The translations under genes were made by a program, and so were the position numbers. DNA of 64,000 nt from Deferribacter autotrophicus. Its GTDB lineage: Bacteria > Chrysiogenota > Deferribacteres > Deferribacterales > Deferribacteraceae. Each line of letters opens with the position of its first letter. Position 1 is the stretch's first letter. The stretch is taken from positions 1-64,000 of the forward strand of contig NZ_VFJB01000005.1 of the NCBI RefSeq assembly GCF_008362905.1, given 5' to 3'. This document shows positions 1 to 64,000 of this stretch, piece by piece. The notes under the pieces are model-generated. The model had not been told where the DNA came from. It was given only the letters and a program-made list of their open reading frames with translations, and made no database searches.

Positions 1-48
1 TGTTAAAGGTACAATAATTCCCCAGTAAAAGGCCCTTAAAAATCCCCA

Positions 49-91
49 CCTGTGTATGTTAACATCCTCCAACAAATACACAGGTTGGAGG
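49..91 (+). promoter_or_regulatory. istA leader: alternative hairpins or pseudoknot hiding the ribosome binding site
   Basis: Two perfect pairings are possible in the RNA leader. CCTGTGTAT (49-57) pairs with ATACACAGG (76-84), and CCTCCAAC (66-73) pairs with GTTGGAGG (84-91). The second stem contains the GGAGG ribosome binding site of istA. The two stems are interleaved, so they are either mutually exclusive or form an H-type pseudoknot, sharing only G84. Sequestering the site on RNA that enters from outside would protect the element from transposase expression by read-through. The pairing is seen; the function is inferred. Confidence 0.55.
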
Positions 92-98
92 AAATAAA

Positions 99-1538
99 AT
101 GCTGGGGGTAGAAATGTATTACACAGTAAAGACATTGTTGTCGCAAGGCAAAAATATTTCCCAAATAGCCAGGGAATTAGGGATCGACAGGAAGACAGTG
201 AGAAAGATAAGGGACAAAGTGAAAGACGGTAAAGTAGAAACACCCAAATTTTCAAGAGTAAGTGTTTTAGAGGCTTACAAAGAAGAAATAATCGAATACC
301 TCTCAGAAGGTTTAACAGCAGTATTAATCCATCAGAAACTAATAAGTGATCATGGTTTATCCGTAAGCTACAGTTGTGTGAAAAAGTATGTTAGGAAATT
401 AAAAGGCCCGGATGGAATTTATGTCCCATTAATTTCCCCACCAGGCGAAGAAGCCCAAGTGGACTTCGGTTACATAGGTTATCTTTATGATAGCGAAAAA
501 GGTAAAAAAGTAAAGAGCTGGATATTTTGCATGGTGCTATCTCATAGCAGATATAAATATTATGAAATAGTTAGGAGTCAGGACGTAGAAACATTTTTAA
601 GATGCCACATTAATGCATTTGAATATTTTGGAGGAATTCCTAGAGTAATCAAGATAGACAATTTAAAATCTGGAGTATTGAAAGCAAATTTTTATGAACC
701 TGTAATACAGAAAGAGTATGCTGCAATGCTTGAATATTACGGTAGCAGTCCATTTGCTTGTAAGGTGAGATATCCCCAGGAGAAAGGGAAAGTGGAAAGC
801 GGAATTAAATATGTGAAGAATAATTTTTTCAAATCAATTCAAGAAAAAGATTATTATAAAGTCAAAGGTCTTCTACGAAAGTGGCAAGACAATGTATGTA
901 ACAAGAAAATACATGGCACGACAAGAAAAATTCCTTTTGAACAATTTGTAGATAAGGAGAAAAGTAAATTGCAGCCTTTACCATCTCAGAGATACGAGGT
1001 TTATGACATATCGGAAAGAATAGTAAACCGCTATGGTCACATTACTTACAGATATAATTACTACTCAGTACCCTACAATTACATAGGCAACAAAGTAAGT
1101 ATTCGCAGCAATGGTAATATATTAAAAATTTACAATGATAAATATGAAGAGATAGCAATTCACAATATATCTAAATCAGTAGGAGAATTCATAACAAAAG
1201 AATCTCATAATCCGAAATTAAAATCTGTAGATTATGAAGCAAAATCGCTTGAGATAGGTACAAACACCTTTGAATTTTATAACAGGTTAAAGGAAGAAAA
1301 GCCCCATCATTATCACCGTATGATGCAAGGAATTTTTAATTTGATGAAGAGTTATGATAAAGATACAGTGGAATTGGCATGTAAGAGAGCAAATGAGTTT
1401 AATTCCATTAGTTATTTGTCAGTAAAGAGGATATGTGAAACTGGTTTATATACTCAAAAAGATGCGTCATCTAAAGAATCGGTTAACTGTGGTGGTTTTT
1501 CGAATGATTTAAGTAAATATGATTTATTAGTTAATTGA
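99..1538 (+). CDS. istA: IS21-family transposase IstA
   Basis: IstA is the DDE recombinase that cuts and joins the ends of IS21-type elements together with its ATPase partner IstB. The 479-residue protein has an N-terminal helix-turn-helix (about residues 20-38, QIARELGIDRKTVRKI) and a retroviral-integrase-type core with the expected acidic residues Asp122 (AQVDFGY), Asp187 (IKIDNLK) and Glu233 (EKGKVESGI). A C-terminal beta-rich domain follows. The ATG at 99 sits behind a strong GGAGG. Its length is within the family range and no frameshift is seen. istB follows after 17 bp, so the two are co-transcribed. Confidence 0.95.
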   Translation: MLGVEMYYTVKTLLSQGKNISQIARELGIDRKTVRKIRDKVKDGKVETPKFSRVSVLEAYKEEIIEYLSEGLTAVLIHQKLISDHGLSVSYSCVKKYVRKLKGPDGIYVPLISPPGEEAQVDFGYIGYLYDSEKGKKVKSWIFCMVLSHSRYKYYEIVRSQDVETFLRCHINAFEYFGGIPRVIKIDNLKSGVLKANFYEPVIQKEYAAMLEYYGSSPFACKVRYPQEKGKVESGIKYVKNNFFKSIQEKDYYKVKGLLRKWQDNVCNKKIHGTTRKIPFEQFVDKEKSKLQPLPSQRYEVYDISERIVNRYGHITYRYNYYSVPYNYIGNKVSIRSNGNILKIYNDKYEEIAIHNISKSVGEFITKESHNPKLKSVDYEAKSLEIGTNTFEFYNRLKEEKPHHYHRMMQGIFNLMKSYDKDTVELACKRANEFNSISYLSVKRICETGLYTQKDASSKESVNCGGFSNDLSKYDLLVN

Positions 1539-1555
1539 TGAGGGGGAGGGTATAA

Positions 1556-2302
1556 ATGCAAGATATTTTAAAAAAACTAACAAATTTTAAGTTATCCGGA
1601 ATGGCAAAGACATTAGAAAGCCGAAATCAATATGCAATAGAAAACAGTTTGAGTTACCTGGATTTTCTTGAATTGTTACTTGATGATGAGTCAGTGAACA
1701 GACAGAATAATTCTTTTAAGAGAAGATTTTCAAAATCTAAGTTGGATTCATCCAAAACATTACCTATGTATGATTTTACTTATCAGCCTGAACTGAATAA
1801 GCAAGAAATACTTGATATAAGTAGTTGCAGATTTATAGAAGAAAAGAAGAATATAATATTCATGGGTAATCCAGGAGTTGGCAAAACACATCTTGCAAAT
1901 GCCATAGGATTAGAGGCTTTAAAGAAAGGATACAAGGTTTTATTTATTCACGCCAATGACATGGTATCAAAATTAGTATCATCGAAAGGAGATGGTAGTT
2001 ATTTTAGTGTATTAAAACAGTTTTTAAGTGTGGATTTACTGATAATTGATGAGGTTGGTTTTAAGAAAATACCTTTAAACCATGTTGATGAATTTTTTGA
2101 AATAATCAGACATAGATATGAAAATAATTCTATAATTATCACTACTAATAGGCCTTTCGAAGAGTGGGGTAATATATTTGGTGATGTTGTTTTAGCTTCT
2201 GCTATCATAGATAGACTCGTACATCATGCTCATATTTTTAGAATCAATGGTGAAAGCTATAGAATCAAAAGTTTACAATCTATGAAAAATACTAAAAGGT
2301 AA
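1556..2302 (+). CDS. istB: IS21-family helper ATPase IstB
   Basis: IstB is an AAA+ ATPase related to DnaC/DnaA that assembles on target DNA and activates IstA. The 248-residue protein has a Walker A motif GNPGVGKT at about 104-111 and a Walker B LLIIDE at about 161-166, followed by a sensor-type TTNRPFEEW segment. A GAGGGGGAGG ribosome binding site precedes the ATG. Its stop lies only about 50 bp from the right end of the element, as is usual. The gene looks intact. Confidence 0.95.
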   Translation: MQDILKKLTNFKLSGMAKTLESRNQYAIENSLSYLDFLELLLDDESVNRQNNSFKRRFSKSKLDSSKTLPMYDFTYQPELNKQEILDISSCRFIEEKKNIIFMGNPGVGKTHLANAIGLEALKKGYKVLFIHANDMVSKLVSSKGDGSYFSVLKQFLSVDLLIIDEVGFKKIPLNHVDEFFEIIRHRYENNSIIITTNRPFEEWGNIFGDVVLASAIIDRLVHHAHIFRINGESYRIKSLQSMKNTKR

Positions 2303-2305
2303 CTG

Positions 2306-2352
2306 GGGAATTTTAAGGGCCCTAAGGTGGGGATTTTTACTTGACTTTAACA
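2306..2352 (-). repeat. Right end of the IS21 element
   Basis: Read on the minus strand this end begins TGTTAAAG and contains AAAAATCCCCACC, GGGCCCTTAAAA and TTCCCCAG. These are the same boxes as in the left end, but with the CCCCA boxes in swapped order relative to the tip. No gene lies between here and the terminator at 2654. Confidence 0.85.
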
Positions 2353-2367
2353 TGACGGCAAATCCTT

Positions 2368-2531
2368 GTCATTGCGAGGAGCGTAAGCGACGAAGCAATC
2401 TCATTCGTCGACCATTTTACCCCTTCGCATACAGGAGATTGCTTCGCTGACGCTCGTTGGTGACGGATGAGTCGACAATCATTGCTGTTTGCACAAAAGA
2501 TTGCTTCGGGTCTACGACCCTCGCAATGACG
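2368..2531. repeat. Cluster of three palindromic 'cattgcgag/gaagcaatct' repeats
   Basis: Three related units lie here: about 2368-2402 (forward: gtcattgcgagg ... gaagcaatct), 2435-2464 (reverse: gagattgcttcg ...) and 2497-2531 (reverse: agattgcttcggg ... cgcaatgac). Each can fold back on itself through cattgcgag and its partner at the other tip. The same unit recurs at 42364-42442. GC content is clearly above the surroundings. Elements of this kind are dispersed, non-coding palindromic repeats in several bacterial phyla. The 382-bp gap 2303-2684 holds only the IS end, these repeats and the fumarase terminator. Confidence 0.8.
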
Positions 2532-2653
2532 AAAAGTGCGGCTGTAGTGAGAATGAAGCCTCAAGTTAGGTGCTCGGTCGCTGGTGACGAGTGTCATAAT
2601 GTTATTTTATGATTACGCAAAAAGAACCTTGAAAAAGACACGTGAATGTGCAA

Positions 2654-2679
2654 GAAAAAAACGGGAGCGTAAGCTCCCG
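2654..2679 (-). terminator. Rho-independent terminator of the fumarase operon
   Basis: On the minus strand CGGGAGC-ttac-GCTCCCG (2679-2662) is followed directly by a run of seven T. It lies 6 bp past the stop codon of the fumarase beta gene. Confidence 0.9.
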
Positions 2680-2684
2680 AATAT

Positions 2685-3272
2685 CTATTTAAGACCCATT
2701 AATTCTTTTGCTTTTTCTTCTGATTTTTCAAGGATTTGTTTGTGAAGGCTGTTTCCATGAGAATCCATGGTTACAACAACAGGGAAGTCTTCTACTTCGA
2801 TTACCCAAAATGCTTCAGGTGTACCAAACTCTTCTAACTTGAAAACTTCTTTAACTTTAATCACTTTCTTTGCAATAAGTGAACCAGCTCCACCAACAGC
2901 ATGAAAATAAACTGCACCACACTTCTTCAAGCCTTCAGCAGTTCTTGGTCCCATACCACCTTTACCAATAACACCTCTAACCTGATATTCACAGATTACA
3001 TCGGCCTGATAAGGTTCTTCCCTTGATGATGTTGTAGGACCAGCAGCAACAAATTCCCAACTACCATCATCATTTTTCTTAACAACAGGCCCACAGTGGT
3101 AAATTACAGAATCTTTTAAATATTCTCTGATAAAATCAGGTTTTTCTTCCACCATCAATTTATGTGCTTGATCTCTTGCAGTTACGATTGTACCTGATAA
3201 AAGGACTTCATCGCCCACTTTTAATTTTCTTATTTCTTCTTCACTTATTGGTGTAGTTAATTTAATCGGCAT
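2685..3272 (-). CDS. Class I fumarate hydratase, beta (C-terminal) subunit
   Basis: This subunit completes the oxygen-sensitive [4Fe-4S] class I fumarase, which interconverts fumarate and malate in the cytoplasm. The 195-residue sequence matches the C-terminal domain of FumA/TtdB-type enzymes, including the GEVLLSG-type start region (GDEVLLSG), the CGPVV segment and GKGGMG. It overlaps the alpha gene by 11 bp, so the two are translationally coupled. The closely related L-tartrate dehydratase beta subunit is the alternative, but the TCA context (aconitase divergently transcribed next door) favours fumarase. Confidence 0.92.
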   Translation of the reverse strand: MPIKLTTPISEEEIRKLKVGDEVLLSGTIVTARDQAHKLMVEEKPDFIREYLKDSVIYHCGPVVKKNDDGSWEFVAAGPTTSSREEPYQADVICEYQVRGVIGKGGMGPRTAEGLKKCGAVYFHAVGGAGSLIAKKVIKVKEVFKLEEFGTPEAFWVIEVEDFPVVVTMDSHGNSLHKQILEKSEEKAKELMGLK

Positions 3273-4131
3273 AAGTCACCTCGCCATCTTTTATGGTTAA
3301 AAATTTTCTCCTGTAAGCCCAGCACATGTAAGAGATTGATACATAGTAAGTAGCTGGATGCCTATGCTGAGCATCGATATGAACACCCAAGACAGTTGTT
3401 TTTCCTCCAAACCCCATAGGACCAATACCAAGTTCATTCAATTCTTGATAAAGTTCTTCTTCAAGTTTTGCGATCTCTGGATTTGGATTCCTTTCATTCA
3501 ATTTTCTGAAGAATTGTTCTTTGGAGAGAGCATAGGATGTAACTCTGTCGCCGCCAATTCCCACTCCTAAGGTCCCTGGAGCACAACCAAAACCTTGAGC
3601 TTTAACCGCAGCATCGATTATAACTTTTTTAACACCTTGCAAATCTCTACCGGCTTTCAGATTTGAATCTGGAAGTTTGTATTGAATACCAACGTTTTCA
3701 CTACCGCCACCTTTGAGCATAAGTCTGATTCTAACTTCATCCTTATCCCACTGATGGAAATGGATATAAGGGGCATTTTTACCAATATTGTTACCTGAGT
3801 TTTTCCCGGTAATTGGATCCACAGCATTTGGACGAAGGTATTGTCTTTTTGTGGCTTCTGCAGCAGCCCATTCAATGGCTTCACGATAAGTTTTTTCAGC
3901 GTGGCCAACAGGAAAATCGATGTAGAATATCAAAGATCCGGTATCCTGACAGATTGGTGTGGAATTTTTTCTAGCAAGCTCTACATTTTCGAGGATTGTT
4001 TTAAAAACACTTTTTGCAGGTGTCCCCTCGTCCTCTCTTTCATAAGCTTTTTTTAAAGCTTCTTCAATATCGGGGGGTAAATCGGTTGCAACTCTCCTGA
4101 TTAGCTCTAATACTGCCTCTTTTAACTCCAT
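3262..4131 (-). CDS. Class I fumarate hydratase, alpha (N-terminal) subunit
   Basis: This is the iron-sulfur-binding subunit of the two-subunit fumarase. Three cysteines placed as cluster ligands are seen at Cys61 (TPICQDTG), Cys183 (GFGCAPGT) and Cys270 (SYMCWAY). The start is taken at the ATG at 4131 because AGGGTG lies 6 bp upstream; a GTG at 4143 would add four residues and overlap the ribosome binding site. The mature length of 289 residues is normal for the family. It is divergent from acnB, and a 15-bp dyad operator lies at each promoter of this intergenic region. Confidence 0.93.
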   Translation of the reverse strand: MELKEAVLELIRRVATDLPPDIEEALKKAYEREDEGTPAKSVFKTILENVELARKNSTPICQDTGSLIFYIDFPVGHAEKTYREAIEWAAAEATKRQYLRPNAVDPITGKNSGNNIGKNAPYIHFHQWDKDEVRIRLMLKGGGSENVGIQYKLPDSNLKAGRDLQGVKKVIIDAAVKAQGFGCAPGTLGVGIGGDRVTSYALSKEQFFRKLNERNPNPEIAKLEEELYQELNELGIGPMGFGGKTTVLGVHIDAQHRHPATYYVSISYMCWAYRRKFLTIKDGEVTYAD

Positions 4132-4173
4132 AATCACCCTCACATATGAGATTTTGTAAGATAATACGCTTTT

Positions 4174-4218
4174 TTTATGCCATAAAATCCCTTTAAAGTC
4201 AACTGTATATTGTATACA
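4174..4218 (-). promoter_or_regulatory. Fumarase promoter with upstream TCA operator
   Basis: On the minus strand the dyad TGTATACAATATACA (4218-4204) is followed after 1 bp by a -35-like TTGACT (4202-4197), a 17-bp spacer and CATAAA (4179-4174). The operator thus sits just upstream of the -35. The promoter assignment is by eye; the operator match to four other sites in the window is exact or nearly so. Confidence 0.6.
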
Positions 4219-4346
4219 TTTAAATAGCGTTCTATTTTTAATAGCTTTAAAAAGCCGTTATATTATAAGAGGTTTTGTTGTGAAAATTAAAGAATTATCT
4301 GATATGCTTTAAACAATAATTGAATATAAAAATATGTTTTAGTAAA

Positions 4347-4383
4347 TTGACAAAACATTAAAAAGATAGTATACAGTATACAA
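4347..4383 (+). promoter_or_regulatory. acnB promoter with TCA operator over the -10
   Basis: A consensus -35 TTGACA (4347-4352), a 17-bp spacer and -10 TATACA (4370-4375) are present. The dyad GTATACAGTATAC (4369-4381) covers the -10 and the expected start of transcription near 4382. This placement would suit repression by steric block. The leader would be only about 24 nt. Confidence 0.65.
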
Positions 4384-4405
4384 AATTTTTTGTGAGGGGT
4401 GAATT

Positions 4406-6946
4406 ATGCTTGATAAGTATATGGAACATGTAAAAGAGCGTGAAGCATTGGGGATTCCGCCTTTGCCATTATCACCTGAGTTGACAGAAGAAGTGTGCAA
4501 ACTTTTAGAGAATCCTCCTGAAGATAAAAAGGATTTTTTGCTTCATTTGATTAGAGACAGGGTTGCCCCAGGAGTGGATCCTGCTGCTAAAGTGAAGGCT
4601 GAGTGGCTTTATAAAGTAGCAAAAGGTGAAAAATTATCACCTGTTGTTTCAAAGGAAGATGCTGTATTTTTACTTGGGACTATGATTGGTGGTTATAATG
4701 TTGGTTATCTTATTGACTTGTTAAATGATGATGAGCTTGCTTCTAAAGCGGCTGAAGCTCTTAAAAACACTATTTTAGTGTATGATGCTTTTGATAAAAT
4801 TGTTGAGATGTCAAAAGACAATAAGTATGCAAAAGAAGTGTTAGAATCTTGGGCTAATGGTGAGTGGTTTACAAATAAGCCAGAGTTTCCTGATGAAATT
4901 AAGGTTAAGGTTTTTAAGGTTGATGGAGAAATCAACACTGATGACTTTTCTCCTGCAAAACACGCTTGGAGTAGGCCAGATATTCCATTGCATGCTCTCA
5001 GTATGGGTGAGACAAGATTTCCAGGAGGGATAGAAACCATTAAGCAGTTTCGTGAAGAAGGGTATAAAGTGGCATTTGTTGGGGACGTGGTTGGTACAGG
5101 CTCTTCAAGAAAGTCCGCTTGTAACTCTTTGATGTGGCATATTGGGGAAGATATCCCTTATGTACCAAATAAAAGAAGAGGCGGAATTGTAATAGGTGGT
5201 TTGATTGCTCCTATTTTCTTCAATACCACCCAGGATTCCGGTGGTCTTCCAATTATGTGCGATGTGACAAAATTGAAGACTGGTGATGTTGTAATCATTG
5301 ATACGAAAAAAGGTGAAATAAGAAGTGAGAGTGGCGAAGTTTTATCCACATTTGAAATTAAACCACCTACATTGAGGGATGAGTTTAGAGCTGGTGGTAG
5401 ATTAAATCTTATCATCGGTCGCTCACTTACAAATAAGGCGAGAGAAGTATTAGGGCTTGGTGAAAGTGATCTGTTTATTAAGCCTGATAATCCTACACCT
5501 AAGCCAAATCAGGGATACACACTTGCTCAAAAGATTGTGGGTAAAGCTTGTGGCTTACCAGGTGTGTTACCAGGAACAGCTTGTGAGCCAAAGATGACAA
5601 CTGTAGGTTCTCAGGATACCACAGGTCCGATGACTGCTGATGAGTTAAAAGAGCTTGCTTGTTTGAAATTTCAAACTGAGCTGTTTATGCAGTCATTCTG
5701 TCATACAGCAGCTTATCCAAAACCTGCTGATGTTAAAATGCATCATACTCTTCCACAATTTATTATTGAGAGAGGTGGTGTTGCACTTAAACCTGGAGAT
5801 GGTGTAATCCATTCTTGGTTAAATAGATTGTTGCTTCCTGATACCGTTGGTACTGGTGGTGATTCTCACACAAGATTTCCTATCGGTTTATCTTTTCCTG
5901 CAGGTTCAGGGCTCGTGGCATTTGCTGGTGCGTTAGGTTTTATGCCTCTTGATATGCCTGAATCTGTGCTGGTTAAATTCAAGGGTGAATTGAATCCTGG
6001 GATTACTTTAAGAGATGTTGTAAACGCTATTCCATATTTTGCAATCAAACAAGGGCTTTTAACAGTAGAGAAGAAAGGTAAGAAAAATATATTCAATGGT
6101 AGAATTCTTGAAATGGAAGGTCTTCCAAATTTAACTGTGGAGCAGGCATTTGAATTGACAGATGCTTCAGCAGAAAGGTCAGCGGCAGGTGCTACAATTA
6201 AGCTTTCAGAAGAAAGTGTTGCTAATTTCTTACGTAGTAATATCGCATTGATGAAGAGGATGATTGAAGAAGGATATCAGGATGCAGATACTTTAAAGAG
6301 AAGAATAGAGGCATGCGAAAAGTGGCTTGAAAACCCTGTTCTTCTCGAAAGAGATGAAAATGCAGAATATGCTGCAGTAATTGAAATTGATCTATCTGAA
6401 ATTACAGAGCCTATCGTAGCATGTCCAAATGATCCAGATGATGTGAAACTTTTGAGCGAAGTGGCCGGTGATAAAATTGATGAGGTATTCATCGGTTCTT
6501 GTATGACAAATATAGGACATTTTAGAGCCGCAGGTAAGATTTGGGAAGGTTGCAAAGAAGCACCTACAAGAATTTGGTTAACTCCACCAACAAAGATGGA
6601 TAAAGCTCAATTGATGGAAGAAGGGTATTACTCAATTTACTCTGCAATCGGTGCAAGAACAGAGATCCCTGGATGTTCGCTCTGTATGGGTAACCAGGCT
6701 AGGGTTCGCTCCAAGTCAACTGTAATTTCTACTTCAACGAGAAACTTTGATAACAGAATGGGGGATGGTGCTAGAGTTTACCTTGGTTCTGCAGAGCTTG
6801 CTGCAGTAGCGGCTTTAAAAGGTAAATTGCCAACACCTGAAGAGTATTTTGAGATAATAAAAGAAAAGTTAGAGCCTAAGAAGGACGAAGTATATAGATA
6901 TTTAGAATTTCATAAGATGGGCGATTTCAAGTTAGATTACGCTTAA
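4406..6946 (+). CDS. acnB: Aconitate hydratase B
   Basis: AcnB isomerises citrate and isocitrate through aconitate using a [4Fe-4S] cluster; many AcnB enzymes also accept 2-methylisocitrate. The 846-residue length fits AcnB (about 860) with its N-terminal HEAT-like domain followed by the swivel domain and the three aconitase domains. That order is opposite to AcnA. Cluster cysteines are seen at Cys699 (GSCMTN), Cys757 and Cys760 (CSLCMGN). The start has GAGGGGTG 5 bp upstream. A strong terminator follows. A second, unrelated-architecture aconitase (acnA) lies at 33.1 kb and lacks the shared operator. Confidence 0.96.
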
Positions 6947-6963
6947 TATTCAATATAATTTAT

Positions 6964-7004
6964 TGTCCGGGAAGGGAAAAATAATTCCCGGACATCTTTT
7001 TTTT
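6964..7004 (+). terminator. Rho-independent terminator of acnB
   Basis: TGTCCGGGAA (6964-6973) pairs perfectly with TTCCCGGACA (6985-6994), followed after two bases by eight T. Confidence 0.95.
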
Positions 7005-7275
7005 AATTTGTTATTAAAAAAATCTATAACACATAGCTAAAAATATGAAAGCTGTATCAGTTGATAAGTTATTAATGAACCAATCATCAAATTAATAAAT
7101 CATAATATTAAAATTTAAGCAAAATGAATTTTTAATTAAAATCGTTGTAGGGTTATTTAAAATAAGGTTTTTTTTGAAGATATGCTTTAAATATTGAGGA
7201 AAATATATATTAGTTTTAAAATTCTTTGATTCATAAAAATAAATACTGTTCTAATATTAAAATATTCAATATTTC

Positions 7276-7319
7276 TTGACTTTGTTAAGCAAATTATGTA
7301 TATTTGTATACAGTATACA
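7276..7319 (+). promoter_or_regulatory. icd promoter with TCA operator at the transcription start
   Basis: A -35 TTGACT (7276-7281), a 17-bp spacer and -10 TATATT (7299-7304) are followed immediately by a perfect dyad, TGTATACAGTATACA (7305-7319), which covers the expected start of transcription. This suits repression. The promoter may drive the whole icd-mdh-suc-kor series. Confidence 0.65.
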
Positions 7320-7349
7320 GGAAATAAAGTAAAACTGTGTATTATCTTG

Positions 7350-7380
7350 GTGCCTTTGTAATTGATGCATACAAAGGTAC
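7350..7380 (+). promoter_or_regulatory. Hairpin in the icd 5' leader
   Basis: CCTTTGTA (7353-7360) pairs with TACAAAGG (7370-7377), extended to 11 bp with one G-U pair, loop 9 nt. There is no T run after it, so it is not a terminator. It lies between the operator and the ribosome binding site. It may stabilise the message or act as a control element; no known riboswitch is recognised. Confidence 0.4.
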
Positions 7381-7400
7381 GTTTAAAATAAGAATTGTGA

Positions 7401-9647
<2,247 letters not shown>

Positions 9648-9654
9648 AAATATT

Positions 9655-9676
9655 AACCGGGTATAAACGCCCGGTT
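9655..9676 (+). terminator. Hairpin after icd, weak or leaky terminator
   Basis: AACCGGG (9655-9661) pairs with CCCGGTT (9670-9676), but the following bases (gtattgtat) are not a proper T run. A second small hairpin, CGGC-tttat-GCCG, follows at about 9691-9703. Partial read-through into mdh is likely. Confidence 0.5.
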
Positions 9677-9716
9677 GTATTGTATATAAACGGCTTTATG
9701 CCGAAATAAAATTTAA

Positions 9717-10706
<990 letters not shown>

Positions 10707-10710
10707 GATT

Positions 10711-10734
10711 ACGGGGTGTTTAACACCCCGTTTT
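10711..10734 (+). terminator. Rho-independent terminator of mdh
   Basis: ACGGGGTGTT (10711-10720) pairs with its complement AACACCCCGT (10722-10731), followed by TTT. The short T run may allow some read-through into the sucC leader. Confidence 0.85.
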
Positions 10735-10738
10735 AAAA

Positions 10739-10832
10739 ATAGCTCACCTTAAAAAAATGCTTGAAAAATAAGGTGGAGGGGAGTATTACTGAACAACCGT
10801 TCGATAAAAAAAAACAAAGGAAGGTGAGCTAT
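10739..10832 (+). promoter_or_regulatory. sucC leader: 12-bp pairing that hides the start site, with an internal promoter
   Basis: ATAGCTCACCTT (10739-10750) is perfectly complementary to AAGGTGAGCTAT (10821-10832), which contains the sucC ribosome binding site and the first two bases of the start codon. Between the two arms lies a plausible promoter, TTGAAA (10761-10766), 17 bp, TATTAC (10784-10789). RNA starting there would lack the 5' arm and be freely translated. RNA reading through from mdh would carry it and be blocked. The complementarity is seen; the switch is inferred. Confidence 0.55.
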
Positions 10833-12012
10833 GAATATTCATGAGCACCAAGCCAAAGAAATTTTCAGAAAATACGGTGTACCAACCCCAAGAGGTTTTG
10901 TGGCATTCAAGCCTGAGAATGCCGTTAAGGCTGCTCAACAGCTAGGAGGAGATTTGGACATCTGGGTTGTAAAGGCTCAGATTCATGCAGGTGGAAGAGG
11001 AAAAGCTGGTGGTGTCAAACTTGCAAAATCCACTGAAGAAGTTGGGCTTATTGCAAAACAGATGCTCGGAAATAAGCTTGTTACTCATCAAACTGGTCCT
11101 GAAGGGAAGATTGTTCATAGAGTATATATTGAAGAAGGGGTCAATATTGAAAAGGAGTTCTATTTAGGAATGGTTTTAGATAGGTCTCTTGAGATGCCCG
11201 TTATGATGGCTTCTGCTGAGGGTGGTGTTGAAATTGAAGAGGTTGCTGCAAGAAGTCCTGAAAAGATTATAAAAGTAGCTATTAATCCTACAATAGGTTT
11301 CCAAGGATTTCACGGTAGAAAACTTGCGTTTGGTCTTGGATTACCAAGGGAATTGGTGAACAAGTTTATCAGTTTTGCTCAAGCTATTTACAATGTGTAT
11401 ATGGACTATGATGCTAACTTAATTGAAATAAATCCACTTGTATTGACAAAAGAAGGTAAATTTATCGCACTTGATGCTAAAATGGGGTTTGATGATAACG
11501 CGCTTTACAGACAGCCTGAAATTCTTGCTATGAGAGATTTGACTGAAGAAGAACCTACTGAAATAGAAGCTGCAAAATACGGTTTAAGCTATGTGAAGTT
11601 GGATGGTAACGTTGGTTGTATGGTGAATGGTGCTGGACTTGCTATGGCTACAATGGATATTATTAAACATGAAGGTGGTCAGCCTGCAAACTTCCTTGAT
11701 GTAGGTGGTGGCGCTAGTGCTGAAACTGTAGCAAAAGGTTTTGAATTAATTTTGAGAGATCCAAATGTTAAATCCATTTTTGTGAATATTTTCGGTGGAA
11801 TAGTAAGATGTGACAGAGTTGCTAACGGTATTATTGAAGCAACAAAAGTTACTAAAGTAGATGTGCCTGTTGTTGTTAGATTAGATGGGACAAATGCTGA
11901 AGAGGCTGCTGAAATCCTCAAGAATTCCGGTATTAAGCAGCTTATACCTGCTACAGACCTTAAAGATGGTGCTAAAAAAGCTGTTGAAGCAGCAGAAAGG
12001 GGGTTGGCATGA
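10831..12012 (+). CDS. sucC: Succinyl-CoA synthetase (ADP-forming), beta subunit
   Basis: SucC binds nucleotide through its ATP-grasp domain and, with SucD, interconverts succinyl-CoA and succinate with substrate-level phosphorylation. The 393-residue protein starts with the family signature [17 protein letters not shown] and contains [17 protein letters not shown], the NPLVL metal-binding segment, and the C-terminal [13 protein letters not shown]. Its ribosome binding site AAGGTG is part of a long-range inverted repeat. It overlaps sucD by 4 bp (ATGA). Confidence 0.97.
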
Positions 12013-12881
12013 GCATATTAGTAAATAAAGATACAAAAGTTATCGTTCAGGGGATTACAGGTAAAGAGGGATCTTTCCACGCTGAGCAATGTATGGCATA
12101 TGGTACTCAGATTGTTGGGGGAGTTACTCCTGGTAAAGGCGGTATTACTCATTTGGGAGTTCCAGTATTTAATACAGTTGAAGAAGCAGTTAAAGCAACT
12201 GGTGCAACCGTATCACTTGTGTTTGTGCCACCGGCATTTGTAGCTGATGCAATAATGGAAGCAGCTGATGCTGGAATTGAGCTAATTGTTGCAATTACTG
12301 AAGGTACGCCTGTTAAAGATATGATGTATGCAAAAGAATATTTGAAACATAGAAATGTGAAAATGATTGGTCCTAACTGTCCTGGAATTATTACCCCTGA
12401 AGAGTGTAAAATAGGCATTATGCCTGGGTTTATTTTCAAGAAAGGTCCAGTAGGACTTATTTCTAAATCTGGTACTCTTACATATGAAGCAAGTAATCAA
12501 ATTGTAAAGAAAGGATTAGGAATTTCTACCGCTGTTGGTATCGGTGGTGATCCTATTATTGGTCTAAGTTATAAAGAGTTGCTTCAGATGTTTGAAGAAG
12601 ATCCAGAAACTAAAGCTATTGTAATGATTGGTGAGATTGGTGGCGATCTTGAAATTCAAGCTGCTAAATATATCAAAGAAAATATTACAAAACCTGTTGT
12701 AGCGTTTATCGCTGGTCAGACTGCTCCAAAAGGTAAGAGAATGGGGCATGCCGGTGCTATCATTTCTGGTAGCAAAGGTACAGCTAAAGAGAAGATGGAC
12801 GCATTGAGTGAAGCAGGTGTTCATGTTGTAGTGAGCCCTGCTGAAATAGGTGAAACTGTTGCTAAAGTTTTAAGTAATTAG
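12009..12881 (+). CDS. sucD: Succinyl-CoA synthetase, alpha subunit
   Basis: SucD binds CoA and carries the phosphohistidine. The 290-residue protein has the CoA-binding [11 protein letters not shown] segment near the N-terminus, [10 protein letters not shown], the SKSGTLTYE segment, and the active-site histidine in GHAGAI (about residue 246). It is translationally coupled to sucC and followed by korD after 15 bp, so product and substrate enzymes around succinyl-CoA form one operon. Confidence 0.97.
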
Positions 12882-12896
12882 AACAAGGAGAGGTAA

Positions 12897-13097
12897 ATGG
12901 CAAAAGCTGAAAGAATAGAAATCAATACTAAATGGTGCAAAGGTTGTGAGATTTGTGTTGAGCTTTGTCCTACAGGTTGCTTAGAAATGAAAGATTTTAA
13001 GGTTGCTGTGAAAGATCTTGATAAATGTATTGCTTGTATGCAGTGTGAATTAAGATGTCCAGATTTTGCAATCGTCGTTTATAAGAAAGAAGAATAA
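12897..13097 (+). CDS. korD: 2-oxoglutarate:ferredoxin oxidoreductase, ferredoxin-like delta subunit
   Basis: This 66-residue protein carries two [4Fe-4S] motifs, CKGCEICVELCP and CIACMQCELRCP, and passes electrons between the enzyme and free ferredoxin. The gene order D-A-B-C is the same as in oorDABC of Campylobacterota. It has an AAGGAGAGG ribosome binding site and lies between sucD and korA in a tight operon. Confidence 0.92.
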   Translation: MAKAERIEINTKWCKGCEICVELCPTGCLEMKDFKVAVKDLDKCIACMQCELRCPDFAIVVYKKEE

Positions 13098-13114
13098 CTT
13101 AGGAGGCTTTAAAA

Positions 13115-14251
13115 GTGGCTAAAAATGTACAATTTATGATGGGTAATCATGCTGTAGCTGAAGGTGCATTGTATGCTGGTTGCCGTTTCTATGGTGGTTA
13201 TCCCATTACACCTTCAACAGAAATTGCAGAAAGAATGGCTGAGAGATTACCACAGGTAGGTGGTAGATTTATACAGATGGAAGATGAAATTGCAGCGATG
13301 GCATCTGTAATTGGTGCTTCCCTTGCAGGTGCTAAGGCTTTGACTGCTACAAGTGGTCCTGGTTTTTCATTAAAACAGGAGAACCTTGGTTTTGCAGCAC
13401 TTTGTGAAATTCCTGTTGTTATTGTGGATGTAATGAGAGGAGGTCCATCCACAGGTATGCCTACTGGTCCAAGCCAGTCTGATGTTATGCAGGCAAAGTG
13501 GGGGACACATGGTGATCACCCAATAATTGCTGTAACTCCTGCATCAGTACAAGAGCAATTTAATGAGACAGTTAGAGCTTTTAATTTGGCTGAAAAATAC
13601 AGATGTCCAGTGCTGGTTCTTACAGATGCTATTATTGGGCAGATGATGGAATCCCTTGTTATTCCTGAACCTGGTGAGCTTGAAGTTATTGACAGACTTC
13701 AGCCTGATTGTCCACCAGAAGAATATTTGCCTTATGATATGGATAAAGATATTAACCCAATGCCTGCATTTGGTTCCGGATACAGATATCATGTAACTGG
13801 TTTGCATCACGATGAAACAGGTTTTCCAACTAATGATCCTGTGCTTCATACAAAAAATACAAAAAGATTGATCGAAAAATTAGAGAAAAATTATGATGAT
13901 ATAGTTAAGGTTGAAGAATTTTACTGCGATGATGCAGATATTCTTGTTTTTGCAATTGGTGTGACTGCAAGATCTGCTAAGGATGCTGTTCTTCAAGCAA
14001 GAGAGCAAGGTATTAAAGTAGGACTTGTAAGACCGCTTACTATTTGGCCATTCCCAGATAAGCACCTTGATAAACTTATTAGTGCTAATAATGTTAAAGG
14101 TATTGTAGTTCCTGAAATGAACCTTGGACAGATGAAATTTGAGGTTGAAAGGGTTGCTAAAGGTCGTTGTGAAGTGGAAGGCTTGTACAGCTTAATGCTT
14201 GATCCAATATTGCCTTCTGAGATCTTAGAGAAAATTAGGAGGTTTGCTTAA
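13115..14251 (+). CDS. korA: 2-oxoglutarate:ferredoxin oxidoreductase, alpha subunit
   Basis: KorA contains the pyrimidine-binding domain of the thiamine-diphosphate enzyme and the CoA-side domain. The 378-residue sequence has the family start GNHAVAEGALYAGC, GYPITPSTEIAE, the TSGPGFSLKQE segment and GGPSTGMPTGPSQSD. The start is GTG at 13115, supported by AGGAGG 8 bp upstream. It abuts korB with no gap. The KorAB type lacks the extra domains of pyruvate:ferredoxin oxidoreductase. The product context (suc, icd) supports 2-oxoglutarate as substrate. Confidence 0.95.
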   Translation: MAKNVQFMMGNHAVAEGALYAGCRFYGGYPITPSTEIAERMAERLPQVGGRFIQMEDEIAAMASVIGASLAGAKALTATSGPGFSLKQENLGFAALCEIPVVIVDVMRGGPSTGMPTGPSQSDVMQAKWGTHGDHPIIAVTPASVQEQFNETVRAFNLAEKYRCPVLVLTDAIIGQMMESLVIPEPGELEVIDRLQPDCPPEEYLPYDMDKDINPMPAFGSGYRYHVTGLHHDETGFPTNDPVLHTKNTKRLIEKLEKNYDDIVKVEEFYCDDADILVFAIGVTARSAKDAVLQAREQGIKVGLVRPLTIWPFPDKHLDKLISANNVKGIVVPEMNLGQMKFEVERVAKGRCEVEGLYSLMLDPILPSEILEKIRRFA

Positions 14252-15067
14252 ATGGCTTACGATTACAGTAGATTTTTAAGAAATGAGAAGCTTCCTCATA
14301 TATGGTGTCCCGGTTGTACTTATGGTATTGTTTTAAAATCATTTATCAGGGCAATTGACAGCCTTGGTTGGGATAAAAATGAAATAGTTGTTGCATCAGG
14401 GATTGGTTGTTGTAGTAGATTACCAGGTTATGTAGATTTCAATACCTTACATACAACTCATGGTCGTTCCATTGCTTTTGCAACGGGTGTTAAGATTGCC
14501 AATCCTAAATTGAAAGTTATAGCGCTTGGTGGCGATGGAGATATGACTGCCATTGGTGGTAACCATTTTATCCATGCTTGTAGAAGAAACATTGATATCA
14601 CTGTATTAGTGTTCAATAACAATATCTACGGTATGACAGGTGCTCAGTATTCACCAACAACTCCAAAGGGAGCATGGGCTACTACTGCACCATACGGTAT
14701 GCCAGAAAACAATTTTGATGTTGTAAATCTTGCAATTGGTGCTGGAGCATCTTTTGTTGCTAGAAGTACTGCTTACCATGCGACTCATTGCGAAAAGATG
14801 ATTAAAGAAGCACTTTTGCATAAAGGATTGAGTGTGGTAGAAATAATCAATGCTTGTCCAACAGGATTTGGTAGGAAAAATAAATTTAAATCTCCTACTT
14901 CTATGTTATTGTGGATGAAGGATAAGGCTGTTCAAAAGGCTAAAGCTGATAAGATGAGTCCTGAAGAGTTAGCAGATAAACTTGTAATCGGTGTACTTCA
15001 TAAAGAAGAGAAACCAGAATATGTTGAAAGCTATGATGCTACAGTTGGATTAAATAAAGGAGAGTAA
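14252..15067 (+). CDS. korB: 2-oxoglutarate:ferredoxin oxidoreductase, beta subunit
   Basis: KorB binds thiamine diphosphate and Mg. The 271-residue protein has the cluster-region WCPGCTYG, SGIGCCSRLPGYV, the TPP motif GDGDMTAIGGNH and FNNNIYGMTGAQYSPT, which matches 2-oxoglutarate rather than pyruvate members. AGGAGG ahead of the ATG lies inside the end of korA. The reaction is reversible, which allows 2-oxoglutarate synthesis in a reductive cycle given reduced ferredoxin. Confidence 0.95.
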   Translation: MAYDYSRFLRNEKLPHIWCPGCTYGIVLKSFIRAIDSLGWDKNEIVVASGIGCCSRLPGYVDFNTLHTTHGRSIAFATGVKIANPKLKVIALGGDGDMTAIGGNHFIHACRRNIDITVLVFNNNIYGMTGAQYSPTTPKGAWATTAPYGMPENNFDVVNLAIGAGASFVARSTAYHATHCEKMIKEALLHKGLSVVEIINACPTGFGRKNKFKSPTSMLLWMKDKAVQKAKADKMSPEELADKLVIGVLHKEEKPEYVESYDATVGLNKGE

Positions 15068-15069
15068 CA

Positions 15070-15609
15070 ATGGCAAGAATAGACATAAGATTAAGTGGAT
15101 CTGGTGGACAGGGTATGATTACCTCTGGCGCAATCCTAGGGATTGCTGCTGTATATGATGGTAAAAATGCTGTTCAAACAAAGTCTTACGGTCCTGAGGC
15201 AAGAGGTGGTGCAGCAAGGGCTGAAGTTGTTATTAGTGAAGAAGAGATTAATTATGTAAAAGTTATTGATGCTGATATCCTTGTTGCTCTGACTCAAGAG
15301 GCTGCTGATAAATTTTCATCAGCAGTGAAGGAAGGTGGCATTGTAATTATTGATGAGCTTATGGTTAAAAATCCTCCAGAAGGTAACTTTAAAGTATATA
15401 CTTTGCCAATAATTAAGACAGCTGCAGAAAAAGTAGGTAAATCTCTTGTGGCTAACATCGTAACATTGGGTGCTCTAAATGAAATTTCTAATATTGTATC
15501 TTTTGAATCTCTTGAAAAAGCAGTTTTAAGTAAGGTACCAAAAGGTACTGAAGAGCTAAATAAAAAGGCTCTTGCTGCTGGACGAGAGATAGCTAAAGCT
15601 GTTTTATAA
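15070..15609 (+). CDS. korC: 2-oxoglutarate:ferredoxin oxidoreductase, gamma subunit
   Basis: KorC is the gamma-domain subunit, recognised by the N-terminal RLSGSGGQGMITSG and QTKSYGPEARGGAARAEVVIS. The 179-residue length is normal. It is the last gene of the mdh-suc-kor series. The first arm of a terminator (AGCCCGG) lies just downstream, but its second arm is separated from it by an inserted element. Confidence 0.95.
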   Translation: MARIDIRLSGSGGQGMITSGAILGIAAVYDGKNAVQTKSYGPEARGGAARAEVVISEEEINYVKVIDADILVALTQEAADKFSSAVKEGGIVIIDELMVKNPPEGNFKVYTLPIIKTAAEKVGKSLVANIVTLGALNEISNIVSFESLEKAVLSKVPKGTEELNKKALAAGREIAKAVL

Positions 15610-15614
15610 AAAGT

Positions 15615-15953
15615 AGCCCGGTAATTAGTTGCCACTGAAAAAGTGGCAACTAATTTATAATAAATTATTTATCACTATTTTTTTAAAGAAAATCCTTCGG
15701 ACTTAAAGGGGGTAAACCCCCTTTAAATTCCTGAAAAGAGGATAAAAATAGAGATTATTATTTTGGTAAATTAGTTTTCATACGAAAACTAATTTTGGGG
15801 ATGAAATAAAATCAAATTACCATATTTGCAGTTTTAGATGTGAAGTATTGTTATTTAACTTTTTGATGGAAAATTATTTTAAAAACAGAAATTCATTACT
15901 AATACTTAGTTCTCACTTTTTCAGTGAGAACTAAGTATCCGGGCTTTTTTTTT
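15615..15953 (+). terminator. kor terminator split by an insertion
   Basis: AGCCCGG (15615-15621) is complementary to CCGGGCT (15939-15945), which is followed by a run of nine T (15945-15953). Without the bases between, this would be an ordinary terminator with a very short loop. The two arms are now more than 300 bp apart, so termination may be weakened. Confidence 0.6.
15624..15935. mobile_element. MITE-like 312-bp element with palindromic, compensated ends
   Basis: The element has no open frame. Its left end (15624-15654) and right end (15905-15935, read in reverse) share the pattern TTAGTT..CAC-tgaaaaa-GTG..AACTAA. Each is a perfect hairpin. Where the two ends differ (three base pairs) both sides of the stem have changed together. 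A third hairpin with the same TTAGTT foot lies at 15768-15795 and a G/C-run hairpin at 15703-15726. TA lies directly outside both ends (15622-15623, 15936-15937), consistent with a target duplication. It fills the otherwise gene-free stretch 15610-15965. A structured RNA is the alternative. Confidence 0.6.
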
Positions 15954-15965
15954 ATGAGGAGAAAT

Positions 15966-16283
15966 ATGGATATTAAAAACAGTGTGGAATATAAAAAGTG
16001 TATCTTTTTAGCATCTCGAAGAGCTATGCTTGAGAATGAATTATTGTTAAAAGAGTTTGTGCAAGAATTTGTTCCTAAAAATTATACATTGGATGAGATA
16101 AAAGAATTTAATATCTTTTTAGAAAAGATCTATGATAACGATTTGTTTGATGTAATTTTTGGAATCAAACCTGCTGAATATTATTCTAATAAATATCCAG
16201 GAAGATTCTTAACAGATATTGAAAACTTTGCTTTTGAGAATAATAGAATTTTAAAGATTAAAAATAAAATTAAAAGTGAATAA
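15966..16283 (+). CDS. sdhE: SdhE-like succinate dehydrogenase FAD assembly factor
   Basis: This 105-residue protein resembles SdhE/Sdh5 (DUF339), which helps attach FAD covalently to SdhA. The N-terminal SRRAMLENELLLKEFV matches the RGxxE-containing helix, and LEKIYDNDLFDVIFG matches the LL..-D-.DLF.W..G region. The usual glycine of RGxxE is alanine here (RAMLE, residues 19-23). The start at 15966 has GAGGAG 6 bp upstream. The gene faces sdhB across a shared terminator, which fits the role. It is unusually long at the C-terminus. The identification rests on pattern and context. Confidence 0.72.
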   Translation: MDIKNSVEYKKCIFLASRRAMLENELLLKEFVQEFVPKNYTLDEIKEFNIFLEKIYDNDLFDVIFGIKPAEYYSNKYPGRFLTDIENFAFENNRILKIKNKIKSE

Positions 16284-16312
16284 AAAAAAGCGGGCTTAAA
16301 GCCCGCTTTTTT
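16284..16312. terminator. Bidirectional terminator between sdhE and sdhB
   Basis: AGCGGGCTTAAAGCCCGCT (16289-16307) is flanked by an A run on the left and a T run on the right, so it works for both converging transcripts. Confidence 0.93.
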
Positions 16313-17021
16313 AATAGTTTCTATTCATTAACATTCTTCTGATTTCGACAATAGCTTTTGTTGGATTAAGTTCTTTTGGACATGCCTCAACGCAGTTGTA
16401 GATTGTATGACATCTCCATACACCATGCTTATCATTTAAGATTGGCAATCTTTCATCAGCACCTTCATCCCTTGAGTCAGCTAAATATCTCCAAGCTCTT
16501 AAGAACGCATTTGGACCGAGGTAGTCTTTATCTGCCCAATAAGACGGACATGATGATGAACAACAACCGCAAAGGATACATTCATAAAGTCCGTCAAGTT
16601 TTTTCCTATCTTCAGGTGATTGATAATATTCTTTATCAGGTGTTGGAGATTTTCTGATTAAATAAGGTTTTACAGTGATAAATTTATTAAAGAAGTCAGT
16701 TACATCTACAACAAGGTCTCTCATAACAGGCATACCTGGCAAAGGTTGGATTACAAGATGGTCTGAACCAAGATCTTCAATCTTAGTAATACATGAAAGC
16801 ATATTAACACCGTTAACATTAATACCATCAGAACCACAAACACCTTCTCTACAGGATCTTCTGAATGCTAATGTAGGGTCTTGTTCCCATTTAATCTGGT
16901 TGAGACCTTCAAGGATAAGCATTCCTGGTCTACGTATTTCAACTTTATAACTTTTGTAATATGGTTCTTTATCTTTTTCAGGGTCGTATCTAAATATTTC
17001 AAAGGTTACATATTTGCTCAT
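16311..17021 (-). CDS. sdhB: Succinate dehydrogenase iron-sulfur subunit
   Basis: SdhB carries electrons from FAD to quinone through three clusters. The [2Fe-2S] motif reads SCREGVCGSDGINVNG, with aspartate in place of the third cysteine as in E. coli SdhB. [4Fe-4S] ligands are in CILCGCCSSSCP and the [3Fe-4S] region is CHTIYNCVEACPKELNP. The close match to the proteobacterial type favours SDH over fumarate reductase. The ATG at 17021 is chosen because AGGGGG lies 8 bp upstream; the ATG at 17027 is too close to it. Last gene of sdhCDAB. Confidence 0.95.
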   Translation of the reverse strand: MSKYVTFEIFRYDPEKDKEPYYKSYKVEIRRPGMLILEGLNQIKWEQDPTLAFRRSCREGVCGSDGINVNGVNMLSCITKIEDLGSDHLVIQPLPGMPVMRDLVVDVTDFFNKFITVKPYLIRKSPTPDKEYYQSPEDRKKLDGLYECILCGCCSSSCPSYWADKDYLGPNAFLRAWRYLADSRDEGADERLPILNDKHGVWRCHTIYNCVEACPKELNPTKAIVEIRRMLMNRNY

Positions 17022-17036
17022 AATCATCGCCCCCTA

Positions 17037-18809
17037 TTAATATACTCTTGGTTTTGGTGGGAATGGATCCACTGTTAATGGTTTCATCCTTACTGGACGG
17101 TATTTAATTTCAACATCACGACCTTCAGGATCAGAATAAACCTCTGTATGTTTAAGGAAGTTTTCATCGTCTCTATCTGGATAGTCATCTCTATAATGAC
17201 CACCACGAGATTCTTTTCTTTCTAATGCAGCTTTTGCTATAGCTTTAGCAACAAGAAGCATATTGTTAAGTTCAAGAGCCTCAATTAATTCAAGGTTGTA
17301 AATGTTAGATTTATCATTTACTTTAAAATCATCCATTTTATTCTGTAATTCTTCAATTTTTTCGATTGCTTTTGTAAGTGATTCTTCTGTTCTAAACACA
17401 CTAACATTCATTTGCATAGTTTCAATTAATTCATCGTAAATAGGTCCAAATGTATATTTTCCGTTTGCATTAGCAAATTTTTGTAGAAGTTTAACGCCAA
17501 AGTCACCAGCGTTTTCTTTGAGTGGTACAAGTGGGTTTTCTTTAGCCCATTTTGCAGCTTGTTCTCCAGCAGTTCTACCAAATACTACAAGGTCAAGAAG
17601 TGAGTTTGTACCCAATCTGTTTGCACCATGTACAGAAGCAGCAGCACATTCACCAGCTGCAAAAAATCCTGGAACAGTTTCTTCAGGTTTATCCATGGTT
17701 CCAAGAACAACTTGTGTTAAGTAATTAGTTGGGATACCACCGTTTTGATAGTGAGCTGTTGGAACAACAGGAATTGGTTCTTTTGTACAGTCAACACCAG
17801 CAAATACAAGAGCTAGTTCATGAATACCTGGTAATTTTTCCATAATGGCATCAGCGCCTATATGGTCTATTTTTAATAAAATATGATCTTTTTTAGGTCC
17901 AACACCACGTCCAGCTAATATTTCTCTCATCATAGAACGAGATACAATGTCTCTTGGAGCAAGATCTTTAATTGTTGGTGCATATTTTTCCATGAATCTT
18001 TCGCCATTTGCGTTTAAAAGATATCCACCTTCACCACGTACACCTTCTGTGATAAGGTTTCCTGCTCCGTAAATGCCTGTTGGATGGAACTGAACAAATT
18101 CTGCATCACTCCATGTGAATCCAGCTCTCATAGCAAGAGCTAAACCATCACCAGTGTTTATATGAGCATTTGAATTTGTTTTATAAACTCTACAACTACC
18201 TCCAGTAGCGAATACTATAGCTTTAGCATGGAAAATGTGAAATCCTCCATTTTGGATATCCCAGCAAAGGACACCATTTACAGCACCTTCATTAGTCAAA
18301 AGCTCAAGAGCATAAAATTCACTGAAGAAATGTGTACCTTGAGCTATAGATTTTTCATATAAAGTTTGAAGCATAGCATGACCTGTACGGTCTGCAGCGT
18401 AGCATGCTCTTTTAACTGGTCTTTTACCAAATTCAGCAGTATGACCACCAAAAGGTCTTTGAGCAATTTTACCTTCAGGTGTCCTACTGAATGGAAGACC
18501 GATGTGCTCAAGTTCTATGATCATTTCTGGAGCTAACTTGGTCATATATTCACATGCGTCTTGGTCAGCAAGATAATCTGAACCTTTAACCGTGTCAAAC
18601 ATATGCCAATGCCAATGATCTTCTTCTAAGTTACCAAGGGCAGCAGAAATACCACCCTGAGCTGAAATTGTATGGCTTCTTGTTGGATATACTTCTGAAA
18701 TAACTGCAGTTCTACAATATTGGGAAGCAACTTGTGCAGCGTTAAGACCTGCACCACCTGCACCAACTATTACAACATCAAACTTATGATATTCTACTTT
18801 CACAGACAT
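17037..18809 (-). CDS. sdhA: Succinate dehydrogenase flavoprotein subunit
   Basis: SdhA oxidises succinate to fumarate at the membrane surface. The 590-residue protein has the dinucleotide motif [11 protein letters not shown] at the N-terminus and the FAD-linked histidine His46 in [10 protein letters not shown]. It also has HPTGIYGAG, the GVRGEGG segment, the catalytic arginine in APRDIVSR, and [11 protein letters not shown] near the C-terminus. GAGGGGT precedes the ATG. The enzyme is of the covalent-flavin type, in line with an sdhE-like gene nearby. Confidence 0.96.
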
Positions 18810-18835
18810 ATCTTTTACCCCTCACATAAAATTTT

Positions 18836-19153
18836 TTATAAAGATGCAACAACACTTAAAGCGAGAATGGCCAAAGTAATACCAACTATCCAATAGATAG
18901 CAAGAATTATAGCTCTCCAAATAGGGCTTGAAACGTAATCATCTGTAATCATTTTGAAACCATTCAAAGTGTGGAAAATACCAAATGCAAAAAGAGGTCC
19001 GAGAACGATTTTTTTAAGCCCCCACTCACCGCTTTTAATCATAGAGAAGAAGTGTATAAAGATAACAAGGATAAGGATAACACCGGATATCCTTTGCATT
19101 AACCATTCAAAAACACCTCTGTCACTTGAACCCATGAACTTATAATATTTCAT
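18836..19153 (-). CDS. sdhD: Succinate dehydrogenase membrane anchor subunit
   Basis: This 105-residue protein has three predicted membrane helices. The first contains QRISGVILILVIFIHFF and the second FHTLNGFKMITDDY, whose histidine is the likely axial haem ligand and whose Asp-Tyr pair matches the quinone-site region of SdhD. AAGGAGG precedes the ATG. It lies between sdhC and sdhA with short gaps. Confidence 0.88.
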   Translation of the reverse strand: MKYYKFMGSSDRGVFEWLMQRISGVILILVIFIHFFSMIKSGEWGLKKIVLGPLFAFGIFHTLNGFKMITDDYVSSPIWRAIILAIYWIVGITLAILALSVVASL

Positions 19154-19165
19154 ACCAAATCCTCC

Positions 19166-19519
19166 TTATGAAAATATAGGTATAGCGCCTATGATGAATA
19201 CTACTATTACTAAGAAAATAACCACCATAAACTGTTTTGCAAAAACACCCTTTTCTGCTCCATTTCCAAAGTCGATCAGAACAATTCTAAAACCGTTAAA
19301 GGCATGATAGATAAATGTTAAAAATACAACAGCTCTTACTCCGGCATTTGCAGTAATGCTGGTAAACCACTCAGCTACACCTGCTTTGCCGAGAATATGG
19401 AAAATTAGGTAAAGACCTAAGATTACACCGGTTATTCTGTGTAGCAACCATGCTACCATTCCGGTGTGTTTACGATAAGAGACTTTTTTGGGATACACAT
19501 ACAGATCTTTTCTTGGCAT
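19166..19519 (-). CDS. sdhC: Succinate dehydrogenase cytochrome b556 subunit
   Basis: This is the first gene of sdhCDAB. The protein has three membrane helices, with HRITGVILGLYLIFH in the first and YHAFNGFRIVLID in the second, the usual quinone- and haem-binding regions. The ATG at 19519 is chosen because AAGGGGTG lies 4 bp upstream; a longer frame starting at 19549 adds ten residues ahead of that site. The length of 117 residues is normal. Confidence 0.88.
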   Translation of the reverse strand: MPRKDLYVYPKKVSYRKHTGMVAWLLHRITGVILGLYLIFHILGKAGVAEWFTSITANAGVRAVVFLTFIYHAFNGFRIVLIDFGNGAEKGVFAKQFMVVIFLVIVVFIIGAIPIFS

Positions 19520-19569
19520 CTTACACCCCTTTTTTATTTTAAGATACAAACGATGTTAAATTTAGCATA

Positions 19570-19619
19570 AACCTAACATAATTATTTCTGTTTGTCAATT
19601 GAATTGTATACAATATACA
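19570..19619 (-). promoter_or_regulatory. sdh promoter with upstream TCA operator
   Basis: The dyad TGTATACAATATACA (19605-19619) lies 6 bp upstream of a -35 TTGACA (19598-19593, minus strand), with a weak -10 TAGGTT (19575-19570) after 17 bp. The placement upstream of the -35 and the weak -10 suit an activator. Confidence 0.6.
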
Positions 19620-19773
19620 TATAAGGTTATTCGATAATAACTATGGGAAATGATAATTTTATGGGTTGAGTAAGTATGTATTGAAGAAATTAAAACGATG
19701 TTTAAAAGATGGGTTTTTAAAAGTGGTGTTATATTCGATTTATTTTTTTGTATGGATGTGGTAAAAATTAATT

Positions 19774-20745
19774 ATGATTAATTATGTGCGTAGAAATATT
19801 TTATTCTTATTATTTACAGTTTTTATCTTAATATTTGAAGTGAGTAATAATGTAAATAATAAGCAGATAATAATTACTACACTATATTTATTGTTCTGTA
19901 TTGTTGCAATACAGTACATTGATGAGGATGATGAATATATATTCCACATAATATTTGTTATACTGTTGGGATTTTTATCATATTTTTCAAAGAGTACATT
20001 TCTGTATTTACAATGTTTAGCTGTTGTGTTTTTGTTTTTTCAGTCAAAATTTTATTATCTAAAGCTTTTGTTTGTTTTTGGATTATATGGGTTTGACTTA
20101 TTGTTTTTGAATGTTCCTCTTCTTTCGGATTTCAGTTTTATTTATATTTCATTGATTGTATCTGCTCTGACTGCAAGGTTTTTAATATTAAGTTTATTGG
20201 ATAAAATAAATGAATTATCTATTACTGATGATTTGACAGGTTTATTAAATCAAAAAGGGTTCTTTAAAAAGTTTGAAGACGAATATTATAGGTCTGTAAG
20301 GTATAATAAGAATTTTACACTTATGATGCTAGATTCTGATGATCTGAAAAGGATAAACGATACATATGGGCATAAATATGGAACATATGTTATTCTTTTT
20401 ATTGCTGAAGAGATAAAGAAAAACATAAGAAGAACAGATTTTGCTTGCAGATATGGCGGTGATGAATTCATGATATGCCTTGTGGAAACTCCCATAGAGA
20501 ATGGGATGAAACTAGCTGAAAGACTAAAGGAAACAATTGCTATGAAACCGATTTTTACAGATAAAGGGAAAAGTTTTAATATTACAGTGAGTATTGGGGC
20601 TGTGGGTTATCCTGAAAGTTCTGAAAAAATTTATGAACTTTTAGATATGGTAGATAAGGCTATGTATCAAGCAAAAAATAAAGGAAAAAACCAGGTTTGT
20701 CTTTTGACTAAAAATTCATCGAGTAAAGAAATGGATGGAAATTAG
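19774..20745 (+). CDS. Membrane-bound diguanylate cyclase (GGDEF)
   Basis: The protein should make cyclic di-GMP. Its N-terminal half (about residues 8-145) is strongly hydrophobic, with five or six membrane helices. The C-terminal half is a GGDEF domain with an intact YGGDEF motif at about 227-232. An RxxD inhibitory site (RRTD) lies five residues before GGDEF, so product feedback is expected. No known sensor domain is recognised in the membrane part. The ribosome binding site is weak. It is transcribed away from sdh. Confidence 0.92.
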   Translation: MINYVRRNILFLLFTVFILIFEVSNNVNNKQIIITTLYLLFCIVAIQYIDEDDEYIFHIIFVILLGFLSYFSKSTFLYLQCLAVVFLFFQSKFYYLKLLFVFGLYGFDLLFLNVPLLSDFSFIYISLIVSALTARFLILSLLDKINELSITDDLTGLLNQKGFFKKFEDEYYRSVRYNKNFTLMMLDSDDLKRINDTYGHKYGTYVILFIAEEIKKNIRRTDFACRYGGDEFMICLVETPIENGMKLAERLKETIAMKPIFTDKGKSFNITVSIGAVGYPESSEKIYELLDMVDKAMYQAKNKGKNQVCLLTKNSSSKEMDGN

Positions 20746-20954
20746 GAAGTTGTATAAAAAAATATCTTGCTTTATACACAAAGATTCCACAATATCTTCT
20801 TAATAAAAAAATATTGACAATTTAATATTGAATTTTAAGGTAAAATATGTAACTATCTGATATATAAATTAAAAAAACGCAAAAATGTAACTTCTTATTG
20901 TTTAGGAGAAAATATATTGTTAAAACTCAACAGGTTTTCCACAGGAGGTTTGTT

Positions 20955-21533
20955 ATGAATAGTTTGAGTGAAGAATCAAAAAAATATTTATTAATGGTAG
21001 CAAGAAAGAGTATTGAAGAGAAGTTTAAAGGAAAACTTTTTGAGCCTAAAGATATCCCTGATGAATTAAATTTTCAGTCAGGCTGTTTTGTGTCTTTACA
21101 TGATGAAAATAAGAATTTAAGGGGTTGTATAGGTAATTTTAGAAATGACATAAATATTGTTTTCAACGTTAGGGATATGGCGATAGAGGCTGCTTTTAGC
21201 GATCCCAGATTTGCACCTTTAAGACGGGATGAGCTTGAAAAGATTGATATAGAAATTTCTGTTTTGACCCCGATGCAAAGAGTAAGAGATATTGAAGAAA
21301 TTGTTGTAGGAAAAGACGGACTTTATGTTGTTAAAGGTTTTTTTAGAGGTGTTTTGTTACCACAGGTGGCAGTGCAACATGGATGGGATAAATATGAATT
21401 TTTATCATATACATGTATGAAAGCTGGATTACCATTTGATGAGTGGAAAAAGAGTGATATTGATATATACAAGTTTCAGGCAATTATATTTGATGAAGTT
21501 TCATTAGGCTTGAAAGAGGTTTTGAACTATTAA
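20955..21533 (+). CDS. AMMECR1-domain protein (AmmeMemoRadiSam system protein A)
   Basis: The 192-residue protein belongs to the AMMECR1 family, recognised from SGCFVSLHDENKNLRGCIGN with the hallmark LRGCIG, the AIEAAFSDPRF segment and LLPQVAVQHGWDKYEFL. Its biochemical role is unknown; in bacteria it usually accompanies a Memo-like protein and a radical SAM enzyme, neither of which is in this window. The ATG at 20955 follows AGGAGG. Its 3' end overlaps the converging gene at 21484 by 50 bp. Confidence 0.9.
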   Translation: MNSLSEESKKYLLMVARKSIEEKFKGKLFEPKDIPDELNFQSGCFVSLHDENKNLRGCIGNFRNDINIVFNVRDMAIEAAFSDPRFAPLRRDELEKIDIEISVLTPMQRVRDIEEIVVGKDGLYVVKGFFRGVLLPQVAVQHGWDKYEFLSYTCMKAGLPFDEWKKSDIDIYKFQAIIFDEVSLGLKEVLNY

Positions 21534-21915
21534 AAAGTAACAGTTCGTCTTTTTTATTTTTATCTGTAAGATAACCTGTAAAAAAAGCAGGTGATGCATC
21601 TGGGAACGATTTTACTAAACTACCGGCTATACTCCAATAGTGTAAGTTGTTATTAAGTAGATTTATTTTTAAAGTCGATGGATTTAATGTGTTATCTGTT
21701 AATGTGTTATCCATATCAATTATGAAAGATTTAAATTCTTTCTTATTACTTCCTTGTAATTTTAATGAAAAAGAGTGAGGTAAAGAAGGGGTTGTATTGT
21801 TTAGTCCGTAAGTTTCAATAAGATAATCCGCATTTTCAAATGTTTCAATCAAGATTGGTAAAATTTCTGAAAAAAGATTTTTGTTTAGGTAATAAAAAGT
21901 TATTATAACATTCAT
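21484..21915 (-). CDS. Divergent IorB-like protein (gamma-domain fold)
   Basis: This 143-residue protein aligns in pattern with indolepyruvate oxidoreductase beta subunits. ETYGLNNTTPSLPHSFSLKL takes the place of the family's ETHGMAQRGGSVxSHVRxG segment. The glycine-rich GxGGQG loop near the N-terminus, expected in active members, is replaced by FYYLNKN. It is 40-50 residues shorter than usual. The ATG at 21915 overlaps the stop of the upstream IorA-like gene (ATGA), so the two are coupled. Homology is inferred by eye. Confidence 0.6.
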   Translation of the reverse strand: MNVIITFYYLNKNLFSEILPILIETFENADYLIETYGLNNTTPSLPHSFSLKLQGSNKKEFKSFIIDMDNTLTDNTLNPSTLKINLLNNNLHYWSIAGSLVKSFPDASPAFFTGYLTDKNKKDELLLFNSSKPLSSLMKLHQI

Positions 21916-23225
21916 TTTATCGCTCCATATGGACAAAAAGATTTACAGTATGCACATCCAACACAAAGTGAATCATTAATGGATATTTTTTTGTTGTCTT
22001 TTTCAAACAATGCAGGACAACTCGATTTTTCTATACATACTGGTGGTTTGTTTGATAAAAGACATTTACATTTTTTCTCTTTGATGGTTAAAGATTTTTG
22101 CTTTGGGATATTTTCGCATGAATAGGGAAAAATAAAGCTGGATGAAGGTAATTTTTTTAATTTTTTAATTTTTGGTATTGATACACAAATATCATCATTC
22201 GTGTCTTGAAAAAGAATTACTCTTTGATGTGGTTTTAGACTGTTAACAAGGTTATGGTTTATTTCAGAAATGTTTCCTATAAAGAGTGTATCTTTTTGCA
22301 GAGGTTTTAAAGTAAGCCCATAATATTCTGAAAATGATAAATGTTTCAGATTAAAAACGTCATATATTACGTCACATCTGATGCTGCTAAATACAAATAA
22401 ATCGTTGTTTAGCAATTCCTTAATACTGACAAAGGGGCAACCTGGGCAAAAGTATTGTTTTACAGTTACTTCTCTATTAGTTGATAATATATTAAAATGA
22501 ATTTTAAGACCAAAACTATGTATCAAGTTTTCAAAAAATTGTAGTTCGTTTTGAAAGATGTGGATATTTTTCAGATTTTCAAGATTTATTAGATAATTAT
22601 TTTTTATATGAGGTATCAAATAAGGTAAAAATTCAAAATTATGATTGTAAAATGAGACAGTATCTGAGATTCCATGATTTTTAAATTCTTGGTTCAATAT
22701 GGTTTCTGCTAGTTGAAAGTGCTCCAAAAGTTCTTCTCTATTTGGTAACTCCAAATTATTCATAGTTAAGTAAGGTTTGATAACTGTGTGTTCTGGTTCT
22801 ATTTCAGTCTCTTTAGTGATGTTGTTTAAAATAGAGGGAGATATTACTACATTGACAGGGAGCTTTGTTTCTGCTGACAATTTGTAAGCAAGCATTAAAT
22901 GTTTTGTTAATAAATTAATTCTTTTAATAAATATAGTGGGTAACTGAATAGTATCAGGAAGCTTTCTAGAAATAATTATAAATGGGCTTTTTATTAAATG
23001 AATTTCGTTAATGTTAGGTATTTTATGGTAAAAGGCTATGGTTTTTATCCCAGTAATGGCTGAAGAATTGAGTATTTTAAAAGAATTAAGAGTTGGTAGA
23101 AAGGTAGTGTTTTTAATTTCTAACAGGAAGAGACTTTCTTTATAAATTAGCTCAAACCTTAAATCGTTTATGAATTTATTTATTATTTCTTCTGTACTGT
23201 AAAAAACTATATTTTCAGCAACCAT
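21912..23225 (-). CDS. Degenerate IorA-like protein with C-terminal ferredoxin motif
   Basis: The 437-residue protein looks like a reduced indolepyruvate:ferredoxin oxidoreductase alpha subunit (usually about 600 residues). AYKLSAETKLPVNVVIS matches the conserved AFELSEKxxLPVxxR region. CPGCPF (Cys260) matches CPGCPH, and the C-terminus ends with a full [4Fe-4S] motif, CVGCAYCKSFCP, after a partly eroded first one. The thiamine-diphosphate GDxxF...N motif is missing (GNISE in its place), as is the N-terminal GYPGTPSSE region. It may be a pseudo-enzyme or have a new role. It is very AT-rich. The open frame over 1.3 kb argues against simple decay. Confidence 0.62.
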   Translation of the reverse strand: MVAENIVFYSTEEIINKFINDLRFELIYKESLFLLEIKNTTFLPTLNSFKILNSSAITGIKTIAFYHKIPNINEIHLIKSPFIIISRKLPDTIQLPTIFIKRINLLTKHLMLAYKLSAETKLPVNVVISPSILNNITKETEIEPEHTVIKPYLTMNNLELPNREELLEHFQLAETILNQEFKNHGISDTVSFYNHNFEFLPYLIPHIKNNYLINLENLKNIHIFQNELQFFENLIHSFGLKIHFNILSTNREVTVKQYFCPGCPFVSIKELLNNDLFVFSSIRCDVIYDVFNLKHLSFSEYYGLTLKPLQKDTLFIGNISEINHNLVNSLKPHQRVILFQDTNDDICVSIPKIKKLKKLPSSSFIFPYSCENIPKQKSLTIKEKKCKCLLSNKPPVCIEKSSCPALFEKDNKKISINDSLCVGCAYCKSFCPYGAIK

Positions 23226-23372
23226 TTATACCTCTTTCCAATTGCTCATTTCGGGATTCTAGCAAATTAAATTATTAATTCAACAATTATTTGAAAAAAC
23301 ATTTAATGGTTAACATAAAAAACTTTATAATTTTCACCTTTTATATTATATAGGTTTTGCTGGAGGTGTTAG

Positions 23373-24533
23373 ATGAGCTACGTAATGAACACTTATAACA
23401 GGTACGAACTTGAATTTGTGAAAGGTGAAGGTTCATATCTTTTTGATAAAAAAGGAAATAAATACCTTGATTTTGCTTCAGGTATAGCCGTTACAAATCT
23501 TGGACATGGAAACAGTGAGATTAGTAAAGTTATTTGTGAGCAAGCAAAGAAATTGTTACATACATCAAATCTTTATAGAATACCGGTTCAGGAAGAACTA
23601 GCAGAGCTGATTTCTAAAAGAAGTTTCGGTGGTAAAGTATTTTTTTGTAATTCAGGAGCAGAAGCCAATGAGGCAGCTATAAAACTTGCAAGAATCTATG
23701 GGAATAAAAAATATGATGGCGTAAAATACAAGATTGTTACAATGATAAATTCTTTTCATGGGCGTACATTTGCTGCACTTTCTGCTACAGGGCAGGATAA
23801 AGTAAAAAAAGGTTTTGAACCAATACTGGATTTTTTTGTGTCTGTTCCTTTTAATGATTATGATGCTCTTTATGAGGTTGTTAAAAATGAAGATGTCGTG
23901 GCTGTGATGTTAGAGCCAATTCAGGGTGAGGGTGGTCTTATAGCTGCAAATAGGGCTTATTTACAAAAAGTGAGAGAATTGTGTGATAAGATGGATATGT
24001 TGTTAATTTTTGATGAGGTGCAAACAGGTATAGGGAGAACAGGTTATTTATTTGCTTATCAATTATATGGTGTTGAACCAGATGTTATGACACTTGCAAA
24101 AGGGCTTGGAAATGGTGTTCCTATTGGTGCAATGATAGCAAAGGAAAGGTTTGCAGAATATTTTACTCCTGGGACCCATGCTTCGACCTTTGGTGGGAAT
24201 TATTTGGCTTGTGCTGTAGGAAAAAAAGTCTTAGAACTTGTTGATGATGAATTATTAGAAAATGTTAAGAAAAAAGGTGCTTATTTTAGATTAAAATTAA
24301 AGGAGTTATTTTATAATAAAGGTGAAGTAAGAGGTGAAGGACTATTGCTTGGAGTTTCTTTAAAGGGTGTAAGTAATACTGATTTTATAAATGAATGTTA
24401 TAAGGTATATTTACTTTGTGTTCCTGCTGGTGATAATGTTGTTAGGTTGTATCCTTCATTAATTGTAAGTTATGAAGAAATTGATGAGTGTATTGATAAA
24501 CTAAAAAGAGTTGTAGAAAGATTGTGGGGGTAA
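23373..24533 (+). CDS. argD: Acetylornithine aminotransferase
   Basis: ArgD is the PLP-dependent transaminase that makes N-acetylornithine in arginine synthesis, and may also serve lysine synthesis. The 386-residue protein has the class III pattern: FASGIAVTNLGH, FCNSGAEANEAAIKLAR, SFHGRTFAALSATGQ, the PLP-aspartate in FDEVQTGIGRTG, and the lysine in TLAKGLGNG. TGGAGGTG precedes the ATG. It is first in argDFG, with argF starting 2 bp after its stop. Confidence 0.94.
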   Translation: MSYVMNTYNRYELEFVKGEGSYLFDKKGNKYLDFASGIAVTNLGHGNSEISKVICEQAKKLLHTSNLYRIPVQEELAELISKRSFGGKVFFCNSGAEANEAAIKLARIYGNKKYDGVKYKIVTMINSFHGRTFAALSATGQDKVKKGFEPILDFFVSVPFNDYDALYEVVKNEDVVAVMLEPIQGEGGLIAANRAYLQKVRELCDKMDMLLIFDEVQTGIGRTGYLFAYQLYGVEPDVMTLAKGLGNGVPIGAMIAKERFAEYFTPGTHASTFGGNYLACAVGKKVLELVDDELLENVKKKGAYFRLKLKELFYNKGEVRGEGLLLGVSLKGVSNTDFINECYKVYLLCVPAGDNVVRLYPSLIVSYEEIDECIDKLKRVVERLWG

Positions 24534-24535
24534 AA

Positions 24536-25474
24536 GTGAAAAGAGATTTTTTGACATTAATGGATTTTAGCTCAGAAGAATTGAAAAATATTATTTCTGA
24601 TGCTTTGAGATTAAAAGAAGAACGAAAAAATGGAATTTTTAGAAGATATATTGAAAATAAAAAAGTTGCTTTAATCTTTGAAAAATCTTCTACGAGGACA
24701 AGAGTTTCTTTTGAAGTTGGTGTAGTGGAAATGGGAGGATATCCTCTGTTTTTAAGTAAAAACGATATTCAACTTGGCAGAGGCGAAAGTGTTAAAGATA
24801 CTGCAAGGACACTATCAAGATATGTAGATATGGTGATGATAAGGACTTTTGAGCATAGCAGGATAGAGGAGTTTGCAAAATATGCTTCTGTCCCTGTTAT
24901 AAACGGATTAACAAATGAATTTCATCCATGCCAGGTGATGGCTGATATTATGACTATTTATGAAAAAATGGGTAAATATGAGAAAGTTAAGTTGGCTTAT
25001 GTAGGGGACGGTAATAATATGGCCCATTCATTAATGCTTGGCTGTGCGAAATTTGGTATTGATATATCTATTGCAACACCAGAGCAGTATCAATGCTTAT
25101 CGGAAGTTGTGGCTAAAGCAAAAGAAATAGCTAGCGAAACAGGTTCTATCGTTGAGATAACCTTTGACCCTTATGAAGCAGTAAAAAATGCTGATTTCAT
25201 ATATACCGATGTATGGGCAAGTATGGGGTTTGAAGATGAGGCTGAAGAGCGTAAAAAAGTTTTTATGAAATACCAGGTTAATTCGGATTTAATGGCTGCA
25301 ACGGGTAAAAAAACATATTTTATGCACTGTTTACCTGCTCATCTGGGTGAAGAAGTTACGGAAGATGTCTTTGAGTCTGAGTTTTCAATAGTTTTTGATG
25401 AAGCAGAGAATAGATTACATGCCCAAAAAGCTATTATGAAGTGGTTATTTGAGCAGTTTGATAATAATGCCTAA
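24536..25474 (+). CDS. argF: Ornithine carbamoyltransferase
   Basis: ArgF makes citrulline from ornithine and carbamoyl phosphate. The sequence has the carbamoyl-phosphate loop SSTRTRVSFE, the HPCQ motif in FHPCQVMADIMT, GDGNNMAHS, and the ornithine-site MHCLPAH. The GTG at 24536 is preferred because GGGGG lies 5 bp upstream; the frame could also start at the GTG at 24524 inside argD. The length is about 312 residues, as usual. Confidence 0.94.
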   Translation: MKRDFLTLMDFSSEELKNIISDALRLKEERKNGIFRRYIENKKVALIFEKSSTRTRVSFEVGVVEMGGYPLFLSKNDIQLGRGESVKDTARTLSRYVDMVMIRTFEHSRIEEFAKYASVPVINGLTNEFHPCQVMADIMTIYEKMGKYEKVKLAYVGDGNNMAHSLMLGCAKFGIDISIATPEQYQCLSEVVAKAKEIASETGSIVEITFDPYEAVKNADFIYTDVWASMGFEDEAEERKKVFMKYQVNSDLMAATGKKTYFMHCLPAHLGEEVTEDVFESEFSIVFDEAENRLHAQKAIMKWLFEQFDNNA

Positions 25475-25512
25475 AAATGGCTAAGTATAATAGTTAAAGG
25501 AGGAATTATAGA

Positions 25513-26724
25513 ATGAGTAGAGATAAGGTTGTTTTAGCGTATTCAGGAGGGCTTGATACATCAGTTATTTTGAAATGGTTGGATTTGCAAGGGTATGATG
25601 TAGTAGCTTATGTTGCTGATTTGGGACAAAGAGATGATTTGGAAGCTCTAGAGGAAAAAGCATACAAATCTGGAGCTAAAGAGTTTTACATTCTTGATTT
25701 GAAAGAGGAGTTTGTTAGAGACTTTGTATTTACCTCTATAAAATTCAATGCTGTATACGAAGGAAGATATCTGCTTGGAACATCTCTTGCGAGACCTGTT
25801 ATTGCAAAAGGGATGGTAGAAATAGCAAGGAAAACAGGTGCAAAATTCGTAGCACATGGTGCAACCGGAAAGGGGAATGATCAGGTAAGATTTGAGCTTT
25901 CAGTGGCTGCTCTTGCTCCGGATTTGAAAGTGATTGCTCCATGGAGAATACCTGAATTTTTTAATAAAATTAAGGGACGTCAGGAAGCAATGGATTTTGC
26001 TGCTGAATACGGGATTCCTGTAAAGGCTACCAAGGATAAGCCTTGGAGTTCCGATGAAAACTTGATGCATATAAGCTTTGAGGCCGGTATATTGGAAGAT
26101 CCTGCTATGAGGCCACCAAAAGATATGTTTGAACTATCTGTTGATCCTAAAGATGCACCTGAAACACCTGAGGAAGTGGAAATAGAATTTGAAAAGGGTG
26201 TTCCTGTTGCGGTAAATGGAGAGAGGTTAAGTGCTGCAAATTTACTTAAAAAGCTTAACGAATTAGGTGGTAAACATGGTGTGGGTAGAGTCGATATAGT
26301 GGAGAGTAGATTTGTGGGGATGAAGTCAAGAGGAGTATATGAAACCCCTGGTGGCACTATTTTAATGGCTGCTCATAGAGATCTTGAAGGGCTTACCCTT
26401 GAGGGAAGTTTGATAAATTTAAAAGATACTTTGATGCCAAGATTTGCATATTTAGTGTATGCTGGATACTGGTTTAGTAGTGAGATGGATTGTTTGAGAG
26501 CATTTGTAGAAGAGTCTCAAAAATATGTTACAGGTAAAGTAACAGTTGAATTGTATAAGGGAAATATTACGATTGTAAGTAGAGAGTCAAAGTACTCTCT
26601 TTACGATCAACTGCTTGTGTCTATGGATGATGATTTGGGAGCGTATAATCAATCCGATGCTACAGGTTTCATAAAACTAAATTCACTTCCTCTTATTGCT
26701 AACGCAAGAAGAAAAAACAGATAA
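25513..26724 (+). CDS. argG: Argininosuccinate synthase
   Basis: ArgG joins citrulline and aspartate at the expense of ATP. The 403-residue protein begins with the PP-loop AYSGGLDTS and contains HGATGKGNDQVRFE and the tetramerisation region toward the C-terminus (YNQSDATGFI). AAAGGAGG precedes the ATG. It is the last gene of argDFG; argH is not adjacent. A strong terminator follows. Confidence 0.97.
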   Translation: MSRDKVVLAYSGGLDTSVILKWLDLQGYDVVAYVADLGQRDDLEALEEKAYKSGAKEFYILDLKEEFVRDFVFTSIKFNAVYEGRYLLGTSLARPVIAKGMVEIARKTGAKFVAHGATGKGNDQVRFELSVAALAPDLKVIAPWRIPEFFNKIKGRQEAMDFAAEYGIPVKATKDKPWSSDENLMHISFEAGILEDPAMRPPKDMFELSVDPKDAPETPEEVEIEFEKGVPVAVNGERLSAANLLKKLNELGGKHGVGRVDIVESRFVGMKSRGVYETPGGTILMAAHRDLEGLTLEGSLINLKDTLMPRFAYLVYAGYWFSSEMDCLRAFVEESQKYVTGKVTVELYKGNITIVSRESKYSLYDQLLVSMDDDLGAYNQSDATGFIKLNSLPLIANARRKNR

Positions 26725-26736
26725 GTATTTTAAAGT

Positions 26737-26785
26737 TGTGAGCCAGTTTATTATATAACTGGCTCACATTATTTTATTTTTTTTA
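26737..26785 (+). terminator. Rho-independent terminator of argDFG
   Basis: TGTGAGCCAGTT (26737-26748) pairs perfectly with AACTGGCTCACA (26757-26768), followed by a T-rich tract. Confidence 0.93.
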
Positions 26786-27242
26786 GTAAGTTTACTATCC
26801 TTTTGATATCACCCAAATTTTTTATAAGCAGGAGAATTATTTTTATGGTTATCAATTAGTTAATCTGAAATAAGTTGAGAAAAATGTATTTCCTCAATAG
26901 GATTATTTGTAAAAAATGAGGTGACGCCAGATTATTATTTGCTTGTTTTTATTTCTTAATGTTACTTAGTTTTTTCTGTTTAGGTACACAACTTTTTGAT
27001 ATACTTTTAAAATGATATATGTGAAACTGTTAAATGTTTTGTCTTTCATATTGAGGAAAGATTTTGTATTATTCTGCCCTTGAATCGCTATTCATGGAGG
27101 TTTTTAAGGAAGCAAAAAACGTTACAAAAATAGGTTAATATGGTTTAAAAGGATTTTGAGATTATGTTAGTATCTCTATTTTATGTTGATTTTTCAATGA
27201 ATTTTCTGTAAGCATTATCATTATTTTTTGGAGGTTAGTCGT
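26786..27242. other. Gene-free stretch ahead of glyQ
   Basis: About 450 bp of AT-rich DNA. I see no open frame, tRNA, T-box specifier/antiterminator motif or glycine-riboswitch pattern here. It must contain the glyQ promoter, but no pair of boxes stands out. A GGAGG ribosome binding site lies at its end. Confidence 0.5.
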
Positions 27243-28127
27243 ATGTATTTTCAGGATGTAATTTTAAAACTTCAACAATTTTGGGCTGAAAGAGGGTGTA
27301 TTATTTATCAGCCGTACGATATAGAGGTAGGAGCAGGGACTTTTAATCCTGCTACATTTTTAAGATGTCTTGGACCTGAGCCTTGGAATGTGGCTTATGT
27401 AGAGCCTAGTAGAAGACCAACAGATGGTAGATATGGTGAAAATCCCAATAGATTACAGCATTATTATCAATTTCAAGTAATATTAAAACCGTCTCCCGAT
27501 AATATTCAGGAAATATATCTTGATAGTTTGAGATATTTAGGGATAGAGCCTTTGGAGCACGATATCAGATTTGTAGAAGATGACTGGGAATCACCTACAC
27601 TTGGAGCCTGGGGGCTTGGTTGGGAAGTGTGGCTTGATGGTATGGAAATTACTCAGTTTACTTATTTTCAACAAGCTGGTGGGATAGATCTTGATCCTGT
27701 TTCTGGTGAAATTACTTATGGTTTAGAGAGGATTGCAATGTATCTTCAAAAGGTTGATTCTGTATTTGATTTAAAATGGAATGAAAATGTAACCTATGGG
27801 GATGTATATCACAGAAATGAAGTGGAGTTTTCTAAATACAATTTCGAAGAAGCTGACACTGATATGCTCTTTACTTTATTCAATATGTATGAAAAAGAGT
27901 GTATTAGATTAGCTGAGAAAAATCTTCCTCTTCCAGCTTACGATTACTGTCTTAAGTGTAGTCATACATTTAACTTGCTTGATGCAAGAAATGCCATATC
28001 TGTTACAGAAAGGACAGGATATATTGCAAGGGTAAGAAATCTTGCCAAAATGTGTGCTGAAAAATATCTAAAATCAAGAGAAGAAATGGGATTTCCATTA
28101 TTAAAAAAAAGTACTAAAGTTTTTTAA
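27243..28127 (+). CDS. glyQ: Glycyl-tRNA synthetase, alpha subunit
   Basis: GlyQ is the catalytic subunit of the bacterial alpha2beta2 glycyl-tRNA synthetase, which charges tRNA-Gly. The 294-residue protein matches the family throughout: [43 protein letters not shown], and the motif-3 [10 protein letters not shown]. The ATG at 27243 follows GGAGG; an upstream in-frame start at 27228 lies ahead of that site. The partner glyS normally follows directly, but a chemoreceptor gene is found instead. Confidence 0.96.
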
Positions 28128-28177
28128 TTTATTAAACGATTAATAAATATATAAACAGTGGGTTTATGGGGTGATTG

Positions 28178-30214
28178 ATGTCAAAAGAGCAGATTTCAAA
28201 AAGGTTTTGGGCTGATATGAATATATCTACAAAAATTTTTATTTTTTTGGTGTTGATTCTTGTATTAGGATTTTTCATTACTGGATATTTTGTAATTAAC
28301 AATGTCAAAGAACATTTCACACACGAAATTAGTGAACAATTATCTGCTGAAGTTAAGACTATCAAAGATTTTCTAAACTCTACAGACAAGACAACACAAG
28401 AAATTAAAGAGGAGATAGAAGAAAATGCTTTATTTGATTTGACCGAAAGAGCTCAAGCGTTAAAAAGTACGATTACAAAGCTTTATTCTACATATACTTC
28501 TGTGGGGATGACCCCTACAGTAATTAAATTTCAGTTATCTACAGAGATATTGCAAACAAGAATCGGTACAAGCGGTTATGCATATGCTTTGGATTCTAAT
28601 GGTACGTTGGTAGTTCACCCCACAAAACAGGGGACAAATTTGAAAGGGAAAAAACATATTGATCAAATGTTAGAGGAAAAGAATGGGGTGATTGTTTATG
28701 AAAGGAGTACAGATCCGAATCATCCAAAAGTTTATGCGGCTTTTAGATACCTTCCACAACTTGATTGGATAATTGTTTTAACAATTCCAGAAAATGAATT
28801 AATGGAAATTGCTAATAAAGTACAGGATGAAATTTTAAATGATATTAAGAAAAGTATTAAGACGTTAAAAATAGGTAAGACTGGCTATTATTACATAATG
28901 AATTCAAAAGGGCTTCTTGTTGTACATCCATCGAAAAAATTTGAAGGGAAAAGTGTTTATAAATATGATTTTGCTAAAGAAATGATTAAAAATAAAAATG
29001 GAGTTATTCGTTATAAATGGGAAGGTAAGTATAAAATAGTGGCTTACACTTATTATGCTCCCAGAGACTGGATTATTGCTGGTGGAAGTTATGAAGATGA
29101 GTTTTTGGGGCATATAGTAAAGTCAGCTATATTAAATTTTTCCATTGTTAGTATAATTGTTGTTTTGGTGTTACTAGTTGTTTTAAGACTTGTGTTTAAA
29201 ATCAATGTTATTAATCCAATTGATGAACTTGAGGGATTGTTTCAGAAAATTGCATCAGGGGATTTGACGCAAAAGTTAGCAGTGAAGCGTAAAAATGAGA
29301 TTGGTAGGATTATAATTAATGTAAATAATATGATTGATCAAATGAATAAAGCGTTATGTGAAGTTAATGCTTCAACTAAGGATGTGGGGCAGTCAGCTGA
29401 GGTTCTGGCTGCATCGAGTAATCAAATGACTTCAGGTGCCGATACTCAAGCTGAAAGGATATCTTCTGTAGAAGTAGCTATGCAAGAGATGACAGCGACA
29501 ATTACTGAAATTTCTCAGAATCTAGAAGAAGTGAGTAATGAAATAGAAGGGATAAAGGGTGCGGCAGAAACTGGTAGGCAGGTAATTGATGAAACAGTGG
29601 AGGGTATTACAAATCTTTCTGAGACGGTAATAACATCTGCCGAAAAGATGAAAGAGCTTGGCAAATCATCTGAACAAATAGGTGAGATTTTACAGGTTAT
29701 TTCAGATATTGCAGATCAAACAAATTTGCTTGCCCTCAATGCAGCCATTGAAGCTGCAAGAGCAGGTGAACATGGTAGGGGGTTTGCGGTAGTTGCTGAT
29801 GAAGTGAGAAAATTGGCAGAAAGAACGGCTAAAGCTACCGGAGAAATAGACGAAATGATTAAATCAATTCAATCTGAAGTAAAATCATCTGTAGTACATA
29901 TGGATAAGGGTGCTAGATTGGCAGAAGAAGGTTCTATGCTTGTGGGTAACCTTAAGATGAGCCTTGAAGAAATTATTAATGGTGTTTTGGATGTGGCTGA
30001 TAAAATAACTGCAGTGGCATCTGCTGTGGATCAGCAATCAGCTACGAGCCAGGAAATCTTAAATAATATGGCTGAGATTGCTACGATTGCACAAGAAAAT
30101 ACCTCTATTGCTCAAGAAAATCACAACCAAGCAGAGATGTTGAAAGAGTTAGCTAAAAAATTGCAGCAAATTGTAAATGAATTTAAATTGCAAGAGTGTG
30201 AAAGTTTAAAATGA
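28178..30214 (+). CDS. Methyl-accepting chemotaxis protein with double Cache sensor
   Basis: This 678-residue chemoreceptor has a short cytoplasmic start and a first membrane helix at about 20-40. A periplasmic region follows with two repeats of the same pattern ([15 protein letters not shown] and [15 protein letters not shown]), marking tandem Cache-type domains. A second membrane helix (about 315-340), a HAMP domain and the signalling tip [20 protein letters not shown] come next. No C-terminal CheR/CheB docking pentapeptide is present. The ATG at 28178 follows GGGGTG. Ligand unknown; Cache domains with this motif often bind small organic acids or amino acids. Confidence 0.94.
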
Positions 30215-30221
30215 TTTTTAA

Positions 30222-30249
30222 TAGCCCCTGATTTCAGGGGCTATATTTG
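30222..30249. terminator. Terminator after the chemoreceptor gene
   Basis: TAGCCCCTGA (30222-30231) pairs with TCAGGGGCTA (30234-30243), followed by a modest T run. The converging gene's stop codon lies inside the hairpin. Confidence 0.8.
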
Positions 30250-30995
30250 TTTATAGTGAATTTATAGGTTGTAATTTTATTAGAGAGTTGGTCTTTTTCT
30301 GCAAAAAAGACCTGATTGTCTTTATTCACATAAATGAAATAAGAAAAAATAGTTCCGTAAGTATCTGATTTTACAAAAATAGAAGATAATAGTTTTTCTT
30401 TTTCGTAGCCAATTTTAGTGTCTGGTAGCTCACTATCATCTGCTTTAGTTTCATCTTCCAAATAGTTGAATATGGTGTTTAAGTCTATTTTATCAGAGTA
30501 TAGTATCGTATTCAGATAATTTTCTAATTTTTTACATTTAGGCCATTTAGTATCGAGAAAGGCATTACCTAGAGTATGTGTCCCTTCGTTAATTTTATTT
30601 AATCCACCGATATTTGAGTAATAATATAAGTCATTGATAGTGCCGAATACAAGATTGAAACCGTTGTAAATATCTTTTCTTGAGTAAAGTTCAGTGGCAT
30701 ATTTTTGAATGGGCACATCAGAAGTTAGAAAATTTTTTACAATAAACCCTCTTGAAGGTGCATTGTGTTTTATTAAAGTAGGATTTCTGTAATTTGTTAA
30801 AAAGGCGATTTTCCCTGTTTTTGTGATACCTAGCCAAGTACCTTGTTCTTTTAAATCTTTACCTGCTAAAAGATTGAGGTATTCTTTCCAAAAATGAGCT
30901 GGCAAAGCTTTCCGGTCGTAGAATTCGTCTCTGTTTCCTACTAAAATAAATTTATAATTTTTATTTGGGTTTACAGCAAATGCATAAATGCACAT
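30234..30995 (-). CDS. TANGO2/NRDE-family protein
   Basis: The 253-residue protein begins MCIYAFAVNPNKNYKFILVGNR-type sequence and carries the NRDE motif (GNRDEFYDR) that names the family. Cys2 at the N-terminus is conserved in it and recalls N-terminal nucleophile hydrolases. Later segments GTWLGITKTGKIAFLTNYRNP and SRGFIVKNFL also fit. Family members in eukaryotes are linked to lipid or haem handling; the bacterial role is not established. The start is set at MCIY (30995) from the family although no clear ribosome binding site precedes it. Confidence 0.85.
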   Translation of the reverse strand: MCIYAFAVNPNKNYKFILVGNRDEFYDRKALPAHFWKEYLNLLAGKDLKEQGTWLGITKTGKIAFLTNYRNPTLIKHNAPSRGFIVKNFLTSDVPIQKYATELYSRKDIYNGFNLVFGTINDLYYYSNIGGLNKINEGTHTLGNAFLDTKWPKCKKLENYLNTILYSDKIDLNTIFNYLEDETKADDSELPDTKIGYEKEKLLSSIFVKSDTYGTIFSYFIYVNKDNQVFFAEKDQLSNKITTYKFTINKYSP

Positions 30996-31117
30996 AGTAT
31001 ATTTATATTCTATAAAATTAGAATTTAAAAGTAACAATTGTAAATTTTTGTTGAACTAATATATAAAATATTTATCATAAAACAAAATTGGTTTTCTGAT
31101 GTTGGTAGAGGTGAAAT

Positions 31118-32404
31118 ATGAAAAATATTTTATATATTTTAATATTTACGATTATTTATGGAGGGAGTGCTTTGGCTGTTGATATTTTTAAATTACAAAA
31201 CGGTGTTACTGTAGCTTACAAATATATGAAGGATATAAAAATTGTGTCTGTGCAATTATGGATGAAAACAGGTTCGAGAAATGAATACAAAGATAATAAC
31301 GGCATTGCACATTTTTTGGAACATATGGTTTTTAAAGGGACTGAAAAATATAAACCATCGCAAATTGATGAGATAGTTGAATCTCATGGTGGATTGATGA
31401 ATGCTGCTACAAGTAAAGATTATACATTTTATTATATTACAATTCCTTCAAAAAATGCGGAGTTGGCATTTGATGTGATTAGTGAGATGGTTTTTAAAGC
31501 AAAATTTTTACCTGATGAGATAGAAAAGGAGAAGCCCGTAGTTATCCAGGAGATTAGAAGAAAGTATGATTCTCCTACTTATGATATGTGGGTAGCCTTA
31601 TCAAATTATTTATACAAAGGTACGACATATTCAATGGAAGTTATTGGAACCGAAGAAAACATCGAGTCATTTAATCAAAATACACTATTTGATTATTACA
31701 ACCATTTTTATCATCCTAAAAATATGACTCTTGTGGTTGTGGGTGATATTTCTAAAGATAAAGTAGAAAAATTAGCTAATAGATATTTTAATTTGAGAAA
31801 GCCGGTAAAAGCGGGAAAACAGAAGACGTTTAATCCTGTAAAGCTTGATAGAAATATTGAAAAAGATTTTTATAAAAAAGTTTCTCAGGTATATATGGCG
31901 CTTAGTTTTAAAGCTTTCCCTCTAACAGATAAGAGAATTTATGCAGCTGAGGTCTTAACGGAAGTGCTTTCAGGTGGTGAGTTTTCTCTGCTAAATCAAA
32001 GACTTAAATATGAAAAGCAGTTGGTTACATCCGTGTATGGTGGCTATATGGGGCTTAAGTATGATGGTAGCTTTACATTTTATTTGACCTGTTTGCCTGA
32101 TAAATTAGAAGAAAGTGAAAAAGAACTCTGGAATGTTATTAATGATTTGAAAAATGGAAAAATATTTGAAAAGGATGTAGACAAAGCCAAAAAAAGACTT
32201 GTTGCACAGCTATTATTTCAAAGGGAAAAGGCGAGTTCTGAGGCAAATGATATAGGCTATTCTTTTACTCATGAAATTAAAGATTATTATTTGGATTATG
32301 AAAAAAATATAGAAAGTGTGAGTATTGATGATATCAGGTCTTTGGCAAAAGATTTGTTTAGCAAACATTTTGTGAAAGTTAGAACTTTGCCTGAAGAAAA
32401 GTAA
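31118..32404 (+). CDS. Periplasmic M16-family zinc protease
   Basis: The 428-residue protein has a signal peptide (about residues 1-20, ending SALA) and the inverted zinc motif HFLEH (His65, Glu68 catalytic, His69), with the third ligand Glu145 at the expected distance in VVIQEIRR. The second domain follows (LVVVGDISKDKVEKL). It is a single half-type M16 protease, which works as a dimer or with a non-catalytic partner. No partner gene is adjacent. GAGGTG precedes the ATG. Confidence 0.92.
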   Translation: MKNILYILIFTIIYGGSALAVDIFKLQNGVTVAYKYMKDIKIVSVQLWMKTGSRNEYKDNNGIAHFLEHMVFKGTEKYKPSQIDEIVESHGGLMNAATSKDYTFYYITIPSKNAELAFDVISEMVFKAKFLPDEIEKEKPVVIQEIRRKYDSPTYDMWVALSNYLYKGTTYSMEVIGTEENIESFNQNTLFDYYNHFYHPKNMTLVVVGDISKDKVEKLANRYFNLRKPVKAGKQKTFNPVKLDRNIEKDFYKKVSQVYMALSFKAFPLTDKRIYAAEVLTEVLSGGEFSLLNQRLKYEKQLVTSVYGGYMGLKYDGSFTFYLTCLPDKLEESEKELWNVINDLKNGKIFEKDVDKAKKRLVAQLLFQREKASSEANDIGYSFTHEIKDYYLDYEKNIESVSIDDIRSLAKDLFSKHFVKVRTLPEEK

Positions 32405-32519
32405 TTTGGTATAGATTGTAACATCGTGGTTTATAATATTTTTTAATAATACCAAGGAAGAAAACGTTACCTGTAGACACTGATGTTAAACCAAATTATA
32501 GAAGAAGTTATAGCTGATT

Positions 32520-32548
32520 AAAAAAGCCAGGTAAAACCTGGCTTTTTT
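32520..32548. terminator. Bidirectional terminator
   Basis: AGCCAGGT and ACCTGGCT (about 32525-32543) form a hairpin with A on one side and T on the other, serving the converging M16 and isochorismatase-family genes. Confidence 0.92.
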
Positions 32549-33095
32549 ATTTGATTAGTTTTTGAACTTCTTTAAATTCATTAGCGTCAGAACGCTCTAG
32601 CAGTTGAAACAGAACAGTTTCAACTACAGTTATTTTAGCACCAGCATCTCTCATATATTCTAAACCGAATTTCCAATTGTCTTTAAGTCTTGAACAAACT
32701 GCATCAGCTACCGTAAAAACGTTATATTGGTTTTCAATGAGATCTATAGCTGTTTGTAGCACACAAATATGAGCTTCCATTCCGGTAAGAATAACACTCT
32801 TCTTACCTGTAGCTTTTAATTTGTCTAAAAAAGTTTGCTCTTTACAACAAGAAAAGGTGAGTTTTTCCACGTGGCTATCGTCTAAATACTGCTTTAGTTC
32901 ACTTACAGTTTCACCTAGTCCTTTTGTGTATTGTTGGGTATAAATAACAGGGATATTTAATATTTTGGCAGCTTCAAGAAGAATTTTTACATTTTTTTTA
33001 ATTTTTTCATAAACTTTTTCAGGCATAACTTTAACAAGTTTTTCTTGAATATCCACAACTACTAAAACTGCATCATCTCTTTTTAACGTAAACAT
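32547..33095 (-). CDS. Isochorismatase-family cysteine hydrolase
   Basis: The 182-residue protein has the catalytic triad of the family: Asp15 (VVVDIQ), Lys79 (VEKLTFSCC) and Cys111 (GMEAHICV), with the cis-peptide region just before the cysteine. This fits YcaC-like hydrolases or nicotinamidase relatives; the substrate cannot be told. It starts 13 bp after acnA behind AAGGAGG and is likely co-transcribed with it. Confidence 0.9.
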   Translation of the reverse strand: MFTLKRDDAVLVVVDIQEKLVKVMPEKVYEKIKKNVKILLEAAKILNIPVIYTQQYTKGLGETVSELKQYLDDSHVEKLTFSCCKEQTFLDKLKATGKKSVILTGMEAHICVLQTAIDLIENQYNVFTVADAVCSRLKDNWKFGLEYMRDAGAKITVVETVLFQLLERSDANEFKEVQKLIK

Positions 33096-33108
33096 AAGTC
33101 CTCCTTTT

Positions 33109-35754
33109 TTAATTTATAAATTTTCTTAAAACATATGGTAATATCCCACCATGTTTGAAATATTTTACTTCAATTTCCGTATCGAGCCTTACTACACATT
33201 CAAACTCAATTCTGTTTTTATCCGGTTTTTCTGCAACAATTTTAACTTTTTTTTGTGGATAAAGATTATTTATTCCGATAATACTTATTGTTTCATCCCC
33301 TTTTATTCCTAATTTTTCATAATTATCTCCCGGTAAAAATTGAATAGGCAACACACCCATACCGATTAAATTACTTCTATGTATTCTTTCAAAAGACTCT
33401 GCTATTATAGCTTTTATTCCAAGCAACACTGTACCTTTGGCTGCCCAATCCCTTGATGAGCCAGTCCCGTATTCTTTACCAGCAAACACAACTAAAGGAA
33501 TGTTTTCTTCCATATATTTCATTGCGGCATCGTATATAAACATCTCTTTATTTTCTGGAAATTTTATTGTGAAACTTCCTTCTTTTGGTGCAACCAGTTT
33601 ATTTTTAATTCTAACATTGCCAAAAGTGCCTCTAATCATAACTTCATGGTTACCCCTTCTGGAGCCGTAGGTGTTAAATTTATCTACGGTAACCCCATTT
33701 TCTTTTAAATATTTACCTGCAGGATAATCTTTTCTGATAGCACCGGCTGGAGAAATGTGATCTGTAGTAACAGAATCACCCAGCAATAGAAGTATTCTTG
33801 CATTTTTTATATCACTCGGCTCATCAACTGCTAGTGTAAAGTTATCGAAATATGGAGGTTTTTTAATATAAGTGGAATTTTCATTCCATTGAAAGGTGGA
33901 GGAAAATTTAACTCGTAGATTTTGCCAATTTATATCACCTTCAAATACTTTTTTATATTCTTTTTTATAGTCATTTGAAGTGATTACCTGAGAGATTAAA
34001 TTATCTATTTCTTCATTGGATGGCCAAATATCTTGAAGAAATACTGGTCTGCCGTTTGGATCGTATCCTAAAGGTTCATCCTCAAAGTTAATGTCGATTC
34101 TTCCTGCAATGGCATACGCCACAACAAGAATGGGGGAAGCCAAAAAGTTTGTTCTAACTTTGTTATGGATTCTTGCTTCAAAATTCCTATTACCTGATAA
34201 AACAGAAGCTACAGTTAGTCCTCCTGTATCTATTGCGTCTTCAACTTCTTTTATTAATGGTCCACTGTTACCAATACAGGTGGTGCAACCATAAGCTGTG
34301 ATGTGGAATTTGAGTGCTTCCAGATACGGTAGAAGTCCGGATTTTTTAAGATAATCTGTGACTACTTTTGAGCCAGGAGCTAAAGAGGCTTTAACAAAGG
34401 GTTTGACTTGAAGTCCATATTCTACAGCTTTTTTGGCAAGAAGTACTGCCCCAAGCATTACTTTTGGGTTTGATGTGTTGGTACAGGACGTAATAGCCGC
34501 TATGACAATGGAACCGTCTTCAATAGTAAGCTTTTCTCCTCTTAAAGTAATTTCAACTTTCTTTTTTTTGCCATTTAAGATGTTCATAAATTTGTTTTTT
34601 ACGTCAGATAAAAATATTTTATCATGAGGTCTTGATGGTCCTGCAATGGAGGGGTTCACATTGGAAAGATCAAATTCTAAAACATTAGAGTAAATTACAT
34701 TATCCCAATTTTCAGCGAATAGTAAATTCTGCTTTGTATAATTTATCATGATTTTTGCTTCGTTTTCTCTGTTTGTTAAAACAAGGTATTCTGCAGTCTT
34801 TTCATCCATTGGAAAGTATGTAACCGTAGAACCATTTTCGGGACTCATATTAGAAATGGTTGCTCTATCAGGAACAGAGAGCTCTTTCATGCCTTCACCA
34901 AAAAACTCTACAAACTTCTCAACTACACCATATTTTCTTAAAAACTCGGTAATATTGAGGACTAAATCTGTAGCAGTGACACCTGGATTGACCTTACCAA
35001 TAAGATTTATCCCTATTACTTGCGGTATACTCATATAGTAGGGTTGCCCAAGCATTACTGCTTCAGCTTCAATTCCTCCCACACCCCACGATAAAACACC
35101 TATACCATTTACCATAGGTGTGTGAGAATCGGTACCTATTACGGTATCGGGAAAAGCGAAAAGTTCACCATTTGTTTTAGATAATCTTATAGGTTTAGAT
35201 AGATATTCGAGATTAACCTGATGGCAAATTCCATTATTTGGAGGAATAACACTGAAATTATTAAAACTAACTTGTGCCCATTTCAATACTTGGTATCTTT
35301 CACTATTTCTTTCGTACTCCTTTTTTACATTTAAATTTAACGAATCCTTTGTTCCAAAATAATCAATTTGAACGGAATGATCTATTATTAGATCTACAGG
35401 AACCACAGGATTAATGGTTTCAGGATTTTTACCGAGCTCTTTTGCAGCATCCCTCATGGCTGCAAGATCAACCACAAATGGAACTCCGGTAAAATCTTGC
35501 ATTAAAATTCTAGAGGGAAAATAAGGAATTTCAATTTTTTCTTTACATAATGGATCATAATTTAATAGATATTCAATATGATCATTGTTAACAATATTTC
35601 CATCAAAATTTCTTAATAAATTTTCTAAAAGAATTCTTATTGTAAAAGGGAGCTTTTCTATTTTTGCATCACTATTTAATTTTTTTAAATTTACAAATAA
35701 GACTTTTTGGTTTAAAAAAGTTTCTTCTTTTATGAATTCTTTTTTGTTAAACAT
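33109..35754 (-). CDS. acnA: Aconitate hydratase A
   Basis: This 881-residue protein is an aconitase of the AcnA/IRP1 architecture. It shows GTDSHTPMVNGIGVLSWGVGG, the cluster cysteines in TSCTNTSNP and TTCIGNSGP, and the C-terminal swivel domain with GSSRDWAAKGT. In other bacteria AcnA is often the stress or stationary-phase enzyme. The paralogous activity is encoded by acnB at 4.4 kb. No TCA dyad operator is seen upstream. AAGGAAG lies rather far (15 bp) from the ATG, so the start is less certain. A role in methylcitrate metabolism is possible, but no prp genes are nearby. Confidence 0.95.
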   Translation of the reverse strand: MFNKKEFIKEETFLNQKVLFVNLKKLNSDAKIEKLPFTIRILLENLLRNFDGNIVNNDHIEYLLNYDPLCKEKIEIPYFPSRILMQDFTGVPFVVDLAAMRDAAKELGKNPETINPVVPVDLIIDHSVQIDYFGTKDSLNLNVKKEYERNSERYQVLKWAQVSFNNFSVIPPNNGICHQVNLEYLSKPIRLSKTNGELFAFPDTVIGTDSHTPMVNGIGVLSWGVGGIEAEAVMLGQPYYMSIPQVIGINLIGKVNPGVTATDLVLNITEFLRKYGVVEKFVEFFGEGMKELSVPDRATISNMSPENGSTVTYFPMDEKTAEYLVLTNRENEAKIMINYTKQNLLFAENWDNVIYSNVLEFDLSNVNPSIAGPSRPHDKIFLSDVKNKFMNILNGKKKKVEITLRGEKLTIEDGSIVIAAITSCTNTSNPKVMLGAVLLAKKAVEYGLQVKPFVKASLAPGSKVVTDYLKKSGLLPYLEALKFHITAYGCTTCIGNSGPLIKEVEDAIDTGGLTVASVLSGNRNFEARIHNKVRTNFLASPILVVAYAIAGRIDINFEDEPLGYDPNGRPVFLQDIWPSNEEIDNLISQVITSNDYKKEYKKVFEGDINWQNLRVKFSSTFQWNENSTYIKKPPYFDNFTLAVDEPSDIKNARILLLLGDSVTTDHISPAGAIRKDYPAGKYLKENGVTVDKFNTYGSRRGNHEVMIRGTFGNVRIKNKLVAPKEGSFTIKFPENKEMFIYDAAMKYMEENIPLVVFAGKEYGTGSSRDWAAKGTVLLGIKAIIAESFERIHRSNLIGMGVLPIQFLPGDNYEKLGIKGDETISIIGINNLYPQKKVKIVAEKPDKNRIEFECVVRLDTEIEVKYFKHGGILPYVLRKFIN

Positions 35755-35912
35755 TAAATTATTTGTCTTCCTTTATTTTTTAATTATTATAACATAAGAT
35801 AATGAAATATCAAAACACTCTTTAAACTAGGTTTGAGAATTAATTTTTTGTTGACAAGTTTAAGATAATTAAGTAAAACTAAACAAATTAAAATAGGTTT
35901 TAACGGTGCGTC

Positions 35913-36506
35913 ATGGAAGAATTTGATATTAATATTGGTGAAAGAATAAGAAAGTTAAGAACAGAACGTGGTATGACATTACAGGATGTAGCAAATTTTA
36001 CAGGTTTTTCAAAAGCTCTTATTTCTCAAATTGAAAATAATGTAGTTACTCCACCAATTACTACATTGGCAAAGATTGCTAAAGTGTTAAATGTAAAAAT
36101 GACTTACTTTTTTGATGAAGAAATAAATTATAAAGATTATTATGTTGTTAAAAAGAAGGATCGCAAGTTTGTTTTTAGAGAAGGTGCAAAGCATGGATAT
36201 CTTTATGAGGAGCTTGCTCATATTAAAAATAATGATCTTTTTGAAACATTTGTAGTTACAATAAAGCCTGGTGATACTCATAAGAAACTTTTTAGTCATG
36301 AAGGTTATGAATTTATGTATATTCTAGACGGTAAGATAAGGTTGTATCTAAATAATGATATTATTGAACTTGAGGAAGGGGACTCTATTGCTTTTAGCTC
36401 TAAGATTCCTCATTATGCTGAAAGTATTGATAGAGGTTCTTCAAAGATTTTAAGTGTAAGAATGAAAAAGCTGGATGTGCAAAAGTTACGTAATTTACAA
36501 AAATAA
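35913..36506 (+). CDS. XRE-family regulator with cupin domain
   Basis: The 197-residue protein has an N-terminal helix-turn-helix (about 11-66, LQDVANFTGFSKALISQIEN) and a C-terminal cupin barrel (about 110-185, GYEFMYILDGKIRLYL and EEGDSIAFSSKIPHYAES). Such proteins sense a small ligand and control a few genes. It diverges from acnA with 158 bp between them, which contains a TTGACA and several AAACTA/TAGTTT-like repeats. It is a paralogue of the protein at 38060. Confidence 0.92.
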   Translation: MEEFDINIGERIRKLRTERGMTLQDVANFTGFSKALISQIENNVVTPPITTLAKIAKVLNVKMTYFFDEEINYKDYYVVKKKDRKFVFREGAKHGYLYEELAHIKNNDLFETFVVTIKPGDTHKKLFSHEGYEFMYILDGKIRLYLNNDIIELEEGDSIAFSSKIPHYAESIDRGSSKILSVRMKKLDVQKLRNLQK

Positions 36507-36514
36507 CTTTATAT

Positions 36515-37033
36515 TTAGAAATTAGCTAAATAAATATCTTTATATTTTTTATATCTTAAAGCATAATCAGTAATACTTTTAATTTCTTCTTCAGAAAGTT
36601 CTTTTACAACTTTTCCAGGATAACCTTTTATTAATACATTAGGAGGGAAAGTTTTATTTGGTGGGATAAGAGTTCCAGCAGCTACAATACTGTTTTCATT
36701 AATAATACTGTTGTCCATTATTATAGCGCCAATTCCTATTAAGCAATTATTCTTTATAGTACAACCATGTAATGTGGCGCTATGACCAATAGTTACGTAA
36801 TCACCAATAATAGTAGGGTATTTGTTAAGTGTGACATGAATAACTGAATTGTCTTGAATATTTGAAAATTTTCCTATTTTTATAAAATTTACATCTGCTC
36901 TAATTGTTACATGAAACCATATGCTTGATTCATCTCCAAGTTCAACATCACCAATAATTGTTGCATCTTGAGCAATAAAAACATTTTTGCCAAGAACAGG
37001 CTTTAATTTAAGTCTTTTCTTAACGTTTTCCAT
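36515..37033 (-). CDS. Gamma-carbonic-anhydrase-like hexapeptide-repeat protein
   Basis: The 172-residue protein is a left-handed beta-helix of the YrdA/PaaY/gamma-CA family, with repeats of the I/V-G-D/N type. The metal-site histidines appear in NSVIHV and GHSATLHGC, and the RADV segment contains the conserved arginine and aspartate. It could hydrate CO2 or be an acyltransferase-fold protein of unknown function. Its ATG directly follows the stop of the histidine kinase gene, so the two form an operon. Confidence 0.88.
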   Translation of the reverse strand: MENVKKRLKLKPVLGKNVFIAQDATIIGDVELGDESSIWFHVTIRADVNFIKIGKFSNIQDNSVIHVTLNKYPTIIGDYVTIGHSATLHGCTIKNNCLIGIGAIIMDNSIINENSIVAAGTLIPPNKTFPPNVLIKGYPGKVVKELSEEEIKSITDYALRYKKYKDIYLANF

Positions 37034-37981
37034 TTAGCACCTTTTTAACTTTAAGATATATTTATTACCAAATTGTGTATTTTCAAGTATTAAATCTATA
37101 TTATTATTTATTGCTAATTGCTTAGATAGAAAAAGTTTGTATTCTGGTTCATTTGTATTTATATCCGTTGATTTTGTTAAGAAATAATTTTTAACTTTAT
37201 CCAGATTAAAAGGTTTTCCTGTATCAGTTATTTCTATGATGAGAAAATCTGGGTCACTTTGAATTTGGAGTTCTATGACACCTTTTTCTGTGCTAATGAC
37301 TGAGGCTAAAGCGATATTTAACAAAATATTATTAACAATTTTTTCGTCATAAATGACATCTGGTAAGGTGTCAGGTAGATTATAATTAAAAACTACTTTC
37401 ATATTGCTTTTTATTAATCCTTTTATTGTAGATATTAATGATTCTATAACATATTTGCATGAGCCGCATTTTTTTTCACTTTCAATATCTCCGCTAGGCT
37501 GTTTTGATAAATTAATAATATTTGACAACATAAGATTAAGACGTTTTGCTGATTCATCTATCAGCTTTAAAGAATTGATAATATCCTCTTTACTAAGACT
37601 CTCATAATCGTTTATTAGCAAAGTGGTAAATCCAATAATAGAATTTAAAGGAGTTTTTAGTTCATGGTTCATATTTATTAGTATATTGTTGTGATAATTT
37701 GCGAGTTTTTCGTATTCTTTTTTTGATTTTAAAAGTTGTAAATTTAAAGCTTGTAACTCTTCATTAGATGTTTTTAATTCGTTAGTGGTTGTATTTAAGG
37801 CTTCGATTTTATTTTTAAGTTCTGATTCTGTTTCTTTTAATTTCTTAATTATAAAAAAAGTCAGTATAAATAAATAAGAGGTTATAATTATATCTGGGAT
37901 ATAAGAAATATTTTTAGATTTTAAAGAAAAATAAACTAAAGTAACAAAAACCGTTGATATCACGCTTAAAATATACAGCAT
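37034..37981 (-). CDS. Membrane histidine kinase with degenerate ATPase domain
   Basis: The 315-residue protein has two N-terminal membrane helices (about 1-20 and 28-47), a coiled coil (about 48-98), a HisKA domain with His106 in NMNHELKTPLNSIIGF, and an ATPase-like domain. In the latter, the G1 box reads DTGKP rather than DxGxG. The G2 box GxGLGL is replaced by PEYKLFLSKQL, so ATP binding is doubtful. A CGSC pair follows the phosphoacceptor helices. No response regulator is adjacent. It may be a phosphatase-type or scaffold partner. Confidence 0.82.
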   Translation of the reverse strand: MLYILSVISTVFVTLVYFSLKSKNISYIPDIIITSYLFILTFFIIKKLKETESELKNKIEALNTTTNELKTSNEELQALNLQLLKSKKEYEKLANYHNNILINMNHELKTPLNSIIGFTTLLINDYESLSKEDIINSLKLIDESAKRLNLMLSNIINLSKQPSGDIESEKKCGSCKYVIESLISTIKGLIKSNMKVVFNYNLPDTLPDVIYDEKIVNNILLNIALASVISTEKGVIELQIQSDPDFLIIEITDTGKPFNLDKVKNYFLTKSTDINTNEPEYKLFLSKQLAINNNIDLILENTQFGNKYILKLKRC

Positions 37982-38059
37982 ATTATTTAACTAACCTCTT
38001 GACTTTTTATTATAAATTTAATATATAATTGAAAAAATAAAAAAAGGCAAGGTGATAAA

Positions 38060-38596
38060 ATGAGTTATGGTGCAAAATTAAGAGAAATAAGAAAGAGATT
38101 GGGCATGACCCTTGAGGATGTGTCTCAAAAGACAGGGTTTACAAAAAGTTTTATTAGTCAGATTGAAAATGGTAAAAATTCACCGTCCATTGCATCATTG
38201 AAAAAAATATGTTTTGCTTTGGGGATTACTATAAGTGAACTGTTTGAAGATGAAAGAAATGTCGTTTATAAGTTTAGTTACGATGATTATAAGGTTTTAC
38301 ATAACAAAAATATTGATATTTATTTTCTTGCAAACAAGTTGGTTAATAGAAAGTTAGAACCATTAATTTTAGAAATGGGACCAAACTCTGAAACTGGCTC
38401 AAATTTTTACAATCATGTTGGTGAAGAGTTTGGGTATGTGTTAGAAGGTGAAATTACTGTAATTATCGGTAATACTGAGTATGTGTTGCATGAAGGTGAA
38501 TCGATATACTTTAGTTCGAATTTACCTCATAAGATTAAAAATAAAACAAATAAGCATGCTAAAGCTTTTTGGGTAGGGACACCACCTTCTTTTTAA
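38060..38596 (+). CDS. XRE-family regulator with cupin domain (second copy)
   Basis: The 178-residue protein has the same layout as the protein at 35913: a helix-turn-helix (LEDVSQKTGFTKSFISQIENG) and a C-terminal cupin (GEEFGYVLEGEITVIIG, EGESIYFSSNLPHKIKN). AAGGTG precedes the ATG. It diverges from the histidine kinase gene. The two regulators flank the carbonic-anhydrase-like and kinase genes, but no shared operator could be confirmed. Confidence 0.92.
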   Translation: MSYGAKLREIRKRLGMTLEDVSQKTGFTKSFISQIENGKNSPSIASLKKICFALGITISELFEDERNVVYKFSYDDYKVLHNKNIDIYFLANKLVNRKLEPLILEMGPNSETGSNFYNHVGEEFGYVLEGEITVIIGNTEYVLHEGESIYFSSNLPHKIKNKTNKHAKAFWVGTPPSF

Positions 38597-38612
38597 ATTG
38601 TGTATAAACTGC

Positions 38613-38641
38613 TTGACTAAAGTTTAGTTTTTTGTTATTAC
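38613..38641 (+). promoter_or_regulatory. rpsT promoter
   Basis: TTGACT (38613-38618), a 17-bp spacer and TATTAC (38636-38641). A perfect palindrome CTAAAGTTTAG (38617-38627) overlaps the end of the -35 and might be an operator. Confidence 0.6.
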
Positions 38642-38673
38642 TCCCACTTGTTTAAAAAAATATGAGGTGAAGG

Positions 38674-38949
38674 ATGGCGCATACATTATCTGCAAAGAAA
38701 AGAATTAGACAAAATGAAAGAAGAAGATTGAGAAATAAGTCTTACAAATCAATGATGAAAACTTTTACTAAAAAATTTCTTACAGCAGTAGAGTCAGGAA
38801 ATTTTGAAGAAGCTGAAAAGCGTTTTAATGAAGTGGTAAAAGTAATTTATAAAGTTCAATCAAAAGGTGTTATTCATAAAAACCAGGCAGCAAGAAGAGT
38901 TTCAAGACTTGCAAAAAGATTGCAAGCTCTTAAAAATAGTGTAGCTTAA
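38674..38949 (+). CDS. rpsT: 30S ribosomal protein S20
   Basis: bS20 binds 16S rRNA early in assembly of the small subunit. The 91-residue, lysine/arginine-rich protein begins with the family signature AHTLSAKKRIRQNERRR and ends with the conserved HKNQAARRVSRLAKR region. The ribosome binding site is GAGGTGAAGG. It is monocistronic, with its own promoter and a strong terminator. Confidence 0.97.
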   Translation: MAHTLSAKKRIRQNERRRLRNKSYKSMMKTFTKKFLTAVESGNFEEAEKRFNEVVKVIYKVQSKGVIHKNQAARRVSRLAKRLQALKNSVA

Positions 38950-38978
38950 TATTATCTTAATATTAAATTTAGTTAAAC

Positions 38979-39007
38979 AAAAAAGCGGCCATTGGCCGCT
39001 TTTTTTA
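38979..39007. terminator. Terminator of rpsT, also serving the converging phosphomutase gene
   Basis: AAAAGCGGCC-att-GGCCGCTTTT with a long T run on the right and an A run on the left. It serves both directions. Confidence 0.93.
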
Positions 39008-40429
39008 TATAAGTTTATTCAACTCTGATTCAATTATTTTCTGATATTCTAACATTTTTTCTTTAGTGGCTGCTTCGAATCTCATCACTAATACAGGTTG
39101 TGTATTACTTGCTCTTAATAATCCCCATCCTTCATCAAAAACTACCCTTATACCGTCAGTATCTATAATATTTTTAATGCCATATTTTCCTTCATTTTTG
39201 TATTGTTTGAATAGTTCTGTTAATTTGTTCACTATCTCAAATTTTTTCTCTTCAGGGCAATCAAATCTTATTTCGGGAGTGTTATAAACTTTTGGTATAT
39301 CTTTTAATAAGTCTGAGCAGACTTTTATTTCATTGTCGATAAGTCTGTTAACGTATGCTTCTAAAAATCTTACTGAAGAATAGATGGCATCATCATACCC
39401 AAAATATTTGTCATTGAAGAAGATATGACCACTCATTTCACCAGCTAATTCAGCGTTGGTTTCTTTTAATTTATCTTTAATTAATGAGTGGCCTGTTTTC
39501 CACATGATTGGTTCAGCACCTATTTCTTCAAGGTAATCAAACAGCACTTGAGAAGCTTTCACATCTGCAATAACTTTTGGTTTTGAGTAGTATTTTTTCA
39601 ATTCTTTAGCATAAATGATTAAAAGCATATCACCCCAGATAATACTTCCTTTTTCATCTACTACACCGATTCTATCTGCGTCACCATCATATCCTATTCC
39701 AAAATCAGCCTTCTCTGTTTTTACAGTATTAATAAGATCAACAAGGTTTTCTTCAACAGTGGGGTCAGGGTGATGATTTGGGAAGGTTCCGTCCTCTTCA
39801 CAGTAAAGTTCTACTACTTCTACACCTAAATTTTTAAATATTTTTGGAGCAACTTTTGAAGCTACGCCGTTTCCAGCATCTATAACAATTTTTATTTTCC
39901 TTTGAAGTTTTGAAATTTTCTCTTTTAATTCTGAGAAATGGTTATTCATCCATTCTATATAAGTAGAAACGATATCGTATGAAGAAAAATTACCTTTATT
40001 TGCAGATTTTCTGTAACCGTATTTAATAATATCATCATAGATAGATGTTATCAGTTCAGAGTGGTAAGTCTCTTTTCCTATGCCAAATTTCATTCCGTTG
40101 TATTCAGGGGGGTTGTGACTTCCTGTAATCATGATAAACCCATCGGAGTTTAAATGAAATGCACTAAAGTAGGTAACTGGGGTAGGGCATCTTCCCAAAT
40201 CGATTACATTTACACCGGCATCAAGTAAACCTTCTTTTGCTCCTTCAAAGAGTTCATCAGATGATAATCTAACATCTCTTCCTATGGTAACAGTAGGATT
40301 TTCTTTTTTAACTTTTTTTATTAACTGATAAGCGAAAGTGTTAGTAATTTGCTTGATTGTTTCTTTGTTGAAGTTGTCTGGAAAAATACCTCTGATGTCG
40401 TATTGACGAAAGATTTTTTTATCTATCAT
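39005..40429 (-). CDS. Phosphomannomutase/phosphoglucomutase
   Basis: This alpha-D-phosphohexomutase interconverts the 1- and 6-phosphates of glucose or mannose for sugar-nucleotide and cell-envelope synthesis. It shows the start FRQYDIRGIFP, the phosphoserine loop TGSHNPPEYNGMK, the metal loop DGDADRIG, the sugar loop GEMSGH (AGEMSGHIF) and the phosphate loop RASNTQP. The pattern is of the AlgC/ManB type. The ATG at 40429 follows AAGGAGGTG; an upstream ATG at 40447 lies ahead of that site. The length is 474 residues. Confidence 0.93.
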   Translation of the reverse strand: MIDKKIFRQYDIRGIFPDNFNKETIKQITNTFAYQLIKKVKKENPTVTIGRDVRLSSDELFEGAKEGLLDAGVNVIDLGRCPTPVTYFSAFHLNSDGFIMITGSHNPPEYNGMKFGIGKETYHSELITSIYDDIIKYGYRKSANKGNFSSYDIVSTYIEWMNNHFSELKEKISKLQRKIKIVIDAGNGVASKVAPKIFKNLGVEVVELYCEEDGTFPNHHPDPTVEENLVDLINTVKTEKADFGIGYDGDADRIGVVDEKGSIIWGDMLLIIYAKELKKYYSKPKVIADVKASQVLFDYLEEIGAEPIMWKTGHSLIKDKLKETNAELAGEMSGHIFFNDKYFGYDDAIYSSVRFLEAYVNRLIDNEIKVCSDLLKDIPKVYNTPEIRFDCPEEKKFEIVNKLTELFKQYKNEGKYGIKNIIDTDGIRVVFDEGWGLLRASNTQPVLVMRFEAATKEKMLEYQKIIESELNKLI

Positions 40430-40518
40430 TTTCACCTCCTTAATCAATGGTACATTATATTAAATTATTAAAAATACAAGTATTTATCAAGTAAAATTGA
40501 GTTTGCAAAGGTGTATTG

Positions 40519-40547
40519 TTTACAAAAAATTTATTTTTTGATATACT
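40519..40547 (+). promoter_or_regulatory. Promoter for a leaderless message
   Basis: TTTACA (40519-40524), a 17-bp spacer and TATACT (40542-40547). The ATG of the next gene begins 7 bp after the -10, where transcription should start, and no ribosome binding site is present. Confidence 0.55.
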
Positions 40548-40553
40548 AATTCT

Positions 40554-41387
40554 ATGAAAAAGATAGGCGTTTATTTCAACAAATTCAAATACAATAAAGA
40601 AAAAATTAAAGAGTTTTGTGAAAATGAATGTTTTGAATTTATAGATATTGATTCCATAGATAAATTGAATAATGCGGATCATAGCTGGATAATGATTATG
40701 ACTGATGAATTTGATGAAAATTTATCTAATTTAAAAATTGGAGTGCCATTAGTTTTAGTTGGGGACCTTACAAAATGTGGTAGCACAACATCATGCTATC
40801 AGCTATCAAAAGATTTTAATGATGTTTGCTTACGGGGTTTGGTTGATGTAATTTATCATGGAGGAATTTTAGAAACATTTAATATTGCTGCAAAACCAAC
40901 TTTTATTAAAAAAGAGTGTATCATACACAACGATATTTTTAATATTGATAAAATTGTGTATAATTTAACTAGAGAATTAATTTATTTTTTTAAAATATCA
41001 GATATTCAGAAATTGAGAATAGGTATTTCAGAAATATTGACAAATGCCATTGAGCACGGAAATCTTGAGATAAGCGGAGATAAGAAGTTTGAAGAAACTG
41101 AAAATGGTACTTATTTAGAATTTTTGAAACAAAGATTATTAGATGATAGATTTAAAGATAGATATGTTAGTTTGATGATGGAAATAAATTCTGAAATTTT
41201 TAAAGTTGTAATAAAAGATATGGGGCAAGGTTTTGATACAAAAAGTATTTCAAATCAGTTTGATGATGATGATTTATTAAAATTACATGGACGAGGCATT
41301 CTAATTGCCAAGATGTATTTTGATGAAATTGTTTATAATGAAAAAGGGAATAAAGCAACACTTATTAAAAGGATTAAAGAATGTTAA
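40554..41387 (+). CDS. RsbW-like ATPase-domain regulator
   Basis: The 277-residue protein ends in a GHKL ATPase domain like those of anti-sigma kinases and sensor outputs of the RsbW/SpoIIAB group. The N-box is EILTNAIEHGN (about 160-170), the G1 box DMGQGFD, and the G2 box HGRGILIAK. The first 110 residues form a receiver-like alpha/beta region without the phospho-acceptor pattern. It overlaps the next gene by 7 bp. A partner anti-anti-sigma protein or sigma factor is not in the window, so the target is unknown. Confidence 0.82.
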   Translation: MKKIGVYFNKFKYNKEKIKEFCENECFEFIDIDSIDKLNNADHSWIMIMTDEFDENLSNLKIGVPLVLVGDLTKCGSTTSCYQLSKDFNDVCLRGLVDVIYHGGILETFNIAAKPTFIKKECIIHNDIFNIDKIVYNLTRELIYFFKISDIQKLRIGISEILTNAIEHGNLEISGDKKFEETENGTYLEFLKQRLLDDRFKDRYVSLMMEINSEIFKVVIKDMGQGFDTKSISNQFDDDDLLKLHGRGILIAKMYFDEIVYNEKGNKATLIKRIKEC

Positions 41388-42190
41388 CAATTCTTGGAAG
41401 CAGAGGTACAATTCCTGTATCAGGTTATGAATATGTAAAATATGGAGGGTGTACACCATCTCTGTTTGCAAGAGTTGATGATACTGCTATTATTTTTGAT
41501 GCAGGGACTGGTATTTATAAAATTAATACTATCAAAGATTTTAAACGGATTCATATATTTCTATCACATCTTCATTGGGATCATATTATGGGGCTACCTC
41601 TTTTCTCATATTTTTATAAAGAAAATATAGATATTTTTATTTATATTGATGATAAAGATGATTTGGATACTTCAGATTTCATAAGGTATTTATTTAAGGA
41701 ACCTTTTTTCCCAGTATCGCATGAAAAATTGAACTGTAATTTATCAATAATAAAAATTGATTATAATAGTAAGTATTCGTTTGGTAGATATGAAATTATC
41801 CCTTTTCCTGGTAATCATCCAAATGGAGCAAGTATGTTTTTAATTGGAAATTCAAAATTTAAGTGTCTTTATGCTACTGACTTTGAACATGGGACCGAAA
41901 AGGATGATATTTTAATTGAAGCTGCAAGTGGTGTAAATTATTTGATTTATGATACCACCTATACTCCAGGCGATTTTTTAGGAGAGAGGGATGGTATCGA
42001 TAAAACAGGTTGGGGGCATTCTACTTTTGAATATGGGGCTAAATTTGCAAAGAAAAGCAAATCTAAAAATTTAGTATTATTTCATCATAATCCAGATTAT
42101 ATTGATTGTTATATAGATGAGATAGTAATAAAGGCTAGAAAACACTTTTCACATACGATTGCTTCTTATGATGGTATGATACTTCAATAA
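41381..42190 (+). CDS. Metallo-beta-lactamase-fold hydrolase
   Basis: The 269-residue protein has the metal motif SHLHWDH (His63, His65, Asp67, His68), further ligands in GNHPNG and ATDFEHG, and a late GWGHST histidine. The start (LGSRGTIPVSG, YGGCTPSLF) resembles the PhnP/cyclic-phosphodiesterase-like branch, so a phosphodiester substrate such as a cyclic nucleotide is possible. It is translationally coupled to the RsbW-like gene, which suggests a shared signalling role. Confidence 0.86.
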   Translation: MLTILGSRGTIPVSGYEYVKYGGCTPSLFARVDDTAIIFDAGTGIYKINTIKDFKRIHIFLSHLHWDHIMGLPLFSYFYKENIDIFIYIDDKDDLDTSDFIRYLFKEPFFPVSHEKLNCNLSIIKIDYNSKYSFGRYEIIPFPGNHPNGASMFLIGNSKFKCLYATDFEHGTEKDDILIEAASGVNYLIYDTTYTPGDFLGERDGIDKTGWGHSTFEYGAKFAKKSKSKNLVLFHHNPDYIDCYIDEIVIKARKHFSHTIASYDGMILQ

Positions 42191-42212
42191 TTTAATGTTC
42201 AAAGTTCAATGT

Positions 42213-42314
42213 TCAACCCGTGGAATATGACGCTTCAAAATTTTACTTATCAAGCATGGAACTTATACCCATTCTTCCAGAAAATGTCAGCATAAGCCTT
42301 ATTCCACGGGTTGA
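42213..42314. repeat. 102-bp segment bounded by a 15-bp perfect inverted repeat
   Basis: TCAACCCGTGGAATA (42213-42227) is repeated inverted as TATTCCACGGGTTGA (42300-42314). Three short direct repeats of gttcaa precede the left arm (about 42197-42216). No gene lies inside. It may be a small mobile or processed RNA element. Confidence 0.65.
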
Positions 42315-42363
42315 GGATATTGCACAAAAGTGGCTCAATATTCTTATAACTCATTGATAAATT

Positions 42364-42442
42364 AAAGATTGCTTCGTCGCTACTGCTCCTCGCAATGACA
42401 GGCAAGTCCATGTCATTGCGAGCGTTAGCGAAGCAATCTCAT
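42364..42442. repeat. Second locus of the palindromic 'cattgcgag/gaagcaatct' repeat
   Basis: Two facing units lie at about 42364-42400 (reverse) and 42411-42442 (forward), matching those at 2368-2531. The rest of the 478-bp gap between the MBL gene and gltA (42191-42668) holds the 15-bp inverted repeat, this pair, about 190 bp in which I see nothing, and the gltA terminator. Confidence 0.8.
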
Positions 42443-42633
42443 TATTATCAATATGTTAAGCATATAGTTATGCATTCACCGTATTTATTTATCTATTGTG
42501 CAAACATCCTTAGGTTCAAGGTTGGTGGATGTAATTTCTGTGAGTAGAGGTGTTAAGATGGTCAATCTCTACGGTTTATTTACTTTTTATTTTTTAGGGA
42601 CATTAATTGATTAAGATTTTTCAGTTAAAAAAT

Positions 42634-42664
42634 AAAAAAAGGTGCCCATTCGGGCACCTTTTGT
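42634..42664 (-). terminator. Rho-independent terminator of gltA
   Basis: On the minus strand AGGTGCCC-gaat-GGGCACCT is followed by a T run (plus-strand A run 42634-42640). Confidence 0.93.
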
Positions 42665-42668
42665 ATTA

Positions 42669-43979
42669 TTACTTTTTAATTCCAGCAATTTCTTCAAGCA
42701 TATCTGTTGTAACAGATTTTGGTCTTTCAATTGGGTAACCAAGAGCTCTGTCCCATGTGATGTTAGCAAGAACACCAAGAGCTCTACCGATACCAAAGAG
42801 TACTGTGTAGAAATCGTATTCTCTAACACCGTAATACCACTGAATAACACCGGAGTGAGCATCAACGTTTGGCCATGGGTTTTTAGCCTTACCATGTTTT
42901 TCAAGAACACCAGGTACCACTTCATAAAGCATGCTAACGATTTGGAACAACTCATCATCTGGTAAGTGCTTAAGAGCAAATTCTCTCTGAGCTGTGTATC
43001 TTGGGTCAGTTTTTCTAAGAACAGCGTGACCGTAACCAGGTATAACTTGACCGCTGTTAAGAGTATCCCAGCAGAATTTTTCAAGATCTTCTTTAGTAGG
43101 CATTTTATCACCATATCTTGCACGAAGATCTTGAATCCACTTGAGAACTTCTTGGTTAGCAAGACCGTGTAATGGTCCAGCAAGACCATTTAATCCTGCT
43201 GAAAGTGAGTAGTAAGCATCTGAGAGAGCTGATGCAACAAGGTGTGTTGTATGTGCAGAAACGTTACCACTTTCATGGTCAGAGTGAAGTATGAAGTACA
43301 TTCTCATAACGTCATCGTAAGGCTTATCAATTCCCATCATGTGAGCGAAATCGCCACCGAAATCAAGGTCTGGGTTTGATGGGATTGGTGTATCTCCTTT
43401 ATACTTCATCCTGTAGATGTAAGCACCAATTTCTGGCAATTTAGCAAGAAGATCCATTACGTCTTCATACATATATTCCCAGTAGTTGAATTTATTCATT
43501 TTACCTTCTGCGTAAGCTTTAGCGAACTTGGACTCTCTCTGAAGTGAGAGAATAGCAGCAGAGAACATTGTCATTGGGTGAGTGTCTCTTGGCATTGTTC
43601 TAAGAAGATCAAATACATACTGAGGAACTTGCTTTCTTGCTTTGAATTCATTGATTACTTCTTGTACTTCTTCTTCTGTTGGGATTTCCCCAGTTAAAAG
43701 AAGATAAAAATGCCCTTCAACATAAGGCATTTCGCAACCTGCTGGCTTTGGAAGCTTCTCCATTACTTCTGGAATAGTATATCCGCGAAACCTAATTCCT
43801 TCATATGGGTCAAGGTAAGAAATATCTGTAACAAGACATTTAATCCCTCTCATCCCACCAATAACTTGAGAAATAGTAACGTCGCATACTTTTGTGTCGC
43901 CAAATTCTTTTACAAGCCTGGTAGTTCTAGGTCTGTGCTCTTCAATCTTTTTGGCTAATTTTTCCTTAAGTTTGCTCAT
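42669..43979 (-). CDS. gltA: Citrate synthase, eukaryote-like type
   Basis: The enzyme condenses oxaloacetate and acetyl-CoA. The 436-residue protein resembles the mitochondrial-type enzymes found in Geobacter and relatives, with RGYTIPEVMEKLPK, the catalytic histidines in GPLHGLANQEV and VIPGYGHAVLR, and the catalytic aspartate in NVDAHSG. It lacks the NADH-regulated domain of E. coli GltA. The ATG at 43979 follows GAGGAGGT; a frame from 44003 starts ahead of it. Related enzymes can run backwards in some autotrophs, and no ATP-citrate lyase is present in this window. Confidence 0.95.
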   Translation of the reverse strand: MSKLKEKLAKKIEEHRPRTTRLVKEFGDTKVCDVTISQVIGGMRGIKCLVTDISYLDPYEGIRFRGYTIPEVMEKLPKPAGCEMPYVEGHFYLLLTGEIPTEEEVQEVINEFKARKQVPQYVFDLLRTMPRDTHPMTMFSAAILSLQRESKFAKAYAEGKMNKFNYWEYMYEDVMDLLAKLPEIGAYIYRMKYKGDTPIPSNPDLDFGGDFAHMMGIDKPYDDVMRMYFILHSDHESGNVSAHTTHLVASALSDAYYSLSAGLNGLAGPLHGLANQEVLKWIQDLRARYGDKMPTKEDLEKFCWDTLNSGQVIPGYGHAVLRKTDPRYTAQREFALKHLPDDELFQIVSMLYEVVPGVLEKHGKAKNPWPNVDAHSGVIQWYYGVREYDFYTVLFGIGRALGVLANITWDRALGYPIERPKSVTTDMLEEIAGIKK

Positions 43980-44026
43980 AAGTACCTCCTCAGGTTTAAT
44001 CATCGTTTATTATAAAACACTTTTTA

Positions 44027-44079
44027 TTTTTATCACTCTTTATAGATAATGTCAATATAAAAATTGTATACAATATGCA
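44027..44079 (-). promoter_or_regulatory. gltA promoter with upstream TCA operator
   Basis: The dyad TGTATACAATATGCA (44065-44079) lies 9 bp upstream of TTGACA (44055-44050, minus strand); after 17 bp a -10-like TAAAAA (44032-44027) follows. As at sdh and fum, the operator is upstream of the -35. Confidence 0.6.
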
Positions 44080-44223
44080 ATGTATGGTGAAAATGCGAAA
44101 TTAAAATAACTGTTATACCAATAAGATATGAGTGGTGTATTGAAAATATCTATAACTATTATTTTGTTATGTAACTTTAAAATAACATTTGACTATAATG
44201 GTGATATTAAATAATAAAAAGCA

Positions 44224-45066
44224 ATGTTTGGTTATACTTTAGTTTTAGTAAGCGCACTTTTTCATTCATTATGGAATATATTGCTTAAAAAGTCTGATAA
44301 TAAATATTTTTATAATTTTTATATGCACTTAGCTAATTTTATCATTTTTTCATTTGCATATGTTATTTTTTTTAGACGTTATTTGTATTTAGATAAAATT
44401 ACTATATTTGTTGCATTCATTGCATCGACATTTTTTACGTTTTATCACCTTTTTTTATCTACAGCATATAATTATGATGATATAAGTAAATTATACCCTG
44501 TAACTACTGTTTCTCCTTTATTTGTTACGCTATGGGCTGTTTTATTTTTGAAGGAGAAAATTGATATTGTTTCTTTTATTGGAATAATCTTTATAATTTT
44601 TGGTGTAGTTATAATTGGTAATATTAAGAATATAAAAATATCAAGAAATAAGGGGATAATATATGCTCTTTTAGCTGCTTTTGCTTATTCTTTGGGTGCA
44701 ATTATTGATAAACTTGGAGTGAGTAGTGGGAATTTTATTCTGTATGTATATACTCTTACATTTTTCATGACTCTGTATATGTTTATCTTTAATCGTAATT
44801 ATGTGAAAGGTAATTCTGCGGATTATTTTAAGAAAAATGTCTGGAAAATTTTTCTTGGGGGTGGGGTACTTTTTTTCTCATTTTTAACTTATAGATATGG
44901 CTTAAAAATGGTAAATGTTTCCTATGCAACAGCTCTAAGACAGGTTAATACGATTTTTGGTATTTTTTGGGGGTATGTATTTTTTAAAGAAAAAATTACT
45001 ATTTATAAAATAATTGGCACTGTATTTATTGGTGCAGGTGTATCTATTTTGAAATTTTACGTATAA
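44224..45066 (+). CDS. EamA/DMT-family transporter
   Basis: This 280-residue protein of the inner membrane has about ten hydrophobic helices in two similar halves (an N-terminal LVSALFHSLWNILLKKS and a middle LLAAFAYSLGAIIDKLG start each half). This is the EamA pattern of drug/metabolite exporters. The substrate is unknown. No ribosome binding site is visible ahead of the ATG; a perfect TATAAT lies about 30 bp upstream. Confidence 0.9.
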   Translation: MFGYTLVLVSALFHSLWNILLKKSDNKYFYNFYMHLANFIIFSFAYVIFFRRYLYLDKITIFVAFIASTFFTFYHLFLSTAYNYDDISKLYPVTTVSPLFVTLWAVLFLKEKIDIVSFIGIIFIIFGVVIIGNIKNIKISRNKGIIYALLAAFAYSLGAIIDKLGVSSGNFILYVYTLTFFMTLYMFIFNRNYVKGNSADYFKKNVWKIFLGGGVLFFSFLTYRYGLKMVNVSYATALRQVNTIFGIFWGYVFFKEKITIYKIIGTVFIGAGVSILKFYV

Positions 45067-45083
45067 TTGGCATATATCTTGCT
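45067..45083 (+). promoter_or_regulatory. Sigma-54 (-24/-12) promoter
   Basis: TTGGCATATATCTTGCT matches the consensus YTGGCACGNNNNTTGCW at the GG and GC elements with exact spacing (GG at 45069-45070, GC at 45081-45082). It directly follows the EamA stop codon. Confidence 0.65.
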
Positions 45084-45093
45084 TAACTAACTT

Positions 45094-45158
45094 CAGGTAG
45101 TGGAACAACCACGCCAGCGATGGACTGAGTTTTGCCGGTAGGAGGCCGGCCTCCTTTT
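45094..45158 (+). ncRNA. Candidate small RNA of about 65 nt
   Basis: Starting 12 nt after the sigma-54 GC element, the transcript would run to an intrinsic terminator, AGGAGG-ccgg-CCTCCT (45140-45155) with four T. It contains a small hairpin, GTGG-aacaa-CCAC (about 45100-45112), and three GGA triplets. No open frame with a ribosome binding site is present and no known family is recognised. It could instead be only the terminator of the transporter gene. Confidence 0.45.
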
Positions 45159-45384
45159 AATCGATGATTATTAAAGCATTTTTTTTGCTTAGTTCTGAAT
45201 AGTTTTGAATATAATCATTAACAATGATTGTGATAACATATTTTCCTGGTTCCTCTTTTCTTGCAGATCTTATATTCAAAATTTTTCCTTTAAGGCGCAA
45301 TTTACTGGTTGAAAGTGTTTTGTTTGTACTTGTTTTATTGTTGATTACTGGAATAGTTATTGAAGGTATAAACTTTACATCCAT
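45157..45384 (-). CDS. Small hypothetical protein
   Basis: A 75-residue frame with AAAGGGA ahead of its ATG, 37 bp downstream of the gene at 45422 on the same strand. The C-terminal half (LRLKGKILNIRSARKEEPGKYVITIIVND) looks beta-rich. No family is recognised; no signal peptide or membrane helix. Its stop codon touches the terminator of the opposite-strand RNA. Confidence 0.5.
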   Translation of the reverse strand: MDVKFIPSITIPVINNKTSTNKTLSTSKLRLKGKILNIRSARKEEPGKYVITIIVNDYIQNYSELSKKNALIIID

Positions 45385-45421
45385 TGTAATTCCCTTTTTT
45401 CTAGATATCGGTATTTTCTGA

Positions 45422-45778
45422 TTAATCTTTATAGAATTCGTTTAAGAAGGAATGATCAGTCAGCCCTAATATTTCTCTGTGTTTTTTAAATTCATCTAAG
45501 TATTTGTGGAAGATATTGTTAAGTTGAATTATTTTTTTATTACTTATGGAGATTTTTCTATCTAACCTTGGTATTAAGGCTTTGAGAACTTTTTTCTTTT
45601 TATAGCTTGCATTTGGTAATTTCAATTCAACTTTTTTTCTTATATTTTTAAGTCTTATCGATTTATTTTTTTCAGAAATTAACATTTTGTGTGCAATTTC
45701 TACTTTTTTTGAGTAATTAAGATATGTTTCTGATTTTAACTCGTTGATTTCATTTATAAGCTGTGATAAGTCAAACAT
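45422..45778 (-). CDS. Hypothetical coiled-coil protein
   Basis: A 118-residue, lysine-rich, mostly helical protein with heptad-like stretches (about 1-45 and 70-100). I do not recognise a family; small coiled-coil chaperones such as FlgN/FliT are similar in character only. Its start region faces the endonuclease gene, and the two 5' ends are about 35 bp apart. Confidence 0.6.
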   Translation of the reverse strand: MFDLSQLINEINELKSETYLNYSKKVEIAHKMLISEKNKSIRLKNIRKKVELKLPNASYKKKKVLKALIPRLDRKISISNKKIIQLNNIFHKYLDEFKKHREILGLTDHSFLNEFYKD

Positions 45779-45812
45779 ACATTTAATTTATCAAAAGAGG
45801 GGAAAAGTTCAA

Positions 45813-46466
45813 GTGGTGTTAAATAGATTGTATGAATTACTGTTTCACAATTATGGCGATTTGAAATGGTGGCCTGCAGATACTCCTTTTGAAGTGGCTG
45901 TTGGTGCTATACTTACGCAAAATACAAACTGGAATAATGTAGAAAAAGCAATTAAAAACTTAAAAGAAGCTGATTTGCTAAATCCTTATGGGATTTTTGA
46001 AAGTGATGAAAATTATTTAAAGGAATTAATAAGACCTGCAGGATTTTATAATCAGAAGTGTGAAAGATTAAAAATTCTCAGTGAGTTTATCATAAAGGAA
46101 CTTAAAGGTGATATTCTTAATTTAAAAAAATGTGGTTTGAAAGAAGCGAGAGAAAAATTGCTTACTTTGAAGGGGATTGGGAAAGAAACAGCCGATTCAA
46201 TTTTGCTTTATGCTCTTGATTTTAAGATTTTTGTTGTAGATGCATACACATTAAAGCTTTTTGAAAGGTTAGGTATTGGAAAATTTTCAAATTATGATGA
46301 ATGTCAAGAGCATGTTCATAAACATTTCAGAGGAGATGTAAAGCTTTATAAAAATTTTCATGCATTGATTGTTGAGCATTGTAAAAGATTTTGCAAAAAA
46401 TATCCAAAATGTGTAGAATGTTTTTTTAACTCAAAGCATTGTTTTTGGGTTGAACAAATTAATTGA
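45813..46466 (+). CDS. Endonuclease III-related DNA repair enzyme
   Basis: This HhH-GPD protein should remove damaged bases. It has the helix-hairpin-helix LLTLKGIGKETADSILLYAL and the catalytic aspartate in FVVDAYT. A C-terminal four-cysteine cluster region with spacing C-x5-C-x2-C-x6-C follows, slightly different from the C-x6-C-x2-C-x5-C of Nth. The early WWPADTPFEVAVGAILTQNTNW segment is typical of the Nth-related subfamily rather than classical Nth. The GTG at 45813 is chosen (GAGGGG 10 bp upstream); an ATG at 45744 would run back over the divergent gene. Confidence 0.88.
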   Translation: MVLNRLYELLFHNYGDLKWWPADTPFEVAVGAILTQNTNWNNVEKAIKNLKEADLLNPYGIFESDENYLKELIRPAGFYNQKCERLKILSEFIIKELKGDILNLKKCGLKEAREKLLTLKGIGKETADSILLYALDFKIFVVDAYTLKLFERLGIGKFSNYDECQEHVHKHFRGDVKLYKNFHALIVEHCKRFCKKYPKCVECFFNSKHCFWVEQIN

Positions 46467-46483
46467 AAGGTATATTTTTAATT

Positions 46484-46863
46484 GGTGAGATGGCCGGGTG
46501 GTCGCTCCACCTTTTGGTGGAGAGGAAAGTCCGGACACCACAGGGCAGGGTAGTCGGTAACGCCGACCTGTCGTGAGGCAGGGAAAGTGCCACAGAAAAG
46601 AGACCGCCGAGTACCTAAAACATTTTTGTTTTAGGTGCTCGGTAAGGGTGAAAAGGTGGGGTAAGAGCCCACCGCTCCATCTGGTGACAGATGGAGGCAC
46701 GGCAAACCCTACCCGGTGCAAGGCTAAATAGGTGAGCGTTTGAGGGTGGCCCGCCCGATGCTCACGGGTAAGCCGCTAGAGCCTATCGGCAACGATAGGC
46801 CCAGAGGAATGACCACCATCCGCCTAAGGCGGATACAGAATCCGGCTTACAGGCCATCTCACC
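46484..46863 (+). ncRNA. rnpB: RNase P RNA, bacterial type A
   Basis: This is the catalytic RNA that trims tRNA 5' ends. The conserved 5' core GAGGAAAGTCCGGAC and the 3' core ACAGAATCCGGCTTA are both present, and the terminal helix pairs ggtgagatggcc (46484-46495) with ggccatctcacc (46852-46863). The length of 380 nt and the extra stems fit type A. Its final bases overlap the end of the converging mltB gene. The segment is clearly GC-richer than its surroundings, as expected for a stable RNA. Confidence 0.97.
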
Positions 46864-47752
46864 TTATCTTTTTAGAAAGGATAAGCACTGTTAAAACATA
46901 ATTATTACTTGGGTTATACTTTCTCAAAACATAAAAATTATTAAATACTGCCCAATAACTGTTATCAATTTTGATGATTTTGGCTTTATAGTTTGGTTTA
47001 AGTTGAAATGGAAAACTAACTCCTTTTCGTTTTAAGATTTTAACAGTCATCCACCTATTTAAGAGAGATTTCTTTGCGTTGTTAACCTTTATAGCAGTTG
47101 GCTTTTTATAATTCCATCCAAATTTATGTAGATAGTTAGCCACGCTTCCTATGGCATCAGGGATTTCTTTGATAATATCAATTTTACCATTTTTATTAAA
47201 ATCAATTCCATATTTTATAACATTTGATGGCATGAATTGAGGAATTCCTATGGCGCCAGCATAGGATGATAATATTGATTCAACATGCAACTTATTCTTA
47301 AAGCAGAAACTTAAAAAATTTCCCAATTCGTTAGTAAAATAATCGGCTCTTTTTTTAAAATAGGTGGAGAGAGTATATAGTACATTGAGAGTTTTATGAT
47401 TAAATCTATGTTTCCCATAAAAAGATTCTATACCAATTATTGCAGTGATAATGTTTTTATCAACCTTAAAAATTTTTTCGCTTTTTACTAACCATGAATT
47501 ATATTTTTTTAAGAACTTTTTACCTTCTACTATTCTTTTTTTTGTAAGAAGTAGTTTCTTGTATTGATTAAATGGTAGATTTTCTTTTGGCATTTTTATG
47601 AGGGTTAAGCTTTTCTCATCTATACTTGCTTTTTTTAAACTATTTACTATATAATTTTCGGGAATATTAAATTGGTTTTTAATTTTTAAAACAAGATTTT
47701 CAGCAAAGAGGTTGGTTGAAGATAGTAAGAACACTAATAAAATGTAAATCAT
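46859..47752 (-). CDS. mltB: Lytic murein transglycosylase B
   Basis: MltB cleaves peptidoglycan in the periplasm. The 297-residue protein has a signal peptide (about 1-17, ending LFA), the catalytic Glu109 in IGIESFYGKHR, and SYAGAIGIPQFMPSN with the conserved substrate-binding residues. There is no lipobox cysteine, so it is soluble or secreted rather than a lipoprotein. Its stop codon lies inside the last base pairs of rnpB. Confidence 0.93.
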   Translation of the reverse strand: MIYILLVFLLSSTNLFAENLVLKIKNQFNIPENYIVNSLKKASIDEKSLTLIKMPKENLPFNQYKKLLLTKKRIVEGKKFLKKYNSWLVKSEKIFKVDKNIITAIIGIESFYGKHRFNHKTLNVLYTLSTYFKKRADYFTNELGNFLSFCFKNKLHVESILSSYAGAIGIPQFMPSNVIKYGIDFNKNGKIDIIKEIPDAIGSVANYLHKFGWNYKKPTAIKVNNAKKSLLNRWMTVKILKRKGVSFPFQLKPNYKAKIIKIDNSYWAVFNNFYVLRKYNPSNNYVLTVLILSKKIR

Positions 47753-47904
47753 AATATATATGATAGATGAATCGAAAATATATGCAATGAAATGATGTTG
47801 GAGAAATAAAATTTGTTTACTGGGGTAGGAAAACTCAGAACTAATTGTATTAAGGGTAGTAAGTAGTATGGGTATTAAAGGTGTTATAGTTGGGGTATAT
47901 TTTA

Positions 47905-47931
47905 CCTTTATAACCTTTATAACCTTTATAA
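47905..47931. repeat. Three perfect 9-bp tandem repeats, CCTTTATAA
   Basis: CCTTTATAA is repeated three times. The preceding stretch (about 47850-47895, with tattaaaggtgttatag) is a rough inverted copy of the repeats and of the cctactactc that follows, so the region can fold back. It lies in the 306-bp gap between mltB and the gene at 48059, in which nothing else is seen. Confidence 0.75.
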
Positions 47932-48058
47932 CTCCTACTACTCTTATGACTTTAAAAACTTATTTGCAAGAATGCAGTTTCAGTGCCATCGAATATTGAA
48001 CTGATAAGATACATAATGATGGTTATGATTGTTAATAAAAATTTAATAAAGAGGTAAT

Positions 48059-48547
48059 ATGGAAAAGGTAGAGATAGTTAAAGAGTTGGAAGAATTAGCA
48101 TTGAAAATTGAAAAAAGATACAATAGGGGTGGTAGTTTCAGTCCTTTTAGATATTACAAGTATGAAGATGGAAAGAATGTTCCTGTTTATTTTATAGGTG
48201 CACCTGGATTAGCTGTGGCTTTTAGTGCTACACTTGTTGCAGCTTTACTGTTTATTTTGATAACATTACCTTTTAAATTATATTATTGGATACCCTTTGT
48301 TATTTTTGTTGCTTTTATAATGCGTCTTGCTGTGAAAATTGATAAAGCAAGGCAGATAAGAAGTTTCTGTGCAAATATTGTGTTAAGAGCCATAAAGTCT
48401 ATTAAAAAATATAATGAAGAGGGAAATAAAGAATATTTAAAGTCAGCTGTAGAATTTTTAAGAGAAGCAAATAAATGGGTGAACGATAAAAATATAGAAA
48501 CACAATTATCAAATATTGATAAAGTGTTAAAATCTGTTAAAGAGTAA
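48059..48547 (+). CDS. Membrane protein of unknown function
   Basis: A 162-residue protein with a charged N-terminal helix, two membrane helices close together (about 57-95), and a long charged helical C-terminus (about 96-162). GAGGT precedes the ATG. No family is recognised. It stands alone between mltB and the cytochrome, with a shared terminator downstream. Confidence 0.7.
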   Translation: MEKVEIVKELEELALKIEKRYNRGGSFSPFRYYKYEDGKNVPVYFIGAPGLAVAFSATLVAALLFILITLPFKLYYWIPFVIFVAFIMRLAVKIDKARQIRSFCANIVLRAIKSIKKYNEEGNKEYLKSAVEFLREANKWVNDKNIETQLSNIDKVLKSVKE

Positions 48548-48564
48548 GAGGCTTTAGCCTCTTA
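48545..48564. terminator. Terminator shared by converging genes
   Basis: TAAGAGGCTTTAGCCTCTTA is a perfect hairpin that includes the stop codons of both converging genes. T runs are short, so efficiency is uncertain. Confidence 0.7.
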
Positions 48565-48906
48565 CTTGTGACATTTATTACAAGATTTACCTTTTGGAAC
48601 TTTTTTAGCCTTGTGGCATGGCCAGCAAAATTCTTTATGAACTTTGTTAGCAGTGCCCTTTACAACACCAGCAGTAAGTTTTTTTCCTGTTTTTGCGCTT
48701 TTTAAGTCTTTGCCTCCATCAGCACTGAGGTGACATTCTGTACATTCGTTTTTTGTCTGATGGAACCAGTGAGGAAACTTAACTGCTTTTTTTGTTGTCT
48801 TAGGAACATTAAATGATTTTGATAAATCAATTACTTCAGGGCCTTGTCCTGCAATAACTGTTACAGCAAACGCAAGAATAGCTAATACCACAGATACTTT
48901 CTTCAT
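48562..48906 (-). CDS. Triheme c7-type cytochrome
   Basis: The 114-residue protein has a signal peptide (about 1-20) and three CxxCH haem sites: Cys55-His59, Cys94-His98 and Cys109-His113. Free histidines (FPHWFH and KVH) could serve as the second axial ligands. This is the pattern of periplasmic c7 cytochromes of the PpcA type, which carry electrons toward metals or terminal reductases. No partner quinol dehydrogenase or reductase is adjacent. Confidence 0.92.
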   Translation of the reverse strand: MKKVSVVLAILAFAVTVIAGQGPEVIDLSKSFNVPKTTKKAVKFPHWFHQTKNECTECHLSADGGKDLKSAKTGKKLTAGVVKGTANKVHKEFCWPCHKAKKVPKGKSCNKCHK

Positions 48907-49035
48907 ATAAATACACCTCCATGAAATTTTCTTTAATTCTAGATTATTTTATTTTTTATGTCAATGTATGAAGATAAATGTGAATTCACTGTTGATTTCA
49001 AGTTGTGGATAATTTAAGATTTTTATGAGGTTATT

Positions 49036-50988
49036 ATGAGTGCACATTATAATTATTATAAAGTATTATTACCTATTCCTAAAAATGGAATTTTAACTTA
49101 TAGATCTGAAATCTTCATTCCTAGAGGAAAGAGAGTTAAGGTTAGTTTGCGTAATAGAGTGGAGTATGGAATTGTTTTGGATGATGATATTCCTAATGAG
49201 AATATCTCTTATAAAGATATTTTAGAAGTTTTAGACGATGATTTTAAAATAAATGATAATTTCATAAAGCTAATATTTTCTATTGCAAGATATTATTGTA
49301 ATGATGTTGGCGTTGTTTTAAACAGTTTAATTTCAAAGAAAATTTTCTTTTCTGATATAGAAATAAAAAATGAGCAAAAAATTATTAATAAAAAATCCTT
49401 CGTATTAAATGAAAAACAACAGGAAATTTTCAATGGTATAGTTAAAAAAATCAGCAAGTTTGATGTACATTATATTCACGGTGTAACAGGAAGTGGAAAA
49501 ACTGAAATTTATATTAAGTTGATTGAAAAAATCATATCAGAAGGGAAGCAGGTTCTTTATCTATTGCCAGAGATAGCTCTGACGTCGCAACTTACAAAAC
49601 GTATTAGCGAGAGACTTGGTTTTAATGTAGATGTTTATCACAGTAAATTAGCTTTTAAAAAGCGACAAGAAATTTTTTGGCGATTTGCTCTTGGTTACTC
49701 TAATATTCTTCTTGGTACAAGGAGTGCTCTTTTTATACCAGCAGATAATATAGGTTTGATAATTGTGGATGAGGAACATGAGAATACTTTAAAGCAGGAT
49801 GAATCTCCATATATGCATTTAAGAGATATGGCTGTTCTTTATGCTAAACAATTGAACATTCCTATAATTTTAGGTTCTGCAACACCTTCCGTGGAGTCTT
49901 TTTATAATTGTAGAATAGGTAAGTATAATTATTATCACCTCGGTGAGAGATATAATAATAGTTTTATGCCATTAATTGAGGTTGTAAAATTAAACAAAGA
50001 TGAAATGATTGGGAAGGTTCTATCTTTAAAGCTTTGCGATGAGATTGGAGAGCGGCTGAAAAGAGGTGAGCAAGTTATTCTTTTTTTAAATAAAAAGGGT
50101 TATGCCCATAACATGATTTGCAATGATTGTGGTTCACATGTTATGTGTCCTAACTGCACAGTAGGGCTAACATTTTATCAAAGACAAAGAAAGTTTGTTT
50201 GTCATTATTGTGGAGAATCCTTTGACAATTATATTTGTCCTGCTTGTGGTTCAGATTCTTTATATGAATACAGTTATGGAATAGAACATGTGCAGAAGGT
50301 GGTGGAGGAGCTTTTTAATGTTTCAGTCTTAAAGCTTGATACAAGTGAAATCACATCACATACTGCTCTTGAGAAGAAATTGAAGTTATTTGAAAACAAA
50401 GAATATCAAATTCTCCTTGGGACACAGATTATTGCCAAAGGGTTTAATTTTAAAGATGTTACATTGGTAGGCATTGTGGATGTGGACAGGTTATTGTCTA
50501 TGCCTGATTTTAGAAGTTTTGAGCGGTGTTATCAGCTTGTACATCAGGTAGGTGGAAGGGCAGGGAGGTTTGATAAGCCAGGAAAAATTTTGATTCAAAC
50601 CTTCAACACTGAAAATCCTTTTTTTAATTTTTTAAATGATACGAATTCCTTTTATAATTTTGAACTATCAAAAAGAGAAGCTTATGGTTATCCCCCTTAT
50701 AAAAAATTATGTAGAATTCTTTTTGAGCATTCCAATAAGGAAAGATGCGAAATAACAGCATTTGAAGTAACTAATGTTATAAAAAACGAACTGGATGTGC
50801 AAGTTTTAGGGCCTGCAAAAGCACCTATTTTTAAAATAAGAAATAAATTTAGATATCAGTGTATTATTAAATCAAACACTTTGAAAGAGTTACACAATGC
50901 TTGTAAAATAGCATTGGAAAAATTCCATTCCTTTAAGAAGGGAAATATTTTAATGAAGATAGATATTGATCCTTACAATTTTATGTAA
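49036..50988 (+). CDS. priA: Primosomal protein N' (PriA helicase)
   Basis: PriA restarts stalled replication forks. The 650-residue protein is somewhat shorter than the usual 730, mainly in the N-terminal DNA-binding part. It has Walker A GVTGSGKTE (about 150-158), the DEEH motif, eight cysteines of two zinc sites (CNDCG, CPNC, CHYCG, CPACG) and the helicase motif VHQVGGRAGR. A GAGG site precedes the ATG. Confidence 0.96.
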   Translation: MSAHYNYYKVLLPIPKNGILTYRSEIFIPRGKRVKVSLRNRVEYGIVLDDDIPNENISYKDILEVLDDDFKINDNFIKLIFSIARYYCNDVGVVLNSLISKKIFFSDIEIKNEQKIINKKSFVLNEKQQEIFNGIVKKISKFDVHYIHGVTGSGKTEIYIKLIEKIISEGKQVLYLLPEIALTSQLTKRISERLGFNVDVYHSKLAFKKRQEIFWRFALGYSNILLGTRSALFIPADNIGLIIVDEEHENTLKQDESPYMHLRDMAVLYAKQLNIPIILGSATPSVESFYNCRIGKYNYYHLGERYNNSFMPLIEVVKLNKDEMIGKVLSLKLCDEIGERLKRGEQVILFLNKKGYAHNMICNDCGSHVMCPNCTVGLTFYQRQRKFVCHYCGESFDNYICPACGSDSLYEYSYGIEHVQKVVEELFNVSVLKLDTSEITSHTALEKKLKLFENKEYQILLGTQIIAKGFNFKDVTLVGIVDVDRLLSMPDFRSFERCYQLVHQVGGRAGRFDKPGKILIQTFNTENPFFNFLNDTNSFYNFELSKREAYGYPPYKKLCRILFEHSNKERCEITAFEVTNVIKNELDVQVLGPAKAPIFKIRNKFRYQCIIKSNTLKELHNACKIALEKFHSFKKGNILMKIDIDPYNFM

Positions 50989-51017
50989 AAAAAGCCCGAC
51001 ACTTGTGTGTCAGGCTT
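50987..51017. terminator. Bidirectional terminator between priA and the CoA-transferase gene
   Basis: AAAAAGCCcGACAC-ttgt-GTGTCaGGCTTTTT, with a single mismatch, flanked by A and T runs. Confidence 0.9.
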
Positions 51018-51035
51018 TTTCGATTAAGTGATAAA

Positions 51036-52604
51036 TTATTTAACTTCCCAGAATCTCATGGTGCCATTTTGCTGAAGACTTATATGCATTTTGAAGCATT
51101 CATCAAGCAGATGTGGCTCATGAGCATAACCTGTTTGCTTTTCTGCTCTTTCAAGATAATCAAGAAGATAATCTTTATAAGCAGGGTGAGCACATTTATT
51201 GATGATCTCGCGAGCTCTGTCTTTTGGTGCGAGTCCTCTGAGGTCTGCAAGCCCTTGCTCTGTAACAAGTACATCAATGTCATGCTCTGTATGGTCAATG
51301 TGAGATGCTTTTGGTACTACTGTTGATATACCGAATTCATCAGTTTTTGTCGCACGGCATGATGGTGCGTGCATAATTGACAGGTAAGCATTTCTTTCAA
51401 AATCGCCAGAACCACCTAGCCCGTTGATCATCCTTACACCTGCAACACATTCGGAGTTAGCATGGGCATAAATATCAAACTCGACAGGTGTATTCATACC
51501 AATACAACCTAATCTTCTAATAAGTTCTGGGTTATTAGAAATTTGCTGAGGTCTTAAAACTATTTTTGACTTATATTCCTCAAATTTATCAAAGAATCTC
51601 TTAAATCCGTCGTTTGATAGAGATAATGATGTTGCAGATGCGAAGCTGAGTTTTCCTGTATCAAAAAGGTCAAGCATTGTATCCTGAAGAACTTCAGTCC
51701 AAACCATAAGGTTTTCAAAGTCACCATCCACAAACCCACCTACAATAGCATTAGCAATATTACCAACACCAGATTGGAGTGGAAGAAGGTTTTTAGGAAG
51801 TCTTCCCATTTTAACTTCATGTTTAAAGAATTCCATAATGTGGCCGGCGATTGTCTTTGAAAGCTCATCTGGAGGTGTAAGAGCGCGGCCGTTATCAGGC
51901 ATTTTTGATTCGACAATTGCTATAATTTTATCATGGTCACATGGAACATAAGTGTAACCAATTCTATCATTAACTTTTGTTATGAGGTAAGGTTTTCTGT
52001 ATGGAGGTAAATCAGTGGAAAGAATATCATGCATACCTTCAAAACTTGGGACACCAGTATTAATCTCTACGATTATTTTATCTGCAATATCAATAATTTC
52101 TGGTGCAGAACCAACAGAACCAGCAAGTACGATTCCACCATCCTCTGTGATTGCAGATGCTTCGATTAGTGCGAAGTCAAGTTTACCGCCTCTATCTTTT
52201 GTATAAAATCCATATTTAAGGTCTTGAGCAAACATTGAAAGGTGTTTTGAACCAAAGCGAATTTTTCCGGCATTGATTGCCTTTTGAATGTTTTTACCTG
52301 TTTGATAAGGCCATCTTCTGTCAATCATATCAAGTTGAGCCCATCTGTCCTCTGTCTCTACCCCAACAGATGCGACTATGAAAAGATTGAATTTCCATTT
52401 CCCTTGAAGTCCATTTTGTTCTACGTAGTCAGCGAGAGCAATTGGCACTACTTTTGGATAACCAACAGGAGTAAAACCTGACCATCCAAGATCAAGCACC
52501 TTCTCCCCGGCTCCCGCTTCTTTGAAAAACTTAATAGTATCCTCAGGTTTCATAACTCTTGAAAGAAGACTTTTCTTGCGTATACGTTTTTCCAATTCAG
52601 ACAT
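51036..52604 (-). CDS. Acetyl-CoA hydrolase/succinyl-CoA:acetate CoA-transferase family
   Basis: The 522-residue protein belongs to the Cat1/AarC-like family I CoA-transferases. The catalytic glutamate is Glu304 in MVWTEVLQD. The oxyanion region LQSGVGNIANAI, MINGLGGSGDF and the C-terminal EQGLADLRGLAP are all conserved. In bacteria that oxidise acetate through the TCA cycle this enzyme activates acetate with succinyl-CoA, bypassing or complementing succinyl-CoA synthetase. A strong GAGGAG precedes the ATG. It is followed downstream on the opposite strand by priA. Confidence 0.92.
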   Translation of the reverse strand: MSELEKRIRKKSLLSRVMKPEDTIKFFKEAGAGEKVLDLGWSGFTPVGYPKVVPIALADYVEQNGLQGKWKFNLFIVASVGVETEDRWAQLDMIDRRWPYQTGKNIQKAINAGKIRFGSKHLSMFAQDLKYGFYTKDRGGKLDFALIEASAITEDGGIVLAGSVGSAPEIIDIADKIIVEINTGVPSFEGMHDILSTDLPPYRKPYLITKVNDRIGYTYVPCDHDKIIAIVESKMPDNGRALTPPDELSKTIAGHIMEFFKHEVKMGRLPKNLLPLQSGVGNIANAIVGGFVDGDFENLMVWTEVLQDTMLDLFDTGKLSFASATSLSLSNDGFKRFFDKFEEYKSKIVLRPQQISNNPELIRRLGCIGMNTPVEFDIYAHANSECVAGVRMINGLGGSGDFERNAYLSIMHAPSCRATKTDEFGISTVVPKASHIDHTEHDIDVLVTEQGLADLRGLAPKDRAREIINKCAHPAYKDYLLDYLERAEKQTGYAHEPHLLDECFKMHISLQQNGTMRFWEVK

Positions 52605-52617
52605 ATTACTCCTCCTT

Positions 52618-53412
52618 TTACCCTTTGTAGGGTTTTTTGTTTATTTCGAAAACTTCCATTGCATCTTTTAGGCTAGGTATAGTATCTCGTACCTCTTTTA
52701 CCTTTGACATATCTAATGAAACAGTTGTGCTTAAGGGTTCTTCATCAGCGATAAAAACCTCATTCCCCCAAGGATCTATTACGACGGAGTATCCACAAGC
52801 TACTTCTTTGTTCTTTGTGCTTATTTTGTTTGCATTACAACCTACTATAAACGCTTGGTTTTCAATGGCTCTTGCTTTGATTAAAGTGAGCCAATGATGC
52901 TTTTTTCCTGCGGGCCAGATTGCTGGTACAAAGAAAAGCTCAGCTCCATTATACGTTGATAATCTAAAAAGTTCTGGGAATCTAATTTCATAGCAAGTAT
53001 GTAGTCCAATTTTTGTTCCTTTATTTTCAAATACAGTTATATCATTACCCTTTTCAAAATAGATATCTTCTCTTAATGGAGAAAAAAGGAAATTTTTTCT
53101 ATATTTAGCAATGATTTTAGATTTATTAAACACAAAAATTGTATTGAAAACTTTAGAATTGGATTGTTCAGGTAGAGATGAAACAATCAGTGTATCATCA
53201 GAAAGAATATTTTGTAACTCTTTTATAATATTAAAGGTATTTTCTGAGAATTTAAAAATGTTTTCATAATCAAAACCTGTTAACCACATCTCAGGTAAAA
53301 TAATAAAGTCAGGTGACTCTTTTAGTAGAGCTGCTATTTCACTGAAAAATAAGCTTTTATTATTTTCAATATCTCCAAGTTTTACATAATTCTGAATTAA
53401 ACCTATTTTCAT
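52618..53412 (-). CDS. Carbon-nitrogen hydrolase (nitrilase superfamily)
   Basis: The 264-residue protein has the nitrilase triad Glu41 (LPEMW), Lys106 (KYRKNFLF) and Cys140 (HTCYEIRFPE). This pattern resembles omega-amidases (YafV/Nit2-like), which hydrolyse 2-oxoglutaramate and similar damage products, but the substrate is not certain. The ATG at 53412 follows AGGGA with 7-bp spacing; an ATG at 53418 is too close to it. It lies upstream of the CoA-transferase gene with a 13-bp gap, so they may share a transcript. Confidence 0.88.
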   Translation of the reverse strand: MKIGLIQNYVKLGDIENNKSLFFSEIAALLKESPDFIILPEMWLTGFDYENIFKFSENTFNIIKELQNILSDDTLIVSSLPEQSNSKVFNTIFVFNKSKIIAKYRKNFLFSPLREDIYFEKGNDITVFENKGTKIGLHTCYEIRFPELFRLSTYNGAELFFVPAIWPAGKKHHWLTLIKARAIENQAFIVGCNANKISTKNKEVACGYSVVIDPWGNEVFIADEEPLSTTVSLDMSKVKEVRDTIPSLKDAMEVFEINKKPYKG

Positions 53413-53582
53413 AAGCATCCCTAATTGTATAAAAATTAGAACAATATTTCTAAAAAGTCAAGCATTAAAATCAATTAGAAGTGCATAAAATTTTCTATTT
53501 ATTAAACTAATAGTTTGTGTTAGTAATATTTATCAGGTGGTATTTTGTATTATTTGTTAAAATCATAAGTGGAGGTGTCGGG

Positions 53583-54113
53583 GTGGAAAGAAAAGTGAAT
53601 GAAGTTTTGATAATAATAAAACAGGGTGATATTACAAAGGAAAAAGTAGATGCAATTGTAAATGCGGCAAATTCTGCATTAAAAATGGGTGGAGGTGTAG
53701 CAGGTGCAATTAGAAAGGCTGGCGGAGAGAAAATACAGCAAGAATGTGATAAAATAGGTTATTGTCCTCTTGGGGATGCAGTTGTGACTAATGGCGGGAA
53801 ATTGTATGCAAAATATGTTGTTCATGCAGTAGGTCCAAGATATGGGATTGATCCAGAACCGGAAAAGAATCTTTATAATGCTGTGTATAATTCGCTGAAA
53901 AAGGGAGAAGAAAAAGGTATCTCATCAATTGCATTGCCTGCTATCTCTACCGGCATTTTCGGATACCCATTAGATGAAGCAGCTGAGATTATTTTAAAGG
54001 CTGTTAAAGATTTTTGTGAGAAAGAAGCTAAGAGTATAAAAATAGTTGTTATGTGTCTCTTTTCTGATAAAGATTTAAAGGTTTTTGAAGCAAAATGTAG
54101 GGAAATTTGTTAG
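53583..54113 (+). CDS. Macro-domain ADP-ribose-binding protein
   Basis: The 176-residue protein is a MacroD/YmdB-like single macro domain that binds ADP-ribose and may remove it or deacetylate O-acetyl-ADP-ribose. It has QGDITKEKVDAIVNAANS, the GGGVAGAI loop, and LPAISTGIFGYP. The GTG at 53583 follows GGAGGTG; a longer frame from 53517 lacks support. The next gene begins at its stop codon. Confidence 0.9.
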   Translation: MERKVNEVLIIIKQGDITKEKVDAIVNAANSALKMGGGVAGAIRKAGGEKIQQECDKIGYCPLGDAVVTNGGKLYAKYVVHAVGPRYGIDPEPEKNLYNAVYNSLKKGEEKGISSIALPAISTGIFGYPLDEAAEIILKAVKDFCEKEAKSIKIVVMCLFSDKDLKVFEAKCREIC

Positions 54114-54115
54114 TA

Positions 54116-55393
54116 ATGCTGCTATATAAAATTTTGTTTATTTTTACATTAATTGTTATTTCTTTTTATTCTGTTAAATATTCAAAAAAAGTAAAATCGA
54201 AAAATGATTTTTCTCTGGGGGGAAGGTCTTTTAGTAGTATAGATGTTTCGGCATTGATAATAGGAACTCTTGTAGGGGGAGCTTCAACTGTAGGGACTGT
54301 GCAGATGGCTTTTATCTACGGGATTCCTGCATGCTTATTTACATTAGGGAGTGGGATTGCTTGTTTGTTATTAGGGTTATTTTTTTCAAAACCTCTAAGG
54401 GAGAGTGAGGTTGTTACTGTTTCAGAATATATTGGTAGGTATTTTGGTGATGGTGTAAGAAGATATACAAGCTTTTTGAGTTCATTTGGGATGTTTATAC
54501 ATATAGTTGCTCAATTTCTTGCGGCAGGGGCAATAATATCTGCCGTTTTTGGCTTTTCATTTCAAATAAGTTTGTTCGTTACATTTATCTTATTAATAAT
54601 AATGATTGTGAGCGGGGGAATTATAAGTTCTGCTGTTATTGGAAGATTTAAGATAGTAATTCTGTATTCTATGATGATTCTTTCGTTTTTGATTGTTTTG
54701 TTAAAGAGTAATTTTTTAAAGTCGGTTTTTGATGGGTTACCGTCTGGTAGACATTGGTTTTGGTTTCAAGATTATGGGTATAAAAGAGGTGTAATGGATT
54801 TGTTATCTATGATTATTGGTGTTATATCGACGCAAACGTATCTTCAGGCAATCTTTTCAGCAAGGAGCGTAAAAGAAGCAAGACAGGGTGCTTTTATTAG
54901 TGCTGCTTTAATTCCTCCTATAGGATTTATTGGCGTTGCTATTGGGTTGTATCTGAGGGTTTATCATCCTGAGGTAAGTGATTTGAGCGCAAAGGCACTT
55001 CCATATTTTATAGAGATTTATTTTCCAAAATTTATGGCAGCAGTGTTGAATGCGTCACTGCTTATAATAGTTTTAGGCACAGCTGCTGGCTTAACACTTG
55101 GTGTTTCAACAAACATGTTTAATGATTTGGTAAAAAAAGTAGATTCTCTTATTGGTATGAGAATGGCTACATTTTTTGTTATTGTTTGTGCTTTTGTGAT
55201 TGTTATTTTTGGTGCTGGCTCTAAGATATTGGATTGGAGTTTTTTATCGATGGGGTTTAGAGGTTTTACGATTTTTCTTCCTTTGGTGTATATCCTTTTT
55301 GTTAGGAAGAAAATGGTGGGTAGATGGGAGAGGGTGGTTAAGTTTATGGTCTACATACTTCCAATAATTTATGTAATCTTTAAGATTTTATAA
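54116..55393 (+). CDS. Sodium:solute symporter family (SSS) transporter
   Basis: The 425-residue membrane protein has about 12 hydrophobic helices and SSS-family motifs: NDFSLGGRSFSSIDVSALIIG in the first cytoplasmic loop and helix 2, and TQTYLQAIFSARSVKEARQG in the middle. The solute cannot be told. The ATG at 54116 is used; the ribosome binding site AGGGA is 12 bp away, and a TTG at 54107 inside the macro gene is an alternative start. It is co-transcribed with the macro-domain gene. Confidence 0.88.
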   Translation: MLLYKILFIFTLIVISFYSVKYSKKVKSKNDFSLGGRSFSSIDVSALIIGTLVGGASTVGTVQMAFIYGIPACLFTLGSGIACLLLGLFFSKPLRESEVVTVSEYIGRYFGDGVRRYTSFLSSFGMFIHIVAQFLAAGAIISAVFGFSFQISLFVTFILLIIMIVSGGIISSAVIGRFKIVILYSMMILSFLIVLLKSNFLKSVFDGLPSGRHWFWFQDYGYKRGVMDLLSMIIGVISTQTYLQAIFSARSVKEARQGAFISAALIPPIGFIGVAIGLYLRVYHPEVSDLSAKALPYFIEIYFPKFMAAVLNASLLIIVLGTAAGLTLGVSTNMFNDLVKKVDSLIGMRMATFFVIVCAFVIVIFGAGSKILDWSFLSMGFRGFTIFLPLVYILFVRKKMVGRWERVVKFMVYILPIIYVIFKIL

Positions 55394-55415
55394 TCGGCCG
55401 TATTATTATGAATGA

Positions 55416-56069
55416 TTAATTTACTTCTTTTAAGATTTTGATGTTTTTCCCGTCAATAAAGATGATGCCTTCATCCTGTAATTTTTTTAATAATCTTGAA
55501 AATGTTTCGGCTCTAATACCAAGCATAAGTGCTATATCACCTTTTGGAGCTGGAAGTGTAATGGTGTCTGTTTTTTTCTGTTTGCTTAGAGTGTAAATGT
55601 AGTTTAAAAACCGTTTTTTTACATCATCGAGGGTGAGGTTTTCTATTTTGCTTAAAAGTTCTTTTATTCTTTTTGCCAAAGCTCCTATTAATTTCATTGA
55701 GAAATCAGGATTTGCTTTCAACTGGTCGAATAGTTTTTCAGCATCTATAGCAAGTACGGTAGAATCTTCTAATGCTTCAGCAGTTACTGGATAAGTTTTT
55801 TTAAGATACAATAGAATTTCAGCAAATATATCACCTGGTTTGACAAGATGTATTATGACTGTTTTCCCTTCATCATTTGTTTTATAAAGTTTTATTGCTC
55901 CAGAAACTAAAAAATAAACATTTGAGCCTTTTTCCTCTTCCATAAAAAGTATTTCTTTTTTTGAAATTTTTTTAATGGATGAAATATATGTGAGTTTTTC
56001 AATAATTTCGTCATCTGCTGTAGAAAGAAAGACATTTTTAAAAAAACGTAAAGCGTCTTTTTTATTCAT
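55416..56069 (-). CDS. Crp/Fnr-family transcription regulator
   Basis: The 217-residue protein has a cyclic-nucleotide-binding-like beta barrel (about 25-135, GSNVYFLVSGAIKLY and KPGDIFAEILLY), a long dimer helix, and a C-terminal Crp-type winged helix (GDIALMLGIRAETFSRLLKKL). No N-terminal cysteine cluster is present, so it is not an oxygen-sensing FNR. The effector is unknown (haem/NO or cyclic nucleotide are possible). The start at 56069 is favoured on family length although no ribosome binding site is clear; an ATG at 56105 is possible. Confidence 0.88.
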   Translation of the reverse strand: MNKKDALRFFKNVFLSTADDEIIEKLTYISSIKKISKKEILFMEEEKGSNVYFLVSGAIKLYKTNDEGKTVIIHLVKPGDIFAEILLYLKKTYPVTAEALEDSTVLAIDAEKLFDQLKANPDFSMKLIGALAKRIKELLSKIENLTLDDVKKRFLNYIYTLSKQKKTDTITLPAPKGDIALMLGIRAETFSRLLKKLQDEGIIFIDGKNIKILKEVN

Positions 56070-56141
56070 AAAAATATTAATAATAAAATAATTTATGTTA
56101 TGCAAGGTGAAATTAAAAACATAAAAAACATGATTTTTGTG

Positions 56142-56170
56142 TTGACAGTTTAATCAGTTTTATCTATTAT
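56142..56170 (+). promoter_or_regulatory. Promoter of the Rrf2-metY-cysK operon
   Basis: TTGACA (56142-56147), a 17-bp spacer and TATTAT (56165-56170), close to consensus. The first gene starts 20 bp downstream behind AAAGGAG. Confidence 0.75.
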
Positions 56171-56190
56171 ACCTTTGAAAGGAGCTTGTT

Positions 56191-56613
56191 ATGAATGTAA
56201 CTTCAAAAACCATTTATGCTATTGTTGCTCTGATTGAGCTAGCAAGGCGGGAAAATGAATATTTAAAAGGGGCAACTATTGCTAAAAAATATGGAATCCC
56301 TCGTAGATTTCTTGAACTCACGCTTTCAGAGTTAAAAATCCATGGCCTTGTTGATTCCAAAAAGGGGGCTCATGGTGGATTTTTCCTTGTAAAGCAACCT
56401 GAAGAAATTTCTCTTTATGATATAATTAACATAACAGAAAGGGAGTTGGTTATATTTGATTGCAAGAAATTTATAGATAGCCAGGGTTGTGATATGTTGA
56501 GAATTTTCGATGAGCTAAATGAGGAGATTCTCTCAATACTAAAAAATGTTACGTTAAAGGATATATTGAATAAGGCAGAAAAAATATATGGAAGTTTAAA
56601 CTTTATAATATAA
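56191..56613 (+). CDS. Rrf2-family regulator, CymR-like
   Basis: The 140-residue protein has an Rrf2 winged helix (about 1-70, ATIAKKYGIPRRFLELTLSELK and the wing GAHGGFFL). Only two cysteines (Cys91, Cys100) are found in the region where IscR and NsrR have three cluster ligands. Binding of an iron-sulfur cluster is therefore doubtful, and a CymR-like role in cysteine metabolism fits better. The two sulfhydrylase genes that follow in the same operon support this. Confidence 0.9.
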   Translation: MNVTSKTIYAIVALIELARRENEYLKGATIAKKYGIPRRFLELTLSELKIHGLVDSKKGAHGGFFLVKQPEEISLYDIINITERELVIFDCKKFIDSQGCDMLRIFDELNEEILSILKNVTLKDILNKAEKIYGSLNFII

Positions 56614-56628
56614 GTGCAGGAGGAAGAA

Positions 56629-57915
56629 ATGAAAAGAGTTGAAAGTTTACTGTTACATCACGGTTATACACCTGATAACACAGGTGCAAGAGCTGTCCCT
56701 ATTTATCAAACGACATCTTATGTTTTTAAGAGTACTGAGCATGCTGCAAATCTTTTTGCGCTGAAAGAATTTGGAAACATCTATACAAGGCTTATGAATC
56801 CGACCCAAGATGTCCTTGAACAACGTCTTGCGGCACTTCATGGTGGTACCGCTGCTCTTGCAGTATCTTCTGGTCAGGCTGCTATAAGTTATGCGATACT
56901 GAATATCACAGGATTGGGAGATAATATTGTATCTGGTTCATACCTATATGGGGGGACATTTAATCTTTTTAATTATACTTTGAAAAAGCTGGGTAGGGAA
57001 GTGAGATTCGTGGATTCGTCAGATCCTGAGAATTTTAAAAAAGCAGCTGATGAAAATACAAAGGCATTTTATCTCGAGAGTATTGGGAATCCTAAAAACA
57101 ATGTGAACGATTTCGAAAAAATTGCAGAGTATGCTCACGAATTAGGTGTGCCCTTAATTGTGGATAATACTGTTGCTCCTTACATTTTTAACCCCTTTGA
57201 ATATGGTGCAGATATTGTTGTCTACTCTCTTACAAAATTTATGACAGGTAATGGAACAAGTATTGGTGGAGCTATTGTAGAGAAAGGGGATTTTAACTGG
57301 GCGAATGGAAAATTTCCAGAGTTTACAAATCCAGATGAGTCTTACCATGGATTGGTTTACTGGGATACTTTTGGAAATCATGATAAAGCTGTGGCTAAAG
57401 GCATTTCATTTGTTATTAAAATACGATTACAGCTTTTAAGGGATATGGGTGCATGTATAAGCCCATTTAATGCATTTATGATAATTGAAGGGCTGGAAAC
57501 TTTACCTTTAAGAATGAAAAAACATTGTGAAAATGCAGTTGAAGTTGCGAAATTTCTCGAAAATCATCCAAAGGTTAGCTGGGTAAATTATCCTGGACTT
57601 GAAAGTCATGAAGATCATGAGAATGCAAAGAAGTATTTGAAAGGGAATTTTGGTGCTATCATAGGTTTTGGTGTAAAAGGTGGATATGAAGCAGGGATTA
57701 AATTTATCAATTCTGTGAAGATGATATCACACCTTGCAAATATAGGGGATGCAAGATCTCTTGTGATACATCCTGCAAGTACCACGCACCAGCAATTAAC
57801 TCCTGAGCAGAGACTGGCCACAGGAGTTACAGATGATTTCATTAGATTGTCTGTAGGGATTGAAAATGTGGAAGATATTATAGAGGATTTAGATCAGGCG
57901 TTATCAAAAATTTGA
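56629..57915 (+). CDS. metY: O-acetylhomoserine sulfhydrylase
   Basis: This PLP enzyme makes homocysteine (or cysteine) from O-acetylhomoserine (or O-acetylserine) and sulfide. It shows [35 protein letters not shown], the PLP-lysine in [12 protein letters not shown], and [14 protein letters not shown]. The ATG at 56629 follows GGAGGAAG; an in-frame start at 56614 is ahead of it. It lies between the Rrf2 regulator and cysK, so sulfide assimilation is under one promoter. Confidence 0.95.
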
Positions 57916-57928
57916 AAGGAGTAGTATT

Positions 57929-58876
57929 ATGAAATATTTTGATAGATATTTTTTTACAGTGGGTAATACACCACTTGTTGAGTTAAAAAGAGTAAATAAA
58001 AGTCTTGAAGGTAGATTGTTTGCAAAGGTAGAGAGCAGAAATCCAGCTTTTTCTGTGAAAGATAGGATTGGATATTCAATGATAATGGATGCCATTCAAA
58101 AGGGAAAATTGAAAGAAGGAATGGAAATAATTGAGCCTACAAGTGGAAACACTGGGATTGCTCTTGCTATGGTAGGGGCATCTCTTGGGTTTAAGGTAAA
58201 GCTTGCTATGCCTGAATCCATGAGTGTGGAAAGAAGGGCTATAATGAAGATGTACGGAGCTGAGCTCATTTTGACCCCAGCAGAAAAAGGGATGAAAGGA
58301 GCCATTGATAAAGTGGATGAACTTGTGAAAAATGAGCCTGATAGATATTTTACCCCATCTCAGTTTGAAAATCCGGCAAACCCAAAAATTCATGAGGCAA
58401 CTACGGGGCCAGAAATATTTTATGCACTTAATGGAAATGTAGATATTTTTGTAGCAGGTGTTGGGACGGGCGGAACCATTTCTGGTGTTTCAAGATTTTT
58501 AAAACGAGTTTCTTTTAAACCTGTAAAAAGTGTGGCTGTGGAACCTGCAAAAAGTCCTGCAATTAAAAGTTTTCTGGAAAAAAGTGATTTTACTCCTGCA
58601 CCTCATAAAATTCAGGGGATTGGTGCTGGTTTTATTCCAAAGAACTTAGACTTGAATGTGGTGGATGAAGTGGTTTCTATAGAAGATGAAGAGGCGATAG
58701 AATTTGCAAGAAGACTTTTTAAAGAAGAAGGGATAATGGCAGGTATCTCATCTGGGGCAAATTTTGCAGCGGCTTTTAAATTGGCAAGTTTAAAAGAAAA
58801 TAAAGGAAAGAATATAGTGTTTATAGTGGCTGATACGGGGGAAAGATATCTGAGTACCGATTTATTTAATATTTAA
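57929..58876 (+). CDS. cysK: Cysteine synthase A
   Basis: O-acetylserine sulfhydrylase makes cysteine from O-acetylserine and sulfide. The 315-residue protein has the PLP-lysine Lys44 in FSVKDRIGY, the substrate loop TSGNTGIALA, the phosphate loop GTGGTISG, and SSGANFAAA near the end. AAAGGAG precedes the ATG. It is the third gene of the Rrf2-metY-cysK operon; no cysE is adjacent. Confidence 0.95.
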   Translation: MKYFDRYFFTVGNTPLVELKRVNKSLEGRLFAKVESRNPAFSVKDRIGYSMIMDAIQKGKLKEGMEIIEPTSGNTGIALAMVGASLGFKVKLAMPESMSVERRAIMKMYGAELILTPAEKGMKGAIDKVDELVKNEPDRYFTPSQFENPANPKIHEATTGPEIFYALNGNVDIFVAGVGTGGTISGVSRFLKRVSFKPVKSVAVEPAKSPAIKSFLEKSDFTPAPHKIQGIGAGFIPKNLDLNVVDEVVSIEDEEAIEFARRLFKEEGIMAGISSGANFAAAFKLASLKENKGKNIVFIVADTGERYLSTDLFNI

Positions 58877-58890
58877 ATATGTTGAATTTA

Positions 58891-58924
58891 GGTGGGACTA
58901 CATTTGTAGTCCCTACCTTGTTTA
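58891..58924. terminator. Terminator of the cysteine operon
   Basis: GGTGGGACTACA and TGTAGTCCCtACC (58891-58917) form a long hairpin with a T-rich tail on the right. Converging transcription of the ABC operon may also end here. Confidence 0.85.
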
Positions 58925-58926
58925 AT

Positions 58927-59721
58927 TTATATTAATAACATTTTATCATCAGAGATTCCTTCGCCTCTGACTTTGCTGAACATATCAATAAGGTCTTTCA
59001 CATCAAGTTTTTTACGCTCTTCACCTGAAATATCCAATATCACTTCACCTTTATCCATCATAATGGTTCTATTTCCAAGTTTTAATGCTTGCCTCATATT
59101 GTGAGTGACCATCATAGCTGTTAAATTGTATTCTTTTATAAAGTACTCGGTTAGCTCAATAATTTTTGTAGCTGTTTTTGGGTCTAATGCAGCTGTGTGT
59201 TCATCTAACAAAAGTATTTTTGGTTTTACGAGTGTAGCCATAAGAAGTGTAAGAGATTGTCTTTGTCCACCTGAAAGCAAACCAACACGATCTTTAAGCC
59301 TGTTTTCAAGACCTAGCCCCAAAATTTTTAGTCTTTCTTTAAAAAATTCTCTATCTTTATTTTTTACTCCTTTTGAAAACCAGCGTTTCTGTCCTCTTTT
59401 TTTGGCAATAGCAAGATTTTCTTCTATGGTAAGAGAAGCTGCAGTTCCACTTAAAGGATCCTGAAATACCTTACCGATATAATACGCTCTTTTATAATCA
59501 CTAATTTTAGTAACATCTTCACCATCAATTATAATGGAGCCTTCGTCCGGAAAGAGGTAACCTGCAATGAGGTTTAACAGTGTTGATTTACCTGCTCCAT
59601 TACTTCCGATAACCGTAACGAAATCTCCTTTGTTTATTTTTAAGGAAATATTATTGATGGCGAGGTTTTCGTTTACTGTTCCTTTGTGAAATATTTTTGT
59701 CACATTTTTTAATTCAATCAT
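58927..59721 (-). CDS. ABC transporter ATP-binding protein
   Basis: The 264-residue ATPase has Walker A GSNGAGKST, the signature LSGGQRQ, Walker B LLLDEHTAALD and a switch histidine in VTHNM. It overlaps the permease gene by 4 bp (ATGA) and is the last gene of a three-gene importer operon. The family (with branched-chain-type permeases and PF04392-type binding proteins) includes TrpXYZ-like amino-acid importers. Confidence 0.93.
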   Translation of the reverse strand: MIELKNVTKIFHKGTVNENLAINNISLKINKGDFVTVIGSNGAGKSTLLNLIAGYLFPDEGSIIIDGEDVTKISDYKRAYYIGKVFQDPLSGTAASLTIEENLAIAKKRGQKRWFSKGVKNKDREFFKERLKILGLGLENRLKDRVGLLSGGQRQSLTLLMATLVKPKILLLDEHTAALDPKTATKIIELTEYFIKEYNLTAMMVTHNMRQALKLGNRTIMMDKGEVILDISGEERKKLDVKDLIDMFSKVRGEGISDDKMLLI

Positions 59722-60611
59722 ATTTTAATACCCATCTTTTTTCTTATTCCAGGGAAGACTAATGCTATTGTTACTAAAATTGCTGTAATAAGGTTAAGGT
59801 CGGAAGGACTCATTTGAAATGAGCCGATTCTAAAGCTTAGGGCAATTGCTATGGCAAACCTGTAAAGAAGTGATCCTATAATAACAGCAAAGATAGCCCT
59901 TAAAACAGTTCTGTCTTCAATTATAGCCTCACCTAAAATAACAGAAGCAAGACCTGCCACAATAGTACCTATTCCCATATTTACATCAGCAGAACCTTGA
60001 CTTTGTGCTACAAGAGCTCCTGACAGTGCTACTAAAGCGTTGGAAGTTGCAACACCAAAAAGAACCATTCTGTCGGTGTTAGCTCCTTGTGCTTTTACCA
60101 TTTTAGGATTATCTCCAGTAGCTCTCATAGCAAGTCCCATATCGGTGTGTAAAAACCAAATAAGTATTGCCGTGATTATGGCAAGGATAATTGAAAATAT
60201 AATAGGGGTTAAAATATATTTTTCTAGACCGAACATATTTTCAAAAGGGGTGAAGATTGTATCGTATCCCAAAAGAGCTATGGTTGGTTGTCCCATAATC
60301 CTCAAATTTATGGAGTAGAGAGCAATCATTGTTAGAATGCCTGCTAAAAGGTGCAGAATTTTCAATTTTGTATTTAATAAAGCTGTAATAGCTCCGGCAA
60401 CTGCTCCGGCAAAAGTAGCCACCACTACGGAAATATAAGGGTTTACACCTTTGACAATTAAAGTGGCTGAAACAGCAGCTCCTAAAGGAAATGTTCCATC
60501 CACTGATAGATCAGGAAAGTCAAGGACTCTGAAGGTAAGATATACCCCCAGAGCCATTATAGCAAAAACAACCCCCTGTTCAATTGCACCTAAAAACGCG
60601 TAAAAACTCAT
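59718..60611 (-). CDS. ABC transporter permease (branched-chain type)
   Basis: The 297-residue membrane protein has eight or nine helices and belongs to the LivH/RbsC-like permease group. It shows FRVLDFPDLSVDGTFPLGAAV near the start and the cytoplasmic loop MRATGDNPKMVKAQGAN that contacts the ATPase. It lies between the binding-protein and ATPase genes. Only one permease is present, so it should form a homodimer. Confidence 0.92.
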   Translation of the reverse strand: MSFYAFLGAIEQGVVFAIMALGVYLTFRVLDFPDLSVDGTFPLGAAVSATLIVKGVNPYISVVVATFAGAVAGAITALLNTKLKILHLLAGILTMIALYSINLRIMGQPTIALLGYDTIFTPFENMFGLEKYILTPIIFSIILAIITAILIWFLHTDMGLAMRATGDNPKMVKAQGANTDRMVLFGVATSNALVALSGALVAQSQGSADVNMGIGTIVAGLASVILGEAIIEDRTVLRAIFAVIIGSLLYRFAIAIALSFRIGSFQMSPSDLNLITAILVTIALVFPGIRKKMGIKI

Positions 60612-60614
60612 TTT

Positions 60615-61574
60615 CTATTTTATAACCTTTGTAGCTTTTTTTATCATTTCTTCAGGGACATTAACACCCATTTTTTTGGCTGCTTTTAAGTTAATGAAAA
60701 GTTCTAAGTCTTTTAAAGTTTCAACAGGGGTTGTTGCTGGATTTGCACCGTGAATAATTTTATAAACAATTTCACCAGTTTGCAGACCGAGTTTATAATA
60801 ATTCATACCTAAGGAAGCTAAAGCCCCTCTTTCCACTGAGTCAGTATCTCCTGTTATTACAGGGATTTTATTATCATAAGCTACTTGAAGCACGGCTTCA
60901 AGGGCAGAAACCACAGTGTTGTCAGTAGGGATGTATATACCATCTACTCTTCCAACAAGAGATTTGGCAGCCATAAGAACGCCACTACTGTTAGTAACAG
61001 TAGCTTCTACCACATTCCAACCGTATTCCTTTGAGTATTTTTTTGTGAGTTTTACGAGTGTTCTACTGTTTGCTTCTCCTGCGTTATAAATTACTCCAAT
61101 ATTTTTTACTTTAATATTTAGTTCATTGAAAAGGTTTAACTGTTCTTTGACAGGACTCATGTCTGTTGTTCCGGTTACGTTGGTGCCGGGTCTTTCTAAT
61201 GATTTTACAAGTTTTGCACCAACAGGGTCAGTTATAGCTGAAATTACAATCGGAATTTTCTTTGTAGCATTTGCTACAGCAAGTGCAGTAGGTGTTGCAA
61301 TTGCGATAATGATATCTTTCTTGTCCCCCACAAACTTTTTTGCAATCTGGTTAGCTGTAGCGATATTACCCTGAGCAATCTGAATGTCGTATTCTATGTT
61401 TTTCCCTTCAATATATCCAAGTTCTTTAAGCTTATCGATTATCCCCTTTCTACATGCATCAAGGGCAGGATGCTCAACAATCTGAGTAATACCAACTTTG
61501 ATTACTTTTGCATAAACAAAATTTGGCAAAATTAATAACATCCCTAACAATATAATACTTAAAAGCTTTTTCAT
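60615..61574 (-). CDS. ABC transporter substrate-binding protein (PF04392 type)
   Basis: The 319-residue periplasmic protein has a signal peptide (about 1-22, ending VYA), with no lipobox cysteine. The mature part begins VIKVGITQIVEHPALDACRKG, characteristic of this binding-protein family, and includes PIVISAITDPVGAKLV and GVIYNAGEANS. Members bind aromatic amino acids in some bacteria; the ligand here is unknown. The ATG at 61574 follows GGAGG. No tRNA-based or riboswitch leader is seen upstream. Confidence 0.92.
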   Translation of the reverse strand: MKKLLSIILLGMLLILPNFVYAKVIKVGITQIVEHPALDACRKGIIDKLKELGYIEGKNIEYDIQIAQGNIATANQIAKKFVGDKKDIIIAIATPTALAVANATKKIPIVISAITDPVGAKLVKSLERPGTNVTGTTDMSPVKEQLNLFNELNIKVKNIGVIYNAGEANSRTLVKLTKKYSKEYGWNVVEATVTNSSGVLMAAKSLVGRVDGIYIPTDNTVVSALEAVLQVAYDNKIPVITGDTDSVERGALASLGMNYYKLGLQTGEIVYKIIHGANPATTPVETLKDLELFINLKAAKKMGVNVPEEMIKKATKVIK

Positions 61575-61785
61575 TTTATCCTCCACAATAGTTTTTACAG
61601 GCGTTAACAATAAGTGATATTTGAAAAAATTTCAAGGGGTATGGTTAAAAAATATTGAATATAGTGTTAAGAGTTATAAATGTTGAATATTGAGTAATAA
61701 ATAAAGATACGGTTTTATAAAGGTATAAAACTATTTTATGGGATTCTTTGTTTATTTAAAGGTTAAAGTGTAATGACTTTAATTA

Positions 61786-62643
61786 TTATTTGGTATTATT
61801 TAATATTTTTGTGGTTTTGATATTTTTTAGTTTTAAACTTTTTTTGAGTTTTGCAATCATATTTACATCTTTTAAGGGATACAAACTTAAATCGTATAAA
61901 TAATAAATGATTTTATCCTTCTTTATTACTGCTTTTAATTTTTTGCTTTTTACATATTGAATTGCTTTATTTTTATTTCCAAAATATTTGAGATATTTCA
62001 CAGGTTTACCTGCAATATATTGGGATGCGCCTGGCGAAATGGCATACACTCTCCAGATAGTTTTTATAACTTTGTATTTTTTTAATTGTTTTAGGTGGAG
62101 ATTGTATTTTTGAGCAAAAGATTTGAGTTTATTAAAATTAGTAGAATCTACTTTATAAAAAGTTAATTTATAATAATAAGTTATCTTTTTGGGTTTTTCT
62201 TTTTTAACTTCATTATTGGTAGAAGGTTTTGAGGGTTTATGGGTATTTGTTTTGTGTTTTATTTCATTTTTCTTAGAAAGGTCAGGTTGTTGTTTTGGAG
62301 TAATGCCATTATTTGTTTCATCTAAAATTTTTATTTCTGCTATTTTTACATATTTCTTTTCAGAGGGTTTTACAGTTTTTTTATCTGTTTTTATTTGAGT
62401 TGGTGTTTCGGTTTTTATTGGTTTTTGTGTAATTGTTTTATTTGGTTTGTGAAAAAGTTTATATGTAAAGAATCCTGCCAAGATGAGCAATATAAATGCT
62501 AATAAATAAGAAAGGGTCAGAAGATGGATTCTGACCCTTTTTGGTGACTTCTTTGAAGGTGTTTCTTCGATTTCCCCATGCTCAATTTGATAAATCTCAG
62601 AAAAGGATTTATCAAAATATTTGAGCAGATTTATTTTTGTCAT
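61786..62643 (-). CDS. Single-pass membrane protein with SPOR-like C-terminus
   Basis: The 286-residue protein has a cytoplasmic N-terminus (about 1-38), one membrane helix (about 40-62), a long Lys/Thr/Pro-rich linker (about 65-155), and a C-terminal alpha/beta region. That region has two repeats of similar character (about 158-270, YYYKLTFYKV and KAIQYVKSKKLKA), recalling SPOR peptidoglycan-binding domains. The start at 62643 lies 7 bp after the EF-G stop. The assignment to SPOR is by pattern only. Confidence 0.65.
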   Translation of the reverse strand: MTKINLLKYFDKSFSEIYQIEHGEIEETPSKKSPKRVRIHLLTLSYLLAFILLILAGFFTYKLFHKPNKTITQKPIKTETPTQIKTDKKTVKPSEKKYVKIAEIKILDETNNGITPKQQPDLSKKNEIKHKTNTHKPSKPSTNNEVKKEKPKKITYYYKLTFYKVDSTNFNKLKSFAQKYNLHLKQLKKYKVIKTIWRVYAISPGASQYIAGKPVKYLKYFGNKNKAIQYVKSKKLKAVIKKDKIIYYLYDLSLYPLKDVNMIAKLKKSLKLKNIKTTKILNNTK

Positions 62644-62650
62644 TTGCAAC

Positions 62651-64000
62651 TTATTCTTTCTCTTTTTCAGCTTTAGCCTGTGCAATTATTTTTTCAGCTA
62701 TATGGGTTGGTACTTCTTCGTAGTGGCTAAATTCCATGGTAAACATACCTCTACCCCCGGTCATACTTCTTAAATCAGGAGCATATTTCAATATTTCTGC
62801 CATAGGTACCTGTGCTCTAATATGCTGTCCAGTTATTTGTGGCTCTACATTGATAATACGCCCCCTTCTAGCATTTAAATCACCTAAAACGGTTCCCACA
62901 GCATCTTCCGGTACAAAAACATCAATATTCATAATTGGCTCTAGAAGAACAGGTTTAGCTTCCAATGCCACTTTTTTAAATGCCATGGATGCTGCAATTT
63001 TAAAGGCAAGTTCTGAAGAGTCTACGGAGTGGTATGAACCATCATATAGGATTGCTTTGAAATCTACCATTGGGTAACCAGCAAGAATCCCTTCTTGAGC
63101 TGCTTCACGTATCCCTTTTTCTACTGCTGGGATGTACTGTTTTGGTACTACACCACCTACAATTTTATCTTCAAATTCAAATCCTGCACCTCTTTCTAAA
63201 GGTTGCAATTCTATCCATACATCACCATATTGTCCTCTACCACCAGTCTGTTTCTTATATTTTCCTTGTCCTTTTGCACTGAATTTTATAGTCTCTTTAT
63301 AAGGTACTTTTGGTGTTTTTAACTCTACATCCACTTTGAATTTTTCTTTCAGTTTTTCAACGACCACTTCTATATGCATTTGTCCCATACCGCTTAATAA
63401 TAGTTCATTTGTTTGCTCATCCCTTCCAACTCTGATACCAATATCTTCTTCCATTAATCTATGAAGACCATTACTTACTTTATCCTCATCATCTTTAGAT
63501 TTTGGCTGTAATGAAAAAGAGATGACAGGTTCTGGCACTTCTACAGGTTTGAATTTAAGAGTGCATTTTTTCCCACAAAGTGTGTCAAATGTTGTTGTAT
63601 ATTTCAGTTTATTAATCATGGCAATTTGACCAGCAATTAATTTGTCTGTTTTTATAAAATTTTTACCTTGAAGTAAATAGAGTTGATTAACTTTTTCATA
63701 TTCTCCTTTGTTAGAGTTATATATTTCTGAATCGGTAGTAAGTTCTCCAGAATAAACTCTAAAAATAGTTAATTTACCAGCAAATGGATCAATAAATGTT
63801 TTAAAAACAAATGCCATGAAATTTTCATCTTCTGGCCTTACTGGCACTTCTTCGCCTGTTTTTTCATCAATGGCAATTTTATATTCTCTTTCGAGTGGAG
63901 ATGGAAGGTAGTCAATAATGGCTTCTAATAAAAATTTGCTGCCAATATTTTTTACAGCAGAACCGCATAAAACAGGAATAAATCTTTTAGCAATTGTTCC
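62651..64000 (-). CDS. Elongation factor G-like protein, C-terminal 449 residues (gene runs off the window)
   Basis: The frame stays open to the edge, where the first visible residues (FIPVLCGSAVKNIGSKFLLE) belong to the end of the GTPase domain. Domain II, domain III (LLLSGMGQMHIEVVVEKL), domain IV (GRGQYGDVWIELQP) and domain V (ILKYAPDLRSMTGGRGMF) follow. It moves tRNA and mRNA through the ribosome or acts as a paralogue (EF-G2 type) in ribosome release. Domain IV has a short insert (GKYKKQTGGRG), and the gene is not next to rpsL/rpsG or tuf, which favours a paralogue over the main fusA. Confidence 0.9.
   Translation of the reverse strand, partial: GTIAKRFIPVLCGSAVKNIGSKFLLEAIIDYLPSPLEREYKIAIDEKTGEEVPVRPEDENFMAFVFKTFIDPFAGKLTIFRVYSGELTTDSEIYNSNKGEYEKVNQLYLLQGKNFIKTDKLIAGQIAMINKLKYTTTFDTLCGKKCTLKFKPVEVPEPVISFSLQPKSKDDEDKVSNGLHRLMEEDIGIRVGRDEQTNELLLSGMGQMHIEVVVEKLKEKFKVDVELKTPKVPYKETIKFSAKGQGKYKKQTGGRGQYGDVWIELQPLERGAGFEFEDKIVGGVVPKQYIPAVEKGIREAAQEGILAGYPMVDFKAILYDGSYHSVDSSELAFKIAASMAFKKVALEAKPVLLEPIMNIDVFVPEDAVGTVLGDLNARRGRIINVEPQITGQHIRAQVPMAEILKYAPDLRSMTGGRGMFTMEFSHYEEVPTHIAEKIIAQAKAEKEKE

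What the first reader, a model, noticed from the sequence alone, without database searches (positions are those of the whole stretch)
15624..15935. MITE-like element whose ends are hairpins with compensatory changes
Both ends fold as 12-bp stems around a 7-nt loop and are inverted copies of each other. The three stem positions where they differ are changed on both sides, so base pairing, not sequence, has been kept. The loops (tgaaaaa and tttttca) are complementary and could kiss. A third hairpin with the same foot lies inside. Flanking TA pairs suggest insertion. This does not match an element I know.
Basis: partly seen in the sequence, partly recalled or inferred. Interest (0 to 1): 0.7.

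Follow-up and report, generated by a model that had tools for sequence, protein, structure and literature searches.

The report
Hairpin-ended mobile repeat splitting a terminator
This is one of several dozen scattered copies of a small gene-less mobile DNA repeat, apparently private to this deep-sea bacterium, whose two ends fold into near-invariant hairpins and which here has jumped into the loop of a transcription terminator; it is a new family of a known general kind of bacterial repeat.

Summary
Window 15624-15935 is a roughly 310-bp non-coding element with inverted hairpin ends, bounded by TA. The host genome is Deferribacter autotrophicus-like. It carries 73 such hairpins in about 45 mostly intergenic places. 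None was found in 50 other genomes of the phylum, one of them a congener. At this site the element splits an intrinsic terminator (AGCCCGG-TA-[element]-TA-T-CCGGGCTTTTTTTTT). The congener and other relatives have an unbroken terminator after the same gene, so the site was empty. This refutes a conserved cis-acting RNA and supports a mobile repeat. Left and right hairpins differ at two stem pairs in every copy, a fixed mark of left versus right end, not local compensation. The third difference, in the hairpin foot, does covary between copies (41 of 54 paired; at most 32 in 5000 shuffles). Stems stay within about 0.5% of consensus while the interior diverges by about 18%. No transposase lies between paired ends except nested IS110 elements, and no Y1 (RAYT-type) or IS630-type transposase was found; the enzyme that moves it is unknown. 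An IS110-family element has inserted at one exact bond of these hairpins in 8 of its 9 copies. Verdict: a new hairpin-ended MITE/REPIN-like family.

The parts
15615..15621 (+). AGCCCGG, left arm of the interrupted kor terminator
   Evidence: perfect inverted repeat of 15939-15945; relatives have an unbroken terminator after the same gene
15622..15623 (.). TA at the left boundary
   Evidence: TA at this place (1-nt play) in 52 of 54 hairpin ends not cut by IS110
15624..15935 (+). the mobile element (this copy), no ORF of its own
15623..15655 (+). left (L) terminal hairpin, stem 14 bp, loop GAAAA
15703..15726 (+). internal G-rich hairpin TTAAAGGGGG-TAAA-CCCCCTTTAA, a module also found in other copies and alone
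   Evidence: sequence; motif scan of other loci
15768..15795 (+). internal hairpin with the same AATTAGTT foot (M module)
15902..15938 (+). right (R) terminal hairpin, stem 16 bp, loop TTTTC, inverted relative to L
15936..15937 (.). TA at the right boundary
15939..15953 (+). CCGGGCT + T run, right arm and tail of the interrupted terminator

Best explanation
A non-autonomous mobile DNA element (MITE/REPIN-like) whose terminal hairpins are the recognition ends. It inserts at TA, probably with duplication of TA, mostly between genes; here it landed in the loop of the intrinsic terminator of the kor (2-oxoacid:ferredoxin oxidoreductase) genes. An unlinked or now lost enzyme moved it by reading the hairpin ends. 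Shown: dispersed multi-copy family, hairpin ends of two fixed types, TA boundaries, interrupted terminator, empty site in relatives, covarying foot pairs. Inferred: TA duplication, the trans-acting enzyme, and recognition as a folded strand rather than as double-stranded DNA. On the enzyme: a TA-duplicating DDE transposase (IS630/IS5-like) fits the TA ends best; a single-strand (HUH-like) enzyme fits the conserved pairing best; neither was found.
For: 200 matches to the element in its own genome; 73 hairpins within 3 mismatches; none in 50 other Deferribacterota genomes. Orthologous kor-sdhE gap of the congener holds a plain terminator and no element, and other relatives have an unbroken terminator after the same gene. 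TA at 52 of 54 ends, against roughly 10% at positions further out. L stems 0.5% off consensus against 17.5% in the adjoining interior; R interior 18.8%, R stems 3 mismatches in 23 hairpins. Foot pairing 41 of 54 against a shuffled mean of 24.5, maximum 32. In the loci read, 59 of 60 hairpins lie outside predicted ORFs.
Against: No transposase found between a pair of ends, only nested IS110 elements. No Y1 and no DDE_3 transposase in the genome. A 2-bp TA duplication cannot be told from TA being part of the element in an AT-rich genome, and no longer duplication was detected. No close strain was available to show an exact empty site.
Confidence: 0.82

Rival explanations
1. REPIN/BIME proper: paired inverted REP hairpins mobilised by a RAYT (Y1 tyrosine transposase) acting on single-stranded DNA.
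For: Two inverted hairpins with a variable spacer, invariant ends, extragenic location, covarying stem pairs and IS110 targeting all match descriptions of REPs/REPINs (PMC3116915; PMC1525189).
Against: No Y1_Tnp match in the genome, although the same search rings in E. coli and other controls. The foot is TA-NN-TAGTT, without a GTAG-type tag. Elements of 100 to over 450 bp with further hairpin modules inside.
Confidence: 0.1
2. A cis-acting or trans-acting RNA of the kor-sdhE region.
For: Strong RNA fold.
Against: Absent at the same site in relatives, dozens of copies elsewhere, no Rfam match over a gathering score.
Confidence: 0.02
3. Hairpins kept for a host role after insertion (REP-like: mRNA 3' end protection, attenuation or protein binding), with mobility only in the past.
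For: Stems are about 0.5% off consensus although the nearest relative of a typical L-end copy is about 14% away in the interior; copies lie between genes, often convergent ones.
Against: Selection for intact ends at each transposition, with diverging master copies, also predicts invariant ends; mosaic recombination of interiors inflates their divergence.
Confidence: 0.2
4. Foot covariation is produced by quasi-palindrome correction (template switching at replication) rather than by selection for pairing. This concerns one feature and is compatible with the main explanation.
For: Pairs at the foot differ between copies on both arms (AT, AA, CT, AG feet), while several copies keep a mismatched outer arm with a standard inner arm.
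Against: Covariation also follows from inheritance within subfamilies (the CT-foot R ends: W, L052, L055, L064), which cannot be separated here.
Confidence: 0.3

Closest known systems
REPIN / REP / BIME (RAYT-associated)
   Same: two inverted hairpins with conserved ends and variable spacer, extragenic, mosaic arrays, compensatory changes, target of IS110-family elements
   Different: no RAYT/Y1 gene in the genome, no GTAG-type foot tag, TA boundaries, larger and modular interior, left and right hairpins of two fixed types
TA-flanked bacterial MITEs (Correia/NEMIS, RUP; recalled, not compared here by sequence)
   Same: short, non-coding, inverted ends, TA at both boundaries, many intergenic copies
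   Different: each end is itself a complete palindromic hairpin; no IS630-type (DDE_3) transposase in the genome
IS200/IS605 ends
   Same: hairpins near the ends
   Different: ends are inverted copies of each other here, and no Y1 transposase is present

Membership tests
MITE (generic) | short, non-coding, multi-copy, dispersed | tested here: met
MITE (generic) | terminal inverted repeats | tested here: met
   inverted L/R ends in the 15 paired copies
MITE (generic) | target site duplication | tested here: inconclusive
   TA at both ends of nearly all copies; nothing longer; duplication itself not provable without an exact empty site
MITE (generic) | autonomous relative with the same ends | tested here: inconclusive
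   no parent among hairpin pairs read; DDE_3, DDE_Tnp_1 and DDE_Tnp_1_2 searches gave no element with these ends; not all transposase families were searched
REPIN | RAYT (Y1) gene in the genome | tested here: not met
   controls positive
REPIN | inverted pair of conserved hairpins | tested here: met
REPIN | GTAG/CGTC-type tag at the hairpin foot | tested here: not met
   foot is TA-NN-TAGTT
Rfam RNA families | score over the curated gathering cut-off | tested here: not met
IS91 (Y2) | Y2 transposase in the genome | tested here: inconclusive
   no match, but the control genomes did not ring either

The most novel reading that the evidence does not exclude
A mobile repeat whose ends are recognised as folded hairpins by an enzyme that is neither a Y1 (RAYT/TnpA) nor an IS630-type transposase, with the hairpin foot re-matched to itself at or after insertion and TA as the target: a TA-specific, structure-reading transposition route not yet described.
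Probability: 0.15. Interest if true: 0.75.

Novelty: new variant of a known kind. Interest (0 to 1): 0.45.

Why it matters
It adds a hairpin-ended repeat family in a deep-branching thermophile, apparently without the transposases expected for REPINs or TA-type MITEs, so the enzyme that moves it is an open, testable question. It also shows a terminator split by a mobile element, and a second element (IS110-family) that has specialised on the hairpins of the first.

Tried and rejected
Conserved RNA (rejected). Autonomous parent: the 1.65-kb L...R copy in L154 carries only a nested repeat with an IS110-type gene inside it. IS4/IS5-like transposase loci (L174-L176) lack these ends. Longer target duplications: none clearly over shuffles. 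Split terminators at other copies: of 15 paired copies only the window copy shows one, so terminator-loop targeting is not a rule of the family. Phages, plasmids and viral contigs: no relatives (one 36-nt chance-level phage hit). The R-end hairpin figure (22 mismatches) comes from one misaligned row, L050; R-stem conservation was taken instead. Literature searches found no description of such repeats in Deferribacter.

Full report
Host and setting. The window lies in a 2,535,300-base genome. Its contig C1 is 319,692 bases long, equal to the N50 published for the Deferribacter autotrophicus SL50 draft (PMC6896113), so the organism is most likely that species.

Anatomy. From left to right: AGCCCGG, TA, left hairpin (stem 14 bp, loop GAAAA), a G-rich hairpin, an internal hairpin with the same AATTAGTT foot, right hairpin (stem 16 bp, loop TTTTC), TA, T, CCGGGCT and a run of T. 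The RNA and DNA folds are 11.6 and 10.8 standard deviations better than shuffles. Taking the element out with one TA leaves AGCCCGG-TAT-CCGGGCTTTTTTTTT, an ordinary intrinsic terminator.

Empty site. In the only congener held (G001) the same gene pair is separated by about 50 bases with the uninterrupted terminator GATAGGGAG-TTTT-CTCCCTATC. Calditerrivibrio and other Deferribacterota have an unbroken terminator directly after the kor gene. The element is therefore an insertion into the terminator of this lineage. At the other 14 paired copies the two flanks do not pair better than shuffled flanks, so landing in a terminator loop is not the family's rule.

Copies. BLAST finds 200 matching stretches in the genome; a degenerate hairpin pattern finds 73 hairpins within 3 mismatches and none in the 50 other genomes of the phylum at up to 2 mismatches. 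There are no relatives in plasmids or viral contigs and only a 36-nt chance-level phage hit. I read about 44 places; 59 of 60 hairpins lie outside predicted ORFs. The L hairpin (GTTGCCACT) and R hairpin (GTTCTCACT) face each other inversely in 15 paired copies. Interiors are mosaic: some lack the G and M modules, some repeat them, and others carry nested elements. Aligned interiors are 65-84% identical to the window copy.

What is kept. L stems differ from consensus at 2 of 374 positions and R stems at 3 positions in 23 hairpins, while the adjoining interiors differ at 17.5% (L) and 18.8% (R) of positions and the median nearest-neighbour interior distance is 14% (L) and 11% (R). The scan required no more than 5 substitutions, which would still have admitted far more divergent stems. 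TA stands 2-3 nt outside the TAGTT core in 52 of 54 ends.

Compensation. The G-C/C-G versus C-G/T-A difference between L and R hairpins is the same in all 60 hairpins, with no mixed form, so it marks the end type. The foot pairs vary between copies: AT, AA, CT and AG feet occur with matching inner arms; 41 of 54 feet pair, against a shuffled mean of 24.5 and a maximum of 32 in 5000 shuffles. Part of this is shared descent (the CT feet of the R ends of W, L052, L055 and L064), and several L copies have an outer arm that does not pair with a standard inner arm. Pairing is favoured, but selection and template-switch repair cannot be told apart here.

Mechanism. The element has no gene. Y1 and DDE_3 transposases are absent from the genome (controls positive). 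Three DDE_Tnp_1 genes exist but without such ends. The only transposases found between L and R ends are of nested IS110-type elements. The best reading is mobilisation in trans by an unlinked or lost enzyme that recognises the hairpin ends and targets TA. I put a TA-duplicating DDE enzyme at about 0.45 and a single-strand enzyme at about 0.3; these are judgements, not computed values.

An element on the element. A 1415-bp IS110-family element with 9 near-identical copies has entered 8 times at the bond AGTG(AG or GC)AACT^AATTA or its foot variant, 6 times in R and twice in L; the ninth site reads GTGCAACT. The family name rests on my reading of the translated gene, not on a profile search. Its leader folds into a stem-loop (GGGACAGA...TCTGTCCC) whose left strand contains CAGTGGGAAT, which matches the target CAGTGAGAAC except for two wobble-compatible letters (score reached by 0.05% of shuffled targets; leader fold z -3.2). 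The predicted fold pairs part of that strand, so it is only a candidate for the target-binding loop of a bridge RNA (PMC11208160); it parallels IS110 elements that target REPs (PMC1525189). It is a prediction, not tested.

Noticed in passing
L165-L173 (G000 C1, C3, C4, C9): IS110-family element, 1415 bp, 9 copies, 8 of them at one exact bond of the L/R hairpin foot; the leader carries a candidate bridge-RNA target loop matching the hairpin.
   Followed up: partly
L045 and L048 (C3, near 324.6 kb and 349 kb): A ~110-bp element with ends ACACGTGTAA...TTACACGTGT inserted in the loop of L hairpins, possibly with a 3-bp TCA duplication.
   Followed up: no
L050, L052, L054, L061, L154: A separate repeat with ends like GGATGTTGCACAATA...TATTGTGCAACATCC and a CATTGCGAG...GCAATCTC core is nested inside copies of the family; the one in L154 holds a second IS110-type gene (336 aa).
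   Followed up: partly
L033, L034, L037, L048, L053, L062, L066, L068: A sister repeat type built of G-rich and M hairpins, in part flanked by one L hairpin and a degenerate TAGTTCCTGCTGAAAAAGTG end.
   Followed up: partly
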